The position numbers and the translations under genes were made by a program. DNA of 64,000 nucleotides from Nitrosomonas ureae (GTDB taxonomy: Bacteria > Pseudomonadota > Gammaproteobacteria > Burkholderiales > Nitrosomonadaceae): positions 2,046,001 to 2,110,000 of the forward strand of contig NZ_LT907782.1 in NCBI RefSeq assembly GCF_900206265.1, given 5' to 3'. How positions within the stretch are numbered: the first letter of the stretch is position 1; each line of letters starts with the position of its first letter. Positions 1-64,000 of this stretch are shown here, piece by piece. Below the pieces are notes generated by a model, which had not been told where the DNA came from, ran no database searches, and was given only the letters and a program-made list of their open reading frames with translations.

Positions 1-1142
1 GCATGCATGCCCAGCTTGACCGTGCGCGGCTCATAGCGCCCAGTACCCAGAGCCACCAGGACCACGCGGCGAGTTCCGGTATCCAGCACGGCTGAATCCG
101 GTACGGTCAACACTTTATCCTTGCGGTGAAACGATGCAAATTCGGCACGTGCATACATGGCAGGCTTCAATAGGCCATCGGGATTGGCCAGCACGATGCG
201 CACGATGGCGGTGCGCGTCTCCGGCGTCACCACCGGATTAATAAAAGCCACTTCACCGTTGAAAATTTTATCCGGGTACGCATCCACGCGCAGGGTCACC
301 GGTTGACCGGAATGAATCATGCCCAGATCCTGTTCGAATACATCGGCCAGCATCCACACGCTCGACAAATCGGCGATTTGATACAGCGTTTCTCCCGGCA
401 TGAAACGTTGCCCTTCAATGACTTTCTTTTCCAGCACCACGCCATCAGCTTTAGAACGCAGCGTCAGGTACTGGCGAACTTCACCGGTTTGCTGCAAATG
501 CCGCACTTCACTTTCCGCGACATCCCAGTTGCGCAGTTTTTGTAATGCGCTGGCAACCAGCCGTTGCATCGCGGCGCGCACATCCGGGTCGCCGTCAGCA
601 ACGGATTGCAAGCCGCGCACGGCGATCAGATATTCCTGTTGCGCGGCAATCAGATCAGGGCTATAGACCTCCATCAGCGCATCGCCTTTTCTGACCGCCT
701 GTCCCGTGGTATTTACATACAACCGTTGTATCCACCCTTCAAACTTGGTCACTACAGTATATTGCTTGCGTTCATCCATTTGCACTGTTGCCACGGCACG
801 CACGGTACGTATCAGTTCACGTAATTCCGCCGTTTCGGTACGCACGCCGAGTTTTTGCACTTTTTCGGTGCTGATGGCCACAATGCGCTGATCCGATGGC
901 GCTTCATCACCATCGTAAACCGGTAGATAATCCATTCCCATCGGATCTTTTTTAGGCACCGGAGAAGTGTCTGGCAATCCCATTGGATTGCGGTAATACA
1001 GGATCTTGCGTTCTCCGTGGGTTATTGCTGTTGCTGTCGTTGCTACGGCTGTTTGCGATTGCATATAGCCCCACCAGTAGCCTGCAGCCAGCGTGACTAT
1101 CAACGCGATTCCGGCCAAAGCCGGCTTAATCATGGATGACAT
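1..1142 (-). CDS. RND efflux periplasmic adaptor subunit (CusB/CzcB type), 3' end outside window
   Basis: This is the membrane-fusion subunit of a tripartite heavy-metal efflux pump; it links an inner-membrane RND transporter to the outer-membrane channel. The frame is open from the start codon at 1142 to the window edge, so the C-terminus is missing. A hydrophobic N-terminal anchor (residues about 8-25) is followed by a heavy-metal-binding domain at about 48-78 with the motifs YYRNPMG and KDPMGMDYLPVY, then the start of the barrel-sandwich region. A GGGAG ribosome site sits five bases before the chosen ATG. The gene begins 19 bases after the outer-membrane factor, in the same operon. The copper regulator and DUF4396 nearby favour Cu/Ag over Zn/Co/Cd, but substrate is inference. 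Confidence 0.85.
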   Translation of the reverse strand, partial: MSSMIKPALAGIALIVTLAAGYWWGYMQSQTAVATTATAITHGERKILYYRNPMGLPDTSPVPKKDPMGMDYLPVYDGDEAPSDQRIVAISTEKVQKLGVRTETAELRELIRTVRAVATVQMDERKQYTVVTKFEGWIQRLYVNTTGQAVRKGDALMEVYSPDLIAAQQEYLIAVRGLQSVADGDPDVRAAMQRLVASALQKLRNWDVAESEVRHLQQTGEVRQYLTLRSKADGVVLEKKVIEGQRFMPGETLYQIADLSSVWMLADVFEQDLGMIHSGQPVTLRVDAYPDKIFNGEVAFINPVVTPETRTAIVRIVLANPDGLLKPAMYARAEFASFHRKDKVLTVPDSAVLDTGTRRVVLVALGTGRYEPRTVKLGMH

Positions 1143-1161
1143 GGAAGCTCCCGGATGATTA

Positions 1162-2508
1162 TCAGTGCACATGTTTGCCCACCAGCCAATCAATCTCCGC
1201 CAGCGCCTTGTTGTAATTGGCGATCGCGGTGATGCGATTGGTCTCAAGATCAAATACTGTCATTTGATTATCCAGCAGCGTCAGAAAATCAACCCGGCCC
1301 ACCTGATATGCGGCTAATGCGGATTCCACCGTCAATCGCGCTTGCGGCAGAATGGTGGTTTGATAAAGTTTGATTGATTTCAGGCTTTGTTCGGCCATGG
1401 CAATTTGCTGCCGCAGCCTTGCTGTCACCTCGTTACGTTGGGCCTGATACAGACTGGCTGCCTGGTCGCGTAGCGCTTGCGATTCCAAGATACGCGGCTC
1501 GATCTTACTGCCGCGCCACACCGGCAGATTGACCGCCACGGTCATACTGACCATGTCATCGCGCCGAGTACCGTCCAGCATATGGTCACGCTGACCATAC
1601 GATAAACGCACATCGAAATCCGGATAGGATGCGCGGCGTGCCAAATCAATGGATTTCTCGCTACGCGCAATCAAGCTTTGCAATGCCAACAGTTGCGGGC
1701 GCTGTAGCATGGCCTCCTGTTGTAGCATCTCCATACTCAAGGGAGTTTCCTGAAGGTGCAGTAACGCCAGAACCAAAGCCTCGGTTTGAGTGCTGCGTCC
1801 CAATGCGCGCATCAGTTCCGCCTCAAACACAGGCTGCTCGCGTTCCAGCTCCAGCAATCTATCCAGCATTCTTGAAACCTGTGTCTGCGCTTTCAGCACA
1901 TCCGCCTGACTGCCTTGCCCTACTTGATAACGTTCTTCAGCAATGCGCAGGAAATTTTCCAGTGTCTGCCGGTTTTTCTCAACCAACTGAAATATCTCAC
2001 GCGTAAGGCCTAGATCAAAATAAGCTGTCTTCAGATTGTGGATCACCCGGTTAACTGTTTCCTGATAACCATATTCAATCGCTTGCGCATCCTTGCTGGC
2101 AACTTCCTTGCGTAAACCGCGTTTGCCAGGAAAAGGCAAGCGCTGAGACAGACCGATCATTTTCATCGTCATATCTTCACGGTTAAAAGGGGATGACGCC
2201 AACGGCGCATTAATCACACCCGCTTCGAGCATAGGATCATCCAACGCCTCGGCCGGTGCAATTCTTTGTTGTGCTGCAATGCGCTCCTGTTGTGCCGCCT
2301 GAATTTCCGGATTGTTTTCCAGCGCTTCCCTGATCAATCCGGGTAATAATGGGGTATTGCCCAATTGCGATACGGTTGAGAGCTCTGGTGTAGTAGCCGA
2401 GTGCGTGAACACGGGGGATCCGACTTTGCTGGCTTCCCCCTGTGCCTGCGCATGAACTGTGATCGTAGTTGCAACCCATGCAATGACAACTATGCCAGCG
2501 CGATTCAC
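1162..2508 (-). CDS. TolC-family outer membrane efflux protein (CusC/CzcC type)
   Basis: This is the outer-membrane channel of the metal efflux pump encoded just downstream. The 448-residue protein has an N-terminal signal peptide (about residues 1-22, ending near VHAQA) and two outer-membrane-efflux repeats rich in long amphipathic helices, for example ALENNPEIQAAQQERIAAQQ near residue 65 and a second half from about residue 270. Length and layout match the CusC/CzcC branch of the TolC family. It is followed within 19 bases by the adaptor gene. The exact metal is not readable from this gene. Confidence 0.88.
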   Translation of the reverse strand: MNRAGIVVIAWVATTITVHAQAQGEASKVGSPVFTHSATTPELSTVSQLGNTPLLPGLIREALENNPEIQAAQQERIAAQQRIAPAEALDDPMLEAGVINAPLASSPFNREDMTMKMIGLSQRLPFPGKRGLRKEVASKDAQAIEYGYQETVNRVIHNLKTAYFDLGLTREIFQLVEKNRQTLENFLRIAEERYQVGQGSQADVLKAQTQVSRMLDRLLELEREQPVFEAELMRALGRSTQTEALVLALLHLQETPLSMEMLQQEAMLQRPQLLALQSLIARSEKSIDLARRASYPDFDVRLSYGQRDHMLDGTRRDDMVSMTVAVNLPVWRGSKIEPRILESQALRDQAASLYQAQRNEVTARLRQQIAMAEQSLKSIKLYQTTILPQARLTVESALAAYQVGRVDFLTLLDNQMTVFDLETNRITAIANYNKALAEIDWLVGKHVH

Positions 2509-2717
2509 CGTAGCCTCCCGATGAAGTTTTGTTGTTTCCGATACGTTCTAATAATGAATAAAATGAGCATGTTAACCTCCCGACAGGTGATCTCGTCCGC
2601 TCTAATGAGAATGAGCAGATACCAAGGATTCTGCGATCTTGCACTTCCTGCGCTAAACAAGCCGCCGCGCGGAATTTTTTGCGAAGAATCGCTGTTTTGC
2701 CTAAGCCACCGGCAAAA

Positions 2718-3098
2718 TTACAGGGAGGCAGAGAGAGGGGGATGTTGCGGCTGCTCCGGAACAAACGACGTGAATCCGGAATTCGATGAAATAACAGCAG
2801 AAGTGATTTTGAGAAGCTGTGGCGCTATGTAGCCGGACAAAATCGGCGTACTGCTATAAGCATTGCATGACGTATCATCGCAGGACAAACCGGCCAATAC
2901 ATGGTCAGCCGTGTCATCAGTCGCTTGTTTATGACAGCCGTCATGATGATGCTTGTCGATGGTAATTGTCGGTTGGCCAACAGGACTGTGAAAATTTTTC
3001 TCTTGCGCGCACACAGACAAAACAGCCGCTGCGGCGCCTTGCAGGGGCAGCCACAGCATAAAAAAAACCAGTAGCCATGTGCAGTTATATGGTTTCAT
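2718..3098 (-). CDS. CzcI-like small periplasmic metal-resistance protein
   Basis: A 126-residue secreted protein with a hydrophobic N-terminal signal (WLLVFFMLWLPLQGAAAA), a His-rich stretch (DKHHHDGCHK, about residue 50) and four to five cysteines. The proline-rich C-terminus (FVPEQPQHPPL) resembles that of CzcI-family proteins, which sit upstream of czcCBA operons. The ATG at 3098 begins MKPYNC. A TATAAT-like -10 box lies at 3106-3111 and no Shine-Dalgarno is visible, so the message may be nearly leaderless, or the real start may differ. It is followed after 209 bases by the outer-membrane factor. A metal-buffering or regulatory role is inferred from position and His content. Confidence 0.6.
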   Translation of the reverse strand: MKPYNCTWLLVFFMLWLPLQGAAAAVLSVCAQEKNFHSPVGQPTITIDKHHHDGCHKQATDDTADHVLAGLSCDDTSCNAYSSTPILSGYIAPQLLKITSAVISSNSGFTSFVPEQPQHPPLSASL

Positions 3099-3158
3099 AC
3101 TTTTTATTATAAACAATTTCTGGATTTGACAAATAAAATCCGCACGATCTTCGATTCA

Positions 3159-4757
3159 TCAACCCGGCTGACTGGACGCCATCAATTGCTGATACTGCTG
3201 CTCATACCGCTCGGCCTTCAACCGATCCCCAGCTAGTCTGGCTGCCTGTGCGGCATGATAAGTGCCATTGCGGCGATTGGGAGTGCGTACCAATGAAGCT
3301 TCGAATTCCTGTAACGCTTCATCAGGGCGTTTCAGTTCAAGCAGCAATTCCCCCAGCAACTCCCGGGCTGGAATGATGGCCCCCGGCGTGACATTGTCTT
3401 TTTCCGTTGAGTCTTCCAATTCAGCCGCAGCTCGCATAAGCTGAACAGCATCCTCCGTTTGACCTTTCCCGTGCGCTACCCAAGCTGCAACCGCCAAACG
3501 CTGGATTTCGATTTGATCCGCGGTATAGTCTTTATTGGCGGTTCTGTCGCTATCACGTAACGTTTCCAGGCGTTGTAGACTGTTTTGGGCAGCCGTCATT
3601 TTTCCAACTCTCGCCGCCCCCAAACCACGGGCAAAGTGCGTGATGGCTTCGCACCAGCCAAATTGTTGCCATGGGAAATCTCCTGGATTGACGTCAAGTC
3701 CGGCAGCCTCATTCCATTGGGCACGTTCAACCGCATAACGCGCGGGAATTGCCGCATAAGCATATGCGGTCGTAGTATTTTCCGGCCGCACTTTTTTAAT
3801 CGATTGCAGCTGTTGCAGAATTTTCCGGGCTTTCTCGGTTTCACCCATTTGCAGATAAGCGTACATCGTGTAATCCATGAAATGGAGCTGCTGATCCCAA
3901 GTTTCAGTCAATGCGTTTTCGTGTGCATGCGCCTTTGCTGCATTACTGGCCGTGAGATTGGATTGCACCGCATCCTGCCAATACCCCAACCGAATGAAAA
4001 TATGCGATGGCATGTGAAGCGCATGCGGCACTGCCGGTGCAATACGCGCGTATGTCCGCGCGGCATTCAATCCAAGCTCGGCCAGCTCGGGATAATCGCT
4101 ACTATGGATGATGTAATGCGTTACCCCCGGATGATCCGGTTGATGTTCCAGCACCTTTTGCAGCAAACGCAATGCTTCCTTCTGATTGACAAAGGTTTTG
4201 TCACTGGGAGAAGCTGTGGAAATCAATGCCAGCGCATAAAACACCATCGCTTCGCGATCATCGGGATTTTGCGTCATAATCCGCTCCATTGCGCTTTGGT
4301 ATGCCAGCTTCCGGGCGCCGTAATTCACTTTTTCATCATCGTGATACAAGGATTCAGCAGCCTCAAGATAGGCTGCCTCTCTTTTTGTTTTGATGGCCTG
4401 CTTGTTTACCAGTCGTAATGCTTCGCGTCCTTTCTGCAACTCCGCTGCAACCGGAGGCGTCGCCCATAATTGATGATAAAGACTCATCGCAACACCCCAA
4501 TAACCCATGACACAATCCGGATCGGTCACCGTCACTTGACGAAATGCCTTTTCCGCCTCGTCATACCAAAACGAATGCAACATTGCCACGGCCTGATTAA
4601 ATTGCGTTTGCGCCATCGCTGTACAGGAAACCGGGAAGCTTACCTTGCCCAGATTTTTCTGATCGAAAGTGCCCGAATGATGGTGATTCCGATCCGCCTG
4701 TAGCGGATCGGCAAACAAAAAGGCTGTGATGGCGATCATCGTTATGAATGTTTTCAT
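3159..4757 (-). CDS. secreted TPR-repeat protein
   Basis: A protein of about 532 residues with an N-terminal signal peptide (MKTFITMIAITAFLFADPLQA) followed by tetratricopeptide-like helical repeats across the whole length (for example FNQAVAMLHSFWYDEAEKAF and the motif YWGVAMSLYHQLW). Its His-rich mature N-terminus (DRNHHHSG) fits a periplasmic metal-related setting, but no enzyme motif is seen. The start at 4757 is chosen because it has a GAGGTG ribosome site and gives a clean signal peptide; the frame stays open to 4970, but that part overlaps the end of the broken MerR gene. It is probably transcribed with the regulator upstream. Function is unknown. Confidence 0.75.
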   Translation of the reverse strand: MKTFITMIAITAFLFADPLQADRNHHHSGTFDQKNLGKVSFPVSCTAMAQTQFNQAVAMLHSFWYDEAEKAFRQVTVTDPDCVMGYWGVAMSLYHQLWATPPVAAELQKGREALRLVNKQAIKTKREAAYLEAAESLYHDDEKVNYGARKLAYQSAMERIMTQNPDDREAMVFYALALISTASPSDKTFVNQKEALRLLQKVLEHQPDHPGVTHYIIHSSDYPELAELGLNAARTYARIAPAVPHALHMPSHIFIRLGYWQDAVQSNLTASNAAKAHAHENALTETWDQQLHFMDYTMYAYLQMGETEKARKILQQLQSIKKVRPENTTTAYAYAAIPARYAVERAQWNEAAGLDVNPGDFPWQQFGWCEAITHFARGLGAARVGKMTAAQNSLQRLETLRDSDRTANKDYTADQIEIQRLAVAAWVAHGKGQTEDAVQLMRAAAELEDSTEKDNVTPGAIIPARELLGELLLELKRPDEALQEFEASLVRTPNRRNGTYHAAQAARLAGDRLKAERYEQQYQQLMASSQPG

Positions 4758-4812
4758 GTAACACCTCAAAATTTTGTGATATTTCAATATTGCTAGGTCA
4801 ATATTATTCTGT

Positions 4813-5275
4813 CTATGGCAGTTTTGATCGAATGCGCGAGTGCTTTGCATCTTGCAGCTCGAAAAATTCCTCAGCGTCATCCTTCTTTCCAGCCAAAGTA
4901 TCCAGAATCGGGCAATTCTGGCGTTCATCGCCATGACATTGTGCAACCAGCTGCGATAACGCCTTAGCAATCAATTCCAATTCGAATATACGCGCTTTCT
5001 TTCAGTTCGGCTAAATGCCCGGTTGCCAGCTGCTTTACTTCACGGGCGGGTCGCTGCCGGTCTTGCCATAACGAGAGCAGTTTTTTAATCTGCACCAAGC
5101 TAAAACCTGCTGCACGGGCTCGATGAATGAAACGCAAGATGTGTATATCGCGTTCAAGAAAATGGCGATAGCCTGAATATGCGCGCGCCGCCTTGGGGAT
5201 AAGTCCCGTTGCCTCATAATAACGAATCATTTTTGCGGATACGCCAGAAGCGCGCGCCGCCTGTCCAATGTTCAT
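4813..5275 (-). pseudogene. MerR-family copper regulator (CueR-like), frameshifted
   Basis: The intact N-terminal part encodes a MerR helix-turn-helix ([20 protein letters not shown]) and the following helices. Reading stops early at 4964 after 103 residues (ending in [11 protein letters not shown]). One base near 4991-4996 shifts the frame: from there the next frame continues as [20 protein letters not shown] and then GDERQNCPILD, ending with a stop at 4813. That continuation contains a C-X7-C pair followed by P, the copper-binding loop pattern of CueR/CopR regulators. The original protein was therefore about 150 residues. As read here, the product keeps DNA binding but loses most of the dimerisation helix and the whole metal site. 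A sequencing error is possible. It lies 10 bases after the DUF4396 gene, in one operon. Confidence 0.8.
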
Positions 5276-5284
5276 CTCAGCACC

Positions 5285-5761
5285 TCAATGATGCGCGTGG
5301 GCCAGTGCATGACCACGGCCTCGCGCAATAAGCCAGCGGTTGACGGGAAAAGCGGCAATTCCTGCAATCATCAATGCAACTGCAAGACTACTCCAAAATA
5401 ACAGTGAATCGAGCGCTGCATCCATCGCGCCCGGAATTATCAGCATCACCAGATTATCAACGATTTCCATGATTGTGATGGAAGCCGTATCAGCGGTAAA
5501 AGCGATGCTCATGGCCGCTTTATAGTCGTAACCTGCGCGCAGAATGGGCAACATGGTCAGCAGATAACCGGATAAGAATGCGAGTGTTATCGCCAGTGCA
5601 ATGGTGACTGCATTGCTCCATCCCAGCACCGTTCCAATCGCCATCCCGGCAATCTCGCCAATCGCGCAGCCCGATAAGCAATGTATGGTAGCCATCCATG
5701 CAACCCTATTCAATGACTGTTCTTTAATATGATGATGATTGTGATGTAAATGGTCTTTCAT
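5285..5761 (-). CDS. DUF4396 His-rich inner-membrane protein
   Basis: This 158-residue protein has a His-rich N-terminus (MKDHLHHNHHHIKE), about four membrane helices, a C-x3-C pair (HCLSGC) at the start of the first helix, and a His-rich C-terminus (GHALAHAHH). Biochemical function of the DUF4396 family is not established as far as I know. The start at 5761 is preferred: it has a CAGGAG ribosome site, whereas upstream ATGs at 5794 and 5809 fall inside or before the -10 element of a MerR-type promoter. The promoter, the cotranscribed CueR-like gene and the His clusters suggest a role in copper handling or transport, which is inference. Confidence 0.75.
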   Translation of the reverse strand: MKDHLHHNHHHIKEQSLNRVAWMATIHCLSGCAIGEIAGMAIGTVLGWSNAVTIALAITLAFLSGYLLTMLPILRAGYDYKAAMSIAFTADTASITIMEIVDNLVMLIIPGAMDAALDSLLFWSSLAVALMIAGIAAFPVNRWLIARGRGHALAHAHH

Positions 5762-5792
5762 GGTCAACTCCTGTGTATTTAAAGGAGTATTC

Positions 5793-5824
5793 ATGCTGAA
5801 CCTTCCCATCGCTGGAAAGTCAAG
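5793..5824 (-). promoter_or_regulatory. MerR/CueR-type promoter with 19-bp spacer and dyad operator
   Basis: On the minus strand a -35 box TTGACT (5818-5823) and a -10-like CAGCAT (5793-5798) are separated by 19 bases holding an imperfect dyad, CTTTCCAGCGATGGGAAGG (5801-5819). The long spacer with a dyad between the boxes is the hallmark of promoters controlled by MerR-family metal regulators, and the arms resemble known CueR sites. It would drive DUF4396, the CueR-like gene and probably the TPR gene. Confidence 0.7.
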
Positions 5825-6346
5825 CGTTCAATTAAGCATAATCGAACATTGACCCGGATATTGAGTAATGCTACTACCTATTTCTGTATTTTATTGATTT
5901 TTAATACAATTTTATATATAAACAGTAAGACAAATCATATCACTTCCCTGCCATTCCCAGAATTTAATCTCAAAATACCGCTTGGTCTACGATAAGATTA
6001 AATTGAATTATCTTATATATCGCAGATTCAACTTAGAGCCATAGAGCGAAATCCTCTCGATATTGCATAACCTATTCGTGAATTACATCTCAAACCATTC
6101 AGTAGCATGACATTAAGGCTGGCTCGAAAGCCGGAGATGTGTACAATAGCGCAAAAAAACTAACCCCTATCCAATGATGATTCGTATCTATCTTCAATAA
6201 TCGATTGGCTTTCTGTAGATCAGCATATTTATTGAATTCAGATCACTGATCCACGGAAAATTTTAGAAAAGTGCTTTGTGCGCCGCTTATCGTTAATATG
6301 ACCGACACAATGATGTGACAAGATATGGAACTGAAGGAAACCATCC
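5825..6346. other. AT-rich intergenic region
   Basis: No convincing gene is visible in this 520-base stretch. It holds an AT-rich inverted repeat, ATAAGAT (5992-5998) and ATCTTAT (6010-6016), which may be a regulator site. The promoter of the ExoD-like gene must lie towards the right end, but I could not pick a reliable -35/-10 pair. Confidence 0.4.
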
Positions 6347-6982
6347 ATGAACGATCATAACTCTAACAGCAATAACGTTAACGGACGATCCACCTCTGAA
6401 TTGCTGGAAAATGTCGTCGTTGTATATCGCAGTGATACCCTGACAGTCGGTGAGATCAAGAACACTTTGCACGAACGCGGTTTTGGCGTTTTACTAGCGA
6501 TTGCTGCATTGCCGCTTTGTCTTCCCGTACCGGTGCCACCGGGATACACAACTTTTTTTTCCATTCCATTGTTCATATTTTCGGTACAAATGATGGTGGG
6601 CATGCAGGCACCCTGGCTGCCCGCCTGGATAGAAAATAAAGAAATCAAACGCTCCAGCATGGAAAAACTGATTGCTAAGGCCAATCCCTGGCTCAAAAAA
6701 ATTGAACAACGCCTGCAACCGCGGCTGACTTATATCAGCGTACATACCTGGGAAAGAATTATTGGCGTTTTTACATTCGTTTTTGCTTTATCCATAGCCC
6801 TCCCTATTCCTCTGACTAATTTTCCGCCCGGCTGGGGAATACTCATTATGTCATTGGGATTACTCAGCAAAGATGGCATAACCATACTCATCGGCATGAT
6901 CGTCGGTACGATAGGCGTGGGTATTACCATGATAATCCTTACACTGCTCTGGATGGGCATGTCTCTGCCAGCATTTTATTAA
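6347..6982 (+). CDS. ExoD-family exopolysaccharide synthesis protein
   Basis: A 211-residue integral membrane protein. The N-terminal soluble part (residues 1-45, with LTVGEIKNTLHERGFGVLL) leads into a conserved hydrophobic block with LPLCLPVPVPPGYTTFFSIP, then an amphipathic linker and three further membrane helices including ALPIPLTNFPPGWGILIMSL. The repeated proline-rich P-hP-hP pattern is typical of the ExoD family, first linked to exopolysaccharide synthesis and alkaline tolerance in rhizobia. Molecular function is not known. It stands alone between the metal island and the guanidine operon. A GAAGGAAAC ribosome site precedes the start. Confidence 0.8.
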   Translation: MNDHNSNSNNVNGRSTSELLENVVVVYRSDTLTVGEIKNTLHERGFGVLLAIAALPLCLPVPVPPGYTTFFSIPLFIFSVQMMVGMQAPWLPAWIENKEIKRSSMEKLIAKANPWLKKIEQRLQPRLTYISVHTWERIIGVFTFVFALSIALPIPLTNFPPGWGILIMSLGLLSKDGITILIGMIVGTIGVGITMIILTLLWMGMSLPAFY

Positions 6983-7167
6983 TTAGTATGATGAAGTGAA
7001 TGAATGCGCTTTTTTCAATGCGCTAATCCCAATAAACAAAAAAGAGACTGATACCACATCATTGCTTTTTTCTGAATTCAAACTTAGAATGACGTCTGGT
7101 ATGTGCTTTTTTATGCCCATCAAATATTCGCAATTGCTGATATAGCCGCTAAAATGCACACTACCTA

Positions 7168-7272
7168 AATGAGAAACTAGGGTTCCGGCCAATGTAAGCA
7201 AGGTGACTGGTCCAAGAGTTTCCGGTCTCATGATAATGAGGCTCCACGGAGGGATAAAAGCCCGGGAGAATT
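7168..7272 (+). ncRNA. guanidine-I riboswitch (ykkC-yxkD class)
   Basis: The conserved blocks of the ykkC guanidine-I aptamer appear in order: CTAGGGTTCCG (7177-7187), GACTGGTCCAAGAG (7205-7218) and ACGGAGGGATAAAAGCCCGG (7246-7265) followed by GAGA. These are the most invariant parts of the family, and the RNA lies directly upstream of the permease, DUF1989, carboxylase and allophanate hydrolase genes, the classic context for this riboswitch. It should bind guanidinium and switch the operon on. No U-tract terminator follows; a small perfect hairpin at 7277-7293 and the AGGAGG ribosome site at 7321-7326 lie downstream, so control may act on translation, which is inference. Confidence 0.93.
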
Positions 7273-7276
7273 AGTC

Positions 7277-7293
7277 GTGTATCGTTGATACAC
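7277..7293 (+). promoter_or_regulatory. hairpin between riboswitch and permease (possible expression platform part)
   Basis: Perfect seven-base arms GTGTATC and GATACAC with a GTT loop sit five bases after the aptamer. There is no following T-run, so it is not a typical intrinsic terminator. It could belong to the switching structure; its role is not clear from sequence alone. Confidence 0.4.
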
Positions 7294-7332
7294 GGATCTT
7301 TCGGTATTATTTCTCGATCAAGGAGGCTTGTT

Positions 7333-8766
7333 ATGTTCAAAACTTCAAAATCAACCGATGAATCAACCCAGCCGGTGACGCATTCAATGCGCCCCAGCAT
7401 GAATATCTGGAATAGCTTTACGCTGGGCTTTGCAGTGGTATCGCCCATCGTTGGTCTGTATGCGATCATAGGTGTGCAGACTACTGTGACGGGTGGGGGC
7501 TGGTTTGCTGCACTAGTGATTTGTTTGTTAATGCAATTACTGGTGGCGACCGTGTACGCGGAATTGTCGTCGCAATTTCCGATTGCCGGGGGCGCGTACA
7601 AATGGGCGAGACAACTCTATGGCATCACAGCCGGTCATTATGCCGGGGTCATTTACGTCAGTTCCACGATTGCCATGCTAACCACCACAGCCTATGCAGG
7701 GGGCATTTGGTTTGCCGGTTTTTTTGGATCGGAAGGTGAAAGCGGTAGCGAGAAAGTTTTATGGGCAATAATTTTTCTGGCTCTGTGCACTCTGTTAAAT
7801 CTGGTACATGTCAATATTTTCAAGCTTGTTATCAAGCTCGGAGTTTATGCTGAGGTAGTCGGATCACTGGGTATTGCGATGCTGTTATTCTTGTTCTTCC
7901 GCCAACACTCTTTTGTGGAATTGTTTCAGCATTTAGGTACCGGCACTGCGCCCAGTAGCATCGCTGCTTTTCTGGCTGCGCTTGCGATTGCCGGTTGGGC
8001 ATTCATCGGTTTTGATGCCTGTTCGACTACCGCGGAAGAAACGCATCAGCCGGAACATGCAGTGCCACGAGCGATATTTTTTTCGCTCTGTACAGTCGGA
8101 ACCGTGGTGATTTTCAATTCAGCTTCATTGGTATTGGCGTTTGATCATGATGTTTTAACAAATAGCAGCGTGACCGCCGATCCGATTACACCGTTAATCG
8201 CCAGCCATTTTGGGGCCTGGATTGAGAAACCATTTCTGGCAATCGTCATGGTAGCGTTTTTGGCCTGCGGTGCATCAGTAGTCAAATACACTTCACGCAT
8301 TGTTTTTTCAATGGCGCGTGAGGGTAATTTACCCGGCATGCTCAATCGGGTCACGCCAGCCGGCACACCGCGCAATGCCATTCTCTTCACTATCTTGATG
8401 GCAAGTTGCGGGTTAATATTCGGACTTAACGACGATGCCGTAGCTACCATCATCGCATTTGGTACGGGCGGTCTTTATGCCATGTTTGCATTCACCACCG
8501 GAATCGCATTGTTTGCCAGATTGACTGGCCGCTGGAATCCGGATTTGGGGCAACTAAAGTTAGGAAAATGGGGATTGGTCATTAACAGCCTGGCATTTAC
8601 CTGGGCATTATTCGAGCTAATCAATATCGCCTGGCCGCGCCCTTATGCCATTGCAGCCGACGCCCCATGGTGGCAATTATGGGCCACGCCCCTGGTATTG
8701 GGTAGCATTTTGAGTGTTACTACAATCTATCTGTTTTTCGGTAAGTTATTGAGGAGCCGGTCATGA
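7333..8766 (+). CDS. APC-superfamily permease, probable guanidine importer
   Basis: A 477-residue protein with about 12 membrane helices of the amino acid-polyamine-organocation superfamily. Typical features are NIWNSFTLGFAVVSPIVGLY at the first helix, the GGWFAALVICLLMQLLVATV helix, and AGWAFIGFDACSTTAEETHQ in the middle helix. The ATG at 7333 follows an AAGGAGG ribosome site; an upstream TTG at 7285 in the same frame falls in the leader hairpin and is unlikely. The gene is the first after the guanidine riboswitch and its stop overlaps the next start (ATGA). Substrate is inferred from this context as guanidine; an amino acid or urea-like compound cannot be excluded. Confidence 0.85.
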   Translation: MFKTSKSTDESTQPVTHSMRPSMNIWNSFTLGFAVVSPIVGLYAIIGVQTTVTGGGWFAALVICLLMQLLVATVYAELSSQFPIAGGAYKWARQLYGITAGHYAGVIYVSSTIAMLTTTAYAGGIWFAGFFGSEGESGSEKVLWAIIFLALCTLLNLVHVNIFKLVIKLGVYAEVVGSLGIAMLLFLFFRQHSFVELFQHLGTGTAPSSIAAFLAALAIAGWAFIGFDACSTTAEETHQPEHAVPRAIFFSLCTVGTVVIFNSASLVLAFDHDVLTNSSVTADPITPLIASHFGAWIEKPFLAIVMVAFLACGASVVKYTSRIVFSMAREGNLPGMLNRVTPAGTPRNAILFTILMASCGLIFGLNDDAVATIIAFGTGGLYAMFAFTTGIALFARLTGRWNPDLGQLKLGKWGLVINSLAFTWALFELINIAWPRPYAIAADAPWWQLWATPLVLGSILSVTTIYLFFGKLLRSRS

Positions 8767-9488
8767 ATCATCAACCACAAATCATCTGGAAACAAACCGT
8801 GCCCGGCGGATGCCACTGGTCGGGAATTATCCGCCGCGGGACGACGCTGCGCTTAAGGGATGTTGAGGGAGGTGCAAATGCAGCGGTATTGTTTTTTAAC
8901 CAGGAAGAAAAGCTTGAACGCTACAACATGGCAGATACCCTAAAATCACAACATACCTTTCGTTTAACCAAGGGGCATGCCTGCCATTCGGACATGGGGC
9001 GGATTTTCTGTTGCATCACGGCGGATACTTCTGGATGGAATGATACGGTATGCGGCTTGAGCGATACTGATATGATTCAGAAGAAATACGGTACCGCGCG
9101 TTTCCAGGAGCATCGCAATCAAATGTTTCGTAGCGGCTTGGATGGCCTTCTGATCGAGCTGGGTAAGTGGGGATTGGGCATACGCGATATCGTAGCTAAC
9201 ATCAATTTTTTCAGTAAAGTCACGACAGATGCCCGGGGTGAGTTGGCATATCAGACTGACCATAGCAAGCCCGGTGATTACGTCGATTTAAGCTTTATAA
9301 TGAATACGCTTGTTGTGCTATCCACGGCACCCCATCCGTTAGATCCAAAAAATACCTATCAGCCTGGCATGGTCGACTTGGAACTGCTTAATACCCCCCC
9401 AGAGGCCATCAAGGAATGCCTGCATATCAGTGAAAATATCCGTGCATTACATAATGCGCAAAACTTTTATTGTGAAGGTGTGAAATGA
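8763..9488 (+). CDS. DUF1989 protein, urea-carboxylase-associated 1 / carboxyguanidine deiminase subunit
   Basis: A 241-residue member of the DUF1989 family. Conserved parts are [20 protein letters not shown] near residue 25, the metal-site region [20 protein letters not shown] near residue 78, and NINFFSKV near residue 145. Proteins of this family encoded beside urea/guanidine carboxylases have been shown to form a two-subunit carboxyguanidine deiminase (CgdA/CgdB), which removes one amino group from carboxyguanidine to give allophanate and ammonia. The start overlaps the permease stop and the stop overlaps the next DUF1989 gene, so the two subunits are translationally coupled. Confidence 0.85.
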
Positions 9489-10144
9489 ATACTTCTTATT
9501 TGCATACCAGCCTGCTCAATCCCGAACATGCCGTAATTAATGAAGTTTGCGCGGCCGGAGAACCGTGGGTCAAACAAGTCAAACAGGGGCAAACTTTTCG
9601 CATTGTCGATCTGGAAGGCAACCAGGCAGTCGATACTTTGTTCTACAACGCTCATAACCCTGAAGAACGTTATAGTGCTACTGACACCATTAACCGACAA
9701 AACAAGTTGTACCTGTCGACCGGCAGCAAACTTTATTCCAATCTTGGCAATATTATGCTCAGCATCACTGCGGATACTTGCGGACAGCATGATACGCTAG
9801 GCGGTGCTTGCTCTGCCGAAAGCAACACCGTGCGCTATGCGCCGGAAAAATTTCCAATGCACAGTTGCCGCGACAACTTTCTGCATGCGTTGGCGCATGA
9901 TCCGCTTTGCCGGGAATTAGGCATAAGCAAGCGCGATTTGCCCAGCAACATCAATTTTTTCATGAATGTTCCGGTTACGGAGGCCGGCGGTCTGGAGTTT
10001 GCCGATGGCGTTTCTGCGCCAGGAAAATATGTCGAGATGCATGCGGAAATGGATGTCATCGTATTGATTTCCAACTGTCCTCAGCTCAACAATCCGTGCA
10101 ATGCGTTTAATCCGACGCCGATCCGGCTGTTGATTTGGGATTAA
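9485..10144 (+). CDS. DUF1989 protein, urea-carboxylase-associated 2 / carboxyguanidine deiminase subunit
   Basis: The 219-residue partner of the preceding DUF1989 protein and its paralogue. Matching motifs are [19 protein letters not shown] (near residue 40), the [17 protein letters not shown] segment (about residue 95-112) expected to contribute metal ligands, and [13 protein letters not shown] (near residue 153). Together the two would convert carboxyguanidine made by the downstream carboxylase into allophanate. Four bases separate its stop from the carboxylase start. The older name, urea amidolyase-associated protein, reflects the former belief that the operon degrades urea. Confidence 0.85.
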
Positions 10145-10148
10145 TGCC

Positions 10149-13100
10149 ATGTTCAGCAAAGTACTTATCGCCAACCGCGGTGCAATCGCTTGCCGGATCA
10201 TCCGTACACTGCGCCGCATGCAAATACCGAGCGTGGCAGTTTATACTGAAGCCGATGCGTTATCCCGTCATGTTACCGAAGCGGATGAAGTTTACTGCAT
10301 TGGAGAGGGCGTTGCAGCGGAAAGCTATTTGCGCCCGGATAAGATCCTTCAGGTTGCAGAACAATCCGGCGCTCAAGCCATCCATCCCGGTTATGGATTC
10401 TTAAGCGAGAATGCGGAATTTGCTGCGCAGTGCGCTGCGCAGCAAATTTGCTTTATCGGCCCCACGCCGCAACAAATGCGCGCCTTTGGTCTGAAGCATA
10501 CTGCACGGGCCCTGGCGATGGAGAATCAGATACCGTTGTTACCCGGAACCGGCTTGCTGGAAAACCTGGATGCTGCCTGTCATCAGGCTAAACATATCGG
10601 TTATCCCGTTATGCTGAAAAGTACCGCCGGCGGCGGCGGTATCGGCATGCGCCTGTGTTGGAATCAAGACGAATTGATGGGCGCTTACGAATCCGTCAAG
10701 ACACTGGCACAAAACAATTTTAAGGATGCCGGTTTATTTTTGGAAAAATATGTCGACCAAGCGCGTCATATCGAGGTACAGATTTTCGGTGACGGCAAAG
10801 GCCAAGTCGTCGCCTTGGGCGAGCGCGATTGCTCCATGCAACGGCGCAATCAGAAAGTCATCGAGGAAACACCCGCTCCCAACCTTGCGCCACATCTGCG
10901 GCAGGCATTGCTGGATACCGCGGTACGCCTTGGCAAGGCCGTCAATTATCAATCCGCTGGCACCGTTGAATATATTTTTGATGCCGCCACGGGTGAATTT
11001 TATTTTCTCGAGGTTAACACGCGCCTACAGGTTGAACACGGCATAACCGAAGAAGCAACCGGTTTTGATCTGGTGGAATGGATGGTGCGGCAAGCTGCAG
11101 GTGATATGTCGTCGCTTGATTCCATTACCATTCAGCCTCGCGGAGTTTCCATTCAAGCCAGAGTGTATGCTGAGAATCCTGCAAAAGAATTTCAGCCTTC
11201 CAGTGGCACCCTGACCGCAGTGGAGTTTTCTACTGCCGCACGTGTCGAGACCTGGATTGAGCGCGGTATTGAAGTTTCCGCGTATTATGATCCGATGCTG
11301 GCCAAAATTATCGTCCACGCACCGGAGCGCGGGGAAGCCATCACCAAGCTGCTGGCTGCGCTGGAGAACACATCGCTATATGGGATTGAAACCAATCTCG
11401 CGTATCTGGAGCAAATACTGCACAACGCGGTATTCCGTAACGGACAATCAAACACGCAATTTCTCAACGGATTCCATTATCACCCGCATAGCATCAACGT
11501 TCTGAATGCCGGTGTGCAGACCATGATCCAGGATTATCCTGGACGTATTGGTTACTGGAATGTCGGCGTCCCGCCTTCCGGACCGATGGACAATCTGGCC
11601 TTTCGCCTGGCTAACCAATTAATCAATAATCCGGATGATAGTGCCGGACTGGAAATCACCCTCGCGGGCCCGACACTGGATTTTAATTGTGACAGTATCA
11701 TAGCCATTTGCGGTGCACCGATGGATGTATTGCTGGATGGCGAGCCGCTGCCGCAATGGCAATCCCATTTCATTAAAGCAGGCTCGCGTTTGCAATTTGG
11801 CAAAATCAAGCAAAGTGGCAGCCGGACTTATTTGGCCGTATACGGCGGCTTCCAAGTACCGGATTACCTTGGCAGTAAATCCACTTTTACGCTCGGACAA
11901 TTTGGCGGGCACGCCGGGCGTGTATTGCGTACCGGTGATGTACTTCATATTCCTCCGCTTCCGTCCCCTCACCCTCCTGTTTCACGGTATTTGCCGCACG
12001 TATTGATTCCGCAATATACCAACCGCTGGGAAATTGCAGTCCTGTATGGCCCTCATGGCGCACCCGACTTCTTCACTTCCACGGATATCGAACATTTTTT
12101 TGCCGCCGAATGGAAAGTACACCACAATTCCAGCCGCACCGGTGTGCGACTGATTGGCCCCAAACCACAATGGGCGCGTAGTGATGGCGGGGAAGCCGGC
12201 CTGCATCCTTCCAATATTCACGACAATGCTTATGCCATAGGCGCCGTGGATTTTACCGGAGACATGCCAATTATCCTGGGCCCGGATGGCCCCAGCCTGG
12301 GCGGTTTTGTTTGTCCGGCCACTATTATTCAGGCTGAGCTTTGGAAAATCGGACAACTCAAGCCTGGCGACAGCATCCGCTTCCGTCCGGTATCGATAGG
12401 GCAAGCATCTGCGTTGGAACAACAGCAGAATGAATTAATCAAGAATCTTCATAGGCATAACCCTGAACGGGCTCATTCCATTTCCGGAGAATTGGGAGAA
12501 CCTGTTTTACATCGTATTCCTCAGAGTACCGGGCAGATGCAGGTGACTTATCGTCAGTCCGGTGATAAATACCTGCTGATCGAGTACGGGCCGCCGATAC
12601 TTGATCTCAATTTGCGCTTCCGTGCTCATGCCTTAATGAATTGGTTGCAGCAACGTATCGATGACGGGCTTTGTGGCATCCTGGATCTGACACCCGGAAT
12701 CCGCTCCTTGCAAGTCCACTTTGAATCCTTGCAACTGTCGCGCGATGCATTGCTGGAGCTTCTGATCGCGGGCGAAAAACAATTACCTGCGATTGATGAT
12801 ATGGAGGTGCCGTCCCGCATCGTTCATCTTCCTTTATCCTGGAATGATATCGCGACACAACGGGCTATCGAAAAATACATGCAGTCAGTGCGCAATGATG
12901 CACCCTGGTGTCCGAGCAACATTGAATTTATCCGTCGTATTAACGGACTGGAACGCATTGAAGATGTTCAGAACATCGTTTTTGCCGCCAGTTATTTGGT
13001 TATGGGACTCGGGGATGTCTATTTGGGTGCACCTGTAGCTACTCCACTGGATCCCCGCCATCGTTTAGTGACTACCAAGTATAATCCAGCCCGCACCTGG

Positions 13101-13772
13101 ACACCTGAAAATGCGGTCGGTATTGGCGGCGCTTATTTATGCGTGTACGGTATGGAAGGGCCGGGCGGTTATCAGTTCGTCGGACGTACCATACCAATGT
13201 GGAACCGCTATCGCCAGACAGCAGATTTTATCGATGGAAAACCCTGGTTACTGCGTTTCTTTGATCAGATCCGGTTCTATCCGGTGAGTGAAGATGAATT
13301 GCTCAAGTTGCGCAAGGATTTTATTAGCGGACATTTTAAACTGCGTATCGAAGAAACTGTTTTAAACCTCAGCCAATACAATATCTTCCTGCAACAGCAA
13401 GCTGCCAGTATTAACGCTTTCAAAACCACGCAACAAGCGGCATTTGAAGCCGAGCGAAGGCACTGGGAAGCCAGCAATCTATCCCAATATGTCAATGAAG
13501 ATATGTTGGATGAAGCTGATGCGCAAAGCGAGCTGGACTTGCCGGAAGGTGCGCAGGCGATCAGCGCTCAAGTGACTGGTACCGTCTGGAAGGTGTTGGC
13601 CAAAGAAGGTGAGCGTATTGAAGCGGGTAAGCCCGTTATCGTAATAGAGTCGATGAAAATGGAATTCGCAGTAGATTCACCGGTTACGGGCACAATACGA
13701 CAGTTATTCTGCAAACAGGGAGGATACGTATCTGCCGGCCAGGCGCTTTTCGTCATTCAGGAAGAAAAATGA
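10149..13772 (+). CDS. biotin-dependent guanidine/urea carboxylase
   Basis: A full-length 1207-residue carboxylase. It has a biotin carboxylase domain (about 1-445; ATP-grasp glycine loop [12 protein letters not shown] at 157-168), a carboxyltransferase domain built from KipA-like (from [20 protein letters not shown], about 455) and KipI-like (about 780-1000) parts, and a C-terminal biotinyl domain with ESMKME, placing biotin on Lys1170. The enzyme uses ATP and bicarbonate to carboxylate its substrate. Family members beside DUF1989 genes under guanidine riboswitches prefer guanidine over urea, so guanidine carboxylase is the better call here; urea carboxylase is the usual database label. The segment [13 protein letters not shown] (about 686-698) lies in the substrate region and should be compared with characterised enzymes. 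Stop overlaps the allophanate hydrolase start. Confidence 0.92.
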
Positions 13773-15592
13773 CACGAAGGAAGCTTTTCCCGCTGGGTGA
13801 CATCGCATCTTTGCAGCAATGTTATGCGAGTGGCGAATTCTCACCGACTCAATTGGTTGAAGCAATTCACGGCGAAATTCAGAATGATCCCGATCATGTC
13901 TGGATCTCTACACTTCCGCTGGAATCATTGAAAGATTATGCCCGTAAAGTGGAAGCCGCAGATATGGCATCGCTCCCATTGTATGGCATACCTTTCGCCA
14001 TAAAAGACAATATAGATTTAGCGGAATTACCAACCACGGCAGCTTGCCCGGCCTTTGCATATATACCTTCATGTAGCGCAACTGTCGTAAAGAAATTGAT
14101 TAATGCAGGCGCAATTCCTATCGGCAAAACCAATCTTGACCAATTCGCCACCGGACTAAACGGTACACGATCTCCTTATGGTGCTTGTCGGAACACATTT
14201 GATCCTGCTTATATCTCCGGAGGCTCAAGTTCAGGTTCGGCTGTCGCCGTGGCCAAAGGACAGGTATGTTTTAGCCTCGGCACCGATACTGCGGGTTCCG
14301 GCAGAGTTCCCGCCGCTTTTAATAACTTGATCGGATATAAACCCACAAAAGGCTGGCTCTCGACACAGGGCATGGTACCCGCCTGCCGTTCTCTTGATAC
14401 GGTATCCATTTTCGCTTTTACTCCGATCGATGCGGCACATATCCTAGAGACTTGTGTCGACTACGACGCAGCAGATATCTATTCCAGGAAAAGAAAAGAA
14501 CACGGTTTCAATTTTGGCACCGCTCTCCATTTTCGTTTTGGCATTCCACGCAAGCAACATCTTAAATTTTTTGATAATCATGATAGCGAACGGTTATTTA
14601 ATGAAACCATAGCACGCCTACAAGCGCTGGGCGGAGAAGCTGTCGAGGTTGACTTTGAACCCTTTCTTGAAGCCGCCCGCCTTCTTTACGAAGGCCCTTG
14701 GGTAGCTGAACGTTATGCAGCAATTCAATCATTTTTCGAGCTGCATGGCGATCAAATCATTGCACCGGTGCATGAAATCATTGCCACTGCGAAACATCGC
14801 TCAGCGGCCGATGTGTTCAATGGTTTTTATCAATTACGCCGCATCAAACAACAGGCAGATCAGATTTGGACGCACGTTGATTGTTTATTAACACCCACCG
14901 CAGGAACGATCTACTCCATTCAGGCCATGCAGCGGGATCCTATCCGCCTCAATACCAATCTGGGTTATTATACCAATTTCATGAATCTGCTTGACTATGC
15001 GGCGATAGCCGTTCCTGCTGGCTTTCAGAGTAACGGACTACCGTTTGGCATAACGCTGGCAGCGCCCGCTCACCACGATCATCCATTACTGCATCTTGCC
15101 CATCGTTTACAGCAGGCCCAATCACTCTCTCTAGGCGCTACGGGTATTGCATTGCGTCAGGATACTTATTTTCCTGCCGTCCCCGGATCGGGACAGGTAC
15201 AGATAGCTGTTTGTGGCGCCCATTTATCCGGCTTGCCATTGAATGGACAATTAACCAGCCGTCGAGGCCGATTGGTGACAAGTACCACCACTTCCCCTGA
15301 CTACAGGCTCTACGCATTACCCGGCAATCCTCCGCAACGTCCTGGGTTAATTCGGGTCAACAAAAATGAGCAGGGGGTTCCGATTGAGGTGGAAGTTTGG
15401 GAGTTACCGATGCTCGAATTAGGAAGTTTTGTAGCCGGCATTCCCGCACCCCTCGGAATCGGCACCATTACTTTGGCGAACGGTGAAACGCTGTTGGGTT
15501 TCGTCTGCGAACGCTATGCCGTCAAGAATACAGTAGACATCAGTCAATTTGGCGGATGGCGCAACTACCTGAAACAACGGGATATCTCATAA
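13769..15592 (+). CDS. atzF: allophanate hydrolase
   Basis: A 607-residue amidase-signature enzyme that hydrolyses allophanate to ammonia and carbon dioxide, the last step of the operon pathway. The Ser-Ser-Lys triad is visible: Lys79 in AIKDN, the cis-Ser region GGSSSGSA (151-158), and the nucleophile Ser177 in TDTAGSGR. The C-terminal domain (about 470-607, with [18 protein letters not shown] and FGGWRNYL at the end) is the allophanate-hydrolase-specific AtzF C-domain. The ATGA overlap with the carboxylase implies coupled translation. The symbol atzF is used for the family; this copy is part of a guanidine or urea pathway, not atrazine degradation. Confidence 0.92.
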
Positions 15593-15661
15593 TGGAAAAT
15601 AAATTCGGCTAACCAGATATCGCCGGAAAACAGTCGAAATCCGCCCGGTTCTTCCCATCAT

Positions 15662-15695
15662 AAAAAAGCACCTCACCAAGCCAATAGTGAGGTGC
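15662..15695 (-). terminator. rho-independent terminator for the outer-membrane protein gene
   Basis: A nine-base perfect hairpin, GCACCTCAC (15668-15676) with GTGAGGTGC (15687-15695), is followed on the minus strand by six T residues (15667-15662). It would end transcription of the gene at 15820-16737 and may also slow read-through from the guanidine operon. Confidence 0.8.
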
Positions 15696-15819
15696 AAAGG
15701 CTTCGTTACTCATTGATACTCTTTTAGTAACGAACGAACAAAACACGGTTGTGAATCAGTGAATCATACTGTTATGGTCGTTGATTGCTAATGCGTTGAT
15801 AAAAGTATATTTCCTGATT

Positions 15820-16737
15820 TTAAAAACCGATACCCACATAGCCACCCACAGTCAAGCCACCAATTTTCGTGCCATCCAGTGAACCAGCGACTAATTGGTA
15901 ACGCGCATCAGTGCCAATGAAGAAATCTTTCCATATGTTATATTCAATACCGCCTGCAAACATAATACCGGGTTCCAGTACGGTAATCGATTCAGTGGGA
16001 GGGCTGACGACGTGTATCGCTAGACCGGCGGGAATAATCCAGGGTCTGATTTTATATTCCGCAAAATGATTAAATTTAATTTTGGGCGATGCGGTTAAAG
16101 TAAATTGATTAACGGTCACTCCTCGAGGATTGTATGCACCCCCCGCCAGCTGCGTAGGCTCGTTCGCCAGCGCATTGCCCAGAATGCCGTGACCATATTG
16201 CTTATATTCAAACATCAGTTCTGCATCGACTTCCGTTTTAGGTATGAATCCCCAAGTATCCTTGGTCAATTGAAAATCGAAGCCGGCACCCGTATACCAC
16301 GCGTGTCGATCTGCCTGCTCTTGCGCACCCACCGGTGCGACACGACTTTCGATCGACACCCCATTACGATGCCCATCGCTTCTCGCATAGCCGCCACGGA
16401 AAAACAGCATGATTCTTTTTTGACTCATGCCCCCAAAATCAATCTTTTCATTCGAGGCCCTGGTTTCCTGGATTTGTTCAACTTTCTGCGTAGTTCGAGC
16501 CGATTCTGCTTTCACTCGATTTAATTCGTTTTGCATTTCTTGCGTTCGCGCGGACTCAGTTTTCATTCTATTCAATTCATTCTGAATTTCTAACAGGGTG
16601 TTTTCCAGCTGTTTGATGCGTTGAGCTGCCGTATCCTGCGCAGATGCCTGTGTCGTAGTAACCGCAAAAATAATGAATAACGAAACACTTGTTACAAAAT
16701 TAGCAGTTAACCTTCCCTTTTGTAAAAAATACTTCAT
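15820..16737 (-). CDS. outer-membrane beta-barrel protein with N-terminal coiled coil
   Basis: A 305-residue secreted protein of no named family. The signal peptide (to about residue 32, ending TTQASA) is followed by a coiled-coil segment with repeats such as MQNELNRVKAESART (about 40-95), then a barrel-like domain of alternating hydrophobic and aromatic residues that ends in GGYVGIGF with a terminal Phe, the usual outer-membrane insertion signal. The ATG at 16737 is chosen over upstream codons because it has an AAGGAG ribosome site and a proper signal peptide. The gene stands alone. It may be a Lom/OmpA-like barrel or trimeric porin-like protein; function is not known. Confidence 0.65.
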   Translation of the reverse strand: MKYFLQKGRLTANFVTSVSLFIIFAVTTTQASAQDTAAQRIKQLENTLLEIQNELNRMKTESARTQEMQNELNRVKAESARTTQKVEQIQETRASNEKIDFGGMSQKRIMLFFRGGYARSDGHRNGVSIESRVAPVGAQEQADRHAWYTGAGFDFQLTKDTWGFIPKTEVDAELMFEYKQYGHGILGNALANEPTQLAGGAYNPRGVTVNQFTLTASPKIKFNHFAEYKIRPWIIPAGLAIHVVSPPTESITVLEPGIMFAGGIEYNIWKDFFIGTDARYQLVAGSLDGTKIGGLTVGGYVGIGF

Positions 16738-16868
16738 ATAATTCTCCTTTATAAGTTTAGTTCTTGGATGCGGCGAATAATTAATCGGGACAGCATAATA
16801 AAAAAAGCTTGCAACAACTTTGATCTGCATCAAGATAGTAGTAATCAGTACTTCGCTTTGAGAATTTA

Positions 16869-17570
16869 ATGAATTCCAGTATGAGAACTTTTGCATCTTT
16901 TCCACCGGTGGAAAATGCGTTGAGCGAGCCCAATGGGTTGCTGGCTATTGGCGGGGATCTTACTTCGCATCGCTTGCTTGAGGCTTACAGCAAGGGCATT
17001 TTTCCCTGGTTCAATGAAGATCAGCCGATTCTTTGGTGGAGTCCGGATCCTCGCATGGTGCTGTTTCCGCATCACTTGAAAATCTCTCGTTCACTGCGTA
17101 AGGCTGTTAAGAAAACCCACTATAAAATCTGCACTGACTGCAACTTCACTCAGGTTATGCTAGCGTGTGCAGCACCGCGCGAAGGTCAGTCAGGTACCTG
17201 GATACACCCACAAATGATCGCTGCTTATACTGCGCTCCATGAAATGGGATTAGCGCATTGTGTGGAAACCTGGATTGATGGTGAACTTGCTGGGGGACTG
17301 TATGGGGTCGCCTTGGGTAAGGTATTCTTTGGCGAGTCGATGTTTTCGAGGGTTCAGGATGCGTCAAAAATTGCCCTGGTTCATCTGGTAAAACAGTTAC
17401 AATTCTGGCAGTTTGGTCTGATAGATTGCCAGGTTAAAACCCATCATCTGGCATCCTTGGGTGCGCAAGAAATTTCCAGGGCAGAATTTAGTCAAAAATT
17501 GAATTGTCTAATTACAGCGGGATTTGAATCCGGCAGTAAATGGAACTTTGAACGCAGTTTGATTGAATAG
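16869..17570 (+). CDS. aat: leucyl/phenylalanyl-tRNA--protein transferase
   Basis: A 233-residue enzyme that attaches Leu or Phe from aminoacyl-tRNA to proteins with N-terminal Arg or Lys, marking them for ClpAP in the N-degron pathway. Family blocks are all present: FPPVENALSEPNGLLAIGGD, YSKGIFPWFNEDQPILWWSP, GTWIHPQMIAAY, and GLYGVALGKVFFGESMFSR. Length matches the family. The gene is nine bases from the second transferase (bpt), so both tagging enzymes come from one transcript. Confidence 0.95.
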   Translation: MNSSMRTFASFPPVENALSEPNGLLAIGGDLTSHRLLEAYSKGIFPWFNEDQPILWWSPDPRMVLFPHHLKISRSLRKAVKKTHYKICTDCNFTQVMLACAAPREGQSGTWIHPQMIAAYTALHEMGLAHCVETWIDGELAGGLYGVALGKVFFGESMFSRVQDASKIALVHLVKQLQFWQFGLIDCQVKTHHLASLGAQEISRAEFSQKLNCLITAGFESGSKWNFERSLIE

Positions 17571-17579
17571 AGTTTACCC

Positions 17580-18287
17580 GTGCCTAAATTTCACACCACC
17601 AACCCCTATTCCTGCAGTTATTTGCCTGATAGATTGGCATGCTCAGAAATCGCAACACCAGAACATCTGATTGATACAAAAGCCTATGGAAAGCTAGTTC
17701 AGGCAGGCTTTCGTCGCAGCGGACATTACATCTATCGCCCCTGTTGTGAACATTGCCAGGCTTGTCAATCAGTGCGCATTAATGTCAAAACTTTTACTTC
17801 CAAGCGTGCTCAACGACGCGCCTGGAAACTGCATCAGCATTTAGTAGCCACGCAGCATCCATTGCATTACAAACCGGAACACTATGCACTTTATCAGCGC
17901 TATCAATCCAAGCGCCACTTGGGTGGCGGCATGGATAATGACTGTCGCGAGCAATATCACAATTTCTTACTGCAAAGCTACGTGAATTCCAAATTGGTAG
18001 AGTTCCACGAGGCGAATCAGTTACGCATGATCAGTATTATTGACATCATCCCTGATGGTATTTCATCGGTATATACCTTTTTTGATGCTGATATCGCGCC
18101 TGCAAGTTTTGGTACTTACAATATCCTGTGGCAGATTGAGCAATGTCGACAATTGGGTTTGGATTATCTTTATCTCGGCTATTGGATCAAAGAAAATCAG
18201 AAAATGCGCTATAAAGCCAATTTCCAACCCCTCGAAGTTTTGATTAATGGTCACTGGCAATTGCTGGTCAGCGGCAATATTTCTTGA
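17580..18287 (+). CDS. bpt: aspartate/glutamate leucyltransferase (Ate1-like)
   Basis: A 235-residue member of the ATE family that in bacteria usually transfers Leu to N-terminal Asp or Glu. It shows the N-terminal Cys cluster [13 protein letters not shown] (about 54-66), and the acyltransferase core with [10 protein letters not shown] and [19 protein letters not shown]. The start is GTG at 17580, just after the upstream gene. It is sometimes annotated arginyl-tRNA--protein transferase; the bacterial Bpt branch is the likelier reading. Confidence 0.92.
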
Positions 18288-18328
18288 AATTCATTTAAAT
18301 CGGTCATTGCTTCGGGATAAAATTCTGC

Positions 18329-19366
18329 ATGTTCTATACTCTGCTTCGTCCGCTGCTTTTTAAATTGGATCCGGAATCCGCTCACAGAATTACATTCAGG
18401 GTAATTGGGCGGATCAATCGGCTAGGCTTATTAAAGCGCGTTTCCATTCCCTGTCGACCGATAAACGTAATGGGACTTACGTTTCCTAATCCTGTCGGAT
18501 TGGCCGCCGGCTTGGATAAGAACGGCGAGCATCTGGATGCCCTTGCTGCGATGGGATTTGGTTTTATTGAAATTGGCACGGTCACGCCAAGACCCCAGCC
18601 CGGCAACCCAATACCCCGCATTTTCCGGGTGCCCGAAGCAAACGCGATCATCAATCGCATGGGTTTTAATAATCAGGGTGTCGAGCAGCTGGTTGAAAAC
18701 ATCCAACGCTCGAATTACCATGGCATACTGGGCATCAATCTTGGCAAGAATTTTTCCACACCGCTTGAAAAAGCGATCGATGATTATTTGACCGGCTTAC
18801 AGAAAGTTTATTGTCACGCCAGTTACGTGACAATCAATATTTCATCACCCAATACAAAAGATTTACGGCAATTGCAAGCTGCCGATGCTCTAGATCAGTT
18901 GTTGGGCGGCTTAAAGTCCGAGCAAGCGAAATTAGCGCAAATTCATGGAAAATATGTACCAATGGTGGTAAAAATAGCGCCCGATCTTGATGGAAAACAA
19001 ATCGAATCGATTGCTGCGCTACTGCTGAAACATCGCATAGATGGGGTGATTGCCACCAATACGACAATTTCACGAAGGGGCATTGAACATCTGAAACTCG
19101 CACAAGAAAGTGGAGGGCTCAGTGGTGCTCCGTTGACTCAGAACGCTACAGCAGTAATTCAGCAATTGCATCATTTTTTGCAAGGCGCTATTCCAATCAT
19201 CGGGGTCGGCGGCATTTTATCGCCAGATGATGCACAAGACAAATTAAATTCCGGAGCCATCCTGATTCAGTTATATACCGGTTTAATATATCATGGCCCC
19301 GGCTTGATCAAAGAAATCGCCAAACAGATTTGTGTGGATTCAAAAAATAACCATTCGCAACAATGA
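18329..19366 (+). CDS. pyrD: dihydroorotate dehydrogenase (quinone), class 2
   Basis: A 345-residue FMN enzyme of pyrimidine synthesis that oxidises dihydroorotate and passes electrons to quinone at the inner membrane. The N-terminal helices ([19 protein letters not shown]) that distinguish class 2 are present, followed by [16 protein letters not shown], the catalytic-base Ser in [14 protein letters not shown], and the phosphate-binding [11 protein letters not shown]. Its stop overlaps the next start (ATGA), which puts an iron-sulfur protein in the same transcript. Confidence 0.96.
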
Positions 19367-20046
19367 GTCAATTGCTGATAGAAAAGATAGACGCAATCTT
19401 GCCGCAAACCCAATGCAAAAAATGTGGTTTTGCTGGCTGCAGGCCCTATGCAGAAGCTATCGTAGAAGGCGGTGCAGACATCAATCAATGTCCTCCCGGG
19501 GGACAACAAGGCATTCAAAAAATTGCTGAGTTACTGGATATTCCGGCTAAACCGCTCAATACGATGCATGGTTATCCAAGATCCTATCAAGTTGTTGCCT
19601 GGATAGATGAAAATTTGTGTATTGGCTGCACATTCTGCATTCAGTCTTGCCCTGTCGATGCAATTGTCGGTGCGGCCAAGCAAATGCATACAGTGATCGC
19701 AGACGAGTGCACAGGTTGCGATTTGTGTGTTACACCGTGTCCGATGGATTGCATCAGCATGATTCCGGTTAATCAGAAAGTAACGGATTGGGCATGCTCA
19801 TCTATAGATGCCGTGAAAAAACAAACTGCAAACAAAGCGCGCTCGCGCTACCAATTTCGCCAGCAACGAATTGCTCATGAGAAGCGGACTGATCTCAAAA
19901 CACACACCAAAGAATTTATCCAACCGCCACAAACTCAGATGAGTCCTGAGGTGCGCAAACAAGCGATTATTACAGCCGCTCTCAAGCGTGCAGCGGCAAT
20001 ACGGCCCCAAACGGAAAACAAACCAGATTCCATAAAAAATAAATGA
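19363..20046 (+). CDS. RnfB/RsxB-like iron-sulfur electron transfer protein lacking the membrane anchor
   Basis: A 227-residue protein with an N-terminal four-Cys cluster [16 protein letters not shown] then PPGG, and two 4Fe-4S ferredoxin motifs, [12 protein letters not shown] (about 86-97) and [12 protein letters not shown] (about 116-127). The typical RsxB protein has a membrane-anchoring helix before the first cluster; here the protein starts directly at [17 protein letters not shown], so it looks soluble. No other rnf/rsx gene is nearby. The C-terminal tail (150-227) is basic and low in complexity. The neighbouring nth encodes an iron-sulfur DNA repair enzyme; the partner of this ferredoxin is unknown. 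Confidence 0.85.
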
Positions 20047-20675
20047 ATGCCGCCAAACGCCATGAGATTTTTGCTTGCTTAAAAACAACCAACCCTAATC
20101 CGACCACTGAACTGGAATATCGCACACCTTTCGAGTTACTTATTGCAGTGATACTTTCTGCTCAAGCTACAGACAAAAGCGTTAATCTCGCAACACAAAA
20201 ATTATTTCCCAAAGCCCATACACCAGAGGAAATTCTTGCTTTAGGAGAAGCGGGTTTAACAGGATTTATCCAAAGAATTGGGTTATATAAAACCAAAGCA
20301 AAAAATATCTTGGCCACCTGCCAATTGTTAATACAACAACATCGGAGTGAAGTGCCACGTACGCGGGAACTGCTCGAGCAATTACCCGGTGTCGGGCGAA
20401 AGACCGCCAATGTCATTTTGAATACCGCTTTTGGTGAACCAACAATCGCTGTAGATACTCATATTTTCAGGGTTGCCAATCGCACAGGCCTTGCGACTGG
20501 AAAAAATGTTTTAGAAGTGGAATTGAAACTGCTTAAGACAGTGCCAAAAGAATTTCGTCAGGATGCGCACCATTGGTTGATTCTTCATGGCAGATACGTT
20601 TGTAAAGCAAGAAAACCAATATGCTCAGCATGCAAAATAAATCATCTGTGTGAGTTCAAGGATAAAAATATTTAA
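20043..20675 (+). CDS. nth: endonuclease III
   Basis: A 210-residue DNA glycosylase/AP lyase that removes oxidised pyrimidines. It carries the helix-hairpin-helix [16 protein letters not shown] with the catalytic Lys, the catalytic Asp in VDTHIFRV, and the C-terminal 4Fe-4S loop with spacing C-x6-C-x2-C-x5-C ([17 protein letters not shown]). Start overlaps the RnfB-like gene. Length is normal for the family. Confidence 0.96.
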
Positions 20676-20679
20676 ATCT

Positions 20680-21108
20680 ATGTTCAAACCCTCTAGAGAA
20701 CAAGCGCGTCAATTGTTTTTTGATACTTGGCACAAATACCATCAGCTAGAAGCCCTGTCCGGGATTGAAGCAATTGCATTGGAAGTAATACTGCAACACC
20801 AGGAATATCAAGGATTACTTGATAATCCCGATCAGTATTTGGATAAGGATTTTCTGCCCGAAATGGGTGATACGAATCCATTCTTGCACATGAGCATGCA
20901 TGTGGCGATCAAAGAACAACTTTCAATTAATCAACCTATTGGAATTTGCGAACGATTTGCTCGACTGCTGGAAAAAGGCGGGAGCGAACACGATGCCGCA
21001 CATCAGGTAATGGAATGTCTCGCAGAAATGATTTGGCAAGCCCAGCGGTATCAATCTGCGCCGGATGCAACCATTTATTTCGATTGTCTGGATAAACGAC
21101 TGAGTTGA
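20680..21108 (+). CDS. DUF1841 family protein
   Basis: A 142-residue soluble protein of the DUF1841 family, common in beta- and gammaproteobacteria. It contains the conserved stretches REQARQLFFDTWHKYH, NPFLHMSMHVAIKEQLSI and AHQVMECLAEMIWQAQR. The ATG at 20680 gives MFKPSREQ, the usual family start; an upstream ATG would overlap nth. It follows nth by a few bases and is likely in the same operon. Function unknown. Confidence 0.85.
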   Translation: MFKPSREQARQLFFDTWHKYHQLEALSGIEAIALEVILQHQEYQGLLDNPDQYLDKDFLPEMGDTNPFLHMSMHVAIKEQLSINQPIGICERFARLLEKGGSEHDAAHQVMECLAEMIWQAQRYQSAPDATIYFDCLDKRLS

Positions 21109-21119
21109 ATGTTTCAATT

Positions 21120-21161
21120 AAAAGCGAGATAAAACTGAACTACAGCATTTATCCCGCTCTT
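21120..21161. terminator. bidirectional terminator between DUF1841 and cytochrome c genes
   Basis: The arms AAAAGCGAGATAAA (21120-21133) and TTTATCCCGCTCTT (21148-21161) form a long stem with two wobble pairs. AT-rich tracts flank both sides, so it can stop the converging transcripts. Confidence 0.65.
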
Positions 21162-21190
21162 ATTTTAAGTACAAATTTAATAATCTGCTT

Positions 21191-21520
21191 TTATTTTTTT
21201 GAATTCAAAGTGCCCGGCAGGCTTGAGTAGTAAAAGGCCAAATTCTCAATATCTGCTGCGCTTAAATTTGCAGTCATCCCAGCCATGATAGGATCATTCC
21301 GCGCACCGGATTTATAATCGTTCAACGCTTTTACTAAATAGGTTCTATACTGCCCACCAATTTTGGGAAAATTTGGCGCAGGACTATTACCATCCACACC
21401 ATGACATGATGCACACACCTCAGCTGCTTTGCTTTTACCTGCTTCTATATCAGCCGCCATTACTTGACTTGATATCATCAAGGCCGCTGCACTTACTGCA
21501 GCGATTACATAATTCTTCAT
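21191..21520 (-). CDS. class I cytochrome c (c4/c5-like)
   Basis: A 109-residue periplasmic monohaem cytochrome. It has a signal peptide (ending QVMAA, about residue 22), one haem-binding CASCH motif (about 36-40), and the axial Met region PIMAGMTANLS. The fold resembles one half of cytochrome c4 (GGQYRTYLVKALNDYKSGAR). A second, similar gene lies 27 bases upstream, so the pair may be a split version of dihaem c4. Likely an electron carrier between oxidation enzymes and terminal oxidase. Confidence 0.88.
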   Translation of the reverse strand: MKNYVIAAVSAAALMISSQVMAADIEAGKSKAAEVCASCHGVDGNSPAPNFPKIGGQYRTYLVKALNDYKSGARNDPIMAGMTANLSAADIENLAFYYSSLPGTLNSKK

Positions 21521-21547
21521 AATTCGTTCCTTGCGTAAATGACTTAA

Positions 21548-21874
21548 TTAATTTTTAGAATAATAAGCAGCGAAATCTTTGAAATCCTGTTCCGATAGCG
21601 TTTTAGCCAAACCGGTCATAGTCGGGTGGCTGCGTGTACCATTTTTGTATCCTTCCAATGCCTTAACGATATATTCCGCATGTTGTCCGCCCAGTTTTGG
21701 AACGCTGTAAGCACTTGGAAAAGCTGTTCTATACCCTGGAATTCCGTGGCAACCCTCACACATTGAAAGCTTGTCCTTTGCCGCCGCTGCATCCCCTTCT
21801 GCTTGAGATACGCCTGTAAATGCCAAGAGCATACTCATGGCAAGTAATAAATTCATAATCAATTTGTGTTTCAT
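21548..21874 (-). CDS. class I cytochrome c (c4/c5-like)
   Basis: A 108-residue paralogue of the neighbouring cytochrome. The signal peptide ends at SQAEG (about residue 26), the haem motif is CEGCH (about 39-43), and the Met ligand lies in HPTMTGLAKTLS. The GGQHAEYIVKALEGYKNGTR segment matches its partner. It is transcribed first of the two; a CTCCTTCTCTC sequence before the ATG gives a strong GAGGAG-type ribosome site on the minus strand. Confidence 0.88.
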   Translation of the reverse strand: MKHKLIMNLLLAMSMLLAFTGVSQAEGDAAAAKDKLSMCEGCHGIPGYRTAFPSAYSVPKLGGQHAEYIVKALEGYKNGTRSHPTMTGLAKTLSEQDFKDFAAYYSKN

Positions 21875-21975
21875 CTAATCCTCCTTCTCTCAAAAGTTGA
21901 ACTTTAAACGATACGCTCGGTTTGGTCAATGAAAAGTATAAGTATGTCCATGTTGTTTATAGGGAAATGGTGATC

Positions 21976-23907
21976 TCAGGTACAAAAATTTGCAGCAGAT
22001 TTTGATTCCAATTCTTCCCATCTTGCGAAGCAGTCCGCCAGCTCTTTTTCAATCGCAGCAAGGCGTAATTGTAATGCTTTCGCTTCATCCGGATAATCAC
22101 GATAGGTTGTTGGTTCATTCAAGCGTAAAACTATATTCGCTTGTTCTTGCTCCAAGGCCTCTATTCTAGCAGGTAATGCTTCAAGCTCCCGGGTTTCCTG
22201 ATAGCTTAATTTTTTAGCTCGAACGGAGTTGGATGACTTTGAAATTTTAATTGGTGAAGTATCTAACCGGTTGGATAATATTTTCGGCTGATTGACATTG
22301 TCTTCGAACTGTTTTGTACGCACCCAATCTTCATAACCGCCGACATATTCACATAATTTTCCATTCCCTTCGAATGCAATTACTTGTGTGACCACATTAT
22401 CAAGAAATTCGCGATCATGACTGACCAGAAACAACGTACCCGTATATTCCTGCAGCAAGGCTTCCAGTAACTCCAGCGTTTCGATATCCAGATCATTGGT
22501 GGGTTCATCTAACACCAATACATTGGCCGGGCGTGTAAATAATCGAGCCAATAAAAGTCGGTTACGTTCTCCGCCGGATAGTGATTTGACCGGTGAACGG
22601 GCACGCTCCGGAGGAAATAAAAAATCCTCCAAATAACTGATGACGTGCTTACGTTTACCGTTAATCTCGATAAAATCCGCCCCTTGACTGATGGTGTCGG
22701 TCAGAACCATTTCTTCATCAAGCTGCTCACGCATTTGATCGAAATAAGCAGCTGACAGCTTGGTTCCTTGTTGAATTTCTCCGGAATCCGGCAGTAATTC
22801 ACCCAAAATTAATTTTAACAAGGTCGATTTTCCAGCGCCATTGGGGCCCAATAATCCCACTCGGTCACCGCGCATGATTCGGCAAGAAAAATCTTTGATA
22901 ATTACTTTATCGCCATAACTTTTATTCACCAGCTTCAATTCAGCAATCAGCTTTCCCGAACGCTCGCCAACATCGACATTAATATTGGCTTTACCGACTT
23001 TTTCTCTTCTTGCTGCACGCTCTAGCCGTAATGCTTCCAATCTTCGTACTCTCCCTTCATTGCGTGTACGTCGTGCTTCTATGCCTTTTCGTATCCAGAT
23101 TTCCTCCTGTGCCAGTATCTTATCGAATTTTTGTTGATGTACCGCTTCAACTTCGAGCATTTCCACTTTCTTATGCTGATAATCCTTGAATTTTCCGGAA
23201 AAATTTTCCAGGTTTCCACGATCCAATTCGGTAATTCTGGTTGCCACATTATCCAAAAAACGACGATCATGTGTAATAAATAAAACACTGCCAGCAAAAT
23301 TCTGCAATAATCCTTCCAGCCATTCAATTGAAGAAAAATCCAAATGATTGGTGGGTTCATCCAGCAATAGCACATCCGGTGATATCACCAGTGCACGCGC
23401 TAACGCCACACGCTTTTTCAAACCACCGGAAAGATGTTCAATCAAAGTATCTGCAGGCAGATTCAGCTTATCGATTACCGCTTCTATTTTTGCTTGTAGA
23501 TTCCACCCGTCTTCCACTTCCAAGGCACTTTGCAGATCCTGCAACTGAATCAGCAATGCTTCAGTATCATCTGTCGTTTCACTCAACGCATGCGAAACAG
23601 CATGATAATCCAGCAGGATCTGACTAATGTTGCCTAAACCAATTGAAACTTCCGAATACACCGTATTAACAGGATTCAACAACGGTTCTTGTGAAACGTA
23701 AGCCAGCTTTAAATTGGGTGCATACCAAAGTTTACCGTCATCCAATTTGATTTCTCCCGCCAATACACGCAGCAAGCTTGATTTACCTCCGCCGTTTCTG
23801 CCAATTAATCCTACACGCTCCCCTGGATCCAGTTGCAAATTTGCATGATCGAGCAAAGCATGATGGCCAAAAGCCAAACAGGCGTTTTCCAATGTAATGA
23901 GCGGCAT
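21976..23907 (-). CDS. uup: ABC-F ATPase, Uup type
   Basis: A 643-residue soluble ATPase with two ABC domains and no membrane part. First domain: Walker A GRNGGGKSS (about 37-45), signature LSGGLKKRVALARAL, Walker B LLLDEPTNHLDF. Second domain: GPNGAGKST, LSGGERNRLLLARL, VLVLDEPTNDLD. A C-terminal coiled coil (about 570-640) identifies the Uup branch, which binds DNA or ribosomes and is linked to precise excision of transposons and to ribosome function. It stands alone. Confidence 0.93.
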   Translation of the reverse strand: MPLITLENACLAFGHHALLDHANLQLDPGERVGLIGRNGGGKSSLLRVLAGEIKLDDGKLWYAPNLKLAYVSQEPLLNPVNTVYSEVSIGLGNISQILLDYHAVSHALSETTDDTEALLIQLQDLQSALEVEDGWNLQAKIEAVIDKLNLPADTLIEHLSGGLKKRVALARALVISPDVLLLDEPTNHLDFSSIEWLEGLLQNFAGSVLFITHDRRFLDNVATRITELDRGNLENFSGKFKDYQHKKVEMLEVEAVHQQKFDKILAQEEIWIRKGIEARRTRNEGRVRRLEALRLERAARREKVGKANINVDVGERSGKLIAELKLVNKSYGDKVIIKDFSCRIMRGDRVGLLGPNGAGKSTLLKLILGELLPDSGEIQQGTKLSAAYFDQMREQLDEEMVLTDTISQGADFIEINGKRKHVISYLEDFLFPPERARSPVKSLSGGERNRLLLARLFTRPANVLVLDEPTNDLDIETLELLEALLQEYTGTLFLVSHDREFLDNVVTQVIAFEGNGKLCEYVGGYEDWVRTKQFEDNVNQPKILSNRLDTSPIKISKSSNSVRAKKLSYQETRELEALPARIEALEQEQANIVLRLNEPTTYRDYPDEAKALQLRLAAIEKELADCFARWEELESKSAANFCT

Positions 23908-24011
23908 CGGTACGGGTTACTTTTTACAGGGATGTTGGATTTTGCTATTCGGTAACTAATTAATAGGGGAAGGATTTTGTCATGCTTTAAGCGGCTTGGC
24001 AAAAATGGTTT

Positions 24012-24041
24012 AAAAAATGGAGCCTACAGGCTCCATTTTTT
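24012..24041. terminator. bidirectional rho-independent terminator
   Basis: A perfect stem, AAAAAATGGAGCC and GGCTCCATTTTTT, around a TACA loop has its own A- and T-tracts, so it works in either direction. On the minus strand it ends the Hsp20 transcript before the uup promoter region. Confidence 0.88.
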
Positions 24042-24065
24042 ATTCACAACTCAAAATAAATCAAA

Positions 24066-24491
24066 TTACTCGATTGCCGACACATTAATCTTTTTCGGCA
24101 ACACTGCTTCACGTTTCGGAATAACCACTTCCAACACGCCGTGTTTTGACGAAGCGGAGATCGCATCGGCATTCGCAGTATCCGGTAAGCTAAAACGCCT
24201 GTAGAATGAACCGTAAGTCCGTTCCACACGCTTATAACCTTCTTTCTCTGTTTTACTTTCAGATTTCTTTTCGCCCTTAATCGTAAGCACACCATCTTCC
24301 ATGCTAATGTCAATTTCTTCCGGCTTTACCCCTGGAATATCCGCATGAATGACAAATTTACCCGCTTCTTCCTTAATATCCACAGCGGGCGCCCATTCCG
24401 CAGTTGCAGTGGAGCCTTCAGCAGCACCCCGCTCCAGCTCTCTCTGCAGCTGACTCAACAAACCCCAAGGTTCATAACGTGTAATAGCCAT
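24066..24491 (-). CDS. small heat shock protein, Hsp20 family
   Basis: A 141-residue holdase chaperone with an alpha-crystallin domain (about 40-135). Family features are VDIKEEAGKFVIHADIPGVK, GVLTIKGEKK, RRFSLPDTANAD and the GVLEVVIPK strand, followed by a C-terminal IxI-like tail (INVSAIE). The N-terminus MAITRYEPWGLLSQLQRELE is typical of proteobacterial Hsp20s. An AAGGAGAAG ribosome site precedes the ATG. No clear heat-shock sigma promoter or CIRCE element was seen upstream. Confidence 0.93.
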   Translation of the reverse strand: MAITRYEPWGLLSQLQRELERGAAEGSTATAEWAPAVDIKEEAGKFVIHADIPGVKPEEIDISMEDGVLTIKGEKKSESKTEKEGYKRVERTYGSFYRRFSLPDTANADAISASSKHGVLEVVIPKREAVLPKKINVSAIE

Positions 24492-24716
24492 AATAAACTT
24501 CTCCTTTCCTTATAAATTAAAAAACATCATATAAGCTCAATATAAACGCCTAACATCAACTCCACATAATTAACCACTTGAAACGTGGCGTTGTTACAAT
24601 CACTGAAAATATACTTTCAATGCCGATATAAGGTTTATTTAATTTTTTTCAAGAGAGTGCATATAAAACTATACCCATTTTCAGTTACCTTTGATTTAAA
24701 TAAGAAATTATATTTA

Positions 24717-25361
24717 TTATCGGTAACGTCGTCGCCATCCATATATAATTGCTGCCGTGACAGACAGCAATAAAACAATCCAAATTCCATGTCGTTTAAC
24801 CCATTCCATTGGGTTTCCCTGAATGGAAAACTTTGCCTCGGCGAGGTCAAGTATTATGGTATTTGTCTGTGCGCTATTTTGCGCTAATAAGTGCAACTGG
24901 AACCTTAATACCCGGTCACCTGAAGAATCCGGCATTACCCACCAACGCCATTTTGTCATACCCCCATAATCCGAATTCGGGTCCTGAGGCCCCTGTTGAT
25001 CAATTCCAAACGTTGCTCCGACAACCTCGGCTTTCATGCGGGGGGACACCACACCGCTAATTCCTTGTATCGAAGTACCATCGGAAGCTGTGGCTGCAAT
25101 TTCGTTCAAAAATCGCGCAAGATGCTTCGTTTCTAAATTCAAACTCACTTCAAAACCTTCATATTGTTTGACTGCTGACGGAATCGTAATCGCCGCGCTA
25201 TCGATCGGTAATTTCATAAGCACCGGATTAAATTCTCTCTTAGCCGATAACATGTGCATCAATGCATTGATGGAAAAAGGTACGATGAGTAACACCGCTA
25301 ATAATGCAATGAGCATGATCAAATTGAAATTTAAACCGGATTCAGGTTCTGAATGACGCAT
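24717..25361 (-). CDS. two-helix membrane-anchored protein of unknown function
   Basis: A 214-residue protein I do not recognise. An N-terminal helix (LNFNLIMLIALLAVLLIVPF) and a C-terminal helix (GIWIVLLLSVTAAIIYGW) followed by a basic RRRYR tail bracket a soluble domain of about 150 residues with beta-rich character, so both ends lie in the cytoplasm and the domain is probably periplasmic. The ATG at 25361 has a GGAGAAATT ribosome site; an in-frame start 30 bases upstream is less likely. It has no obvious operon partner. Confidence 0.6.
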   Translation of the reverse strand: MRHSEPESGLNFNLIMLIALLAVLLIVPFSINALMHMLSAKREFNPVLMKLPIDSAAITIPSAVKQYEGFEVSLNLETKHLARFLNEIAATASDGTSIQGISGVVSPRMKAEVVGATFGIDQQGPQDPNSDYGGMTKWRWWVMPDSSGDRVLRFQLHLLAQNSAQTNTIILDLAEAKFSIQGNPMEWVKRHGIWIVLLLSVTAAIIYGWRRRYR

Positions 25362-25471
25362 AATTTCTCCAGGTGTTGATTTTATAATCATATTATCATT
25401 TTTAGCCCTGCGCTTTTCCTAAAAAGTCGCGCCGTTATTTCGATACGTTTAGTCGACTCGGAAATAAATGA

Positions 25472-25522
25472 GAAGAAGAAGAAGAAGAAGAAGATGATGA
25501 TGATGATGATGATGATGATGAT
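25472..25522. repeat. compound trinucleotide microsatellite (GAA)7(GAT)10
   Basis: Seven GAA units (25472-25492) run directly into ten GAT units (25493-25522) with no interruptions, between two minus-strand genes. No ribosome site or gene covers it. Its length suggests slippage; it could alter spacing of the promoter for the gene at 24717-25361. Confidence 0.95.
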
Positions 25523-25672
25523 AAATATTTTAGGTCCTTGAAGCATCATTCCGATCAGGAATGCTTGGATCCTTTTTATGTTTTAGGTCGTAATATGTGC
25601 ACGTAAAAGATAATATCCCACGATCAAGATTAATTCTTTATTTGCATTGACAAGAAACGGCCAGAGCAAAAT

Positions 25673-26143
25673 TTAATCTTTCGAATCCTTTCCCGATGAG
25701 GATAACAAATGCGGCCATAGTCGCTGCATCGCCAAGAAAGTAAAAGAAGCCGACCAGGTTATCATGGCCAGACCTGCCAAACCTTCAGCAGCACTCAACA
25801 TACGAATAGCGCCAACGGGCAACAAGTCGCCGAATCCCACGGTTGTGTATACAACTGACGAATAATAAATAAAATCAAATAAACTGGTTTCATCTAAACC
25901 GACAATGTGCCCCATATTGGCACCATGCTGCATTAACATATAACCTAATGCAAAAATCACAATTTCTAATACGTGCGCTACCAACAAACCGAGCATGACG
26001 ATCAGAACTCCGATGCGTTTATGCACATGCACACCCACCGTGCGACTTAAAAAACGCAATGCTTCGTAATGCAATATCACGCATAAAGTAACAACCACCC
26101 CGGAGATCATCAATCCCAACAAGTAAGAGGTGTGCTCATTCAT
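25673..26143 (-). CDS. two-transmembrane ion channel domain protein (K+ channel-like)
   Basis: A 156-residue membrane protein with four hydrophobic segments. The last pair frames a pore loop with the K+ selectivity filter signature TTVGFGD (about residues 100-106), followed by a Trp-containing helix. It carries no regulatory RCK domain; the C-terminus is short and hydrophilic. It is probably a small K+ or cation channel. No partner genes are nearby. Confidence 0.83.
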   Translation of the reverse strand: MNEHTSYLLGLMISGVVVTLCVILHYEALRFLSRTVGVHVHKRIGVLIVMLGLLVAHVLEIVIFALGYMLMQHGANMGHIVGLDETSLFDFIYYSSVVYTTVGFGDLLPVGAIRMLSAAEGLAGLAMITWSASFTFLAMQRLWPHLLSSSGKDSKD

Positions 26144-26253
26144 AGTCTCAAACTGATTTTTTAATCACAAAACGTATTGTGATACATATAATAGAGAAAA
26201 GGTTAAGTGCTGAACATTTATATAGCGAGAATTACGCTTCATAAGAAAAACTC

Positions 26254-27078
26254 ATGGGACAAGCAACTGAAATTATAGGACGTGGACTGGCGCGGTTTTT
26301 AACCAAGCAGATACGGCAAAGCATTCAGGTTGCAACAATCAGCCAGGAACAACTAGCAACCACTTTACGGCCTGGGGATGTGCTATTGGTGGAGGGAAAT
26401 ACTCGCGTCAGTGTCGCCATCAAATACCTGACGCAATCAACGTGGTCGCATGCGGCACTTTACATCGGTAATGTACTACCTCATGGCGCTCCCTGGGAAC
26501 TCCCCCGAGTATTAATTGAGGCTGATCTGAAAGAGGGTGTACGCGCCATTACACTGGCGCATTACGCGCAAATGCACACCCGGATCTGCCGTCCTGTTGG
26601 CTTGAGTAATGATGATCGCAAACGGATTGTCGACTATGCGATCGCGCGTATCGGACATCGGTATGACCTTAAACATATCTTCGATCTTTTGCGTTATTTA
26701 CTCCCAACGATCCCCGTTCCTATACGATTCCGCAGACGCTTACTGGCATTGGGAAGTAACGATCCTACACGGGCAATTTGCTCTACTTTGATCGCACAAG
26801 CCTTCGAATCGGTACGCTATCCAATTCTGCCGGAAATTCAGCGTACATGGTCGGATGATCTCACTCGTGCAGATTGTTATGCGGATATTTACCATATCCG
26901 CCATCACAGCCTTTTTACTCCAAGGGATTTCGATATATCGCCTTACTTTGACATTATCAAGCCGACAATTGAGAATGGTTTTGACTACCGCTCACTTGCT
27001 TGGAGCGATGCAATGCATGATCCCAAGCGTATTCAATGTGAGGTTACTGAAACAGTCAAAACCAAAGAATTATCATAA
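26254..27078 (+). CDS. YiiX/YebB-like permuted papain-fold hydrolase
   Basis: A 274-residue protein of the permuted NlpC/P60-like (YiiX/YebB) group of lipid- or peptide-cleaving amidases. The conserved core is LRPGDVLLVEG (about 40-50), the catalytic His in STWSHAALYIG (about 67-77), IGHRYD (about 137) and the catalytic Cys in AICSTLIAQAFES (about 178). No signal peptide is visible, so it acts in the cytoplasm or at the membrane surface. Substrate unknown. It is transcribed away from the channel gene. Confidence 0.75.
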   Translation: MGQATEIIGRGLARFLTKQIRQSIQVATISQEQLATTLRPGDVLLVEGNTRVSVAIKYLTQSTWSHAALYIGNVLPHGAPWELPRVLIEADLKEGVRAITLAHYAQMHTRICRPVGLSNDDRKRIVDYAIARIGHRYDLKHIFDLLRYLLPTIPVPIRFRRRLLALGSNDPTRAICSTLIAQAFESVRYPILPEIQRTWSDDLTRADCYADIYHIRHHSLFTPRDFDISPYFDIIKPTIENGFDYRSLAWSDAMHDPKRIQCEVTETVKTKELS

Positions 27079-27159
27079 GCGCAAAGAATTCTTTGTTCAC
27101 GATCAAATGGGGATAAATTTTTGATAATTGCTGTTCTTATTTATTCTTCAATAATTTTC

Positions 27160-28245
27160 TCAGATAAATACCACTCCATTTTGAGCCAGCCCCACAAGAT
27201 CGATATTCAATGCATTTTCTACAGAATTGGCGCCAATTTCCATTAACTGCGCCTGCGTGGATGATCCGCCACTACCTTGCAACAAACTCACATAAAAATC
27301 ATGCACTGCTTGAGTTGGTGTTACACCCACTACATTTTGATAGACTGCATCGACAAATTCATCATTGGATAAGTCCAGCACATTAACGGCGAGCTCGGAT
27401 ACCTCGAGTACGGTTTGCCCGGAATCGAACAAATTTAACCCTATAGTCACATAATCCGGATGTTCTGTAATCGCAGGCACACCAAAAGCTGCGCCAATGA
27501 TTCGGGCAGTGTTGTTAGCAGCTTGTCCGTTATTGAGGTCCATTGCAAGTTTCGTATCTGCAAATTGTAGCCGCTCAATACCGGATAGCATATCGTCTCC
27601 CTCCGAACCGGAAATATTAAATCCCGAAGAAATCGTTGCAATGGTATAGCCGGCACGATTACCGCTGTAAATTGCTGTATCGATACCCAGGCCGCCCTCC
27701 AGAGTATCATTTCCACCCACACCGTTCAGCCTGTCCAAACCATCCCCGGCATTAATAATATCAGCACCTGGCGTACCTGTAAGATTGTCCGCGCCATTGG
27801 TCCCTGAGATGACATTACTGAATATCGTACCTGTGTTGCCCACAAAATTGGTCGGAGAATTGACGCCTGTCGAGCCATCACGGTTCAATGATGTTGTCCC
27901 GTCAGCCGGAAGTACAGCATAAGAAATCGCGCCCCCAATCATTCCGGGAAAATTTATGGCGCCATTGGCAGTAAATAAAAAACCATTTGGAATGATATAG
28001 TCTGGCGCAACTATTCCTAAATCCGCAAATCCCTGAGTGGCAACCAATACTGCCTTGCCAGCGGTTGCAGAACCGGGAAGATCGGTGCCAAAATTATAAG
28101 TATTGGAGGTGATGCCATTGGTTGAAATAATTGAGTGCCCTGCCCAGAAATGCTGGATATTGGCGTCTCCGACAAATTCGATGAACTGAACAGTGCCCGT
28201 TGCGTTTGAAAACACTTCATTGATATGGAATAGATGAAAGGACAT
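27160..28245 (-). CDS. RTX-type calcium-binding secreted protein with DUF4214 domain
   Basis: A 361-residue protein without an N-terminal signal peptide. An N-terminal domain of about 125 residues of unknown fold begins MSFHLFHINEVFSNATG. It is followed by RTX-like glycine/aspartate repeats (NGADNLTGTPGAD, GGNDTLEGG, about 145-185) that bind calcium, and a C-terminal DUF4214-type domain (about 265-350, FVDAVYQNVVGVTP...FYVSLLQG). This layout fits type I secretion. No secretion genes are in the window. The ATG at 28245 has an AAGGAG ribosome site. Its role may be adhesive or a surface layer component. Confidence 0.8.
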   Translation of the reverse strand: MSFHLFHINEVFSNATGTVQFIEFVGDANIQHFWAGHSIISTNGITSNTYNFGTDLPGSATAGKAVLVATQGFADLGIVAPDYIIPNGFLFTANGAINFPGMIGGAISYAVLPADGTTSLNRDGSTGVNSPTNFVGNTGTIFSNVISGTNGADNLTGTPGADIINAGDGLDRLNGVGGNDTLEGGLGIDTAIYSGNRAGYTIATISSGFNISGSEGDDMLSGIERLQFADTKLAMDLNNGQAANNTARIIGAAFGVPAITEHPDYVTIGLNLFDSGQTVLEVSELAVNVLDLSNDEFVDAVYQNVVGVTPTQAVHDFYVSLLQGSGGSSTQAQLMEIGANSVENALNIDLVGLAQNGVVFI

Positions 28246-28354
28246 TATTTTCTCCTTGAATCAATCATTAATATCCGCTACTCAAACTGGCAAAGCTGTA
28301 AGTCATGATACCCGATAACAAAGAATGAAGCGTCGCAATTAAAAAAACGTGCAT

Positions 28355-29596
28355 TTATCGGCTATAAGCCAATTCAGCCTTTATTCTGGCTATGCGCGCT
28401 AAACGTACTTTGGTATTAATAGCGCTAGGCAATGCAGTTGACTCAGATAAATTCTGCTTGAGTTCAGCGGCAATTGCGCCCGCATCCACTTTTTTTGCCG
28501 CAAGATATGCTTTTCGAAATCGATCAGCCTGCGCATAAGGCTTGATTGCATAACCTGGACGGCCATGAAAATCGCATGCGCAAGCCTGTAAAAATTCTTC
28601 AAATCGTTCCGGTTTACGGTAAGCATCGACTATTTGCAGCATATTCGCCAAGGTAGACGGTTTGAGCTCTTCCGCCCGATGTACATCGCCATGATAGCGG
28701 GCCACCAGTAACGCGAGATCCCGCGATTCTTTAGGAATCCTGATACGCTCACACAAATTTTGTGTCAATTCTACGCTACGCGCCTCATGGCCTATATGAC
28801 GCGGCCACTCTTCGAACGGTGTTGTGCCTTTGCCCACATCATGCATCAATGCGGCAAAGCGCACCGGCAGCGAATAGTTTTGCGCAGCGGCATAATCAAT
28901 TACCAGCATAATATGCACCCCGGTATCAATTTCAGGATGCGCATGCGCCGGTTGCGGAACACCGAACAACACGTCCACTTCGGGAATAATCCGTGCCAAA
29001 GCACCACATTCCCTTAGCATATAAAACATTCTGGATGGAGTTTTTTCCATCAATCCGCGCGCGAGTTCCTGCCAGACACGCTCCGGTACCAGCGCATCAA
29101 CTTCACCGTTATGCACCATATTATTCATCAGCATCATTGTTTCCGGCGCAATGCGGAAACCAAAACGCGCCGCAAAACGTGCGGCTCTGAGAATACGCAC
29201 GGGATCTTCTGAAAATGCCGGGCTGACATGGCGTAAAATGCCAGCTTCCAGATCTGCGACACCGTTAAAAGGATCGATAATATTGCCGTTTTCGTCTTTG
29301 GCAATCGAATTGATAGTGAGATCTCGACGTGCCAGATCTTCCTGCAAGGTTACCTGAGGAGAAGTAAACACTTCGAATCCTTTGTAGCCGAGTGAAATTT
29401 TTCGTTCAGTTCGGGCTAATGCGTATTGCTCATTTGTTTGCGGATGCAAGAAAACCGGAAAATCCTTCCCCACCGGACGGTATCCCAGCAATTCCATTTC
29501 CTTCGGTGAAGCACCCACTACCACATAATCATGATCCTTGACCGGTAATCCGAGTAATTCATCGCGCACTGAACCGCCCACAAGATAAGTTTTCAA
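28355..29596 (-). CDS. cca: multifunctional CCA-adding enzyme
   Basis: A 413-residue tRNA nucleotidyltransferase that builds or repairs the 3'-CCA of tRNA. The N-terminal catalytic part shows GGSVRDELLG and the metal-binding DHDYVVVG (about 20-30), then RRDLTINSIA and the flexible RILRAARFAARF. The C-terminal HD domain (MHDVGKG, about 252-258) gives the phosphohydrolase activity of the proteobacterial type. It starts three bases after the slt stop, so the two are cotranscribed. Confidence 0.95.
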   Translation of the reverse strand: MKTYLVGGSVRDELLGLPVKDHDYVVVGASPKEMELLGYRPVGKDFPVFLHPQTNEQYALARTERKISLGYKGFEVFTSPQVTLQEDLARRDLTINSIAKDENGNIIDPFNGVADLEAGILRHVSPAFSEDPVRILRAARFAARFGFRIAPETMMLMNNMVHNGEVDALVPERVWQELARGLMEKTPSRMFYMLRECGALARIIPEVDVLFGVPQPAHAHPEIDTGVHIMLVIDYAAAQNYSLPVRFAALMHDVGKGTTPFEEWPRHIGHEARSVELTQNLCERIRIPKESRDLALLVARYHGDVHRAEELKPSTLANMLQIVDAYRKPERFEEFLQACACDFHGRPGYAIKPYAQADRFRKAYLAAKKVDAGAIAAELKQNLSESTALPSAINTKVRLARIARIKAELAYSR

Positions 29597-29599
29597 TGA

Positions 29600-31513
29600 T
29601 TATTTCGCCTTCACAGCTCCCAGGCGCTCCTTAAGTGTTGGCGAATTGTGCCCATGATCAAGCACTTTGGCGTAATACATCGAATTTTTCAAAACCTTCT
29701 TGACGTAATCCCGTGTTTCGTTAAAAGGAATCGTCTCAGCATAAATAGCGCCTTCCAGTAACCGGGTGTCATCGCGCCAGCGTCTGGCCCGGCCCGGCCC
29801 GGCATTATAGGCAGCCGAAGCCAGCAACGGTTGATTATCCAATGTATTCAACACATGCTTAAGATAATACGCACCTAATTGCAAATTGGTATTCACATCC
29901 GCCACCAGATTTTGACGGAAATTGGGTATACCTAATTGCTTAGCAACCCATTCGGCCGTAGCCGGCATCAATTGCATCAAGCCCGTTGCTCCCGCATGGG
30001 ATTTAATATCCGCAATGAAGCGGCTTTCCTGTCGAATCAAACCATATACCCAGGCTTCATCCAACTCATGTCGTCGCACTATATTTCTAAGTGCCTCGCG
30101 GTGCGGAGATAAAAACCGCAAACTGAAATCATGCTGCGTTATCGTTCTGTTCGCGGTATTGATCGCGCGGTCATACATACCCTGACGGCGTGCTACCTCG
30201 GATGCAGCCAATAATTCCGCATCGGAAAATTGTCGAACGGTCCAACTCCATTCACGAAATGCTTCCGTACGTAAATTCATGCGTGCAAAAGCCAGCGCCC
30301 GCTGTATGCCGGGTCTACGCTCCATTGCGGACACCTCATCAGGACTTACGCGATAAGTTTTTTCTGCGATACTGAGCATGGTACCCAATTCTTCCCGTGC
30401 CAATTGGCCATAAAAACTATGCTCATCGCTAAGCGGAATTAAGATATTATTTGCATCCTGCATTCGGTTCTTGATGATTAATGCACGCGCTTTCCAGTAT
30501 CGCCAAGTATCTATCTGCTGCTCTGCGGGTGACATTTTTTCGATAGTTCTCAGCACCTCATCCCAGTGAGCGAGCCGCAAAGCTGCACGTACCTGCCAGG
30601 CAAGCACGGTATCCGAGGGCGGATAGACTTGCGGTGTATTCTGAGCTTCTCTGAACCAATCCAAAGCACGCGAATCATGCCGCATTGCTGCACGATACCC
30701 GAGCCTTCCGAGGAAATAAGAACGATCAAATGGAGTAAGCTGATTTTTGATCTTTAACCACTGCACATAGGCTTGATTGGTATCATTACGCAGCAGACGC
30801 AATAGCGCGAACAAAGCAATTTCGCGGTCACTCCGCGATTTGATTTTATTTTTTAAAGTATCGAGGTAACGTAGTGGATTTTTGGCTGCATTATTCAAAT
30901 CGGTGCTGCTTAACAACTCACTGTTAGGCAAATAACGGCTAATATGCATCGCCACGCCGGTTTGACCTTCTTCCAATGCAAGTCGAATCCGGGTCCAGAT
31001 ATCTTCCAGCGTAATCTGCTCACTGTAGATTAACGTACGAAAAACCGGTGTACAGCTTTCAGGCTGACTGGTCGGCGTAAACCATAATGACCGAACTTCC
31101 GACAGTACTGAATTATCTTTAGCATTCAGCCGACTCTGGTAGTAATAGCATAGAAGCTCGGTATCCCTGTTCACTGACAACGGATATTCTATTTCAAAGA
31201 GTGTCCATTGTTGATTCTTTCCCAAAATCTTGAGCCAATCTCCGCGCAATCGATCCGCCACCAGATCACCCTGATAGCGTGTGAGAAAATACCGAATATT
31301 GGCAATATCAGTAGCTTGCAGTCTCATACGCAATTTAAAATATTCCACATAGGGCATAAGCACATGGCGTTGCAGCTTTATGGAATATTCATCCAAACGT
31401 TTCACATTGCCAGCCTGAAAGGCTTCACGCGCAGCGATAAAATCAAGGTCCTGATTTGCAGATAGCGTTCCGGAAAAAACCAAAAGAATTAATCCCAAAA
31501 GGTAATTTCTCAT
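29600..31513 (-). CDS. slt: soluble lytic murein transglycosylase
   Basis: A 637-residue periplasmic enzyme that cleaves peptidoglycan. The signal peptide (to about residue 19, FSGTLSA) is followed by a long superhelical domain of about 450 residues, and a C-terminal SLT lysozyme-like domain with the catalytic Glu near residue 496 in RQESRF, then GLMQLMPATA and AAYNAGPGR. Domain order and size match Slt70. It precedes cca in one operon. Confidence 0.95.
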   Translation of the reverse strand: MRNYLLGLILLVFSGTLSANQDLDFIAAREAFQAGNVKRLDEYSIKLQRHVLMPYVEYFKLRMRLQATDIANIRYFLTRYQGDLVADRLRGDWLKILGKNQQWTLFEIEYPLSVNRDTELLCYYYQSRLNAKDNSVLSEVRSLWFTPTSQPESCTPVFRTLIYSEQITLEDIWTRIRLALEEGQTGVAMHISRYLPNSELLSSTDLNNAAKNPLRYLDTLKNKIKSRSDREIALFALLRLLRNDTNQAYVQWLKIKNQLTPFDRSYFLGRLGYRAAMRHDSRALDWFREAQNTPQVYPPSDTVLAWQVRAALRLAHWDEVLRTIEKMSPAEQQIDTWRYWKARALIIKNRMQDANNILIPLSDEHSFYGQLAREELGTMLSIAEKTYRVSPDEVSAMERRPGIQRALAFARMNLRTEAFREWSWTVRQFSDAELLAASEVARRQGMYDRAINTANRTITQHDFSLRFLSPHREALRNIVRRHELDEAWVYGLIRQESRFIADIKSHAGATGLMQLMPATAEWVAKQLGIPNFRQNLVADVNTNLQLGAYYLKHVLNTLDNQPLLASAAYNAGPGRARRWRDDTRLLEGAIYAETIPFNETRDYVKKVLKNSMYYAKVLDHGHNSPTLKERLGAVKAK

Positions 31514-31578
31514 AGCGACTTCCCGTACAGGCTCTAATGGAAGATATTTACAATCAAGAAATCGAACAAATTTTTTGC

Positions 31579-31615
31579 AAAAAATGGGACTTTCACATAT
31601 TCACTGTAAAAGCCC
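31579..31615 (-). terminator. probable terminator downstream of gdhA
   Basis: On the minus strand an imperfect stem, GGGCTTTTACA with TGTGAAAGTCCC, is followed by ATTTTTT (31584-31579). It lies about 60 bases after the gdhA stop. Confidence 0.6.
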
Positions 31616-31672
31616 AATACCATTCTTCAAGTTTCCGCAAAAATTCTGCAGCTAATTAACCGGTAACAATGA

Positions 31673-33016
31673 TTAAACAATACCTTGGCCCAGCATAGCA
31701 TCCGCCACTTTGACAAAACCGGCGATATTGGCGCCATCCACATAATTAACGCTGCCGTCGGGCTTGGTACCGTATTTCAAACAGGATTTATGAATAGCCT
31801 GCATAATTGCTTGCAGGCGAACATCAACCTCCTCATGAGTCCAGGATAAACGCATTGCATTTTGGCTCATTTCCAAGCCTGAAGTGGCGACACCACCGGC
31901 ATTACTTGCTTTACCCGGTGCATAAAGTACTTTGTTATGGATAAAACACTCGACCGCTTCAGCTGTCGATGGCATATTTGCGCCCTCAGCAACACAAATG
32001 ACACCATTATTAACGAGTGTTTGCGCATCGGCACCGGTGATTTCATTTTGCGTTGCACACGGTAATGCCACCTGTACCGGCACATGCCAGGGTTTTTCAC
32101 CCGGTAAAAAGGTAACATTCACACGTTTGGCATATTCGTCCAGACGTGCATACAGATGATTTTTTACTTCCGCCAATACTGCCAGTTTTTCAGGGGTAAA
32201 GCCGCTTTCATCCACAATCGTGCCACTGGAGTCGGATACGGTAATCACCTTGGCACCTTGCGCCATGGCTTTCTCGACAGCAAATTGCGCTACATTACCC
32301 GAGCCGGAAACCGAAACACGCATCCCTTCCATATAGCGCCCTGCATGCCGTAATACTTCTTGAGCAAAATATACCGTTCCATAACCGGTTGCTTCCGGAC
32401 GAATTAACGATCCGCCAAAACTCAATCCTTTTCCGGTAAATACACAATCAGCTCGATTGGATAATTTTTTCATCATCCCCGCCATGAATCCAACTTCACG
32501 CCCACCAACGCCGATATCTCCAGCGGGCACGTCGGTATCCGAACCAATATGGCGAAACAGCTCACTGATAAAAGCCTGACAAAACCGCATAACTTCCCCT
32601 GGGCTTTTACCTTTCGGATCAAAATCGGAACCACCCTTGCCGCCGCCCATCGGCAATGTTGTTAAGGCATTTTTGAAGGTTTGCTCAAACGCCAAGAATT
32701 TAAGAATTGACAGGTTCACCGAGGGATGAAACCGAACACCGCCTTTATACGGACCAATGGAAGAACTATGTTGCACCCGGTAACCCCGGTTTACTTTAAC
32801 TTCGCCATGATCATCAACCCAGGATACGCGAAATATAATCACGCGCTCAGGCTCAACCAAACGATCCAGCAAACCATGCTCAGCATACCGTGGGTGTTCC
32901 ATTATAAAAGGCCACAAGCTCTCAATGACTTCCGTAACCGCCTGCATGTACTCTGGTTGATTAGGATTACGCTCAGTCACATATTCACTGAACTCCTGAA
33001 GGCTCTTATATTTCAT
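31673..33016 (-). CDS. gdhA: NADP-specific glutamate dehydrogenase
   Basis: A 447-residue hexameric enzyme that forms glutamate from 2-oxoglutarate and ammonium. Substrate-site motifs are PYKGGVRFHPSVNLS, LPMGGGKGGSDFDPKGKS with the catalytic Lys, and the nucleotide-binding VSGSGNVAQFA. The ATG at 33016 (MKYKSLQEF) has a GGGGAA ribosome site and matches family starts; an upstream in-frame start at 33088 has no support. In an ammonia-rich nitrifier this is a main assimilation route. It is transcribed away from tkt. Confidence 0.95.
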   Translation of the reverse strand: MKYKSLQEFSEYVTERNPNQPEYMQAVTEVIESLWPFIMEHPRYAEHGLLDRLVEPERVIIFRVSWVDDHGEVKVNRGYRVQHSSSIGPYKGGVRFHPSVNLSILKFLAFEQTFKNALTTLPMGGGKGGSDFDPKGKSPGEVMRFCQAFISELFRHIGSDTDVPAGDIGVGGREVGFMAGMMKKLSNRADCVFTGKGLSFGGSLIRPEATGYGTVYFAQEVLRHAGRYMEGMRVSVSGSGNVAQFAVEKAMAQGAKVITVSDSSGTIVDESGFTPEKLAVLAEVKNHLYARLDEYAKRVNVTFLPGEKPWHVPVQVALPCATQNEITGADAQTLVNNGVICVAEGANMPSTAEAVECFIHNKVLYAPGKASNAGGVATSGLEMSQNAMRLSWTHEEVDVRLQAIMQAIHKSCLKYGTKPDGSVNYVDGANIAGFVKVADAMLGQGIV

Positions 33017-33193
33017 TTTTAATTCCCCGATAGATGAAAGGTTATGTGCGAATAACCCAATTCTGCCAAATAAATTTATACGCTGCACTGTATTTTTTTA
33101 AAAATGGAGTTTTTTGTGCTGTTACATTGAAATATCAATTATTGGAAAACTTCGTTGCGAGCAAATTGGCTTAATCAGCAAATAGGGTTTTTC

Positions 33194-33214
33194 TCTCTAC
33201 TCTCTACTCTCTAC
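33194..33214. repeat. tandem heptamer (TCTCTAC)3
   Basis: Three perfect head-to-tail copies of TCTCTAC lie between the divergent gdhA and tkt genes, about 35 bases upstream of the putative tkt -35 box. It is noncoding and could be slippage-prone. Confidence 0.9.
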
Positions 33215-33249
33215 TGAATTGGTTTTAGGCACAAAATGAAGGTCTCTAG

Positions 33250-33280
33250 TTGTCGTATCCCCTATCTTAGGGGATAATGT
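33250..33280 (+). promoter_or_regulatory. candidate tkt promoter with perfect palindrome as spacer
   Basis: A -35-like TTGTCG (33250-33255) and a -10-like TAATGT (33275-33280) are separated by 19 bases. The perfect inverted repeat TATCCCCTA-TCT-TAGGGGATA (33256-33276) fills the spacer and touches the -10 box. Such a position predicts a regulator acting directly on the promoter. The regulator is unknown; the 19-base spacer resembles MerR-type control. Confidence 0.55.
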
Positions 33281-33328
33281 ACACTTTTATTTATTTTATT
33301 TTTCTGAAAAATTAGGGAGCTAGTATCG

Positions 33329-35347
33329 ATGGGGACATTCAAGGATTTTGACGCGACGGTATTTAAAGATTTGACCAGTGCGGTGCGCGCATTGGCGATG
33401 GATGCCGTGCAAAAAGCCAATTCTGGTCACCCCGGTATGCCAATGGGTATGGCTGAAATTGCTGAGGTACTGTGGATTCACCACCTGCGTCATAATCCTG
33501 GCAATCCGGGTTGGGTTGACCGTGATCGGTTTGTGCTATCTAACGGACATGGATCCATGTTGATTTATGCTTTGTTACATTTGACCGGTTACGATTTACC
33601 GATGGAAGAAATTAAAAAATTTCGCCAATTCCATTCAAAAACACCCGGCCATCCGGAGTATGGTTACACGCCAGGTGTAGAAACCACTACCGGCCCCTTG
33701 GGTCAGGGCATCACAAATGCGGTAGGCATGGCTTTGGCAGAAAAAGTATTGGCAGCCGAATTCAATCGCCCTGGTTACAATATTGTAGATCATCACACGT
33801 ATGTTTTTCTCGGTGATGGTTGTTTAATGGAAGGCATCTCGCATGAAGCTTGCTCATTAGCCGGCACTTTGGGTTTGGGTAAACTCATCTGTTTTTATGA
33901 TGATAATGGCATTTCCATAGATGGTCATGTGGAAGGCTGGTTTACCGATGATACGCCAAAACGTTTCGAATCTTATGGCTGGCATGTGGTGCCTAATGTC
34001 AATGGCCATGATCCTGTAGCGATTGAAGCTGCGATTGAAGCTGCGAAGCAAGTCAACAACAAGCCATCGATGATTTGCTGCAAAACGGTCATCGGATTGG
34101 GTTCTCCGAATATGGCCAATACCCATTCTGTGCATGGCGCCGCATTGGGTGATGCGGAAATCGCCGCTACTCGCCCGCATATTGGTTGGCATCACCCACC
34201 ATTTGAAATTCCGCAAAATGTTTATAGTGTCTGGGACGCAAGAGCGAAAGGTCAGAAGCTAGAAATGGAATGGAATCAGAAGTTTGCGGAATATGCAGAA
34301 AAGCATCCCGCGGAGGCGGCGGAATTTAATCGTCGAATGGCGGGAGAATTGCCTGCGAATTGGAGCAGTCATGTTGAGAATGTTATTAATCAAGTCAATG
34401 CGAAAGCGGAATCCATCGCGAGCCGCAAGGCTTCGCAAAATGCAATTGAAGGCTTAGCGCCCATTCTGCCGGAATTGATTGGGGGATCTGCCGATTTGGC
34501 CGGTTCCAACCTGACACTATGGTCAGGTTCCAAAGGTGTCGACAATAATGCCGGTGGCAATTACGTCTATTATGGTGTACGTGAATTTGGGATGAGCGCA
34601 ATGATGAACGGATTATCGTTGCACGGCGGCCTGATTCCTTACGGCGCAACCTTTTTGATGTTTTCAGAATACGCTCGTAATGCACTGCGTATGGCCGCTT
34701 TGATGAAAATCCGTAACATCTTTGTCTTTACACATGATTCAATTGGTCTGGGCGAGGATGGTCCAACACATCAACCGGTAGAACAAACAGCTACATTGCG
34801 TTATATCCCCAATATGGATGTATGGCGACCTTGTGACACCGTTGAATCAACCGTTTCATGGGTTCGTGCCATCGAGCGTAAAGACGGTCCTTCAACATTA
34901 ATTTTCAGCCGCCAGAATCTGCCGTTTCAAAAACGAGACGCGGCAATCATCAAACAAATTGAGAAAGGTGGCTATGTATTAGCTGAAGCAAGTAACAACA
35001 GCAAACCGCAAGTTATTCTCATCGCTACCGGCTCGGAGGTCGGTTTAGCCGTGAATGCGCAGAAAACGTTGGCGGATGAAGGCATTCATGCACGCGTTGT
35101 TTCCATGCCCTGTACCAATGTTTTTGACCGCCAGGAACCATCTTACAAGGAAAGTGTCTTGCCAAAAGGTGTCAAACGCGTGGCCATTGAGGCGGGGGTG
35201 ACGGATTTCTGGCGTAAATATGTCGGGTTAGATGGCGCAGTAGTGGGGATTGATACTTTTGGTGAATCAGCGCCTGCAGATGTGCTTTTCAAGCATTTCG
35301 GCTTTACTGTCGAAAACGTAGTCAAAACAGTAAAAAGCGTTCTCTAA
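33329..35347 (+). CDS. tkt: transketolase
   Basis: A 672-residue thiamine-diphosphate enzyme that moves two-carbon units between sugar phosphates in the Calvin and pentose phosphate cycles. It has the N-terminal ThDP domain ([33 protein letters not shown]), the pyrimidine-binding domain ([31 protein letters not shown]) and a C-terminal domain. It is the first gene of the carbon cluster and follows a palindromic promoter. Confidence 0.97.
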
Positions 35348-35364
35348 TTCAATTAAAGAATCTA

Positions 35365-35398
35365 GCGTTCGGATAACGCACTTCGTTTATCCGAATGC
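35365..35398 (+). terminator. hairpin after tkt
   Basis: The arms GCGTTCGGATAACG and CGTTTATCCGAATGC form a long stem with one wobble and one bulge, followed within eight bases by GTTTTTC. It lies between tkt and gap and may be a partial terminator or processing site that lowers downstream expression. Confidence 0.55.
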
Positions 35399-35403
35399 AA
35401 TAA

Positions 35404-36426
<1,023 letters not shown>

Positions 36427-36502
36427 TTTGTATTGATTGATGCATACTTAAGAATATTAAGATTTTGATTACTATCTGAATTACTATTCAATTCGTCAAG
36501 AC

Positions 36503-36536
36503 ATAAAGGGTAGCGTTTGCTATCCTTTATATTTTT
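36503..36536 (+). terminator. hairpin with T-run between gap and pgk
   Basis: The arms ATAAAGGGTAGC and GCTATCCTTTAT (one wobble pair) close a GTTT loop and are followed by ATTTTTT. This is a good intrinsic terminator shape, so pgk-pyk may depend on read-through or an own promoter. Confidence 0.75.
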
Positions 36537-36559
36537 TAAAGACAATTCTGGAGTTTATC

Positions 36560-37738
36560 GTGCCTGTTATTAAACTTGTTGACCTTGACCTAAAAGGTAA
36601 GCGTGTATTCATACGCGCTGATCTAAACGTGCCTGTAAAGGATGGCAAAGTAACCTCGGACGCCCGCATTACCGCCTCTATGGCGACGATTAATCATTGC
36701 CTCAAAGAAGGTGCCAAGGTAATGGTAACTTCTCATCTGGGGCGTCCTGATGAAGGAATATGGACCGAAGAAAATTCCTTAAAGCCCGTTGCTGATAATA
36801 TCGCCAACCGCCTAGGAAAACCGGTTCGACTAATCAAAGACTGGATGGACGGTGGATTTGATGTTGCTGCTGGAGAGTTGGTAGTACTTGAAAATTGCCG
36901 TATTAACAAAGGGGAAAAGAAAAATCTCGAGGAAACTGCGCAGAAATACGCAAAATTATGTGATGTGTTTGTAATGGATGCCTTCGGCACCGCGCACCGT
37001 GCAGAAGCTTCAACTCATGGCATCGCGAAATATGCCCTGATAGCTTGTGCAGGAATTTTACTGACTGAAGAGCTGGAAGCTTTAACTAAAGCGCTGTTGA
37101 ATCCGGCTCGTCCCATGGTTGCTATAGTAGGCGGTTCGAAAGTTTCTACCAAACTTACCGTACTTGAGTCGCTGTCCGAAAAAGTGGATCAATTGGTTGT
37201 TGGCGGCGGCATCGCTAATACTTTTCTTAAAGCCACCGGCAAGAATGTCGGTAAGTCATTGTGTGAAGACGATTTGGTTTCAACGGCTAAAAATTTGATG
37301 GATAAAATGGCCCAACGCAATGCATCAATCCCGATTGCAGTTGATGTTGTGGTTGGTAAGAAATTTGATGCTAATGAACCGGCTGTATTGAAAGATGCCG
37401 ATAGCGTGGCAGATGATGAAATGATTTTCGACATCGGTCCAAGAAGTGCACAGGAATTAGCGGATATCATTATGAAAGCCGGCACGGTAGTATGGAACGG
37501 TCCCGTGGGTGTATTTGAATTTGATCAGTTTGGTGGCGGAACCGAGAAGATTGCACGAGCAATTGCAGAAACCAAGGCATTCACGCTGGCAGGCGGCGGC
37601 GATACCATTGCAGCCATTCAAAAATATGATATTTATAACAAAGTCTCTTATATCTCTACGGCAGGGGGTGCCTTTTTAGAATTTTTAGAAGGCAAAAAGC
37701 TGCCCGCAGTAGAAATCCTGGAAATGCGCGCTAACTGA
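36560..37738 (+). CDS. pgk: phosphoglycerate kinase
   Basis: A 392-residue two-domain kinase that links 1,3-bisphosphoglycerate and ATP. Conserved parts are RADLNVPV (about 19-26), [19 protein letters not shown], the hinge [13 protein letters not shown] and the nucleotide-site [10 protein letters not shown] and GGGDTIAA. The start is GTG at 36560 after a CTGGAG ribosome site. Fourteen bases separate it from pyk. Confidence 0.97.
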
Positions 37739-37752
37739 TCGTCTAGAAAATA

Positions 37753-39204
37753 ATGATTCGAAGAACAAAAATTGTAGCTACACTGGGTCCTTCCAGCGGT
37801 AATCCGAAAACTCTGGAACGTATGATCCGGGGCGGTGTCGATGTTGTTCGGATTAATTTCTCACATGGAACGCGCGAACAACATATTGAACTGGTGGAGA
37901 TGACACGCTCATTAGCACGTGCGGCAGGATTTACTGTAGGGGTTCTGGCTGATCTGCAAGGCCCTAAAATCCGCGTCGGCAAGTTTGAGCACGGCAAAAT
38001 TAGGCTTGAAGTAGGTGATCAGTTCATTCTTGATGCAGCATGTGAGCTGGGGAATCAGGAACGAGTCGGTCTGGATTATAAAGAACTGCCCGGTGATTTG
38101 GAAACCGGAGCCACACTGATGCTGGATGATGGACGCATTGTTCTGGGGGTATCTCAGGTAAAAGGTCATCAGGTATTCTGTGTAGTCGAGCAAGGCGGAA
38201 TACTGTCAAATAATAAAGGTATTAACCGTAAAGGTGGTGGACTAGGCGCTCCGGCTCTGACTGGCAAGGATTTAGAGGATATCAGAACGGCTGCTGAGTT
38301 TGGCGCGGATTATCTGGCGGTATCATTTGTCCGTTCGGGTGACGATATACGACAGGCGCGCTCATTGCTGCAAGAAGCAGGGGGTAAAGGCATGATTATG
38401 GCCAAAATCGAACGCTCAGAAGCTATTCTTGCGTTGGATGATATACTCGAAGCTTCGGACGCAATCATGGTGGCACGTGGAGACTTGGCAGTTGAAGTAG
38501 GTGATGCTGCTGTTCCAGCGTTACAAAAAAGAATGATACGCTCGGCACGGGCAAATAATAAAATTGTTGTGACTGCAACGCAAATGATGGAATCGATGAT
38601 TACTAATCCGATTCCAACGCGCGCTGAAGTATCGGATGTAGCCAATGCGGTACTCGATGGTACTGATGCAGTCATGCTATCGGCGGAATCGGCTGCCGGT
38701 GAATATCCGGTGGAAGCAGTGGAAGCCATGGCCAGGGTTTGTTTGGAAGCGGAAAAGGAATATCTGGTTAGCATTGATCGGCGAATGCAGAATATTAATC
38801 CGGCAACCATCGAAGAAGCGATTGCGCGTGCCACGATGTATACTGCGGGTGGCCTGCAGATTCGTGCGATTGCTGCATTGACGCAAAGCGGCGTGACCGC
38901 ATTGCTGATGTCGCGCAGGAGTTCCAAGGTGCCTATTTTTGCGTTAAGCCCGAACGAAGAAACGCGCAGAAGAGTTACCTTGTTCAGAGGTGTTTACCCC
39001 GTAGAATTTGGTGAAGGATTGAATGACCCGGAAGAGATTCTGAATCTGGCCGAGCAGGAATTACTCGACCGCGGGGTGGTGCGCAGTGGTGATATTATGG
39101 TGATGACAATAGGTGAGCCGGTAGGTAAGACGGGGGGTACCAATACCATGAAAATTATTAGGGTTGGTGAATGGAAAACAAGGCAAGGCATTGATACAAA
39201 TTAA
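37753..39204 (+). CDS. pyk: pyruvate kinase
   Basis: A 483-residue kinase that makes pyruvate and ATP from phosphoenolpyruvate. Motifs: RRTKIVATLGPSS at the N-terminus, INFSHGT, ADLQGPKIRVG, IMAKIERSEA with the active-site Lys, VARGDLAVEVG, and SAESAAGEYPVEAV. Full length with the C-terminal allosteric domain. Its presence beside Calvin enzymes connects fixed carbon to pyruvate. Confidence 0.96.
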   Translation: MIRRTKIVATLGPSSGNPKTLERMIRGGVDVVRINFSHGTREQHIELVEMTRSLARAAGFTVGVLADLQGPKIRVGKFEHGKIRLEVGDQFILDAACELGNQERVGLDYKELPGDLETGATLMLDDGRIVLGVSQVKGHQVFCVVEQGGILSNNKGINRKGGGLGAPALTGKDLEDIRTAAEFGADYLAVSFVRSGDDIRQARSLLQEAGGKGMIMAKIERSEAILALDDILEASDAIMVARGDLAVEVGDAAVPALQKRMIRSARANNKIVVTATQMMESMITNPIPTRAEVSDVANAVLDGTDAVMLSAESAAGEYPVEAVEAMARVCLEAEKEYLVSIDRRMQNINPATIEEAIARATMYTAGGLQIRAIAALTQSGVTALLMSRRSSKVPIFALSPNEETRRRVTLFRGVYPVEFGEGLNDPEEILNLAEQELLDRGVVRSGDIMVMTIGEPVGKTGGTNTMKIIRVGEWKTRQGIDTN

Positions 39205-39342
39205 AATATCTGCCACCGGGACAGCATAGATAAATATACGCACAGTTACAGTAAAAAGAATCAAACGTATTCATACAAAATAATCGCTTATACTAATACT
39301 TACAGAATTTATTCAGATGATTTAATAATTAAGGAGATCTAA

Positions 39343-40407
39343 ATGGCACTTGTATCATTAAGACAATTACTCGATCATGCGGCAGAAAACAGCTATGGCT
39401 TGCCTGCGTTTAATGTCAATAATCTGGAGCAAATCCAGGCAATCATGCAAGCAGCGGATGAATGCAATAGTCCGGTGATCATGCAGGGTTCCGCCGGTGC
39501 AAGAAAATATGCCGGCGAAGCATTCTTGCGCCACTTAATTGCTGCTGCAGTAGAAGCTTATCCACATATTCCTATTGTAATGCACCAGGATCACGGCGCG
39601 TCTCCATCGGTTTGTGTCAACGCGATCCGCAGTGGGTTCTCGAGTGTAATGATGGATGGCTCTTTACAAGCCGATGCCAAAACACCGTCCACTTATGAAT
39701 ACAATGTCAACGTCACGGCGGATGTTGTTAATATTGCGCATTCAGTCGGTGTTTCCGTGGAAGGCGAGCTGGGTTGCCTAGGCTCACTGGAATCCGGCAT
39801 GGGTGAAGCGGAAGATGGACACGGTGCAGAGGGTGTTTTATCCCATGATCAATTGCTTACCGACCCTGAAGAAGCCGCCGATTTCGTGCGCAAAACCGGT
39901 GTGGATGCATTGGCCATTGCGATTGGAACTTCGCATGGTGCTTATAAGTTTACCCGTAAACCTACAGGCGATATTCTAGCGATTCAACGCATCAAAGAAA
40001 TCCATGCGCGCATTCCTAATACTCATCTGGTAATGCACGGTTCCAGCTCAGTACCGCAAGACTGGTTGGATATTATTCGTCAGTATGGCGGCGACATCAA
40101 AGAAACCTATGGTGTTCCGGTAGAAGAGATCCAAGAAGGCATCAAATATGGTGTGCGTAAGATCAATATCGATACCGATATTCGCCTGGCTATGACTGGC
40201 GCAATCCGCCGTAGTTTGGAAAAAGACAAAAGCAATTTTGATCCGCGCAAATTCCTGAAAGAAGCGACTGCTGCCGCTAAGGATATTTGCAAAGCGCGCT
40301 TCGAAGCTTTTGGTTGTGCAGGACAAGCAGGAAAAATCAAGCCAGTTTCACTCGAAGATATGGCTAATCGTTATACTAAAGGCGAATTGAACGCCATTAT
40401 TAAATAA
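39343..40407 (+). CDS. fba: class II fructose-bisphosphate aldolase, Calvin-cycle subtype
   Basis: A 354-residue zinc-dependent aldolase. Zinc and substrate motifs are [13 protein letters not shown] (about 79-91), [27 protein letters not shown] and HGSSSVPQ, with the C-terminal [19 protein letters not shown]. This length and sequence pattern is of the CbbA-type used in the Calvin cycle and glycolysis of many autotrophs. It has its own AAGGAG ribosome site and a 138-base AT-rich upstream region that may hold a promoter. Confidence 0.95.
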
Positions 40408-40419
40408 TCAACCAAATTA

Positions 40420-40463
40420 AATTCTATGATCAATCACAAAATTGCATGATTGATCATAGAATT
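40420..40463 (+). terminator. perfect 17-bp inverted repeat after fba
   Basis: The arms AATTCTATGATCAATCA (40420-40436) and TGATTGATCATAGAATT (40447-40463) are exact complements around a ten-base loop. It starts 12 bases after the fba stop. There is no clear T-run, so it may stabilise the 3' end of the message or act as a factor-dependent terminator. Confidence 0.7.
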
Positions 40464-40726
40464 CGGATTAAATAGAGTGCAATATCGCTTCAGTACGAGT
40501 TAAATTCTGACTCCGTCAAAGTCCAAAGGATACTGGTTAAATCCTTAGAAGAAATCACTTATTAGTCGCTAAAACATCACCTATATCCCCAGCTTCAACC
40601 AATCATCAGATTTCATTTCCTTTTTGAGAGTACTCCACAATTTATTCTCTAAGTAATAGAAGCATTGTCTAAATTAACAGATAACGCTATCCTGATAACG
40701 ATATTATCATTTTCGTAAAGGGCATC
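40464..40726. other. intergenic region before rpiA
   Basis: No gene is seen. It probably contains the rpiA promoter near GATAACGATATTATC (40691-40706), a partly palindromic AT-rich stretch just before the AAAGGG ribosome site. Confidence 0.35.
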
Positions 40727-41386
40727 ATGACACAAGACGAACAGAAACGTGCAGCAGCGATTGCTGCAATTCAATATATTCCAGTTGATTGTATTGTTGG
40801 AGTAGGGACAGGTTCCACCGCTAACTATTTTATTGATGAGCTGGCTAAAATCAAACATAAAATTGAAGGGGCTGTTGCGAGTTCCGATGCAACGGCACAA
40901 AGACTTAAGGAACATGGCATCGAAGTATATGATCTCAATAATGTTATTGATATCCCTGTTTATGTTGACGGTGCAGATGAGATCACTGAGAATTTGCATA
41001 TGATCAAGGGTGGCGGTGGCGCATTGACACGAGAGAAGATCGTTGCCGCGGTAGCACAGAAATTTATTTGCATTACTGATCAGAGCAAGTTAGTAAATAT
41101 TCTTGGCAACTTCCCTTTGCCTGTAGAGGTCATCCCGATGGCGCGCAGCTATGTTGCGCGTGAAATTGTTCATTTGGGTGGGCATCCGGCTTTACGTCAC
41201 GACTTCGTCACGGATAATGGCAATATCATACTGGACGTACACGGATTACAAATTATGAACCCTATTGAACTGGAAACTACGCTTAATCAAATTGCCGGTG
41301 TTGTAACCAATGGTCTTTTTGCACGACGTGGGGCGGATACGCTATTATTGGGAACAGATAACGGCATACGTGTAATTTCTATTTGA
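40727..41386 (+). CDS. rpiA: ribose-5-phosphate isomerase A
   Basis: A 219-residue enzyme interconverting ribose 5-phosphate and ribulose 5-phosphate, serving the Calvin and pentose phosphate cycles. Diagnostic motifs: [16 protein letters not shown] (about 25-40), [36 protein letters not shown] with the catalytic Lys, and PVEVIPMA. It is close to the Calvin-type genes and likely in the same functional group. Confidence 0.96.
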
Positions 41387-41444
41387 CTTTTAATATTCAG
41401 TAGCCAAGAACTGTATTCTTCGCTACCAACCAAAGGCGCGCGAT

Positions 41445-42152
41445 ATGGCAAATAAAGAGCATATTTCTAAGCAATTTGATGCTGATCTTGAAGAAGTTCG
41501 TACACGCGTCTTGCAGATGGGTGGTTTCGTTGAAGAGCAAATCGAGTATGCAATAGAGGCATTGACGAGTGGTAACGAAGAGCTTATCGATCAGGTCATT
41601 ACACGTGATCATCGTGTCAACGCCATGGAAGTATCGATTGATGAAATCTGTAACCAGATCATTGCGCGTCGCCAACCAACCGCCAGTGATTTACGTATGA
41701 TCATGATGGTAATTAAAACGATTACTGATCTAGAACGCATCGGTGACGAGGCGGCGAAAATTGCTCGGATGGCGAAGTTGATATACTCATCTGATCGTAT
41801 GCACATTCCGCGCTTCAATGAAATCAAACATGTCGCCAGTATTGCAATGGACATGTTGCATAAAGCGCTTGATTCCTTTGCTCGATTGGATTTAAATGCA
41901 GCCGCACAAATTGTCAGACAAGATGAGTTTGTAGATGAGGAGTTTCGTTCTATCTTGCGTCAATTAATTACGTTTATGATGGAAGATCCAAGAAAAATCT
42001 CTACGTGCCTGGAAATAGTATTTATCGCCAAAGCAATAGAACGTATTGGAGATCATGCAAAAAACATGTCAGAGTATGTTGTTTACATGGTAAAAGGCAA
42101 AGATGTGCGCCATGTAACGGCTGACCAAATTGAACAGGAAATCAGAGAATAA
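41445..42152 (+). CDS. phoU: phosphate signalling regulator PhoU
   Basis: A 235-residue all-helical protein with two PhoU repeats; each has the E-x3-D-x-VIxxDxxVNxxE-like metal site (ITRDHRVNAMEVSIDE, about 51-66) and DLERIGDEAAKIAR in the first half, ERIGDHAKNMSEYV in the second. It normally restrains the PhoR/PhoB response with the Pst transporter. No pst or pho genes are adjacent; the copy stands next to rpiA. Confidence 0.95.
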   Translation: MANKEHISKQFDADLEEVRTRVLQMGGFVEEQIEYAIEALTSGNEELIDQVITRDHRVNAMEVSIDEICNQIIARRQPTASDLRMIMMVIKTITDLERIGDEAAKIARMAKLIYSSDRMHIPRFNEIKHVASIAMDMLHKALDSFARLDLNAAAQIVRQDEFVDEEFRSILRQLITFMMEDPRKISTCLEIVFIAKAIERIGDHAKNMSEYVVYMVKGKDVRHVTADQIEQEIRE

Positions 42153-42529
42153 TATGAATTTTTTTCTTGTGTCAGATAGCGGTGCTGTATTTTATGATCC
42201 CGATATACGAAGTATTTCATTAACATGTAGTAATTCAGATTTGATCAGACAGTAGGTCTTGCTAAAGGGTGGGCTTACTACCCAGTTTGATAAAGGTGCG
42301 AATCTTTATCAACCAAGCGTGAAAGCGCAAAGGAGTAATCCCATAAGTAGTGTCCAACACAATGTCATCACACACGAGATTGGTTTGCTTAACCTGGAAG
42401 CCGAGATTGGCAATGTATCCCGCGCCTCAAAGTGATGGGTTTTTCTTGCGATACTTTCTGAAATCTTTGCAAAATCAAGAAAAATTCCTATTTTAAAGTG
42501 TGCTGTCAAAAATGAGTCCATTGATTAAG
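42153..42529. other. decayed intergenic sequence after phoU
   Basis: No convincing gene is present. It contains a perfect hairpin, TTGATAAAG (42287-42295) with CTTTATCAA (42304-42312), near a smaller TGGG/CCCA pair, and short open frames without ribosome sites. It adjoins transposase debris and may be the remnant of another element. Confidence 0.4.
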
Positions 42530-42780
42530 CTGCGAGTAGATAGCCTAATCCTTCTTGCTGAAAGCCGCTCTCGGATACATCAAGTACCCGACACATGAGC
42601 GCACAACCGGATAGCTCTAACTCAAGTTCAGCCAGTAGCTGACTGATGCTTGCCTATTGCAGCGAATTCCCCTCGTGTGTCAACATAAACCCAGTTCTTT
42701 AGTGTCCCTTGGGATAACGACAGTCGTTTTGCTGCCGCTACCAGAGTCAATCCACTTTCTTTAAAAGCTTAACTGATCAA
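42530..42780 (-). pseudogene. degenerate IS3-family transposase fragment
   Basis: On the minus strand the translation gives an OrfA-like helix-turn-helix piece, ESGLTLVAAAKRLSLSQGTL followed by KNWV. After a frame change comes LLAELELELSG, typical of the OrfA tail. It then jumps straight to LMCRVLDVSESGFQ, which resembles the OrfB start. The middle is deleted and the frame is broken, so only debris of an IS3-type element remains. Confidence 0.6.
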
Positions 42781-42846
42781 GCACATTGTTATCGATCTAA
42801 GATTCAAGTCTTAAATTAAAAAGACCTGTTAGTTAATAATCAGGCG

Positions 42847-43885
42847 GATTCAAGTTTGAAGTGCAATTTTGAATAACGCAGGTCAGGGGGGTTGGATGCG
42901 GTAGCATCTGAGCCTTTTTGACCATCCAGTCGAAATTGCAAAGATGAACTACACACACCTAACCCGAGAAGAGCGATACCAGATATACGTCTTGAAGAAA
43001 GCGGGACACACACAAAGCGAGATCGCCACCGTCATCGACCGAAGCGTATCAACTGTCAGCTGAGAGTTAGCCCGTAACCGCGGGGCGCGTGGCTATCACC
43101 CCAACCAGGCGCATAACAAAGCAGTCGAGCGGAAAGCCATCAATGCGCGGGCGATAGACGATGCAACCGGGCAATTTGCACAAGAGAAACTCATGCTGCA
43201 ATGGAGCCCAGACCCGATCAGCAACTATGCAGACATCAGCATTGAGACAGTGTACCAGAGGGTTTATGCCGACAAACGAAACGGTGGCATTCTTTGGAAG
43301 AATCTGCGCTGTCAGAAGCAGCGCCGAAAGCGTTATGGCAAGACAGACCGGCGCGGCATCATCCCCAACCGCCAATCCATTGAGCAACGTCCGGCTATCG
43401 TCGATGCTAGAAGTCGTATCGGCGACTGGGAGGCAGATACCATCATCGGCAAGAACCACCGGCAGGCCATCGTCAGTCTGGTCGAGCGAAAGACGGGATA
43501 CACGCTGATTCGCAAGGTGGAGCGGAAGACCGCCGAGGCAGTGATAAAAGCAACCACTCGCCTGCTCAAGCCACACCAAAAACGGGTGCATACGATTACT
43601 TCCGACAACGGGCGGGAATTCGCCGGACACGAGGAGATCAGCAAACAACTGGACGCGGACTTCTATTTCGCCCACCCTTACGCTTCATGGGAACGAGAAA
43701 CGAACGAGAATACCAATGGACTAATTCGGCAGTACTTCCCCAAAAACAGCGACTTCACCACGATTACACGACAGGAGATAAATACAGCAATGGAAAGATT
43801 GAACAATCGACCTAGAAAACGGCTTGGATACAGAACACCTAATCAGCTATTCTTCACATCAGGCGTTGCACTTCATATTTGAATC
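42847..43885 (+). mobile_element. IS30-family insertion sequence
   Basis: A 1039-base element with imperfect terminal inverted repeats: GATTCAAGTTTGAAGTGCAA at 42847-42866 and the complement of GATTCAAATATGAAGTGCAA at 43866-43885. It contains one transposase gene reading left to right whose stop codon lies inside the right repeat. I could not identify a clean target duplication. Confidence 0.8.
42944..43882 (+). pseudogene. IS30-family transposase, interrupted by an in-frame stop
   Basis: The frame begins MNYTHLTREERYQIYVLKKA with the IS30 N-terminal helix-turn-helix (HTQSEIATVIDRSVSTVS) and meets TGA at 43061-43063 where related proteins have Arg in SRELARN. Beyond it the same frame continues to 43882 with the DDE core: IGDWEADTIIGKNHRQAIVS (first Asp), TITSDNGREFAGHE (second Asp) and the Glu in ASWERETNENTNGLIRQYFP. 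About ten residues also appear missing before ISIETVYQRVYADK. A single C-to-T change explains the stop. An internal start could still make a protein without the DNA-binding domain. Confidence 0.85.
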
Positions 43886-44273
43886 GGCATCAGACAATAA
43901 GCGATTTCCACCGGGTACATCCGATCATCACACATATATAGACTATTTGATTGACTAAGCAGATCAGCAACAATTACTATCTTCAATCAGACTTTATGTT
44001 CTTTACAATCACCATATAGAAGCGAGTCTTGTTTTTGATGGCAGCGGTAAAACGACCTGATCATTGTAATCAAGATTATCAATTATGGTCGGTATCAATA
44101 CCATGAGGAATAAAAGCGTTTTGGTTTGTAGAACTCTTAAATAGAAATTCACTCCATTGATAATGAGTGTAGAATCAATAGCATTTTGGAAAATTCTTAT
44201 TGAATAATACAACCCTGTCGTCATGCATTTAAAATACAAGCAAAACGACAATTTATTTATTAATTTTCATACC
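43886..44273. other. intergenic region right of the IS30 element
   Basis: I see no supported gene here. The sequence is AT-rich with scattered stop codons in all frames; it separates the insertion scar from the secreted coiled-coil protein and probably includes that gene's promoter. Confidence 0.35.
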
Positions 44274-44678
44274 ATGCAATTTATTCTTTTATTGTTATTT
44301 TTTGTTTTCGCCGATGCAATTTGGGCGAATACAGAAGCGCTTGATCAAGAGGCACAAGTGCGTGCGCTTGAAAAAACCTTAACGCGCATACAACAGGAAT
44401 CTCAATCAACCTATCAGCAATTTCTGATGATTCAGGAGTTGCGCCGTAACGAAATGGCAGAAGTTCCTCAAGCTGTAAGACTGCCCAATTCACCCTCGCA
44501 GAGCATTCCGATTCCAAACTATGAAGACTTAATTCAACTTAAGCAGGAAAAACAAGAACGAATTGACAAATATACAACGGATTTGGATCATCTTTATGCA
44601 CGCTACCGGGAACTGGAAGATGAAAAACAAGCAATTTTCGAGCAAATCCGATCACTCGCAAAAAAGCCGGGAGAATAA
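44274..44678 (+). CDS. secreted coiled-coil protein of unknown function
   Basis: A 134-residue protein I do not recognise. The signal peptide MQFILLLLFFVFADAIWA is followed by two helical coiled-coil segments (about 24-55, LDQEAQVRALEKTLTRIQQE, and 85-130, LIQLKQEKQERIDKYTTDLD) linked by a proline-rich turn. The ATG at 44274 is chosen as it starts the signal peptide; a frame extension to 44223 adds a hydrophilic stretch. It may be periplasmic. It converges on the cytochrome gene. Confidence 0.55.
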   Translation: MQFILLLLFFVFADAIWANTEALDQEAQVRALEKTLTRIQQESQSTYQQFLMIQELRRNEMAEVPQAVRLPNSPSQSIPIPNYEDLIQLKQEKQERIDKYTTDLDHLYARYRELEDEKQAIFEQIRSLAKKPGE

Positions 44679-44701
44679 TTCTTTTAAAACTTATTTACTG
44701 G

Positions 44702-45169
44702 TTATTTAGTTTCAAAATTTTTGTACCAAATATCATAAATTTCATTCGACCATAAAGACTTTATCCATACGATCACATCATCGACTTGCTGCTCTGTCAG
44801 TACCCCCTCCCAGGCAGGCATCGAACCTATGTCTGGAGGAGTTCCTTTGAGAATTGTTTTTTTCAGAACATCAGTGGAGTGATGCCAAGCATGCGCCGAA
44901 CTGTCCAACGGGGGCGGCGGATATTTACCCTCAGAATTCGGCTTGCGCCAATGTGGCGTCGCTTCCCCATTGGGGCCATGGCAGCCTACGCAATGGGTTG
45001 CATAAACAGCTTCTCCACGCACGATTTGCGCATCATCTAAATTTCTTATTATCAATCCTGTCTTGGGGTCAATCTGATGCTGCCCCAGCGCAAGGTCTGT
45101 AGAAAAAAAATTCCCGCACCCAATTAATACCATTGCCGCAGCATAAATCAGAAAATGTCGCATTCTCAT
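44702..45169 (-). CDS. cytochrome c, probable lipoprotein
   Basis: A 155-residue monohaem cytochrome c. The N-terminus has a lipobox-like LIGCG (Cys18), followed by one CVGCH haem motif (about 61-65) and a Met-containing region GSMPAWEGVLTEQQVDDVIV. The loop PHWRKPNSEGKYPPPPL is unusual. It is the last gene of a three-gene run with DUF411 and a cupredoxin, so it may pass electrons to or from the copper protein. Confidence 0.83.
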   Translation of the reverse strand: MRMRHFLIYAAAMVLIGCGNFFSTDLALGQHQIDPKTGLIIRNLDDAQIVRGEAVYATHCVGCHGPNGEATPHWRKPNSEGKYPPPPLDSSAHAWHHSTDVLKKTILKGTPPDIGSMPAWEGVLTEQQVDDVIVWIKSLWSNEIYDIWYKNFETK

Positions 45170-45182
45170 GAAATTAAAATGC

Positions 45183-45722
45183 TTATTTTAAGCGCATGAC
45201 TGAACTGTTTCTATTCTCTACTTCCAAATTTTGCGGTAATGGCTCGGTTTTTTTGGCATATGGATCATAACGGTTATAGATAGTAGCATTCGTACGAGTT
45301 TGATCACGTTCTTTGAGCAAGAAAACATTATAGGGATCGCTACGGGATCCTTCCATACCAGGAGATCCATGCGGCATATCTGGAACAGCCAATCCTATCG
45401 CTTTCGGTTTTTCTTTGAGCAGCCTGATGATATCGGGCGCTGGCACATGTCCTTCGATCGCATAGCCATTCACCAGTGCCGTATGACATGAGCCAACCGT
45501 TTCTGAGATTCCCGATTTCTTTCTGATCTCTTTATTACCTACATCGTGTGTCTTTACGGTAAAGCCGTAGTCGCGCATATGGTCAACCCATTTAGCGCAA
45601 CATCCACAAGTTGGGCTTTTATAAACTTCTACGGTTGCTGTAGCTAAGGCCTGTGTAGCAACACCCAACAAGCTGAATGTGATGATCGACTCAACTAATA
45701 GTGTTCTTATTCGTATTTTCAT
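45183..45722 (-). CDS. DUF411 copper-related metal-binding protein
   Basis: A 179-residue secreted protein. After a signal peptide (to about residue 28, TQALATA) it contains the DUF411 core with CGCC in YKSPTCGCCAKWVDHM (about 34-49) and the conserved GSCHTALVNGYAIEGHVPA (about 77-95). DUF411 proteins are often found with copper-resistance genes. An extended C-terminal tail (about 130-179) is not part of the core. Its start overlaps the cupredoxin stop (ATGA). Confidence 0.85.
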   Translation of the reverse strand: MKIRIRTLLVESIITFSLLGVATQALATATVEVYKSPTCGCCAKWVDHMRDYGFTVKTHDVGNKEIRKKSGISETVGSCHTALVNGYAIEGHVPAPDIIRLLKEKPKAIGLAVPDMPHGSPGMEGSRSDPYNVFLLKERDQTRTNATIYNRYDPYAKKTEPLPQNLEVENRNSSVMRLK

Positions 45723-46171
45723 TTTTTCTCCACAATAATTTTTCCACGCATTTTTTTAAAATGACCAGGCAAAGGACAGGCAAAATCAATGACTCCTGCA
45801 CTCGTAAATTGCCAGATCAATTCTTTTTGCTCACCAGGCTCCAGTTGTAGCAAATGGGCTTCAGTGTGCTCCTTTTCAGGATACATACTTCGCATCTTAG
45901 CAACTTTTTTAAGTTCTGCCATCGAACCTATCAACATTTCATGCGTGTGATTACCGCCATTTTTGATCACAAACTGGATCGTTTCACCTTCATTTACTGC
46001 AACTTCAGCGGGCAAAAACATATTATCCACCTGCGTCAGTTTAATAATGCGTGACACTTTATCTAAATCGCCCGGTCTACCAATATCGAATTCCAAATTG
46101 GAATGATTTGCAGTCGAGTAACTATCGGTTGAAAACAAGACCAAGATCACCAATGGTATAATTCTACTCAT
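45719..46171 (-). CDS. cupredoxin (CopI/plastocyanin-like blue copper protein)
   Basis: A 150-residue periplasmic type 1 copper protein. Signal peptide ends near STDSYSTA (about residue 20). The copper ligands appear as His in GNHTHEMLIG and the C-terminal Cys-His-Met set in DFACPLPGHFKKM (about 130-142). Such proteins are linked to copper tolerance or electron transfer. It is the first gene of the copper trio, with a GGAGAATTCT ribosome region before the ATG. Confidence 0.88.
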   Translation of the reverse strand: MSRIIPLVILVLFSTDSYSTANHSNLEFDIGRPGDLDKVSRIIKLTQVDNMFLPAEVAVNEGETIQFVIKNGGNHTHEMLIGSMAELKKVAKMRSMYPEKEHTEAHLLQLEPGEQKELIWQFTSAGVIDFACPLPGHFKKMRGKIIVEKK

Positions 46172-46320
46172 AGAATTCTCCTGAAAATAATTCCTGAACT
46201 CGTTTATCCATCTTGCTTAGAATTCGGTTATGCTAAATTGTTCCAATTCATTTGTCTAATATTCTGCTAAACCTACCCTACTATCAATAAATTTTTAGTT
46301 CCTCAGCATCTTCGTAAAGT

Positions 46321-47229
46321 ATGATTAAAAAACAACAATATAATGCTAACAAACTACAAAAACGCTTGAGACGACAAGTAGGAACAGCCATTGCTGATTT
46401 CAACATGATCGAAGCGGGCGACAGAATCATGGTGTGTTTGTCCGGAGGTAAAGACAGCTATGCATTGCTGGACATCCTTCGCAATCTTCAAATTCATTCC
46501 CCAGTGAATTTTGAACTGATCGCAGTGAACCTGGATCAAAAACAGCCAGGTTTTCCTGAGCAGGTATTACCCAATTATTTGACACAAATTGGTATGCCTT
46601 TCCAGATAGTGGAACAGGATACCTACAGCGTTGTTAAGCGTGTGATTGCCGAAGGAAAAACCACCTGCAGCTTGTGCTCGCGGTTACGTCGTGGTGTGCT
46701 ATATCGTGTGGCCAGTGAACTTGGAGCCACTAAAATTGCATTGGGGCATCATCGCGATGATATCCTAGAAACCCTATTTCTGAATATGTTTTACGGAGGT
46801 AAGCTCAAAGCGATGCCGCCCAAACTGGTTAGTGATAATGGCAGGCACATTGTTATCCGGCCACTGGCTTATTGCAAGGAAAAGGATCTGACAGCATATG
46901 CAGAAATTTCAGATTTCCCGATTATTCCCTGTAATCTGTGCGGATCACAAAAAAACCTGCAACGTCAAGCAATCAAAGAAATGATGCAGCAATGGGATAA
47001 AAAATTTCCAGGTCGACTGGAAACTATGTTCCGTTCGATACAAAATATCCAGCTATCGCATCTAGCCGATACCTCACACTACAATTTCGTTAGTCTCCAA
47101 GCGCAGGATCAGCCTTTCGAAAACGGCGACACGGCATTTGACGAAGAAACATTTGAATCCAATATTGAAGAAATGCTTGCTCTTGGAGCAGAAGAAGCAA
47201 CCGATCGTCCCCTGGTTCCGCAAAGCTAA
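46321..47229 (+). CDS. ttcA: tRNA 2-thiocytidine biosynthesis protein
   Basis: A 302-residue iron-sulfur enzyme that thiolates cytidine 32 of tRNA. It has the ATP-binding PP-loop [15 protein letters not shown] (about 39-53), the CxxC pair [12 protein letters not shown] (about 117-128) and another C-x2-C in PCNLCGSQ, all needed for the cluster. Length and order fit the family. It ends four bases into the convergent DUF2784 gene. Confidence 0.94.
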
Positions 47230-47600
47230 TCGGCATTTATACGTCTGAGCGGTACCCATTTGAAAGTCATTGCCACCAGACCAGCAAACAAGCTATAGAC
47301 AATAACCAGGATTGGCTCTGGCACATTGTAGAATATTATGAAATGAAGCCAATGCTGAATAAAACTCTTGTCCGTTTCAATCTGGCGCAAGCTATTTTCC
47401 CATAGGGTTAATGGACAAGCGATACCCAGTAGTGATTCAGCCACAACGAATAAAATAGCGACAAGATGCAGATAGCGAAACCAAGGGTTTCTGACAAACA
47501 TCAGCTTCAACCACGCGCCTACCCAGATGATCGGCAAGCTCCCCACCACAAAAAGGACATAAAGAAAATGAATAATTAGAACTATGTCAGCTAAGAGCAT
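47226..47600 (-). CDS. DUF2784 membrane protein
   Basis: A 124-residue inner-membrane protein of the DUF2784 family with about four helices. Typical features: [19 protein letters not shown] at the N-terminus, [30 protein letters not shown], and a C-terminal helix. Function unknown. It converges with ttcA, overlapping its stop codon. Confidence 0.85.
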
Positions 47601-47639
47601 TTCAACTCAACAAAGCAAGCTTCTACTTTTAATAAAGCA

Positions 47640-47716
47640 CCCCGCCGCAAGCAGCGGGGTATTAACTGCGCTCTACAATCTGCTGGTTTTCAACCAGCTT
47701 TCGCCCCAAGGGGGCG
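47640..47716. repeat. cluster of three GC-rich hairpins
   Basis: Three perfect stem-loops fit in 77 bases: CCCCGC/GCGGGG (47640-47659), GCTGGTT/AACCAGC (47682-47698) and CGCCCC/GGGGCG (47702-47716). The first and third are each followed by GGGG(T/A)ATTAA. It resembles a mobile palindromic repeat or structured RNA. The surrounding 47601-47959 has no gene. Confidence 0.7.
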
Positions 47717-47959
47717 GGGAATTAAACCCGCAGAGATTAAGGAATCGCTGAATGACTGTTATTCCAAACTTAGCAGGAAGTTAATTGTACTGATTATCAA
47801 CATACTCTACGCTTGGATGATATGTGCAGTTTATTCATAGATTCCTTGATGAATTACTTGCAAATGTTTCTCGGGTAACATTTATAATGTGTCAGTGAAT
47901 AGCTAAACATATCAATGACAACTGTATTTGTCCACTCGGCATCTATTTGCACAAACTAA

Positions 47960-48298
47960 TCAGTAATCATCGTAAATTGACCCGATCAGCATATCATTCT
48001 TGATTGATTTTATGCCATCAATAGCACGGGCAATTGCAATTGCTTTGTCCATATCGTCACGGGAGCTTACATAACCACTGAGTTCTACAACGCCTTTAAT
48101 TGTTCTGACATTGATATCAAAGCGTCTCAACGATGGTTCATCGATGATTGCTTCATAAACTTTTGTGGTAATACGCACATCATTGAATTTTTCTTCCATC
48201 AGCAATTGTTCAGGAGTCGATGCACAGCCTGAAAAAATGAATATTTGGATAACTAAGAAAAAAACAATGAAATGACAACCGCTATCTCGTCGCATCAT
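47960..48298 (-). CDS. BON-domain lipoprotein
   Basis: A 112-residue lipoprotein with a lipobox at FSGCAS (Cys25) and a single BON domain (about 40-105; VRITTKVYEAIIDEP, VRTIKGVVELSGYV, IDGIKSIKNDM). BON proteins of this OsmY/DolP type bind phospholipid at the envelope and respond to stress. It stands alone. Confidence 0.85.
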   Translation of the reverse strand: MMRRDSGCHFIVFFLVIQIFIFSGCASTPEQLLMEEKFNDVRITTKVYEAIIDEPSLRRFDINVRTIKGVVELSGYVSSRDDMDKAIAIARAIDGIKSIKNDMLIGSIYDDY

Positions 48299-48629
48299 AA
48301 TGAGGCCTCCTAAATGATTATCGGAAAAATATCCTCCTCACACTTAGATTTGAAACCCTTGCCGTCCAACCTTCAGAATTACATTCAATCAAAAAAGCTC
48401 AGCAGGTTATTATTGAACCCTCTGGTAAGTATTAGCAACAATCAAAATGCGAGGTAATGTATGGACAGAGTAGCTCGCATGAACGTCAATGAACAAAGCA
48501 TTCCATTCCTGTTGATAATATTACATCATTATCTTTGATGGAGATTGTTTTTTTGGCAAAGTAACTTGAGTCGATTATGCATTGATGTATTTATTTTTTG
48601 ACTGACATTATTTTATCCCAATAACATTT
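48299..48629. other. intergenic region between tlpA-like and BON genes
   Basis: No gene is visible in this 330-base AT-rich stretch. It holds the upstream region of the BON lipoprotein at its left end and the 3' end of the tlpA transcript at its right. Confidence 0.35.
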
Positions 48630-49217
48630 TTAGCTGGTTTGTATGGATGGCTCGATTTTCGGTGGTTCATTCAACAATGGAATGATCATTTTTTCCAGCT
48701 TTTTTAGATTAACACGCCCCAAATAGTTTTCGACCAGCTCCCCTGAGCGATTGATTACCACAGTATAGGGTAGCGCAGAATGGCGATTTCCCGCGGCTTC
48801 TAACAATGACCAGGTATTAAAACTGCCCACCAATACCGGATAATTGATGCCAAATTCCTGACTGAACATTTTGACTTTATCGGTTTGGTCAATGGCAATA
48901 CCGATAAAAATCAACCCTTGCTCTCCATATTTTTTTTGCGCTTCAATGAATTCTGGAATTTCCTCGCGACACGGTGTACACCAGGTAGCCCAAAAATTCA
49001 CTACCATGACTTTTCCCAACCACTGCGAAACCTCTTGATTTTCTCCTTGCAAATCTGGCAAGCTCGCAGAAAGAATAGCTTGAGCGCCTTGCTGGCTTTC
49101 TTCACTGGACAATTCAGTTTGATACGCCTCAGACAGCAAGGTGCGCAAGAATGATCCCGCCCCCAGAGCGAAAATTGCGACGCAAGAATACAAAATTATC
49201 TGCTTAAACTTCGACAT
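48630..49217 (-). CDS. TlpA-family thiol:disulfide oxidoreductase
   Basis: A 195-residue membrane-anchored periplasmic thioredoxin-like protein. An N-terminal helix (IILYSCVAIFALGAGSFL) is followed by a TlpA/ResA domain with the active site FWATWCTPCREE (about 75-86) and the cis-Pro in SALPYTVVINRSG. It likely reduces apocytochrome c or copper-site Cys residues. It is downstream of dsbD, which could feed it electrons. Confidence 0.88.
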   Translation of the reverse strand: MSKFKQIILYSCVAIFALGAGSFLRTLLSEAYQTELSSEESQQGAQAILSASLPDLQGENQEVSQWLGKVMVVNFWATWCTPCREEIPEFIEAQKKYGEQGLIFIGIAIDQTDKVKMFSQEFGINYPVLVGSFNTWSLLEAAGNRHSALPYTVVINRSGELVENYLGRVNLKKLEKMIIPLLNEPPKIEPSIQTS

Positions 49218-49280
49218 TGTTTCATCCTTAGAAAATGTTTTGATAGAACACTGCGACGGATTGATTGCGGTAGCGTAGCT

Positions 49281-51218
49281 TTAAATCAGAACAGCGTTCA
49301 ACACCGTCAAGAAATCATTGTTGTTGAGAAATCCAATGATCTTAATATCAGGAATGTCATAGCCTTGACGATCAATAAATAAAATACCCGGTGGCCCAAA
49401 CAATTTAAACCGTCTAAGTAACGCGGTATCATCCGGAGTGCCCTCCGTGACATCAACCTCCAGCAAAACCACTTCTTTCAGTCGAGCTTGAACTTTAGCA
49501 TCGGAGAACGTAAATCGATCCATTTCTTTACATGAAACACACCAATCGGCATGAAACCTGACCATGATGTATTTATCTCTCGATAACTGGATCTGTTCAT
49601 CCAGTTCAGCAATGGTTTTTACCCGCTGAAACGGCAGGGTTGCATAACCCGCGGGTACAGTTTCTCCAAAGCCAGGGTTTGTCGCATCCGCTAGGTTGAG
49701 TTTCGAGAGTGGCTGCAAAACATCCCGGCTACCGGACAAAACACCGATCAACAATGCAACACCCACCAGCAAAGCAATGACACCCACACCTTTGAAAAAT
49801 TTTTGTAAACCCGAGGCCCTTTGTGGCAATGGATCAATCGCCTGCAGATAAATTGCGGAGATGATCAACAGCACAGCCCATAACAACATATACACAACTT
49901 CGTTAATCACCGGAGAAATAATCCAGATTGCAACCGCAAGTAGCAGCACGCCAAAGAATTGCTTGATCGACTCCATCCATGCACCAGCTTTCGGCAGTAA
50001 AGCACCGGCCGATGTTCCCAACAGCAACAGCGGCATCCCCATGCCCAGAGCCATGACAAATAATGCCGAACCGCCCAGAACCACGTCCCGGGTCTGGCTA
50101 ATATATAGCAAAGCACCTGCCAGCGGCGCAGCAACACAGGGGCCGACAATCAACGCAGACAATGCCCCCATACCGAATACACTGGTTAAATGTCCGCCTT
50201 TCAGCTGGCCAGCTTCCTCAGATAACCTGGTTTGTAACGTTCCGGGCAGTTGCAGCTCATAAAAACCAAACATGGAAAAGGATAGCAATACAAATATCAC
50301 TGCAAACGTGCCAAGTACCCAAGCATTTTGCAAGGCCGCAGACAACATCGCACCTGATAATCCGGCTGCCACACCGGCAATCGCATACGTAATCGCCATA
50401 CCCAGTACATAAGCCAGCGCCAGGAGAAACCCATGACGCTTTGTTACATTCTTCCCGTGATTGGCAATAATCCCTGATAAAATCGGAAACATCGGAAACA
50501 CGCAAGGTGTGAATGAGAGAAACAAACCAACCACGAAGAATCCTGAAAGAATGAGCCAATAATCGCCCGTTTCAAACATACGCTCAATTTTGTACGATTC
50601 GGTTTCAATCGCAGGTGATCGGGATGGCATCTGAAACAATTCAGCAGTGGTATCGATTCCCGCCGCCGTAGCTTGGCTACTCACTGCTCCGGCAATCGCT
50701 CCAATCGCTGCTTTTACCGCCGGCAATGTCAAATCGATCACTTTGTGTATCGGCGCATAACATACTCCGACCGGTTCATTACAACCCTGATAAGTTGCCT
50801 CCAGTGTCAACGGTTGCTCGCTTGCAGGATGCGTACGCGTTAATGAAATGACCGCCTGAACGGGGCTGTAATATACTTCCGTATTGCCAAAAGTCATGTC
50901 CTCTTTCATTTTTCCGGATGGCAGCATAACTTTTTCAATTACCATACCTTCTTGCTTCGGCTCAAAAACAATTTTATCGCGATACAGGTAATAATCCTTT
51001 GCCGGCGTCAAATGTGCAATGAGTGTATTTCCATCCCGCACTTCCACTGAAATCTTGAACGCCTCATCCGGTGGCAAAAGCTCTTGTGGATTGCTTTGAC
51101 CCAGATTAATACCCAATCCTTGCAATTTTTGGAATAAACTAAAAGATCCACCTTCCTGAGCAAAAGCTTGTGGACAAGACAAACATACTATCAGTAACAA
51201 AAGTTGGAGTAATCGCAT
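49281..51218 (-). CDS. dsbD: thiol:disulfide interchange protein DsbD
   Basis: A 645-residue transmembrane reductase that carries electrons from cytoplasmic thioredoxin to the periplasm. It has a signal peptide (ending QAFAQ), an N-terminal alpha domain with two Cys (CNEPVGVCYAP, about 145-155), an eight-helix core with paired Cys in SFTPCVFPMFP and VGPCVAAP, and a C-terminal gamma thioredoxin domain with ADWCVSCKEM. cutA precedes it by 12 bases and a TlpA-like gene follows, forming a redox operon for cytochrome maturation and copper. Confidence 0.95.
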   Translation of the reverse strand: MRLLQLLLLIVCLSCPQAFAQEGGSFSLFQKLQGLGINLGQSNPQELLPPDEAFKISVEVRDGNTLIAHLTPAKDYYLYRDKIVFEPKQEGMVIEKVMLPSGKMKEDMTFGNTEVYYSPVQAVISLTRTHPASEQPLTLEATYQGCNEPVGVCYAPIHKVIDLTLPAVKAAIGAIAGAVSSQATAAGIDTTAELFQMPSRSPAIETESYKIERMFETGDYWLILSGFFVVGLFLSFTPCVFPMFPILSGIIANHGKNVTKRHGFLLALAYVLGMAITYAIAGVAAGLSGAMLSAALQNAWVLGTFAVIFVLLSFSMFGFYELQLPGTLQTRLSEEAGQLKGGHLTSVFGMGALSALIVGPCVAAPLAGALLYISQTRDVVLGGSALFVMALGMGMPLLLLGTSAGALLPKAGAWMESIKQFFGVLLLAVAIWIISPVINEVVYMLLWAVLLIISAIYLQAIDPLPQRASGLQKFFKGVGVIALLVGVALLIGVLSGSRDVLQPLSKLNLADATNPGFGETVPAGYATLPFQRVKTIAELDEQIQLSRDKYIMVRFHADWCVSCKEMDRFTFSDAKVQARLKEVVLLEVDVTEGTPDDTALLRRFKLFGPPGILFIDRQGYDIPDIKIIGFLNNNDFLTVLNAVLI

Positions 51219-51230
51219 TGGTATTCAATA

Positions 51231-51554
51231 TTATTTAATCAAGGTTGTTTCGTCGGCAATCCACTGCAAATAAGCAGGTAATCCGCTCAATATAGGAACC
51301 ATAATCACTTCAGGAAGTTCATAAGGATGCATCATCTTGATCAACTGTTCAACCCGTTCATAATGTTGCCGTTGGGTTTTGATCAACACCGGAGTCTCCT
51401 CTGCCGAATCCATAGCACCTTGCCAGCGGTAAATTGATGTACACGGACTCAAGGCATTAACGCAAGCAGCCAAATGTTGATCAATCAAAGCTTCTGCCAA
51501 AGCAAGCGCACTTTTCTTATCGGGAAAATGAGTAATAATGAGCACTGGTTCCAT
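51231..51554 (-). CDS. cutA: divalent cation tolerance protein CutA
   Basis: A 107-residue trimeric protein of the CutA1 family, often next to dsbD. The fold signatures are VLIITHFPDKKSALALAEAL, LAACVNALSPCTSIYRWQG and the C-terminal YELPEVIMVPI...YLQWI. The ATG at 51554 gives MEPVLIITH, the usual family start; an upstream in-frame ATG at 51566 is possible. Original linkage was copper tolerance; its molecular function is still debated. Confidence 0.93.
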   Translation of the reverse strand: MEPVLIITHFPDKKSALALAEALIDQHLAACVNALSPCTSIYRWQGAMDSAEETPVLIKTQRQHYERVEQLIKMMHPYELPEVIMVPILSGLPAYLQWIADETTLIK

Positions 51555-51699
51555 GTGTATTATCAATTGATGCTAAAAGACTAATTTTACCCTGCTTAAC
51601 GTCAATTGCCAGATGGGATTTTGAACTTTGGCGTTCTGGGCATACCTTGCCAATTGGCATATACTTTAAAAAAACAATTTATCGGAAGGAATTGAAAAA

Positions 51700-51897
51700 A
51701 TGAAAGGATTATTTAATTTAGTGATAGCACTTTCAATTATTGCCCCTGTTACTATATTTTTTGGCTACATTATCATGGATGAAGGTGACCAATTCACTGC
51801 CGAGCACTATATGGTGACTGGACTTAGTGCAATTCCGTTTGTTTTCGCGTTACTGATTAAATTTTTAATGACGGGTGCTGAAAAAAATAACGGATAA
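51700..51897 (+). CDS. small two-helix membrane protein
   Basis: A 65-residue protein with two membrane helices (LFNLVIALSIIAPVTIFFGY and MVTGLSAIPFVFALLIKFLM) joined by an acidic loop. It has a GGAAGGAATT ribosome site and a clean reading frame. No family is recognised. It is convergent with the next gene. Confidence 0.6.
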   Translation: MKGLFNLVIALSIIAPVTIFFGYIIMDEGDQFTAEHYMVTGLSAIPFVFALLIKFLMTGAEKNNG

Positions 51898-51902
51898 TGA
51901 TT

Positions 51903-52913
51903 TCAGGATGTTATCAGGGTACCTTGTGACTGCCCACACGCACGTTGATAAGCTAATCCGGACACAGCCAAATCTCCTAGCGCCAACCCTCTGAATACAA
52001 AAGCAGTTCGCTCATCTGCACTTTGACGCCCCGCTGTTTTACCTGTTACTAAGCCTGTCAAATCACCATGCACCAACACTGGATCAACCAACGGTTCAGG
52101 CATCCCAGCTTCCTGTTCCAGATCATCGATAATAATTCGTTCCAATACCGACATACTCTCACTTAGCCACGGCGCAGCCAGATCGGTCATGGTGACGAAT
52201 GTGCCGGGTTTTAGCCAGCGTGCATCCAGAAATGGCACCAGCTGAGGCGACAAAGTCACGGACGTAACGATCAAATCCGCATCTTGAATAGCCTCTTGTG
52301 CAGTTTGTGTTGTAATGACTGATAAGCCCATTTCATTTGCACTACGGCAAAATGCATCGCGGCTGGCCGCACCCCGTCCAAACACATTAATTCTCTTTAG
52401 TTGAAAAATCTCGGCCAATGCTCGCAAATGGCTCAGGGCTTGCACCCCACACCCGATAAATGCAGCGATAGAAGCGTCCGGTCGTGCAAGTCGCTTGGCA
52501 GCGACCGCACTTAATCCGGCAGTACGCACTGCAGTGACCCAATTGCCATCGATGATCGCCAATGGCTGCCCGCTTCGGCTATCGAGCAAGGTTACCAGCG
52601 CGTTAATGCTTGCCAATTCGTATTTGGGGTTTTCTGGATTGAGTACTAGTGCTTTGACCGCAAGAAATGGGGGATTGTCAGCCGCAGCCAGCGTTGCCAT
52701 CATGTATCTTCCATCCGGCGGGGTAATTACGGCTTTGGGGGCATTCCAGGCCTGCTGCTGGGTTTTCGCAAATAATAAATGCTCGATGCTGGCAATGACA
52801 TCGTGCGTGGTTAGTTGCAAGCTCTGCAAGGAACTTTGTGATAAGTAGCGAATCACTGGCAATATTCGAACTCCTGTTTTTTGAAAAACGTAGCTGAAGG
52901 CTAAATTAGCCAT
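51903..52913 (-). CDS. ornithine cyclodeaminase / mu-crystallin family protein
   Basis: A 336-residue NAD(P)-binding protein. Core motifs are DGNWVTAVRTAGLSAVAAKR, the Rossmann GCGVQALSHLRAL (about 155-167) and the C-terminal DLTGLVTGKTAGRQSADERT. The family includes ornithine cyclodeaminase, alanine dehydrogenase-like enzymes and delta1-pyrroline-2-carboxylate reductase; the sequence alone does not fix the substrate. It is divergent from typA, with only 69 bases between starts. Confidence 0.85.
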   Translation of the reverse strand: MANLAFSYVFQKTGVRILPVIRYLSQSSLQSLQLTTHDVIASIEHLLFAKTQQQAWNAPKAVITPPDGRYMMATLAAADNPPFLAVKALVLNPENPKYELASINALVTLLDSRSGQPLAIIDGNWVTAVRTAGLSAVAAKRLARPDASIAAFIGCGVQALSHLRALAEIFQLKRINVFGRGAASRDAFCRSANEMGLSVITTQTAQEAIQDADLIVTSVTLSPQLVPFLDARWLKPGTFVTMTDLAAPWLSESMSVLERIIIDDLEQEAGMPEPLVDPVLVHGDLTGLVTGKTAGRQSADERTAFVFRGLALGDLAVSGLAYQRACGQSQGTLITS

Positions 52914-52982
52914 ATTAACAATCGGCTGCTATAATGTCGCCCCCACCGTAAGGACTAATCGCTTATTTTTGAGGAATTATTT

Positions 52983-54797
52983 ATGTCTCGCCCGATCCGC
53001 AATATCGCCATCATCGCTCACGTTGACCATGGTAAAACCACTATGGTCGATAAACTCCTGCACCAAGCCGGCACCTTTGCCGCACATCAGCAAATTTCCG
53101 AGCGCGTGATGGATTCCAATGATATTGAGCGCGAGCGTGGTATTACTATTTTAGCCAAGAATTGCGCTATCGACTACGAGGGAATTCATATCAATATCGT
53201 CGATACCCCCGGACATGCGGATTTTGGCGGTGAAGTGGAGCGTGTACTGTCGATGGTCGATGGCGTATTACTATTGGTCGATGCCGTCGAAGGTCCAATG
53301 CCGCAAACCCGTTTTGTCACCAAAAAAGCGCTTGCGCTGGGCCTGCGCCCGATCGTCGTGATCAACAAGATTGACCGGCCGGGTGCACGCGCCGGCTGGG
53401 TGGTTGATCAAACCTTTGATCTGTTCGATAAATTGGGTGCCAGTGAAGAACAACTTGATTTTCCCGTTGTTTATGCCTCGGCATTAAATGGCTTTGCTAC
53501 TTTGGATATGGATACATCCAGTGCAGACATGCGTCCGTTATTCGACACTATCCTCAAATATGTTCCCGCCCCTGAAGGCAATCCTGATGAACCGCTGCAA
53601 CTGCAAATCAGCGCACTGGATTATTCCAGTTTTGTTGGCCGTATTGGTATTGGCCGCATTCATCGCGGTAAGTTGAGGCCTGGTCAAGAGGTTATGGTAC
53701 TTACGGGTGACAAATCACCGAAAAAAGCCAAAGTCAATCAGGTTCTCGGTTTCCGTGGTTTGGAGCGGATACAGATGAAAGAAGCGTTGGCCGGTGATAT
53801 CGTATTGATCAACGGTGTGGAAGATTTGAGTATCGGTACCACTCTGGCAAGTATCGACCAGCCGGAAGCACTACCTATTCTCGCTGTGGACGAACCAACC
53901 CTGACCATGACATTTCAGGTCAACACCTCGCCATTTGCCGGCCAGGAAGGTAAATTCGTCACCAGCCGCCAGTTACGCGAGCGTCTGGAAAGGGAATTGT
54001 TGACCAATGTTGCCTTGAGAATGGAAGACACCAATGAAACTGACTCGTTTTTGATTTCAGGACGCGGTGAATTGCACCTCACCATTCTGCTCGAAAATAT
54101 GCGCCGCGAAGGCTACGAACTCGCCGTCTCACGCCCTCACGTGGTAATTCGTGAAATTGACGGCATTAAATGCGAGCCGTTTGAAATGCTCACTGTCGAT
54201 GTAGATGAAGCCAATCAGGGTGCCGTGATGGAAGCTTTGGGTGCACGCCGTGGTGATTTACAGGATATGGTATCGGATGCTAAAGGACGTGTGCGCCTGG
54301 ACTATCGTATCCCTGCGCGCGGTTTGATCGGCTTTCAGTCCGAATTCATGACCATGACACGCGGCACTGGCTTGATGAGTCATGTATTCGATGAATTCGC
54401 CCCGATGCGTCCGGAAATCCCGCCGCGCAGAAATGGTGTGCTCATTTCCGCCGAACAAGGTGAAGCCGTTGCGTATGCATTATGGAAACTGCAAGATCGC
54501 GGCCGCATGTTCGTCAGCCCCGGCGACCGCTTGTACGAAGGCATGGTGATTGGTATTCATACCCGCGATAACGATTTGGTCGTGAATCCGATCAAAGGCA
54601 AACAACTGACTAATATCCGCGCTTCGGGAACCGATGAAGCTGTCACGTTGATTCCGCCGATTCAGCTCACGCTGGAATCCGCGATTGAATTTATCGCTGA
54701 TGATGAATTGGTAGAAATTACGCCGAAAACGATCCGGATTCGTAAACGCCATCTATTGGAACATGAGCGTAAGCGTGCATCACGGGTAGCTGCGTAA
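52983..54797 (+). CDS. typA: ribosome-associated GTPase TypA/BipA
   Basis: A 604-residue translational GTPase that helps assemble the large ribosomal subunit and stress adaptation. G-motifs are [15 protein letters not shown] (G1, about 12-26), [14 protein letters not shown] (G3) and [11 protein letters not shown] (G4); later domains include the EF-G-like [20 protein letters not shown] and the BipA-specific C-terminus. Strong GAGGAATT ribosome site precedes the ATG. Confidence 0.97.
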
Positions 54798-54862
54798 GTA
54801 CCGTAAATTCCTGTAAAAGACCACCTATTTGAGTAGCCGTTGACATACCTCGCTTGCTGTAT

Positions 54863-55837
54863 CTAGGGTAGCGTGACTGAAACAAAGACACCGGCATGAT
54901 CCGATACACTGGTCTGATCAGGATCAATAAGGGTGTTAAATACCACCCGGCTTTCACGCAAGCGCTTTTCCGTATTCATAAAAATGTAGTCAATGCGCCT
55001 GGCAGATCCCCCTGCATCCAATGATGAAACCCCGACGGTACAATGCGCATCCGCTTGCTCGGGGTTAGCGCATAAATTATCCAGCGATCTATTCTGCGCA
55101 TAAGCATCGATAAAACCGGCGCTCACAATCCTATCGTAGAAAGGTCGTTCCACAAAGGGGTCTGTACGGAAACGGTCGATATTGAAATCACCGCCAAGAA
55201 TTGTAAAATTATTACTTGGAAAGGATGCCTCCAGCTCACTAATGAACGGCAGCATAACATCCAATTGGGCATCCAGTTGATCCGCGGTACATGCAGCACA
55301 AAGATGAGTATTGTAAATATTCAGTTTACTGGATTGAGGGACATTGATGCGTGTCATCATCACATTTCTTGGCAACTTGATATCATGTCCGCGAAAATTC
55401 AATTCCGTCGCATGCGGCAAACGCCGAGTGGTTCTGAAATCAATTTCGCAACGACTCAATATGGCATTAGCCACGCCTATCACGCCCGGCAACCCGATTT
55501 CAAAAGCCGTGTACAAATCATAATCACGTTTGCGGGCACGAAGTTCCTTTTGCAAATCTTCCGCGCTATTTTCAGTATGAACCAATGAACCTCCAACCAC
55601 CTCTTGGAGCAGAATAACATCCACCGGTGTTTTCTCCGCAAACTCGGCAACAGCTTTCAGACGCTGCTCGCGCATTTCAATTTCTTTAAACAGAAGATTG
55701 ATGGATAAAACATTAAGGTAACCACGACTGACCACATCATCACATTGAACTAATGGTTCTTTATCCTTATTATCATTTTTAGCACAACCGGATAATAGAG
55801 AAATACTAAAAATAGCGATGAAAAGTAGGCTTCTCAT
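54863..55837 (-). CDS. endonuclease/exonuclease/phosphatase-family lipoprotein
   Basis: A 324-residue lipoprotein with lipobox LLSGC (Cys18) and an EEP hydrolase fold. Catalytic elements are visible: Glu in ILLQEVVGG (about 75-83), GGDFNIDRF (about 216-224) and SDHAGVFVSVTLP at the C-terminus. Members cleave nucleic acids or phospholipid-like phosphodiesters (sphingomyelinase-type); the substrate here is unknown. It lies between typA and gyrB. Confidence 0.85.
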   Translation of the reverse strand: MRSLLFIAIFSISLLSGCAKNDNKDKEPLVQCDDVVSRGYLNVLSINLLFKEIEMREQRLKAVAEFAEKTPVDVILLQEVVGGSLVHTENSAEDLQKELRARKRDYDLYTAFEIGLPGVIGVANAILSRCEIDFRTTRRLPHATELNFRGHDIKLPRNVMMTRINVPQSSKLNIYNTHLCAACTADQLDAQLDVMLPFISELEASFPSNNFTILGGDFNIDRFRTDPFVERPFYDRIVSAGFIDAYAQNRSLDNLCANPEQADAHCTVGVSSLDAGGSARRIDYIFMNTEKRLRESRVVFNTLIDPDQTSVSDHAGVFVSVTLP

Positions 55838-55894
55838 GATTTAATCTCCTGATAACACTGCTGTAAACAGGATTTTCCCTGGTTACTCATCAAT

Positions 55895-58366
<2,472 letters not shown>

Positions 58367-58393
58367 TTAAGATTGATGCTGGGGCGGCTACGA

Positions 58394-59509
58394 TTAAATT
58401 CTCATGGGCATTACAATGTATTTGAATATTTCATTTCCAGGTACCGTCATTAGAACACTGCTGTTAGCATTTTCAAACGCGCATTGCACCATTTCACTCG
58501 TCACATTGTTTAATAAATCCATTAAATAGGTGATGTTCAGGCTGATGTCCACTGGATCATCCTGATAATTGATTTCCAGTTCTTCTTCGGCTTCTTCTTG
58601 CTCATTGTTCTTGCAGATAATGCGCAGATTATCTTTATTGACGATTAAACGCACACCGCGAAATTTATCGCTTTGATTGGATAGAATGGAAACACGCTGC
58701 AATGCTTGCAGAAAAACAAGCCGGTTAATTTCAAGCAATTTATTGTTTCTCGTCGGAATAACCCGATTGTAATCGGGAAACTTCCCGTCGATGATTTTCG
58801 ATATCAGCGTTATATCTGAAAAAGAAAACCGGACTTTATTTTGGAAATATTCTATTTTTATCGGATCTTCATTGTCATGTAGTAATTTAGATAGCTCAAA
58901 CACGGCCTTACGCGGTAGGATCACTTCCTGTTTTTTCTGTGCCTTATCCAAACCGGTAGAGACATAAGCAAGACGATGGCCATCCGTACCTACGCTGATC
59001 AATTGCTTACCATCAATCAACAATAAAAGTCCATTTAAATAATAGCGGATATCCTGCTGAGCTACCGCAAATTGAACAAGATGCAAAAGATCCTTGAATT
59101 CTTTTTGCTTAAGTGTAACAGCATTATCGGATTCCGGTTCTTCAGCGACTTCGGGAAAATCTTCCGCCGGAAGAATTTGCAGATTAAATGCGCTTTTATG
59201 GGATTTAACCAATAAATGATCGTCTTTCCGCGTTAACGTTACTTCGATATCGGTCGACAGTGAACGTAAAATATCCTGAAGTTTTTTAGCCGATACTGTG
59301 AAAGCGAAATCTTTTTGAGATGAAAGGCTTTCAGCAGTTTCCGTTTTGATTTGTATCTCCAGATCAGTGGTTAAAAAAGAGGTCTTTTCTTGATTTTGTC
59401 TGATCAGAACATTTGATAGGATAGGTAATGTTTGTCGGCGTTCTACAATTCCGGTTACAGTTTGTAGCGGTTTTAACAGGGTATCTCGGTTAGTTTTGAT
59501 TAAAAGCAT
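58394..59509 (-). CDS. dnaN: DNA polymerase III beta subunit (sliding clamp)
   Basis: A 371-residue dimeric clamp that tethers the replicase to DNA. Three repeated clamp domains are seen; the family C-terminal signature VLMTVPGNEIFKYIVMPMRI is intact and the N-terminus MLLIKTNRDTLLKPLQTVTG is typical. The clamp's client-binding pocket residues cannot be judged individually here. It is 189 bases from dnaA, the gap holding DnaA boxes. Confidence 0.97.
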   Translation of the reverse strand: MLLIKTNRDTLLKPLQTVTGIVERRQTLPILSNVLIRQNQEKTSFLTTDLEIQIKTETAESLSSQKDFAFTVSAKKLQDILRSLSTDIEVTLTRKDDHLLVKSHKSAFNLQILPAEDFPEVAEEPESDNAVTLKQKEFKDLLHLVQFAVAQQDIRYYLNGLLLLIDGKQLISVGTDGHRLAYVSTGLDKAQKKQEVILPRKAVFELSKLLHDNEDPIKIEYFQNKVRFSFSDITLISKIIDGKFPDYNRVIPTRNNKLLEINRLVFLQALQRVSILSNQSDKFRGVRLIVNKDNLRIICKNNEQEEAEEELEINYQDDPVDISLNITYLMDLLNNVTSEMVQCAFENANSSVLMTVPGNEIFKYIVMPMRI

Positions 59510-59698
59510 TGATTATGAAAATAGTAGTAATTAGATAATGTCTTTAATACTTCTGTATAGTTTATATCTTTATTTTAATTTCAATAAGATACAATAATTT
59601 TTGGGTCGGTATGACCAGGGTATAGATAGTGGATAGGTTGTGGATAAAAATAACAGATTTTTAAAATCAGCAGTTATCCACAAAGTGTTAAACAGTTA
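59510..59698. promoter_or_regulatory. dnaA-dnaN intergenic region with DnaA boxes
   Basis: Two perfect DnaA boxes face each other: TGTGGATAA (59639-59647) and TTATCCACA (59674-59682), with a near match around TAGTGGATA (59627-59635). An AT-rich stretch follows on the dnaN side (59515-59605). This could be a replication-origin element or DnaA-controlled dnaN promoter. No origin can be proved from sequence alone. Confidence 0.7.
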
Positions 59699-61123
59699 TT
59701 AACCTCTTAAAATGAGTATTAAAGCGTTAAAATCCCGGCTTACCAAAGGATCGGAAATGCGCAATTCGTTAATCTTGCGGTAACCATGTAATACGGTAGT
59801 ATGATCTCTTCCACCAAAAGCTTCACCAATATCCGGTAGACTTAGGGAAGTCAGCTCTTTAGCAATGGCCATTGCCATTTGCCGGGGCCTTGCAACTATC
59901 CGTGAACGTTTTTTTGAATACATTTCAGAAACTTTGATTTTATAATAGTCCGCGACAGTTTTCTGAATGTTTTCAATTGAAATTTGACGACTTTGTACCG
60001 CAAGCAAATCTTTTAATGCTTCTTTCGCCAAATCAAGGGTTATGTCCTGGTTGACAAAGCGTGAGAAAGCCAGCACTCGTTTTAACGCGCCTTCCAGCTC
60101 GCGTACATTTGAACGGATATGTTTGGCGATAAAAAAAGCGACGTTTTCATCCAGTCGGATTTTTTCCATTTCAGCTTTTTTCAAAAGAATCGCGACACGC
60201 ATTTCCAGTTCAGGAGGTTCTACCGCTACGGTTAATCCCCAACCAAAGCGTGAAACCAAGCGTTCTTCCAATCCGGTAATTTCTTTGGGATAAGTGTCAC
60301 AGGTAATAATGACTTGTTTGTGCGTTTCAATGAGTGCGTTAAACGCGTAAAAAAACTCTTCCTGCGTACGGTTTTTTCCACCAAAAAATTGCACGTCGTC
60401 AACCAGTAGCAGATCCAATGAGTGATAGTAAAGCTTGAACTTGTCAAATGCTTTGTGTTGATATGCGCTGACAACATCGGAGACGTATTTTTCCGCATGA
60501 ACATAACGAATTTTTGCACTTTTGTTGTTTTCGTGTACGTAATTTCCAATTGCTTGAATCAAATGCGTTTTTCCAAGACCAACGCCACCATAGATAAATA
60601 GCGGGTTATAGGCAACCCCGGGTGATTCAGCTACTTGAATGGCGCCCGCTCGCGCTAATTGATTGGCTTTTCCGGTTATAAAGTTATCAAAAGTAAAGTT
60701 AGGGTTTAATCCATTGAGATTTTTTTTGGTAGGCTGATAAACAGTTTTAGGCTCCGGCTTGACTTCACCGGAGTTAGGTGTGGATTCTGATATCTGATTC
60801 GATGTATTGTTTTTGGTATCTGTTTGATCAGAAAGCTTTAAATGAAATTGGATATTTTTGTCAAAGTAGGCTTTTGCCATGCTTTCAATATGCATAATAA
60901 AGTTGTCCGCTACCCATTGCGATACAAAACGATTGGGTGCGATCAATACAACTTTGTTATCGCCATTGAATGCAAGATCAATCTCCAATGGCTTGATCCA
61001 GGTGTTAAATTGTTGTGCATTGAGTTCTTTTTGAAAATGATCCAGACAGGATAACCAAAAAGTGCTCAATGATTGCATCATTTTTTGTTCTTTATTTGTC
61101 TCGTTTGGAAAAGCAGTCATCAT
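59699..61123 (-). CDS. dnaA: chromosomal replication initiator DnaA
   Basis: A 474-residue AAA+ initiator. Domain I (FWLSCLDHFQKELNAQQFNT), a linker of about 100-140, AAA+ core with Walker A YGGVGLGKTHL and Walker B LLLVDDVQFFGGK, and the C-terminal DNA-binding domain with GGRDHTTVLHGYRKI. A later start at 61081 or 61078 (MMQSLSTFW) would give the more usual family N-terminus; neither start has a strong ribosome site. It lies only 26 bases after panC and may be cotranscribed with it. Confidence 0.97.
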   Translation of the reverse strand: MMTAFPNETNKEQKMMQSLSTFWLSCLDHFQKELNAQQFNTWIKPLEIDLAFNGDNKVVLIAPNRFVSQWVADNFIMHIESMAKAYFDKNIQFHLKLSDQTDTKNNTSNQISESTPNSGEVKPEPKTVYQPTKKNLNGLNPNFTFDNFITGKANQLARAGAIQVAESPGVAYNPLFIYGGVGLGKTHLIQAIGNYVHENNKSAKIRYVHAEKYVSDVVSAYQHKAFDKFKLYYHSLDLLLVDDVQFFGGKNRTQEEFFYAFNALIETHKQVIITCDTYPKEITGLEERLVSRFGWGLTVAVEPPELEMRVAILLKKAEMEKIRLDENVAFFIAKHIRSNVRELEGALKRVLAFSRFVNQDITLDLAKEALKDLLAVQSRQISIENIQKTVADYYKIKVSEMYSKKRSRIVARPRQMAMAIAKELTSLSLPDIGEAFGGRDHTTVLHGYRKINELRISDPLVSRDFNALILILRG

Positions 61124-61149
61124 GCTATGCCCGTTACAAAAAACAGATG

Positions 61150-61974
61150 TTAGATTTCCAGGTTATCGATTAATCGCGTGTTATCCAGCCAGGCTGCGCC
61201 TAAAACGATCAGATCCTGATCGGAAGCCTGAGCAAATGAAAGCGTATTGCGATTATGGATGCTGATGTAATCAACCCTCCAACCGTGTTGCTCCAGGTTG
61301 CTGACAGCGTTTTGTTGCAATGTCTGAAAATTTTTATTACCGGAACTAATTTCTTGTTTGATCCGCAAAAGCGTTTGGTAAAGCCTGCAAGCTTCTGTAC
61401 GTTGCACTTCATTCAAATACTGATTGCGTGAACTAAGTGCCAAGCCATCCGCCGCTCGAACGGTTTCACTCGCAATAATTTGAACAGGTAAATTTAGTTG
61501 TTGTACCATTTCACGCACTATATGCAACTGCTGATAATCCTTTTTGCCGAATACAGCGAATTCAGGTTGAATAATATTGAATAATTTCAATATGATCGTT
61601 GCAACACCACGAAAAAATCCTGGTCTAAATTTTCCTTCCAGGATATCTGCTACAGGTGGTAATGCTAACAAGAATTCTTGTGGCGTTGGGAAAAGAATTT
61701 TTTCATTAGGTGCAAAAACTATCTTGACATTTTGTGTCGACAGCGTCCTGCAATCTTCTTCGAACGTTCGGGGATATCGATTAAAATCTTCATGGGGAAG
61801 AAATTGCAACCGATTGACGAAGATACTGACAACAACACAATCTGCCAATTGCTTAGCTTGATCGATCAGAGCAAGATGTCCCGCATGTAAATTTCCCATC
61901 GTTGGAACAAAAGCAATACCTTGTTTTCGGCAAATATTTTTATGCAAACCGGGGATGTCGGTAATAATTTTCAC
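61150..61974 (-). CDS. panC: pantothenate synthetase
   Basis: A 274-residue enzyme that joins pantoate and beta-alanine with ATP. Nucleotidyl-transferase motifs are [15 protein letters not shown] (about 22-36), [26 protein letters not shown] (about 147) and [10 protein letters not shown]. It follows panB by 14 bases, so the two pathway enzymes are made together. Confidence 0.96.
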
Positions 61975-61988
61975 GCAGTACTTATGAG

Positions 61989-62780
61989 TTAGAATTGATG
62001 TTCGGCACTGGGAAACTGTCCAGCTTTGACAGCAATGACATAATTCTCCACCGCTGCCGGGATACTTTTGGCTTCAATCATGAAATCTTTGATGAAACGT
62101 GGTTTTTTCCCTTGAGATAACCCTAACATATCGTGCAGTACCAGGACTTGTCCGGAACAGTTCTTGCCGGCGCCAATACCGATAGTAGGAATGGAAAGTG
62201 TTTGCGTGATTTTTTCAGCCAGTTTGGCGGGTATGAGTTCCATAACCAGCATGCCTGCGCCCGATTTTTCGAGAAGTTTTGCTTCATCCAATAATAGCTT
62301 GGCGGATTTCTCCGAATTACCCTGTAATTTATACCCACCCAGTTGATGGATGGATTGTGGAGTTAAGCCGATATGCGCGCAGACAGGTATACCGCGTCGG
62401 GTTAGGAATTGAATGGTATCAGTCATGATGTGACCACCCTCAATTTTTATCATTTGAGCTCCTGCAGCAATAATTCTGCTGGCATTCTTAAAAGCGAGCT
62501 GCGGTGAAACTTGATAGCTGCCGAAAGGCATGTCGGTGATAATGAGCACTTTGTCGGTGCCTCGTGCGACGCAGCGTGTGTGATAAATCATGTCATCGAG
62601 CGTGACGGATAACGTCGTGTTTTCACCTTGTAAAACATTTCCCAATGAATCACCGACTAACAATGCATCTATGCCTGAGTTTTCCAGAATGCGTGCGAAA
62701 GTTGCGTCATAGCATGTGAGAACAGCGATTTTTTCGTTGTTCTCAACCATTTTTTGCAGGGTAGCGAGTGAGGTTCTCAT
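61989..62780 (-). CDS. panB: 3-methyl-2-oxobutanoate hydroxymethyltransferase
   Basis: A 263-residue enzyme making ketopantoate, the first step of pantothenate synthesis. Motifs: [32 protein letters not shown] with metal ligands, [14 protein letters not shown], and [12 protein letters not shown] and [20 protein letters not shown]. Full length. It sits between folK and panC. Confidence 0.97.
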
Positions 62781-62834
62781 GCTTTTGTGTAGTGGTATTT
62801 TGTGGAAAAATAAGCTTCAGATCGTGATGTTTTA

Positions 62835-63323
62835 TTATGAGTTGATTTTTAATAGTTCTTGATCTTTACATGCGGCAAGTAAGGGTGCAATGGGGCCATA
62901 TCCCGGGATCTGGCAATCCGGAGCGATTTCTATCAGGGGTTGCAGTACAAATGCGCGGTGGATCATACGTGGATGCGGTATGATCAATCCGGCATCGTTG
63001 CATTGCAGTGCATCATACAGCAGTATGTCGAGATCCAGGGTGCGTGGCGCATTCAACGATTCACGCACGCGCCCCTGTTTGTGTTCGATAGCGAGCAACG
63101 CAGACAGTAAATCCAGCGGTGCAAGCCCGGTCTTGATCTGCGCTACAGCGTTGATGAAATCCGGTTGGTCCAGCCGTCCGACCGGCGCACTTCGATACAA
63201 CGACGAGTGTTTTATGAGTTGTGTGTCAGTAAGCCGCCCCAATTCATTAAAAGCGCGTTGTATCTGAGAAATCGGAGTTTCAAGATTACTTCCCAGGGCG
63301 ATAAAAACCAGTCCTTTTTCCAT
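62835..63323 (-). CDS. folK: 2-amino-4-hydroxy-6-hydroxymethyldihydropteridine pyrophosphokinase
   Basis: A 162-residue kinase of folate synthesis. Diagnostic parts are FIALGSNLETP, SSLYRSAPVGRLDQPDFINA, the RTLDLDILLYD metal site and PHPRMIHRAFVLQPLIEIAP. It follows pcnB, the usual neighbour order pcnB-folK-panB-panC in proteobacteria. Confidence 0.96.
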   Translation of the reverse strand: MEKGLVFIALGSNLETPISQIQRAFNELGRLTDTQLIKHSSLYRSAPVGRLDQPDFINAVAQIKTGLAPLDLLSALLAIEHKQGRVRESLNAPRTLDLDILLYDALQCNDAGLIIPHPRMIHRAFVLQPLIEIAPDCQIPGYGPIAPLLAACKDQELLKINS

Positions 63324-63341
63324 TGATATGAGATTTATAGT

Positions 63342-64000
63342 TTAAGTGTCCGAGTTGTCGACGGTGTTTTCAAGGGGATGAGCAGAGTTGGAGGATGATT
63401 TTTTGCGGCTGCGTTTTTTTCTCCCTTTTTTGAGGGTTGTTTGCTTGGGTAACATTTTTTCACGTTCGGCATTGTCTGCGGATAAAAATGCTTTCCACCA
63501 TTCTCCGAATTCGGTACTGAGCTCACCGCTTTCGCAACGTAGCAACATAAAATCATAGGCGGCGCGAAACCGTGGATGAGCAAGCAGACGGAAAGGCTTA
63601 CGTCCGATGCGTGCTTCGAAACGTGGTTGCATTGCCCAAATTTCCTGTATTACTGCATCAAAGCGGCGGGGAATCGCCAATTTTTTACGTTGTAGCGAAA
63701 GAATGTGATTCATTGCTTCAAACAAAGCAGGCAATGGCTTTTCTCCGGATGCTTGGAGTGAATTCCAGTGTGACAGTACTTCATGCCATAACAATATGGC
63801 AAAAAGAAACCCCGGCGAGACCGGCTTATTTTGCCTGACCCGTTCATCAGTATTTTTCAGTGCGATAGTGATAAAACGCTCGCCCAAGGGCTGTTCCAAG
63901 ATGACATCGAGCATGGGTAATAGGCCGTGATGTAAGCCGCGCATGCGCAATTCAACGACACAGGCTAAAGCGTGTCCAGAGAGTAGCAATTTCAGCATTT
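63342..64000 (-). CDS. pcnB: poly(A) polymerase, N-terminal part outside window
   Basis: The C-terminal 219 or so residues of the enzyme that adds poly(A) tails to RNA and speeds decay. The visible part has the post-catalytic RNA-binding region (LLLSGHALACVVELRMRGL, FAILLWHEVLSHW, FDAVIQEIWAMQPRFEARIG, RFRAAYDFMLLRCESGEL, EFGEWWKAF) and a basic Arg/Lys-rich tail (KKGRKKRSRKK). The active-site head is cut off at the window edge. Family placement is supported also by the adjacent folK gene. Confidence 0.9.
   Translation of the reverse strand, partial: MLKLLLSGHALACVVELRMRGLHHGLLPMLDVILEQPLGERFITIALKNTDERVRQNKPVSPGFLFAILLWHEVLSHWNSLQASGEKPLPALFEAMNHILSLQRKKLAIPRRFDAVIQEIWAMQPRFEARIGRKPFRLLAHPRFRAAYDFMLLRCESGELSTEFGEWWKAFLSADNAEREKMLPKQTTLKKGRKKRSRKKSSSNSAHPLENTVDNSDT

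Follow-up and report, generated by a model that had tools for sequence, protein, structure and literature searches.

Guanidine is a stable nitrogen compound that is found in urine and has industrial uses (PMC11410670). Its degradation by nitrifiers was described in a 2024 Nature paper: of 145 genomes of betaproteobacterial ammonia oxidisers, 135 are reported to have genes for guanidine breakdown, exclusively of the carboxylase type, and most ammonia oxidisers with such genes also encode an APC permease in that region (PMC11410670). The pathway is described there as a series of carboxylation, deimination and allophanate hydrolysis, and the riboswitch-controlled locus of Nitrosospira multiformis is named in the legend of Figure 1 (PMC11410670). 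The guanidine-I riboswitch is usually described as a transcriptional ON switch (PMC12186494), and the nitrifier paper presents it in the same way (PMC11410670). No guanidine genes were found in the floodplain nitrifier genomes of a further study (PMC12625717). The operon type treated here has thus already been published, as the first-pass annotation had claimed in calling the gene set a known guanidine-degradation pathway, and the present operon is a member of the published set. What is added here is the probable mode of action of its RNA switch, as predicted from folding and from comparison of leaders.

The window (the whole 64,000-nucleotide stretch of DNA that was analysed) belongs to a host genome of one contig and 3.06 Mb in which urease is present. 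This genome contains three AMO-family genes (PF02461 matches, 399 bits), and the nearest named records of the operon's carboxylase are from Nitrosomonas, the closest being that of Nitrosomonas ureae Nm13 with 95% identity. Judged by these matches, the host is an ammonia oxidiser of the genus Nitrosomonas, close to N. ureae, which is what the first-pass annotation had suspected. The only match to the ureohydrolase family PF00491 in the genome fits agmatinase models.

All features described in the following lie on the forward (+) strand. The guanidine-I (ykkC subtype 1) aptamer is found at 7166..7270, where the Rfam model RF00442 matches over its full length with 83.5 bits (gathering cut-off 63, E 2e-13). 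A search with this covariance model had been proposed as a check of the first-pass annotation, and the three sequence blocks previously read as aptamer, CTAGGGTTCCG, CTGGTCCAAGAG and GGGATAAAAGCCCGG, are all located within the match. It is the single match above the cut-off in the host genome; the second, with 16 bits, is noise. Of 85 genomes of the genus, 73 contain the aptamer, compared to 22 of 274 genomes in the class sample (the host being counted in the 22), and because of this difference the match is not due to chance. Just upstream of the aptamer lies a promoter-like site (TTCGCA-17-TAAAAT, 7127..7155), which is a consensus match only (9/12), in a region (6900-7400, both strands) that has four such sites compared to 1.0 expected.

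Directly behind the aptamer follow five genes that, on the basis of profile matches, belong to the families already listed in the first-pass annotation. The first encodes an APC-superfamily permease of 477 aa (7333..8766; Pfam PF13520, 132 bits), which is the presumed guanidine importer; the profile of the urea-carboxylase-system permease, TIGR03428, reaches 149 bits on it against a cut-off of 740. Next come two putative carboxyguanidine deiminase subunits of the DUF1989 family (PF09347), UAAP1 (8763..9488, 241 aa; TIGR03425, 322 bits, cut-off 206) and UAAP2 (9485..10144, 219 aa; TIGR03424, 339 bits, cut-off 285), which are the sole DUF1989 matches in the whole genome. The fourth gene encodes the predicted guanidine carboxylase, named urea carboxylase in NCBIfam (10149..13772, 1207 aa; TIGR02712, 1942 bits, cut-off 1304), and the fifth an allophanate hydrolase consisting of an amidase and a C-terminal domain (13769..15592, 607 aa; TIGR02713, 797 bits, cut-off 511; PF01425, PF21986). 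The genes are as tightly coupled as first described, with a 4-base overlap at three of the four junctions and a 4-base gap at the remaining one. The most likely start codon of the permease is ATG 7333, which is preceded by the Shine-Dalgarno sequence AAGGAGG (7320-7326), and not at TTG 7285, the start given in the mechanical list of reading frames. A further TTG lies 5-6 bases upstream of the permease ATG, both here and in some close relatives; a script had taken it for a leader start, and it was disregarded.

The carboxylase aligns with TIGR02712 over the full length of the model (1-1201 of 1201) and contains the biotin carboxylase, CT_A_B, CT_C_D and biotinyl domains (Pfam), with K1170 as the biotin-site lysine. 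Guanidine and urea carboxylases are told apart by Asp at the positions corresponding to K. lactis 1330 and 1584, i.e., positions 701 and 956 of TIGR02712 (PMC11410670). The enzyme from the window has Asp at both (D701 and D956), with D701 placed opposite N1330 of the yeast enzyme in an alignment to the K. lactis urea amidolyase. Across 72 aligned carboxylases linked to the riboswitch the picture is the same: D701 is present in all 72 and D956 in 71, the remaining row being cut short. This set includes the enzyme from the window, three copies that are cut or broken and two proteins that lack the biotin carboxylase domain. Signature residues therefore support guanidine rather than urea as the substrate, in line with the original reading of the gene as a carboxylase for guanidine. 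A mainly urea-acting enzyme, as part of a urea amidolyase pathway, would agree with the NCBIfam label. However, besides the two Asp residues, the presence of two DUF1989 subunits and a guanidine-I aptamer in one operon with the carboxylase and of a separate urease in the genome makes a role in urea breakdown highly improbable.

Taken together, the locus is very probably a guanidine-responsive degradation operon, for which we infer the substrate, the induction and the switch mechanism. Binding of guanidine to the guanidine-I aptamer would switch expression on. Guanidine would enter via the APC permease and be converted to carboxyguanidine by the ATP-dependent biotin carboxylase, after which the two DUF1989 subunits would yield allophanate and ammonia and the allophanate hydrolase would release two more ammonia and CO2. 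The ammonia could be assimilated, and could also be oxidised alongside ambient ammonium. Guanidine had been proposed in the first-pass annotation as both a nitrogen and an energy source for the host. Of this proposal, the use as a nitrogen source is likely, but the use as a sole energy source is doubtful: of five ammonia-oxidising strains that have the pathway, none consumed guanidine (50 uM) within two weeks when it was supplied alone, and three used some of it when ammonium was present (PMC11410670). The energy clause was probably too strong in view of these strains.

The same growth data, together with the reported inhibition of N. europaea by 1 mM guanidine (PMC11410670), would also be compatible with an operon that serves to detoxify guanidine rather than to supply nitrogen or energy, and many relatives lack allophanate hydrolase, some of them urease as well. 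However, the present operon combines a presumed importer with a complete set of enzymes up to ammonia, the host also has urease, and family profile searches with the five operon genes gave no match to an exporter family. Detoxification as the main role is thus considered unlikely, and supply of nitrogen from guanidine is the preferred reading for this operon.

The genes are widespread in the genus but not uniformly so. Among the 85 Nitrosomonas genomes, 78 have a carboxylase above the cut-off, 50 a urease and 34 an allophanate hydrolase (two partial). A total of 83 aptamer sites was found in the genus. All five genes follow 29 of these sites, including the window and one genome (G004) in which allophanate hydrolase is present in two pieces, and the first four genes follow 36, in two of which the carboxylase is without its biotin carboxylase domain. 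The carboxylase alone is found after seven sites, permease and deiminase only after five, and allophanate hydrolase alone after one; at the last five sites the contig ends or none of the genes follows. When restricted to 60 near-complete genomes (>=95% complete, <=5% contamination), carboxylase is found in 59 and allophanate hydrolase in 26. In 33 of the 59 carboxylase-bearing near-complete genomes allophanate hydrolase is absent above the cut-off; urease is present in 18 of these and absent from 15, although the 15 include G004 with its allophanate hydrolase in two pieces, a genome with a urease fragment below the cut-off (G040) and some genomes in many contigs, in which a gene may be missed. 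Allophanate hydrolase is also lost from genomes assembled into one or two contigs (G026, G027, G036, G067 and G068), and relatives such as G068, G006 and G084 have neither this enzyme nor urease. No association between urease and allophanate hydrolase was detected in the 78 carboxylase genomes (23/9 vs 26/20, Fisher p 0.23).

Clustering of recurring downstream frames in the operons without allophanate hydrolase revealed no recognisable substitute beside the carboxylase. In eight of these operons a frame at this place looks like a thiopurine methyltransferase. Weak TIGR02713 matches of ~160-215 bits, which most genomes contain, were not accepted as allophanate hydrolases; they look like GatA-type amidases, and 13 of 14 control genomes match too. 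Stand-alone fragments resembling the C-terminal domain of allophanate hydrolase occur in varied contexts. Since allophanate hydrolase, and in some cases also urease, is absent, the pathway of the relatives need not give all three ammonia. This raises the question why 33 of the 59 near-complete carboxylase-bearing Nitrosomonas genomes are without the enzyme. This absence might be connected with how poorly the tested strains used guanidine, although these five strains are reported to have the whole gene set, bar one without urease (PMC11410670).

The leader between the aptamer and the permease gene suggests how the switch may operate. In the minimum free energy fold most of P1 is kept, while P2 and P3 are replaced by a long hairpin. 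In this hairpin the 3' strand of P2, AUAAUGAGGCUCC (7233..7245), is predicted to pair without guanidine with the ribosome-binding site (RBS) and the start codon (7322-7334) in a helix of 12 pairs with one mismatch, so that the Shine-Dalgarno AAGGAGG and the ATG (7333) of the permease (7320..7335) would be sequestered. The 3' end of the aptamer, CCGGGAGA (7262..7269), has UCUUUCGG (7297..7304) as its predicted alternative partner in the OFF fold, and both helices enclose a small hairpin, CGUGUAUC-GUU-GAUACACG (7276..7294), located between the aptamer and the RBS. Control is accordingly modelled as translational, a reading that we regard as moderately likely. In the absence of ligand the 3' half of the aptamer would refold into the long hairpin, with the P2 3' strand masking the start site of the permease; with guanidine bound, P2 and P3 would form during transcription and the start site would stay accessible, with expression of the coupled genes to follow.

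Comparison among relatives is consistent with this fold. When the 66 Nitrosomonas leaders (of 83) with an RBS 40-70 bases after the aptamer are aligned, the P2 3' strand/RBS helix has 94.5% of cells paired over the seven pairs counted, four of which are doubly changed, and the small hairpin is 91.9% paired with changes on both sides in all eight pairs. The helix between the aptamer 3' end and 7297-7304 is likewise paired in 94.2% of cells over six pairs, none of them with double changes. Of 500 shuffles, none equals the real alignment on four of the five measures taken for the three helices jointly, and a single one does on the fifth. Sliding by 1-3 columns lowers the pairing of the helices from 93.5% to 23-45%. 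Furthermore, P2/RBS duplexes from the same leader have a mean of -13.2 kcal/mol compared to -11.5 (sd 0.23) for duplexes swapped between sequences, a difference reached in 0 of 2000 swaps; this test used 68 distinct pairs from 81 of the 83 leaders (two without an RBS site were dropped) and keeps doubtful RBS sites picked by regular expression, e.g., in G013, G068, G026 and some europaea-type leaders. Both the shuffle and the swap tests are inflated by the relatedness of the leaders. The complementarity extends beyond the genus: among 32 loci of carboxylase relatives the aptamer was recognised by pattern in 16, of which 13 are from Nitrosomonas relatives, and the same P2/RBS complementarity is found in all three Nitrosospira and Nitrosovibrio leaders (L025, L029 and L032).

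Energetically, the OFF fold (-53.0 kcal/mol) is favoured over the aptamer-constrained fold (-36.9 kcal/mol) by ~16 kcal/mol, and the computed opening of the RBS is partial. In the aptamer-constrained calculation the unpaired probability of the window's Shine-Dalgarno rises from 0.21 to 0.48, and with the aptamer simply left out the mean over the 66 leaders rises from 0.19 to 0.35, exceeding 0.5 in 13 of the 66. For these reasons kinetic, cotranscriptional folding must be assumed in the translational model.

In the textbook case, guanidine instead prevents the formation of an intrinsic transcription terminator, and the pairing of the RBS would then be incidental. This is how the guanidine-I class is usually described (PMC12186494; PMC11410670), and the window itself offers a hairpin of CCGGGAGA and UCUUUCGG followed by UAUUAUUU, in which six of eight bases are U. 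Across the genus, 23 of the 83 leaders, the window's not among them, have a weak terminator candidate; in 13 of these it starts no more than 60 bases from the aptamer, and those of G039 and G065 look plausible, with a stem of 9 followed by six or seven T in eight. However, these 23 candidates sit at varied places and the other 60 leaders are without one, many relatives lack a U-rich stretch behind the hairpin (e.g., TAAACCC), and the pairing between P2 and the RBS co-varies. A site scan of 6900-7400 in the window gave no terminator-like site, a result that says little alone because 0.5 are expected in shuffles. Terminator control is less likely in the Nitrosomonas lineage, and as the mechanism at this locus it is judged to be rather unlikely. 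A leader that lacks a clear terminator is nothing peculiar to Nitrosomonas, since such leaders are also found elsewhere in the class: in 29 leaders from 21 other genomes, two terminators were found by script and three more by eye (L132, L134 and L151, with CCCGGG and then a T run). The switch would thus count at most as a variant and not as a switch of a new kind. Overall, the leaders of the genus fit translational control better than the transcription control usual for the class, although exceptions exist.

In 18 of the 83 leaders the switch-covered RBS and AUG are kept 56-65 bases after the aptamer but open a frame of 17-90 codons; the first pathway gene (permease, carboxylase or allophanate hydrolase) lies further on, starting 222-383 bases behind the aptamer. 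These leaders belong to N. communis-type genomes, to europaea-type genomes (carboxylase side) and to a few others; seven europaea-type leaders on the permease side, which are longer than 200 bases, were left out of the 18 as their first RBS-like site is elsewhere. The covered AUG of the three Nitrosospira and Nitrosovibrio leaders also starts a frame, of 55-62 codons. In eight N. communis-type leaders all three codon positions carry about equal shares of the substitutions, and the leader peptide therefore shows no conservation. The leader frame of the communis-type is open for 63-90 codons compared to 5-34 in the other two frames; the europaea-type leaders display no such contrast in open length. 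A tentative idea, which we consider possible but rather unlikely, is that the guanidine-I switch of the Nitrosomonadaceae acts as a translational gate, and that what it controls is a short, unconserved leader frame rather than an enzyme gene in the N. communis-type, the europaea-type and some other lineages. If true, guanidine would let ribosomes cover the leader, so shielding the transcript from Rho or decay.

Nitrifiers help to decide the fate of guanidine nitrogen, and the full pathway in a further sequenced Nitrosomonas agrees with the picture drawn in 2024. To this picture the present analysis adds the switch mode in the Nitrosomonas lineage and the missing allophanate hydrolase in many carboxylase genomes, both of which are testable. 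The ykkC riboswitch of Bacillus subtilis is of the same aptamer class, and the B. subtilis control genome was matched in the aptamer search; its target is an exporter. The carboxylase pathway is shared with Pseudomonas syringae DC3000, in which the guanidine transporter encoded near these genes is of the ABC type (PMC11410670) and not an APC permease as in the N. ureae operon. The comammox bacterium Nitrospira inopinata shares the riboswitch class and the permease type, and its guanidine-derived ammonia feeds nitrification, but it uses a guanidinase (PMC11410670), whereas the N. ureae operon encodes the ATP-costing carboxylase pathway. Closest are the operons of ammonia-oxidising bacteria of the Nitrosospira multiformis type, which combine the same aptamer with APC permease, deiminase, carboxylase and allophanate hydrolase; no difference in gene content was found, and the translational switch is a prediction made here that the accessible part of that paper does not discuss (PMC11410670). 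Compared to the known guanidine-I case, in which transcription is controlled (PMC12186494), the N. ureae locus thus represents a degradation operon with predicted control at the level of translation.

The 85 Nitrosomonas genomes include 59 that are near-complete (at least 95% complete with at most 5% contamination) and encode the carboxylase, and in 33 of these 59 no allophanate hydrolase was found above the cut-off. Urease is also absent from 15 of the 33, for example G068, G006 and G084. Separately, stand-alone proteins whose resemblance to allophanate hydrolase is confined to its C-terminal part occur in at least 16 genomes lacking the full-length enzyme. The seven examined (L123-L129, for example G068:C1:1776267-1776671) are 124-172 amino acids long and are found in varied genomic contexts.

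Seven genomes of the europaea/eutropha type each carry two guanidine-I aptamers, one upstream of the permease and deiminase genes and the other upstream of the carboxylase gene: G006 (L046), G024 (L054 and L089), G041 (L055 and L088), G009 (L062), G025 (L064), G007 (L065) and G008 (L066). The two operons lie back to back in five of the seven genomes; in G024 and G041 they are found on different contigs. A single aptamer of the 14 (G009, 56.6 bits) scores below the Rfam cut-off. In all seven genomes, the permease/deiminase operon additionally encodes a second carboxylase-like protein, composed of carboxyltransferase and biotin domains without a biotin carboxylase domain. The signature residues D701 and D956 as well as the biotin-site lysine are retained in every one of the seven copies. 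Neither allophanate hydrolase nor urease was found above the cut-off in any of these genomes.

Additional aptamers were found in two other genomes. In G044, a second guanidine-I aptamer (L052, G044:C1:1990097-1990202) precedes the allophanate hydrolase gene alone, approximately 98 kb away from the main operon's own aptamer. The second aptamer of G034 (L120, G034:C15:981-1147) has altered conserved bases and is followed by a 22-codon frame, with no pathway genes in the 980 bases available; this locus appears to be what is left of a second copy of the operon that has been lost.

Of the 83 leaders compared, 18 contain a reading frame of 17-90 codons that begins at the ribosome-binding site predicted to be covered by the riboswitch (L057, L059, L073, L085, L091, L092, L101, L104 and ten others). 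In these leaders, the first pathway gene is located 222-383 bases 3' of the aptamer. No conservation of the encoded peptide was detected in the eight leaders tested.

Elsewhere in the window, downstream of the guanidine operon, genes for leucyl/phenylalanyl-tRNA-protein transferase and arginyltransferase adjoin each other, and pyrD, an rnfB-like gene and nth come after them (16869-20675, plus strand). A strong match to the Rfam model of the proteobacterial small RNA psRNA2 (RF02349, 111 bits) lies at 42132-42341 on the minus strand.
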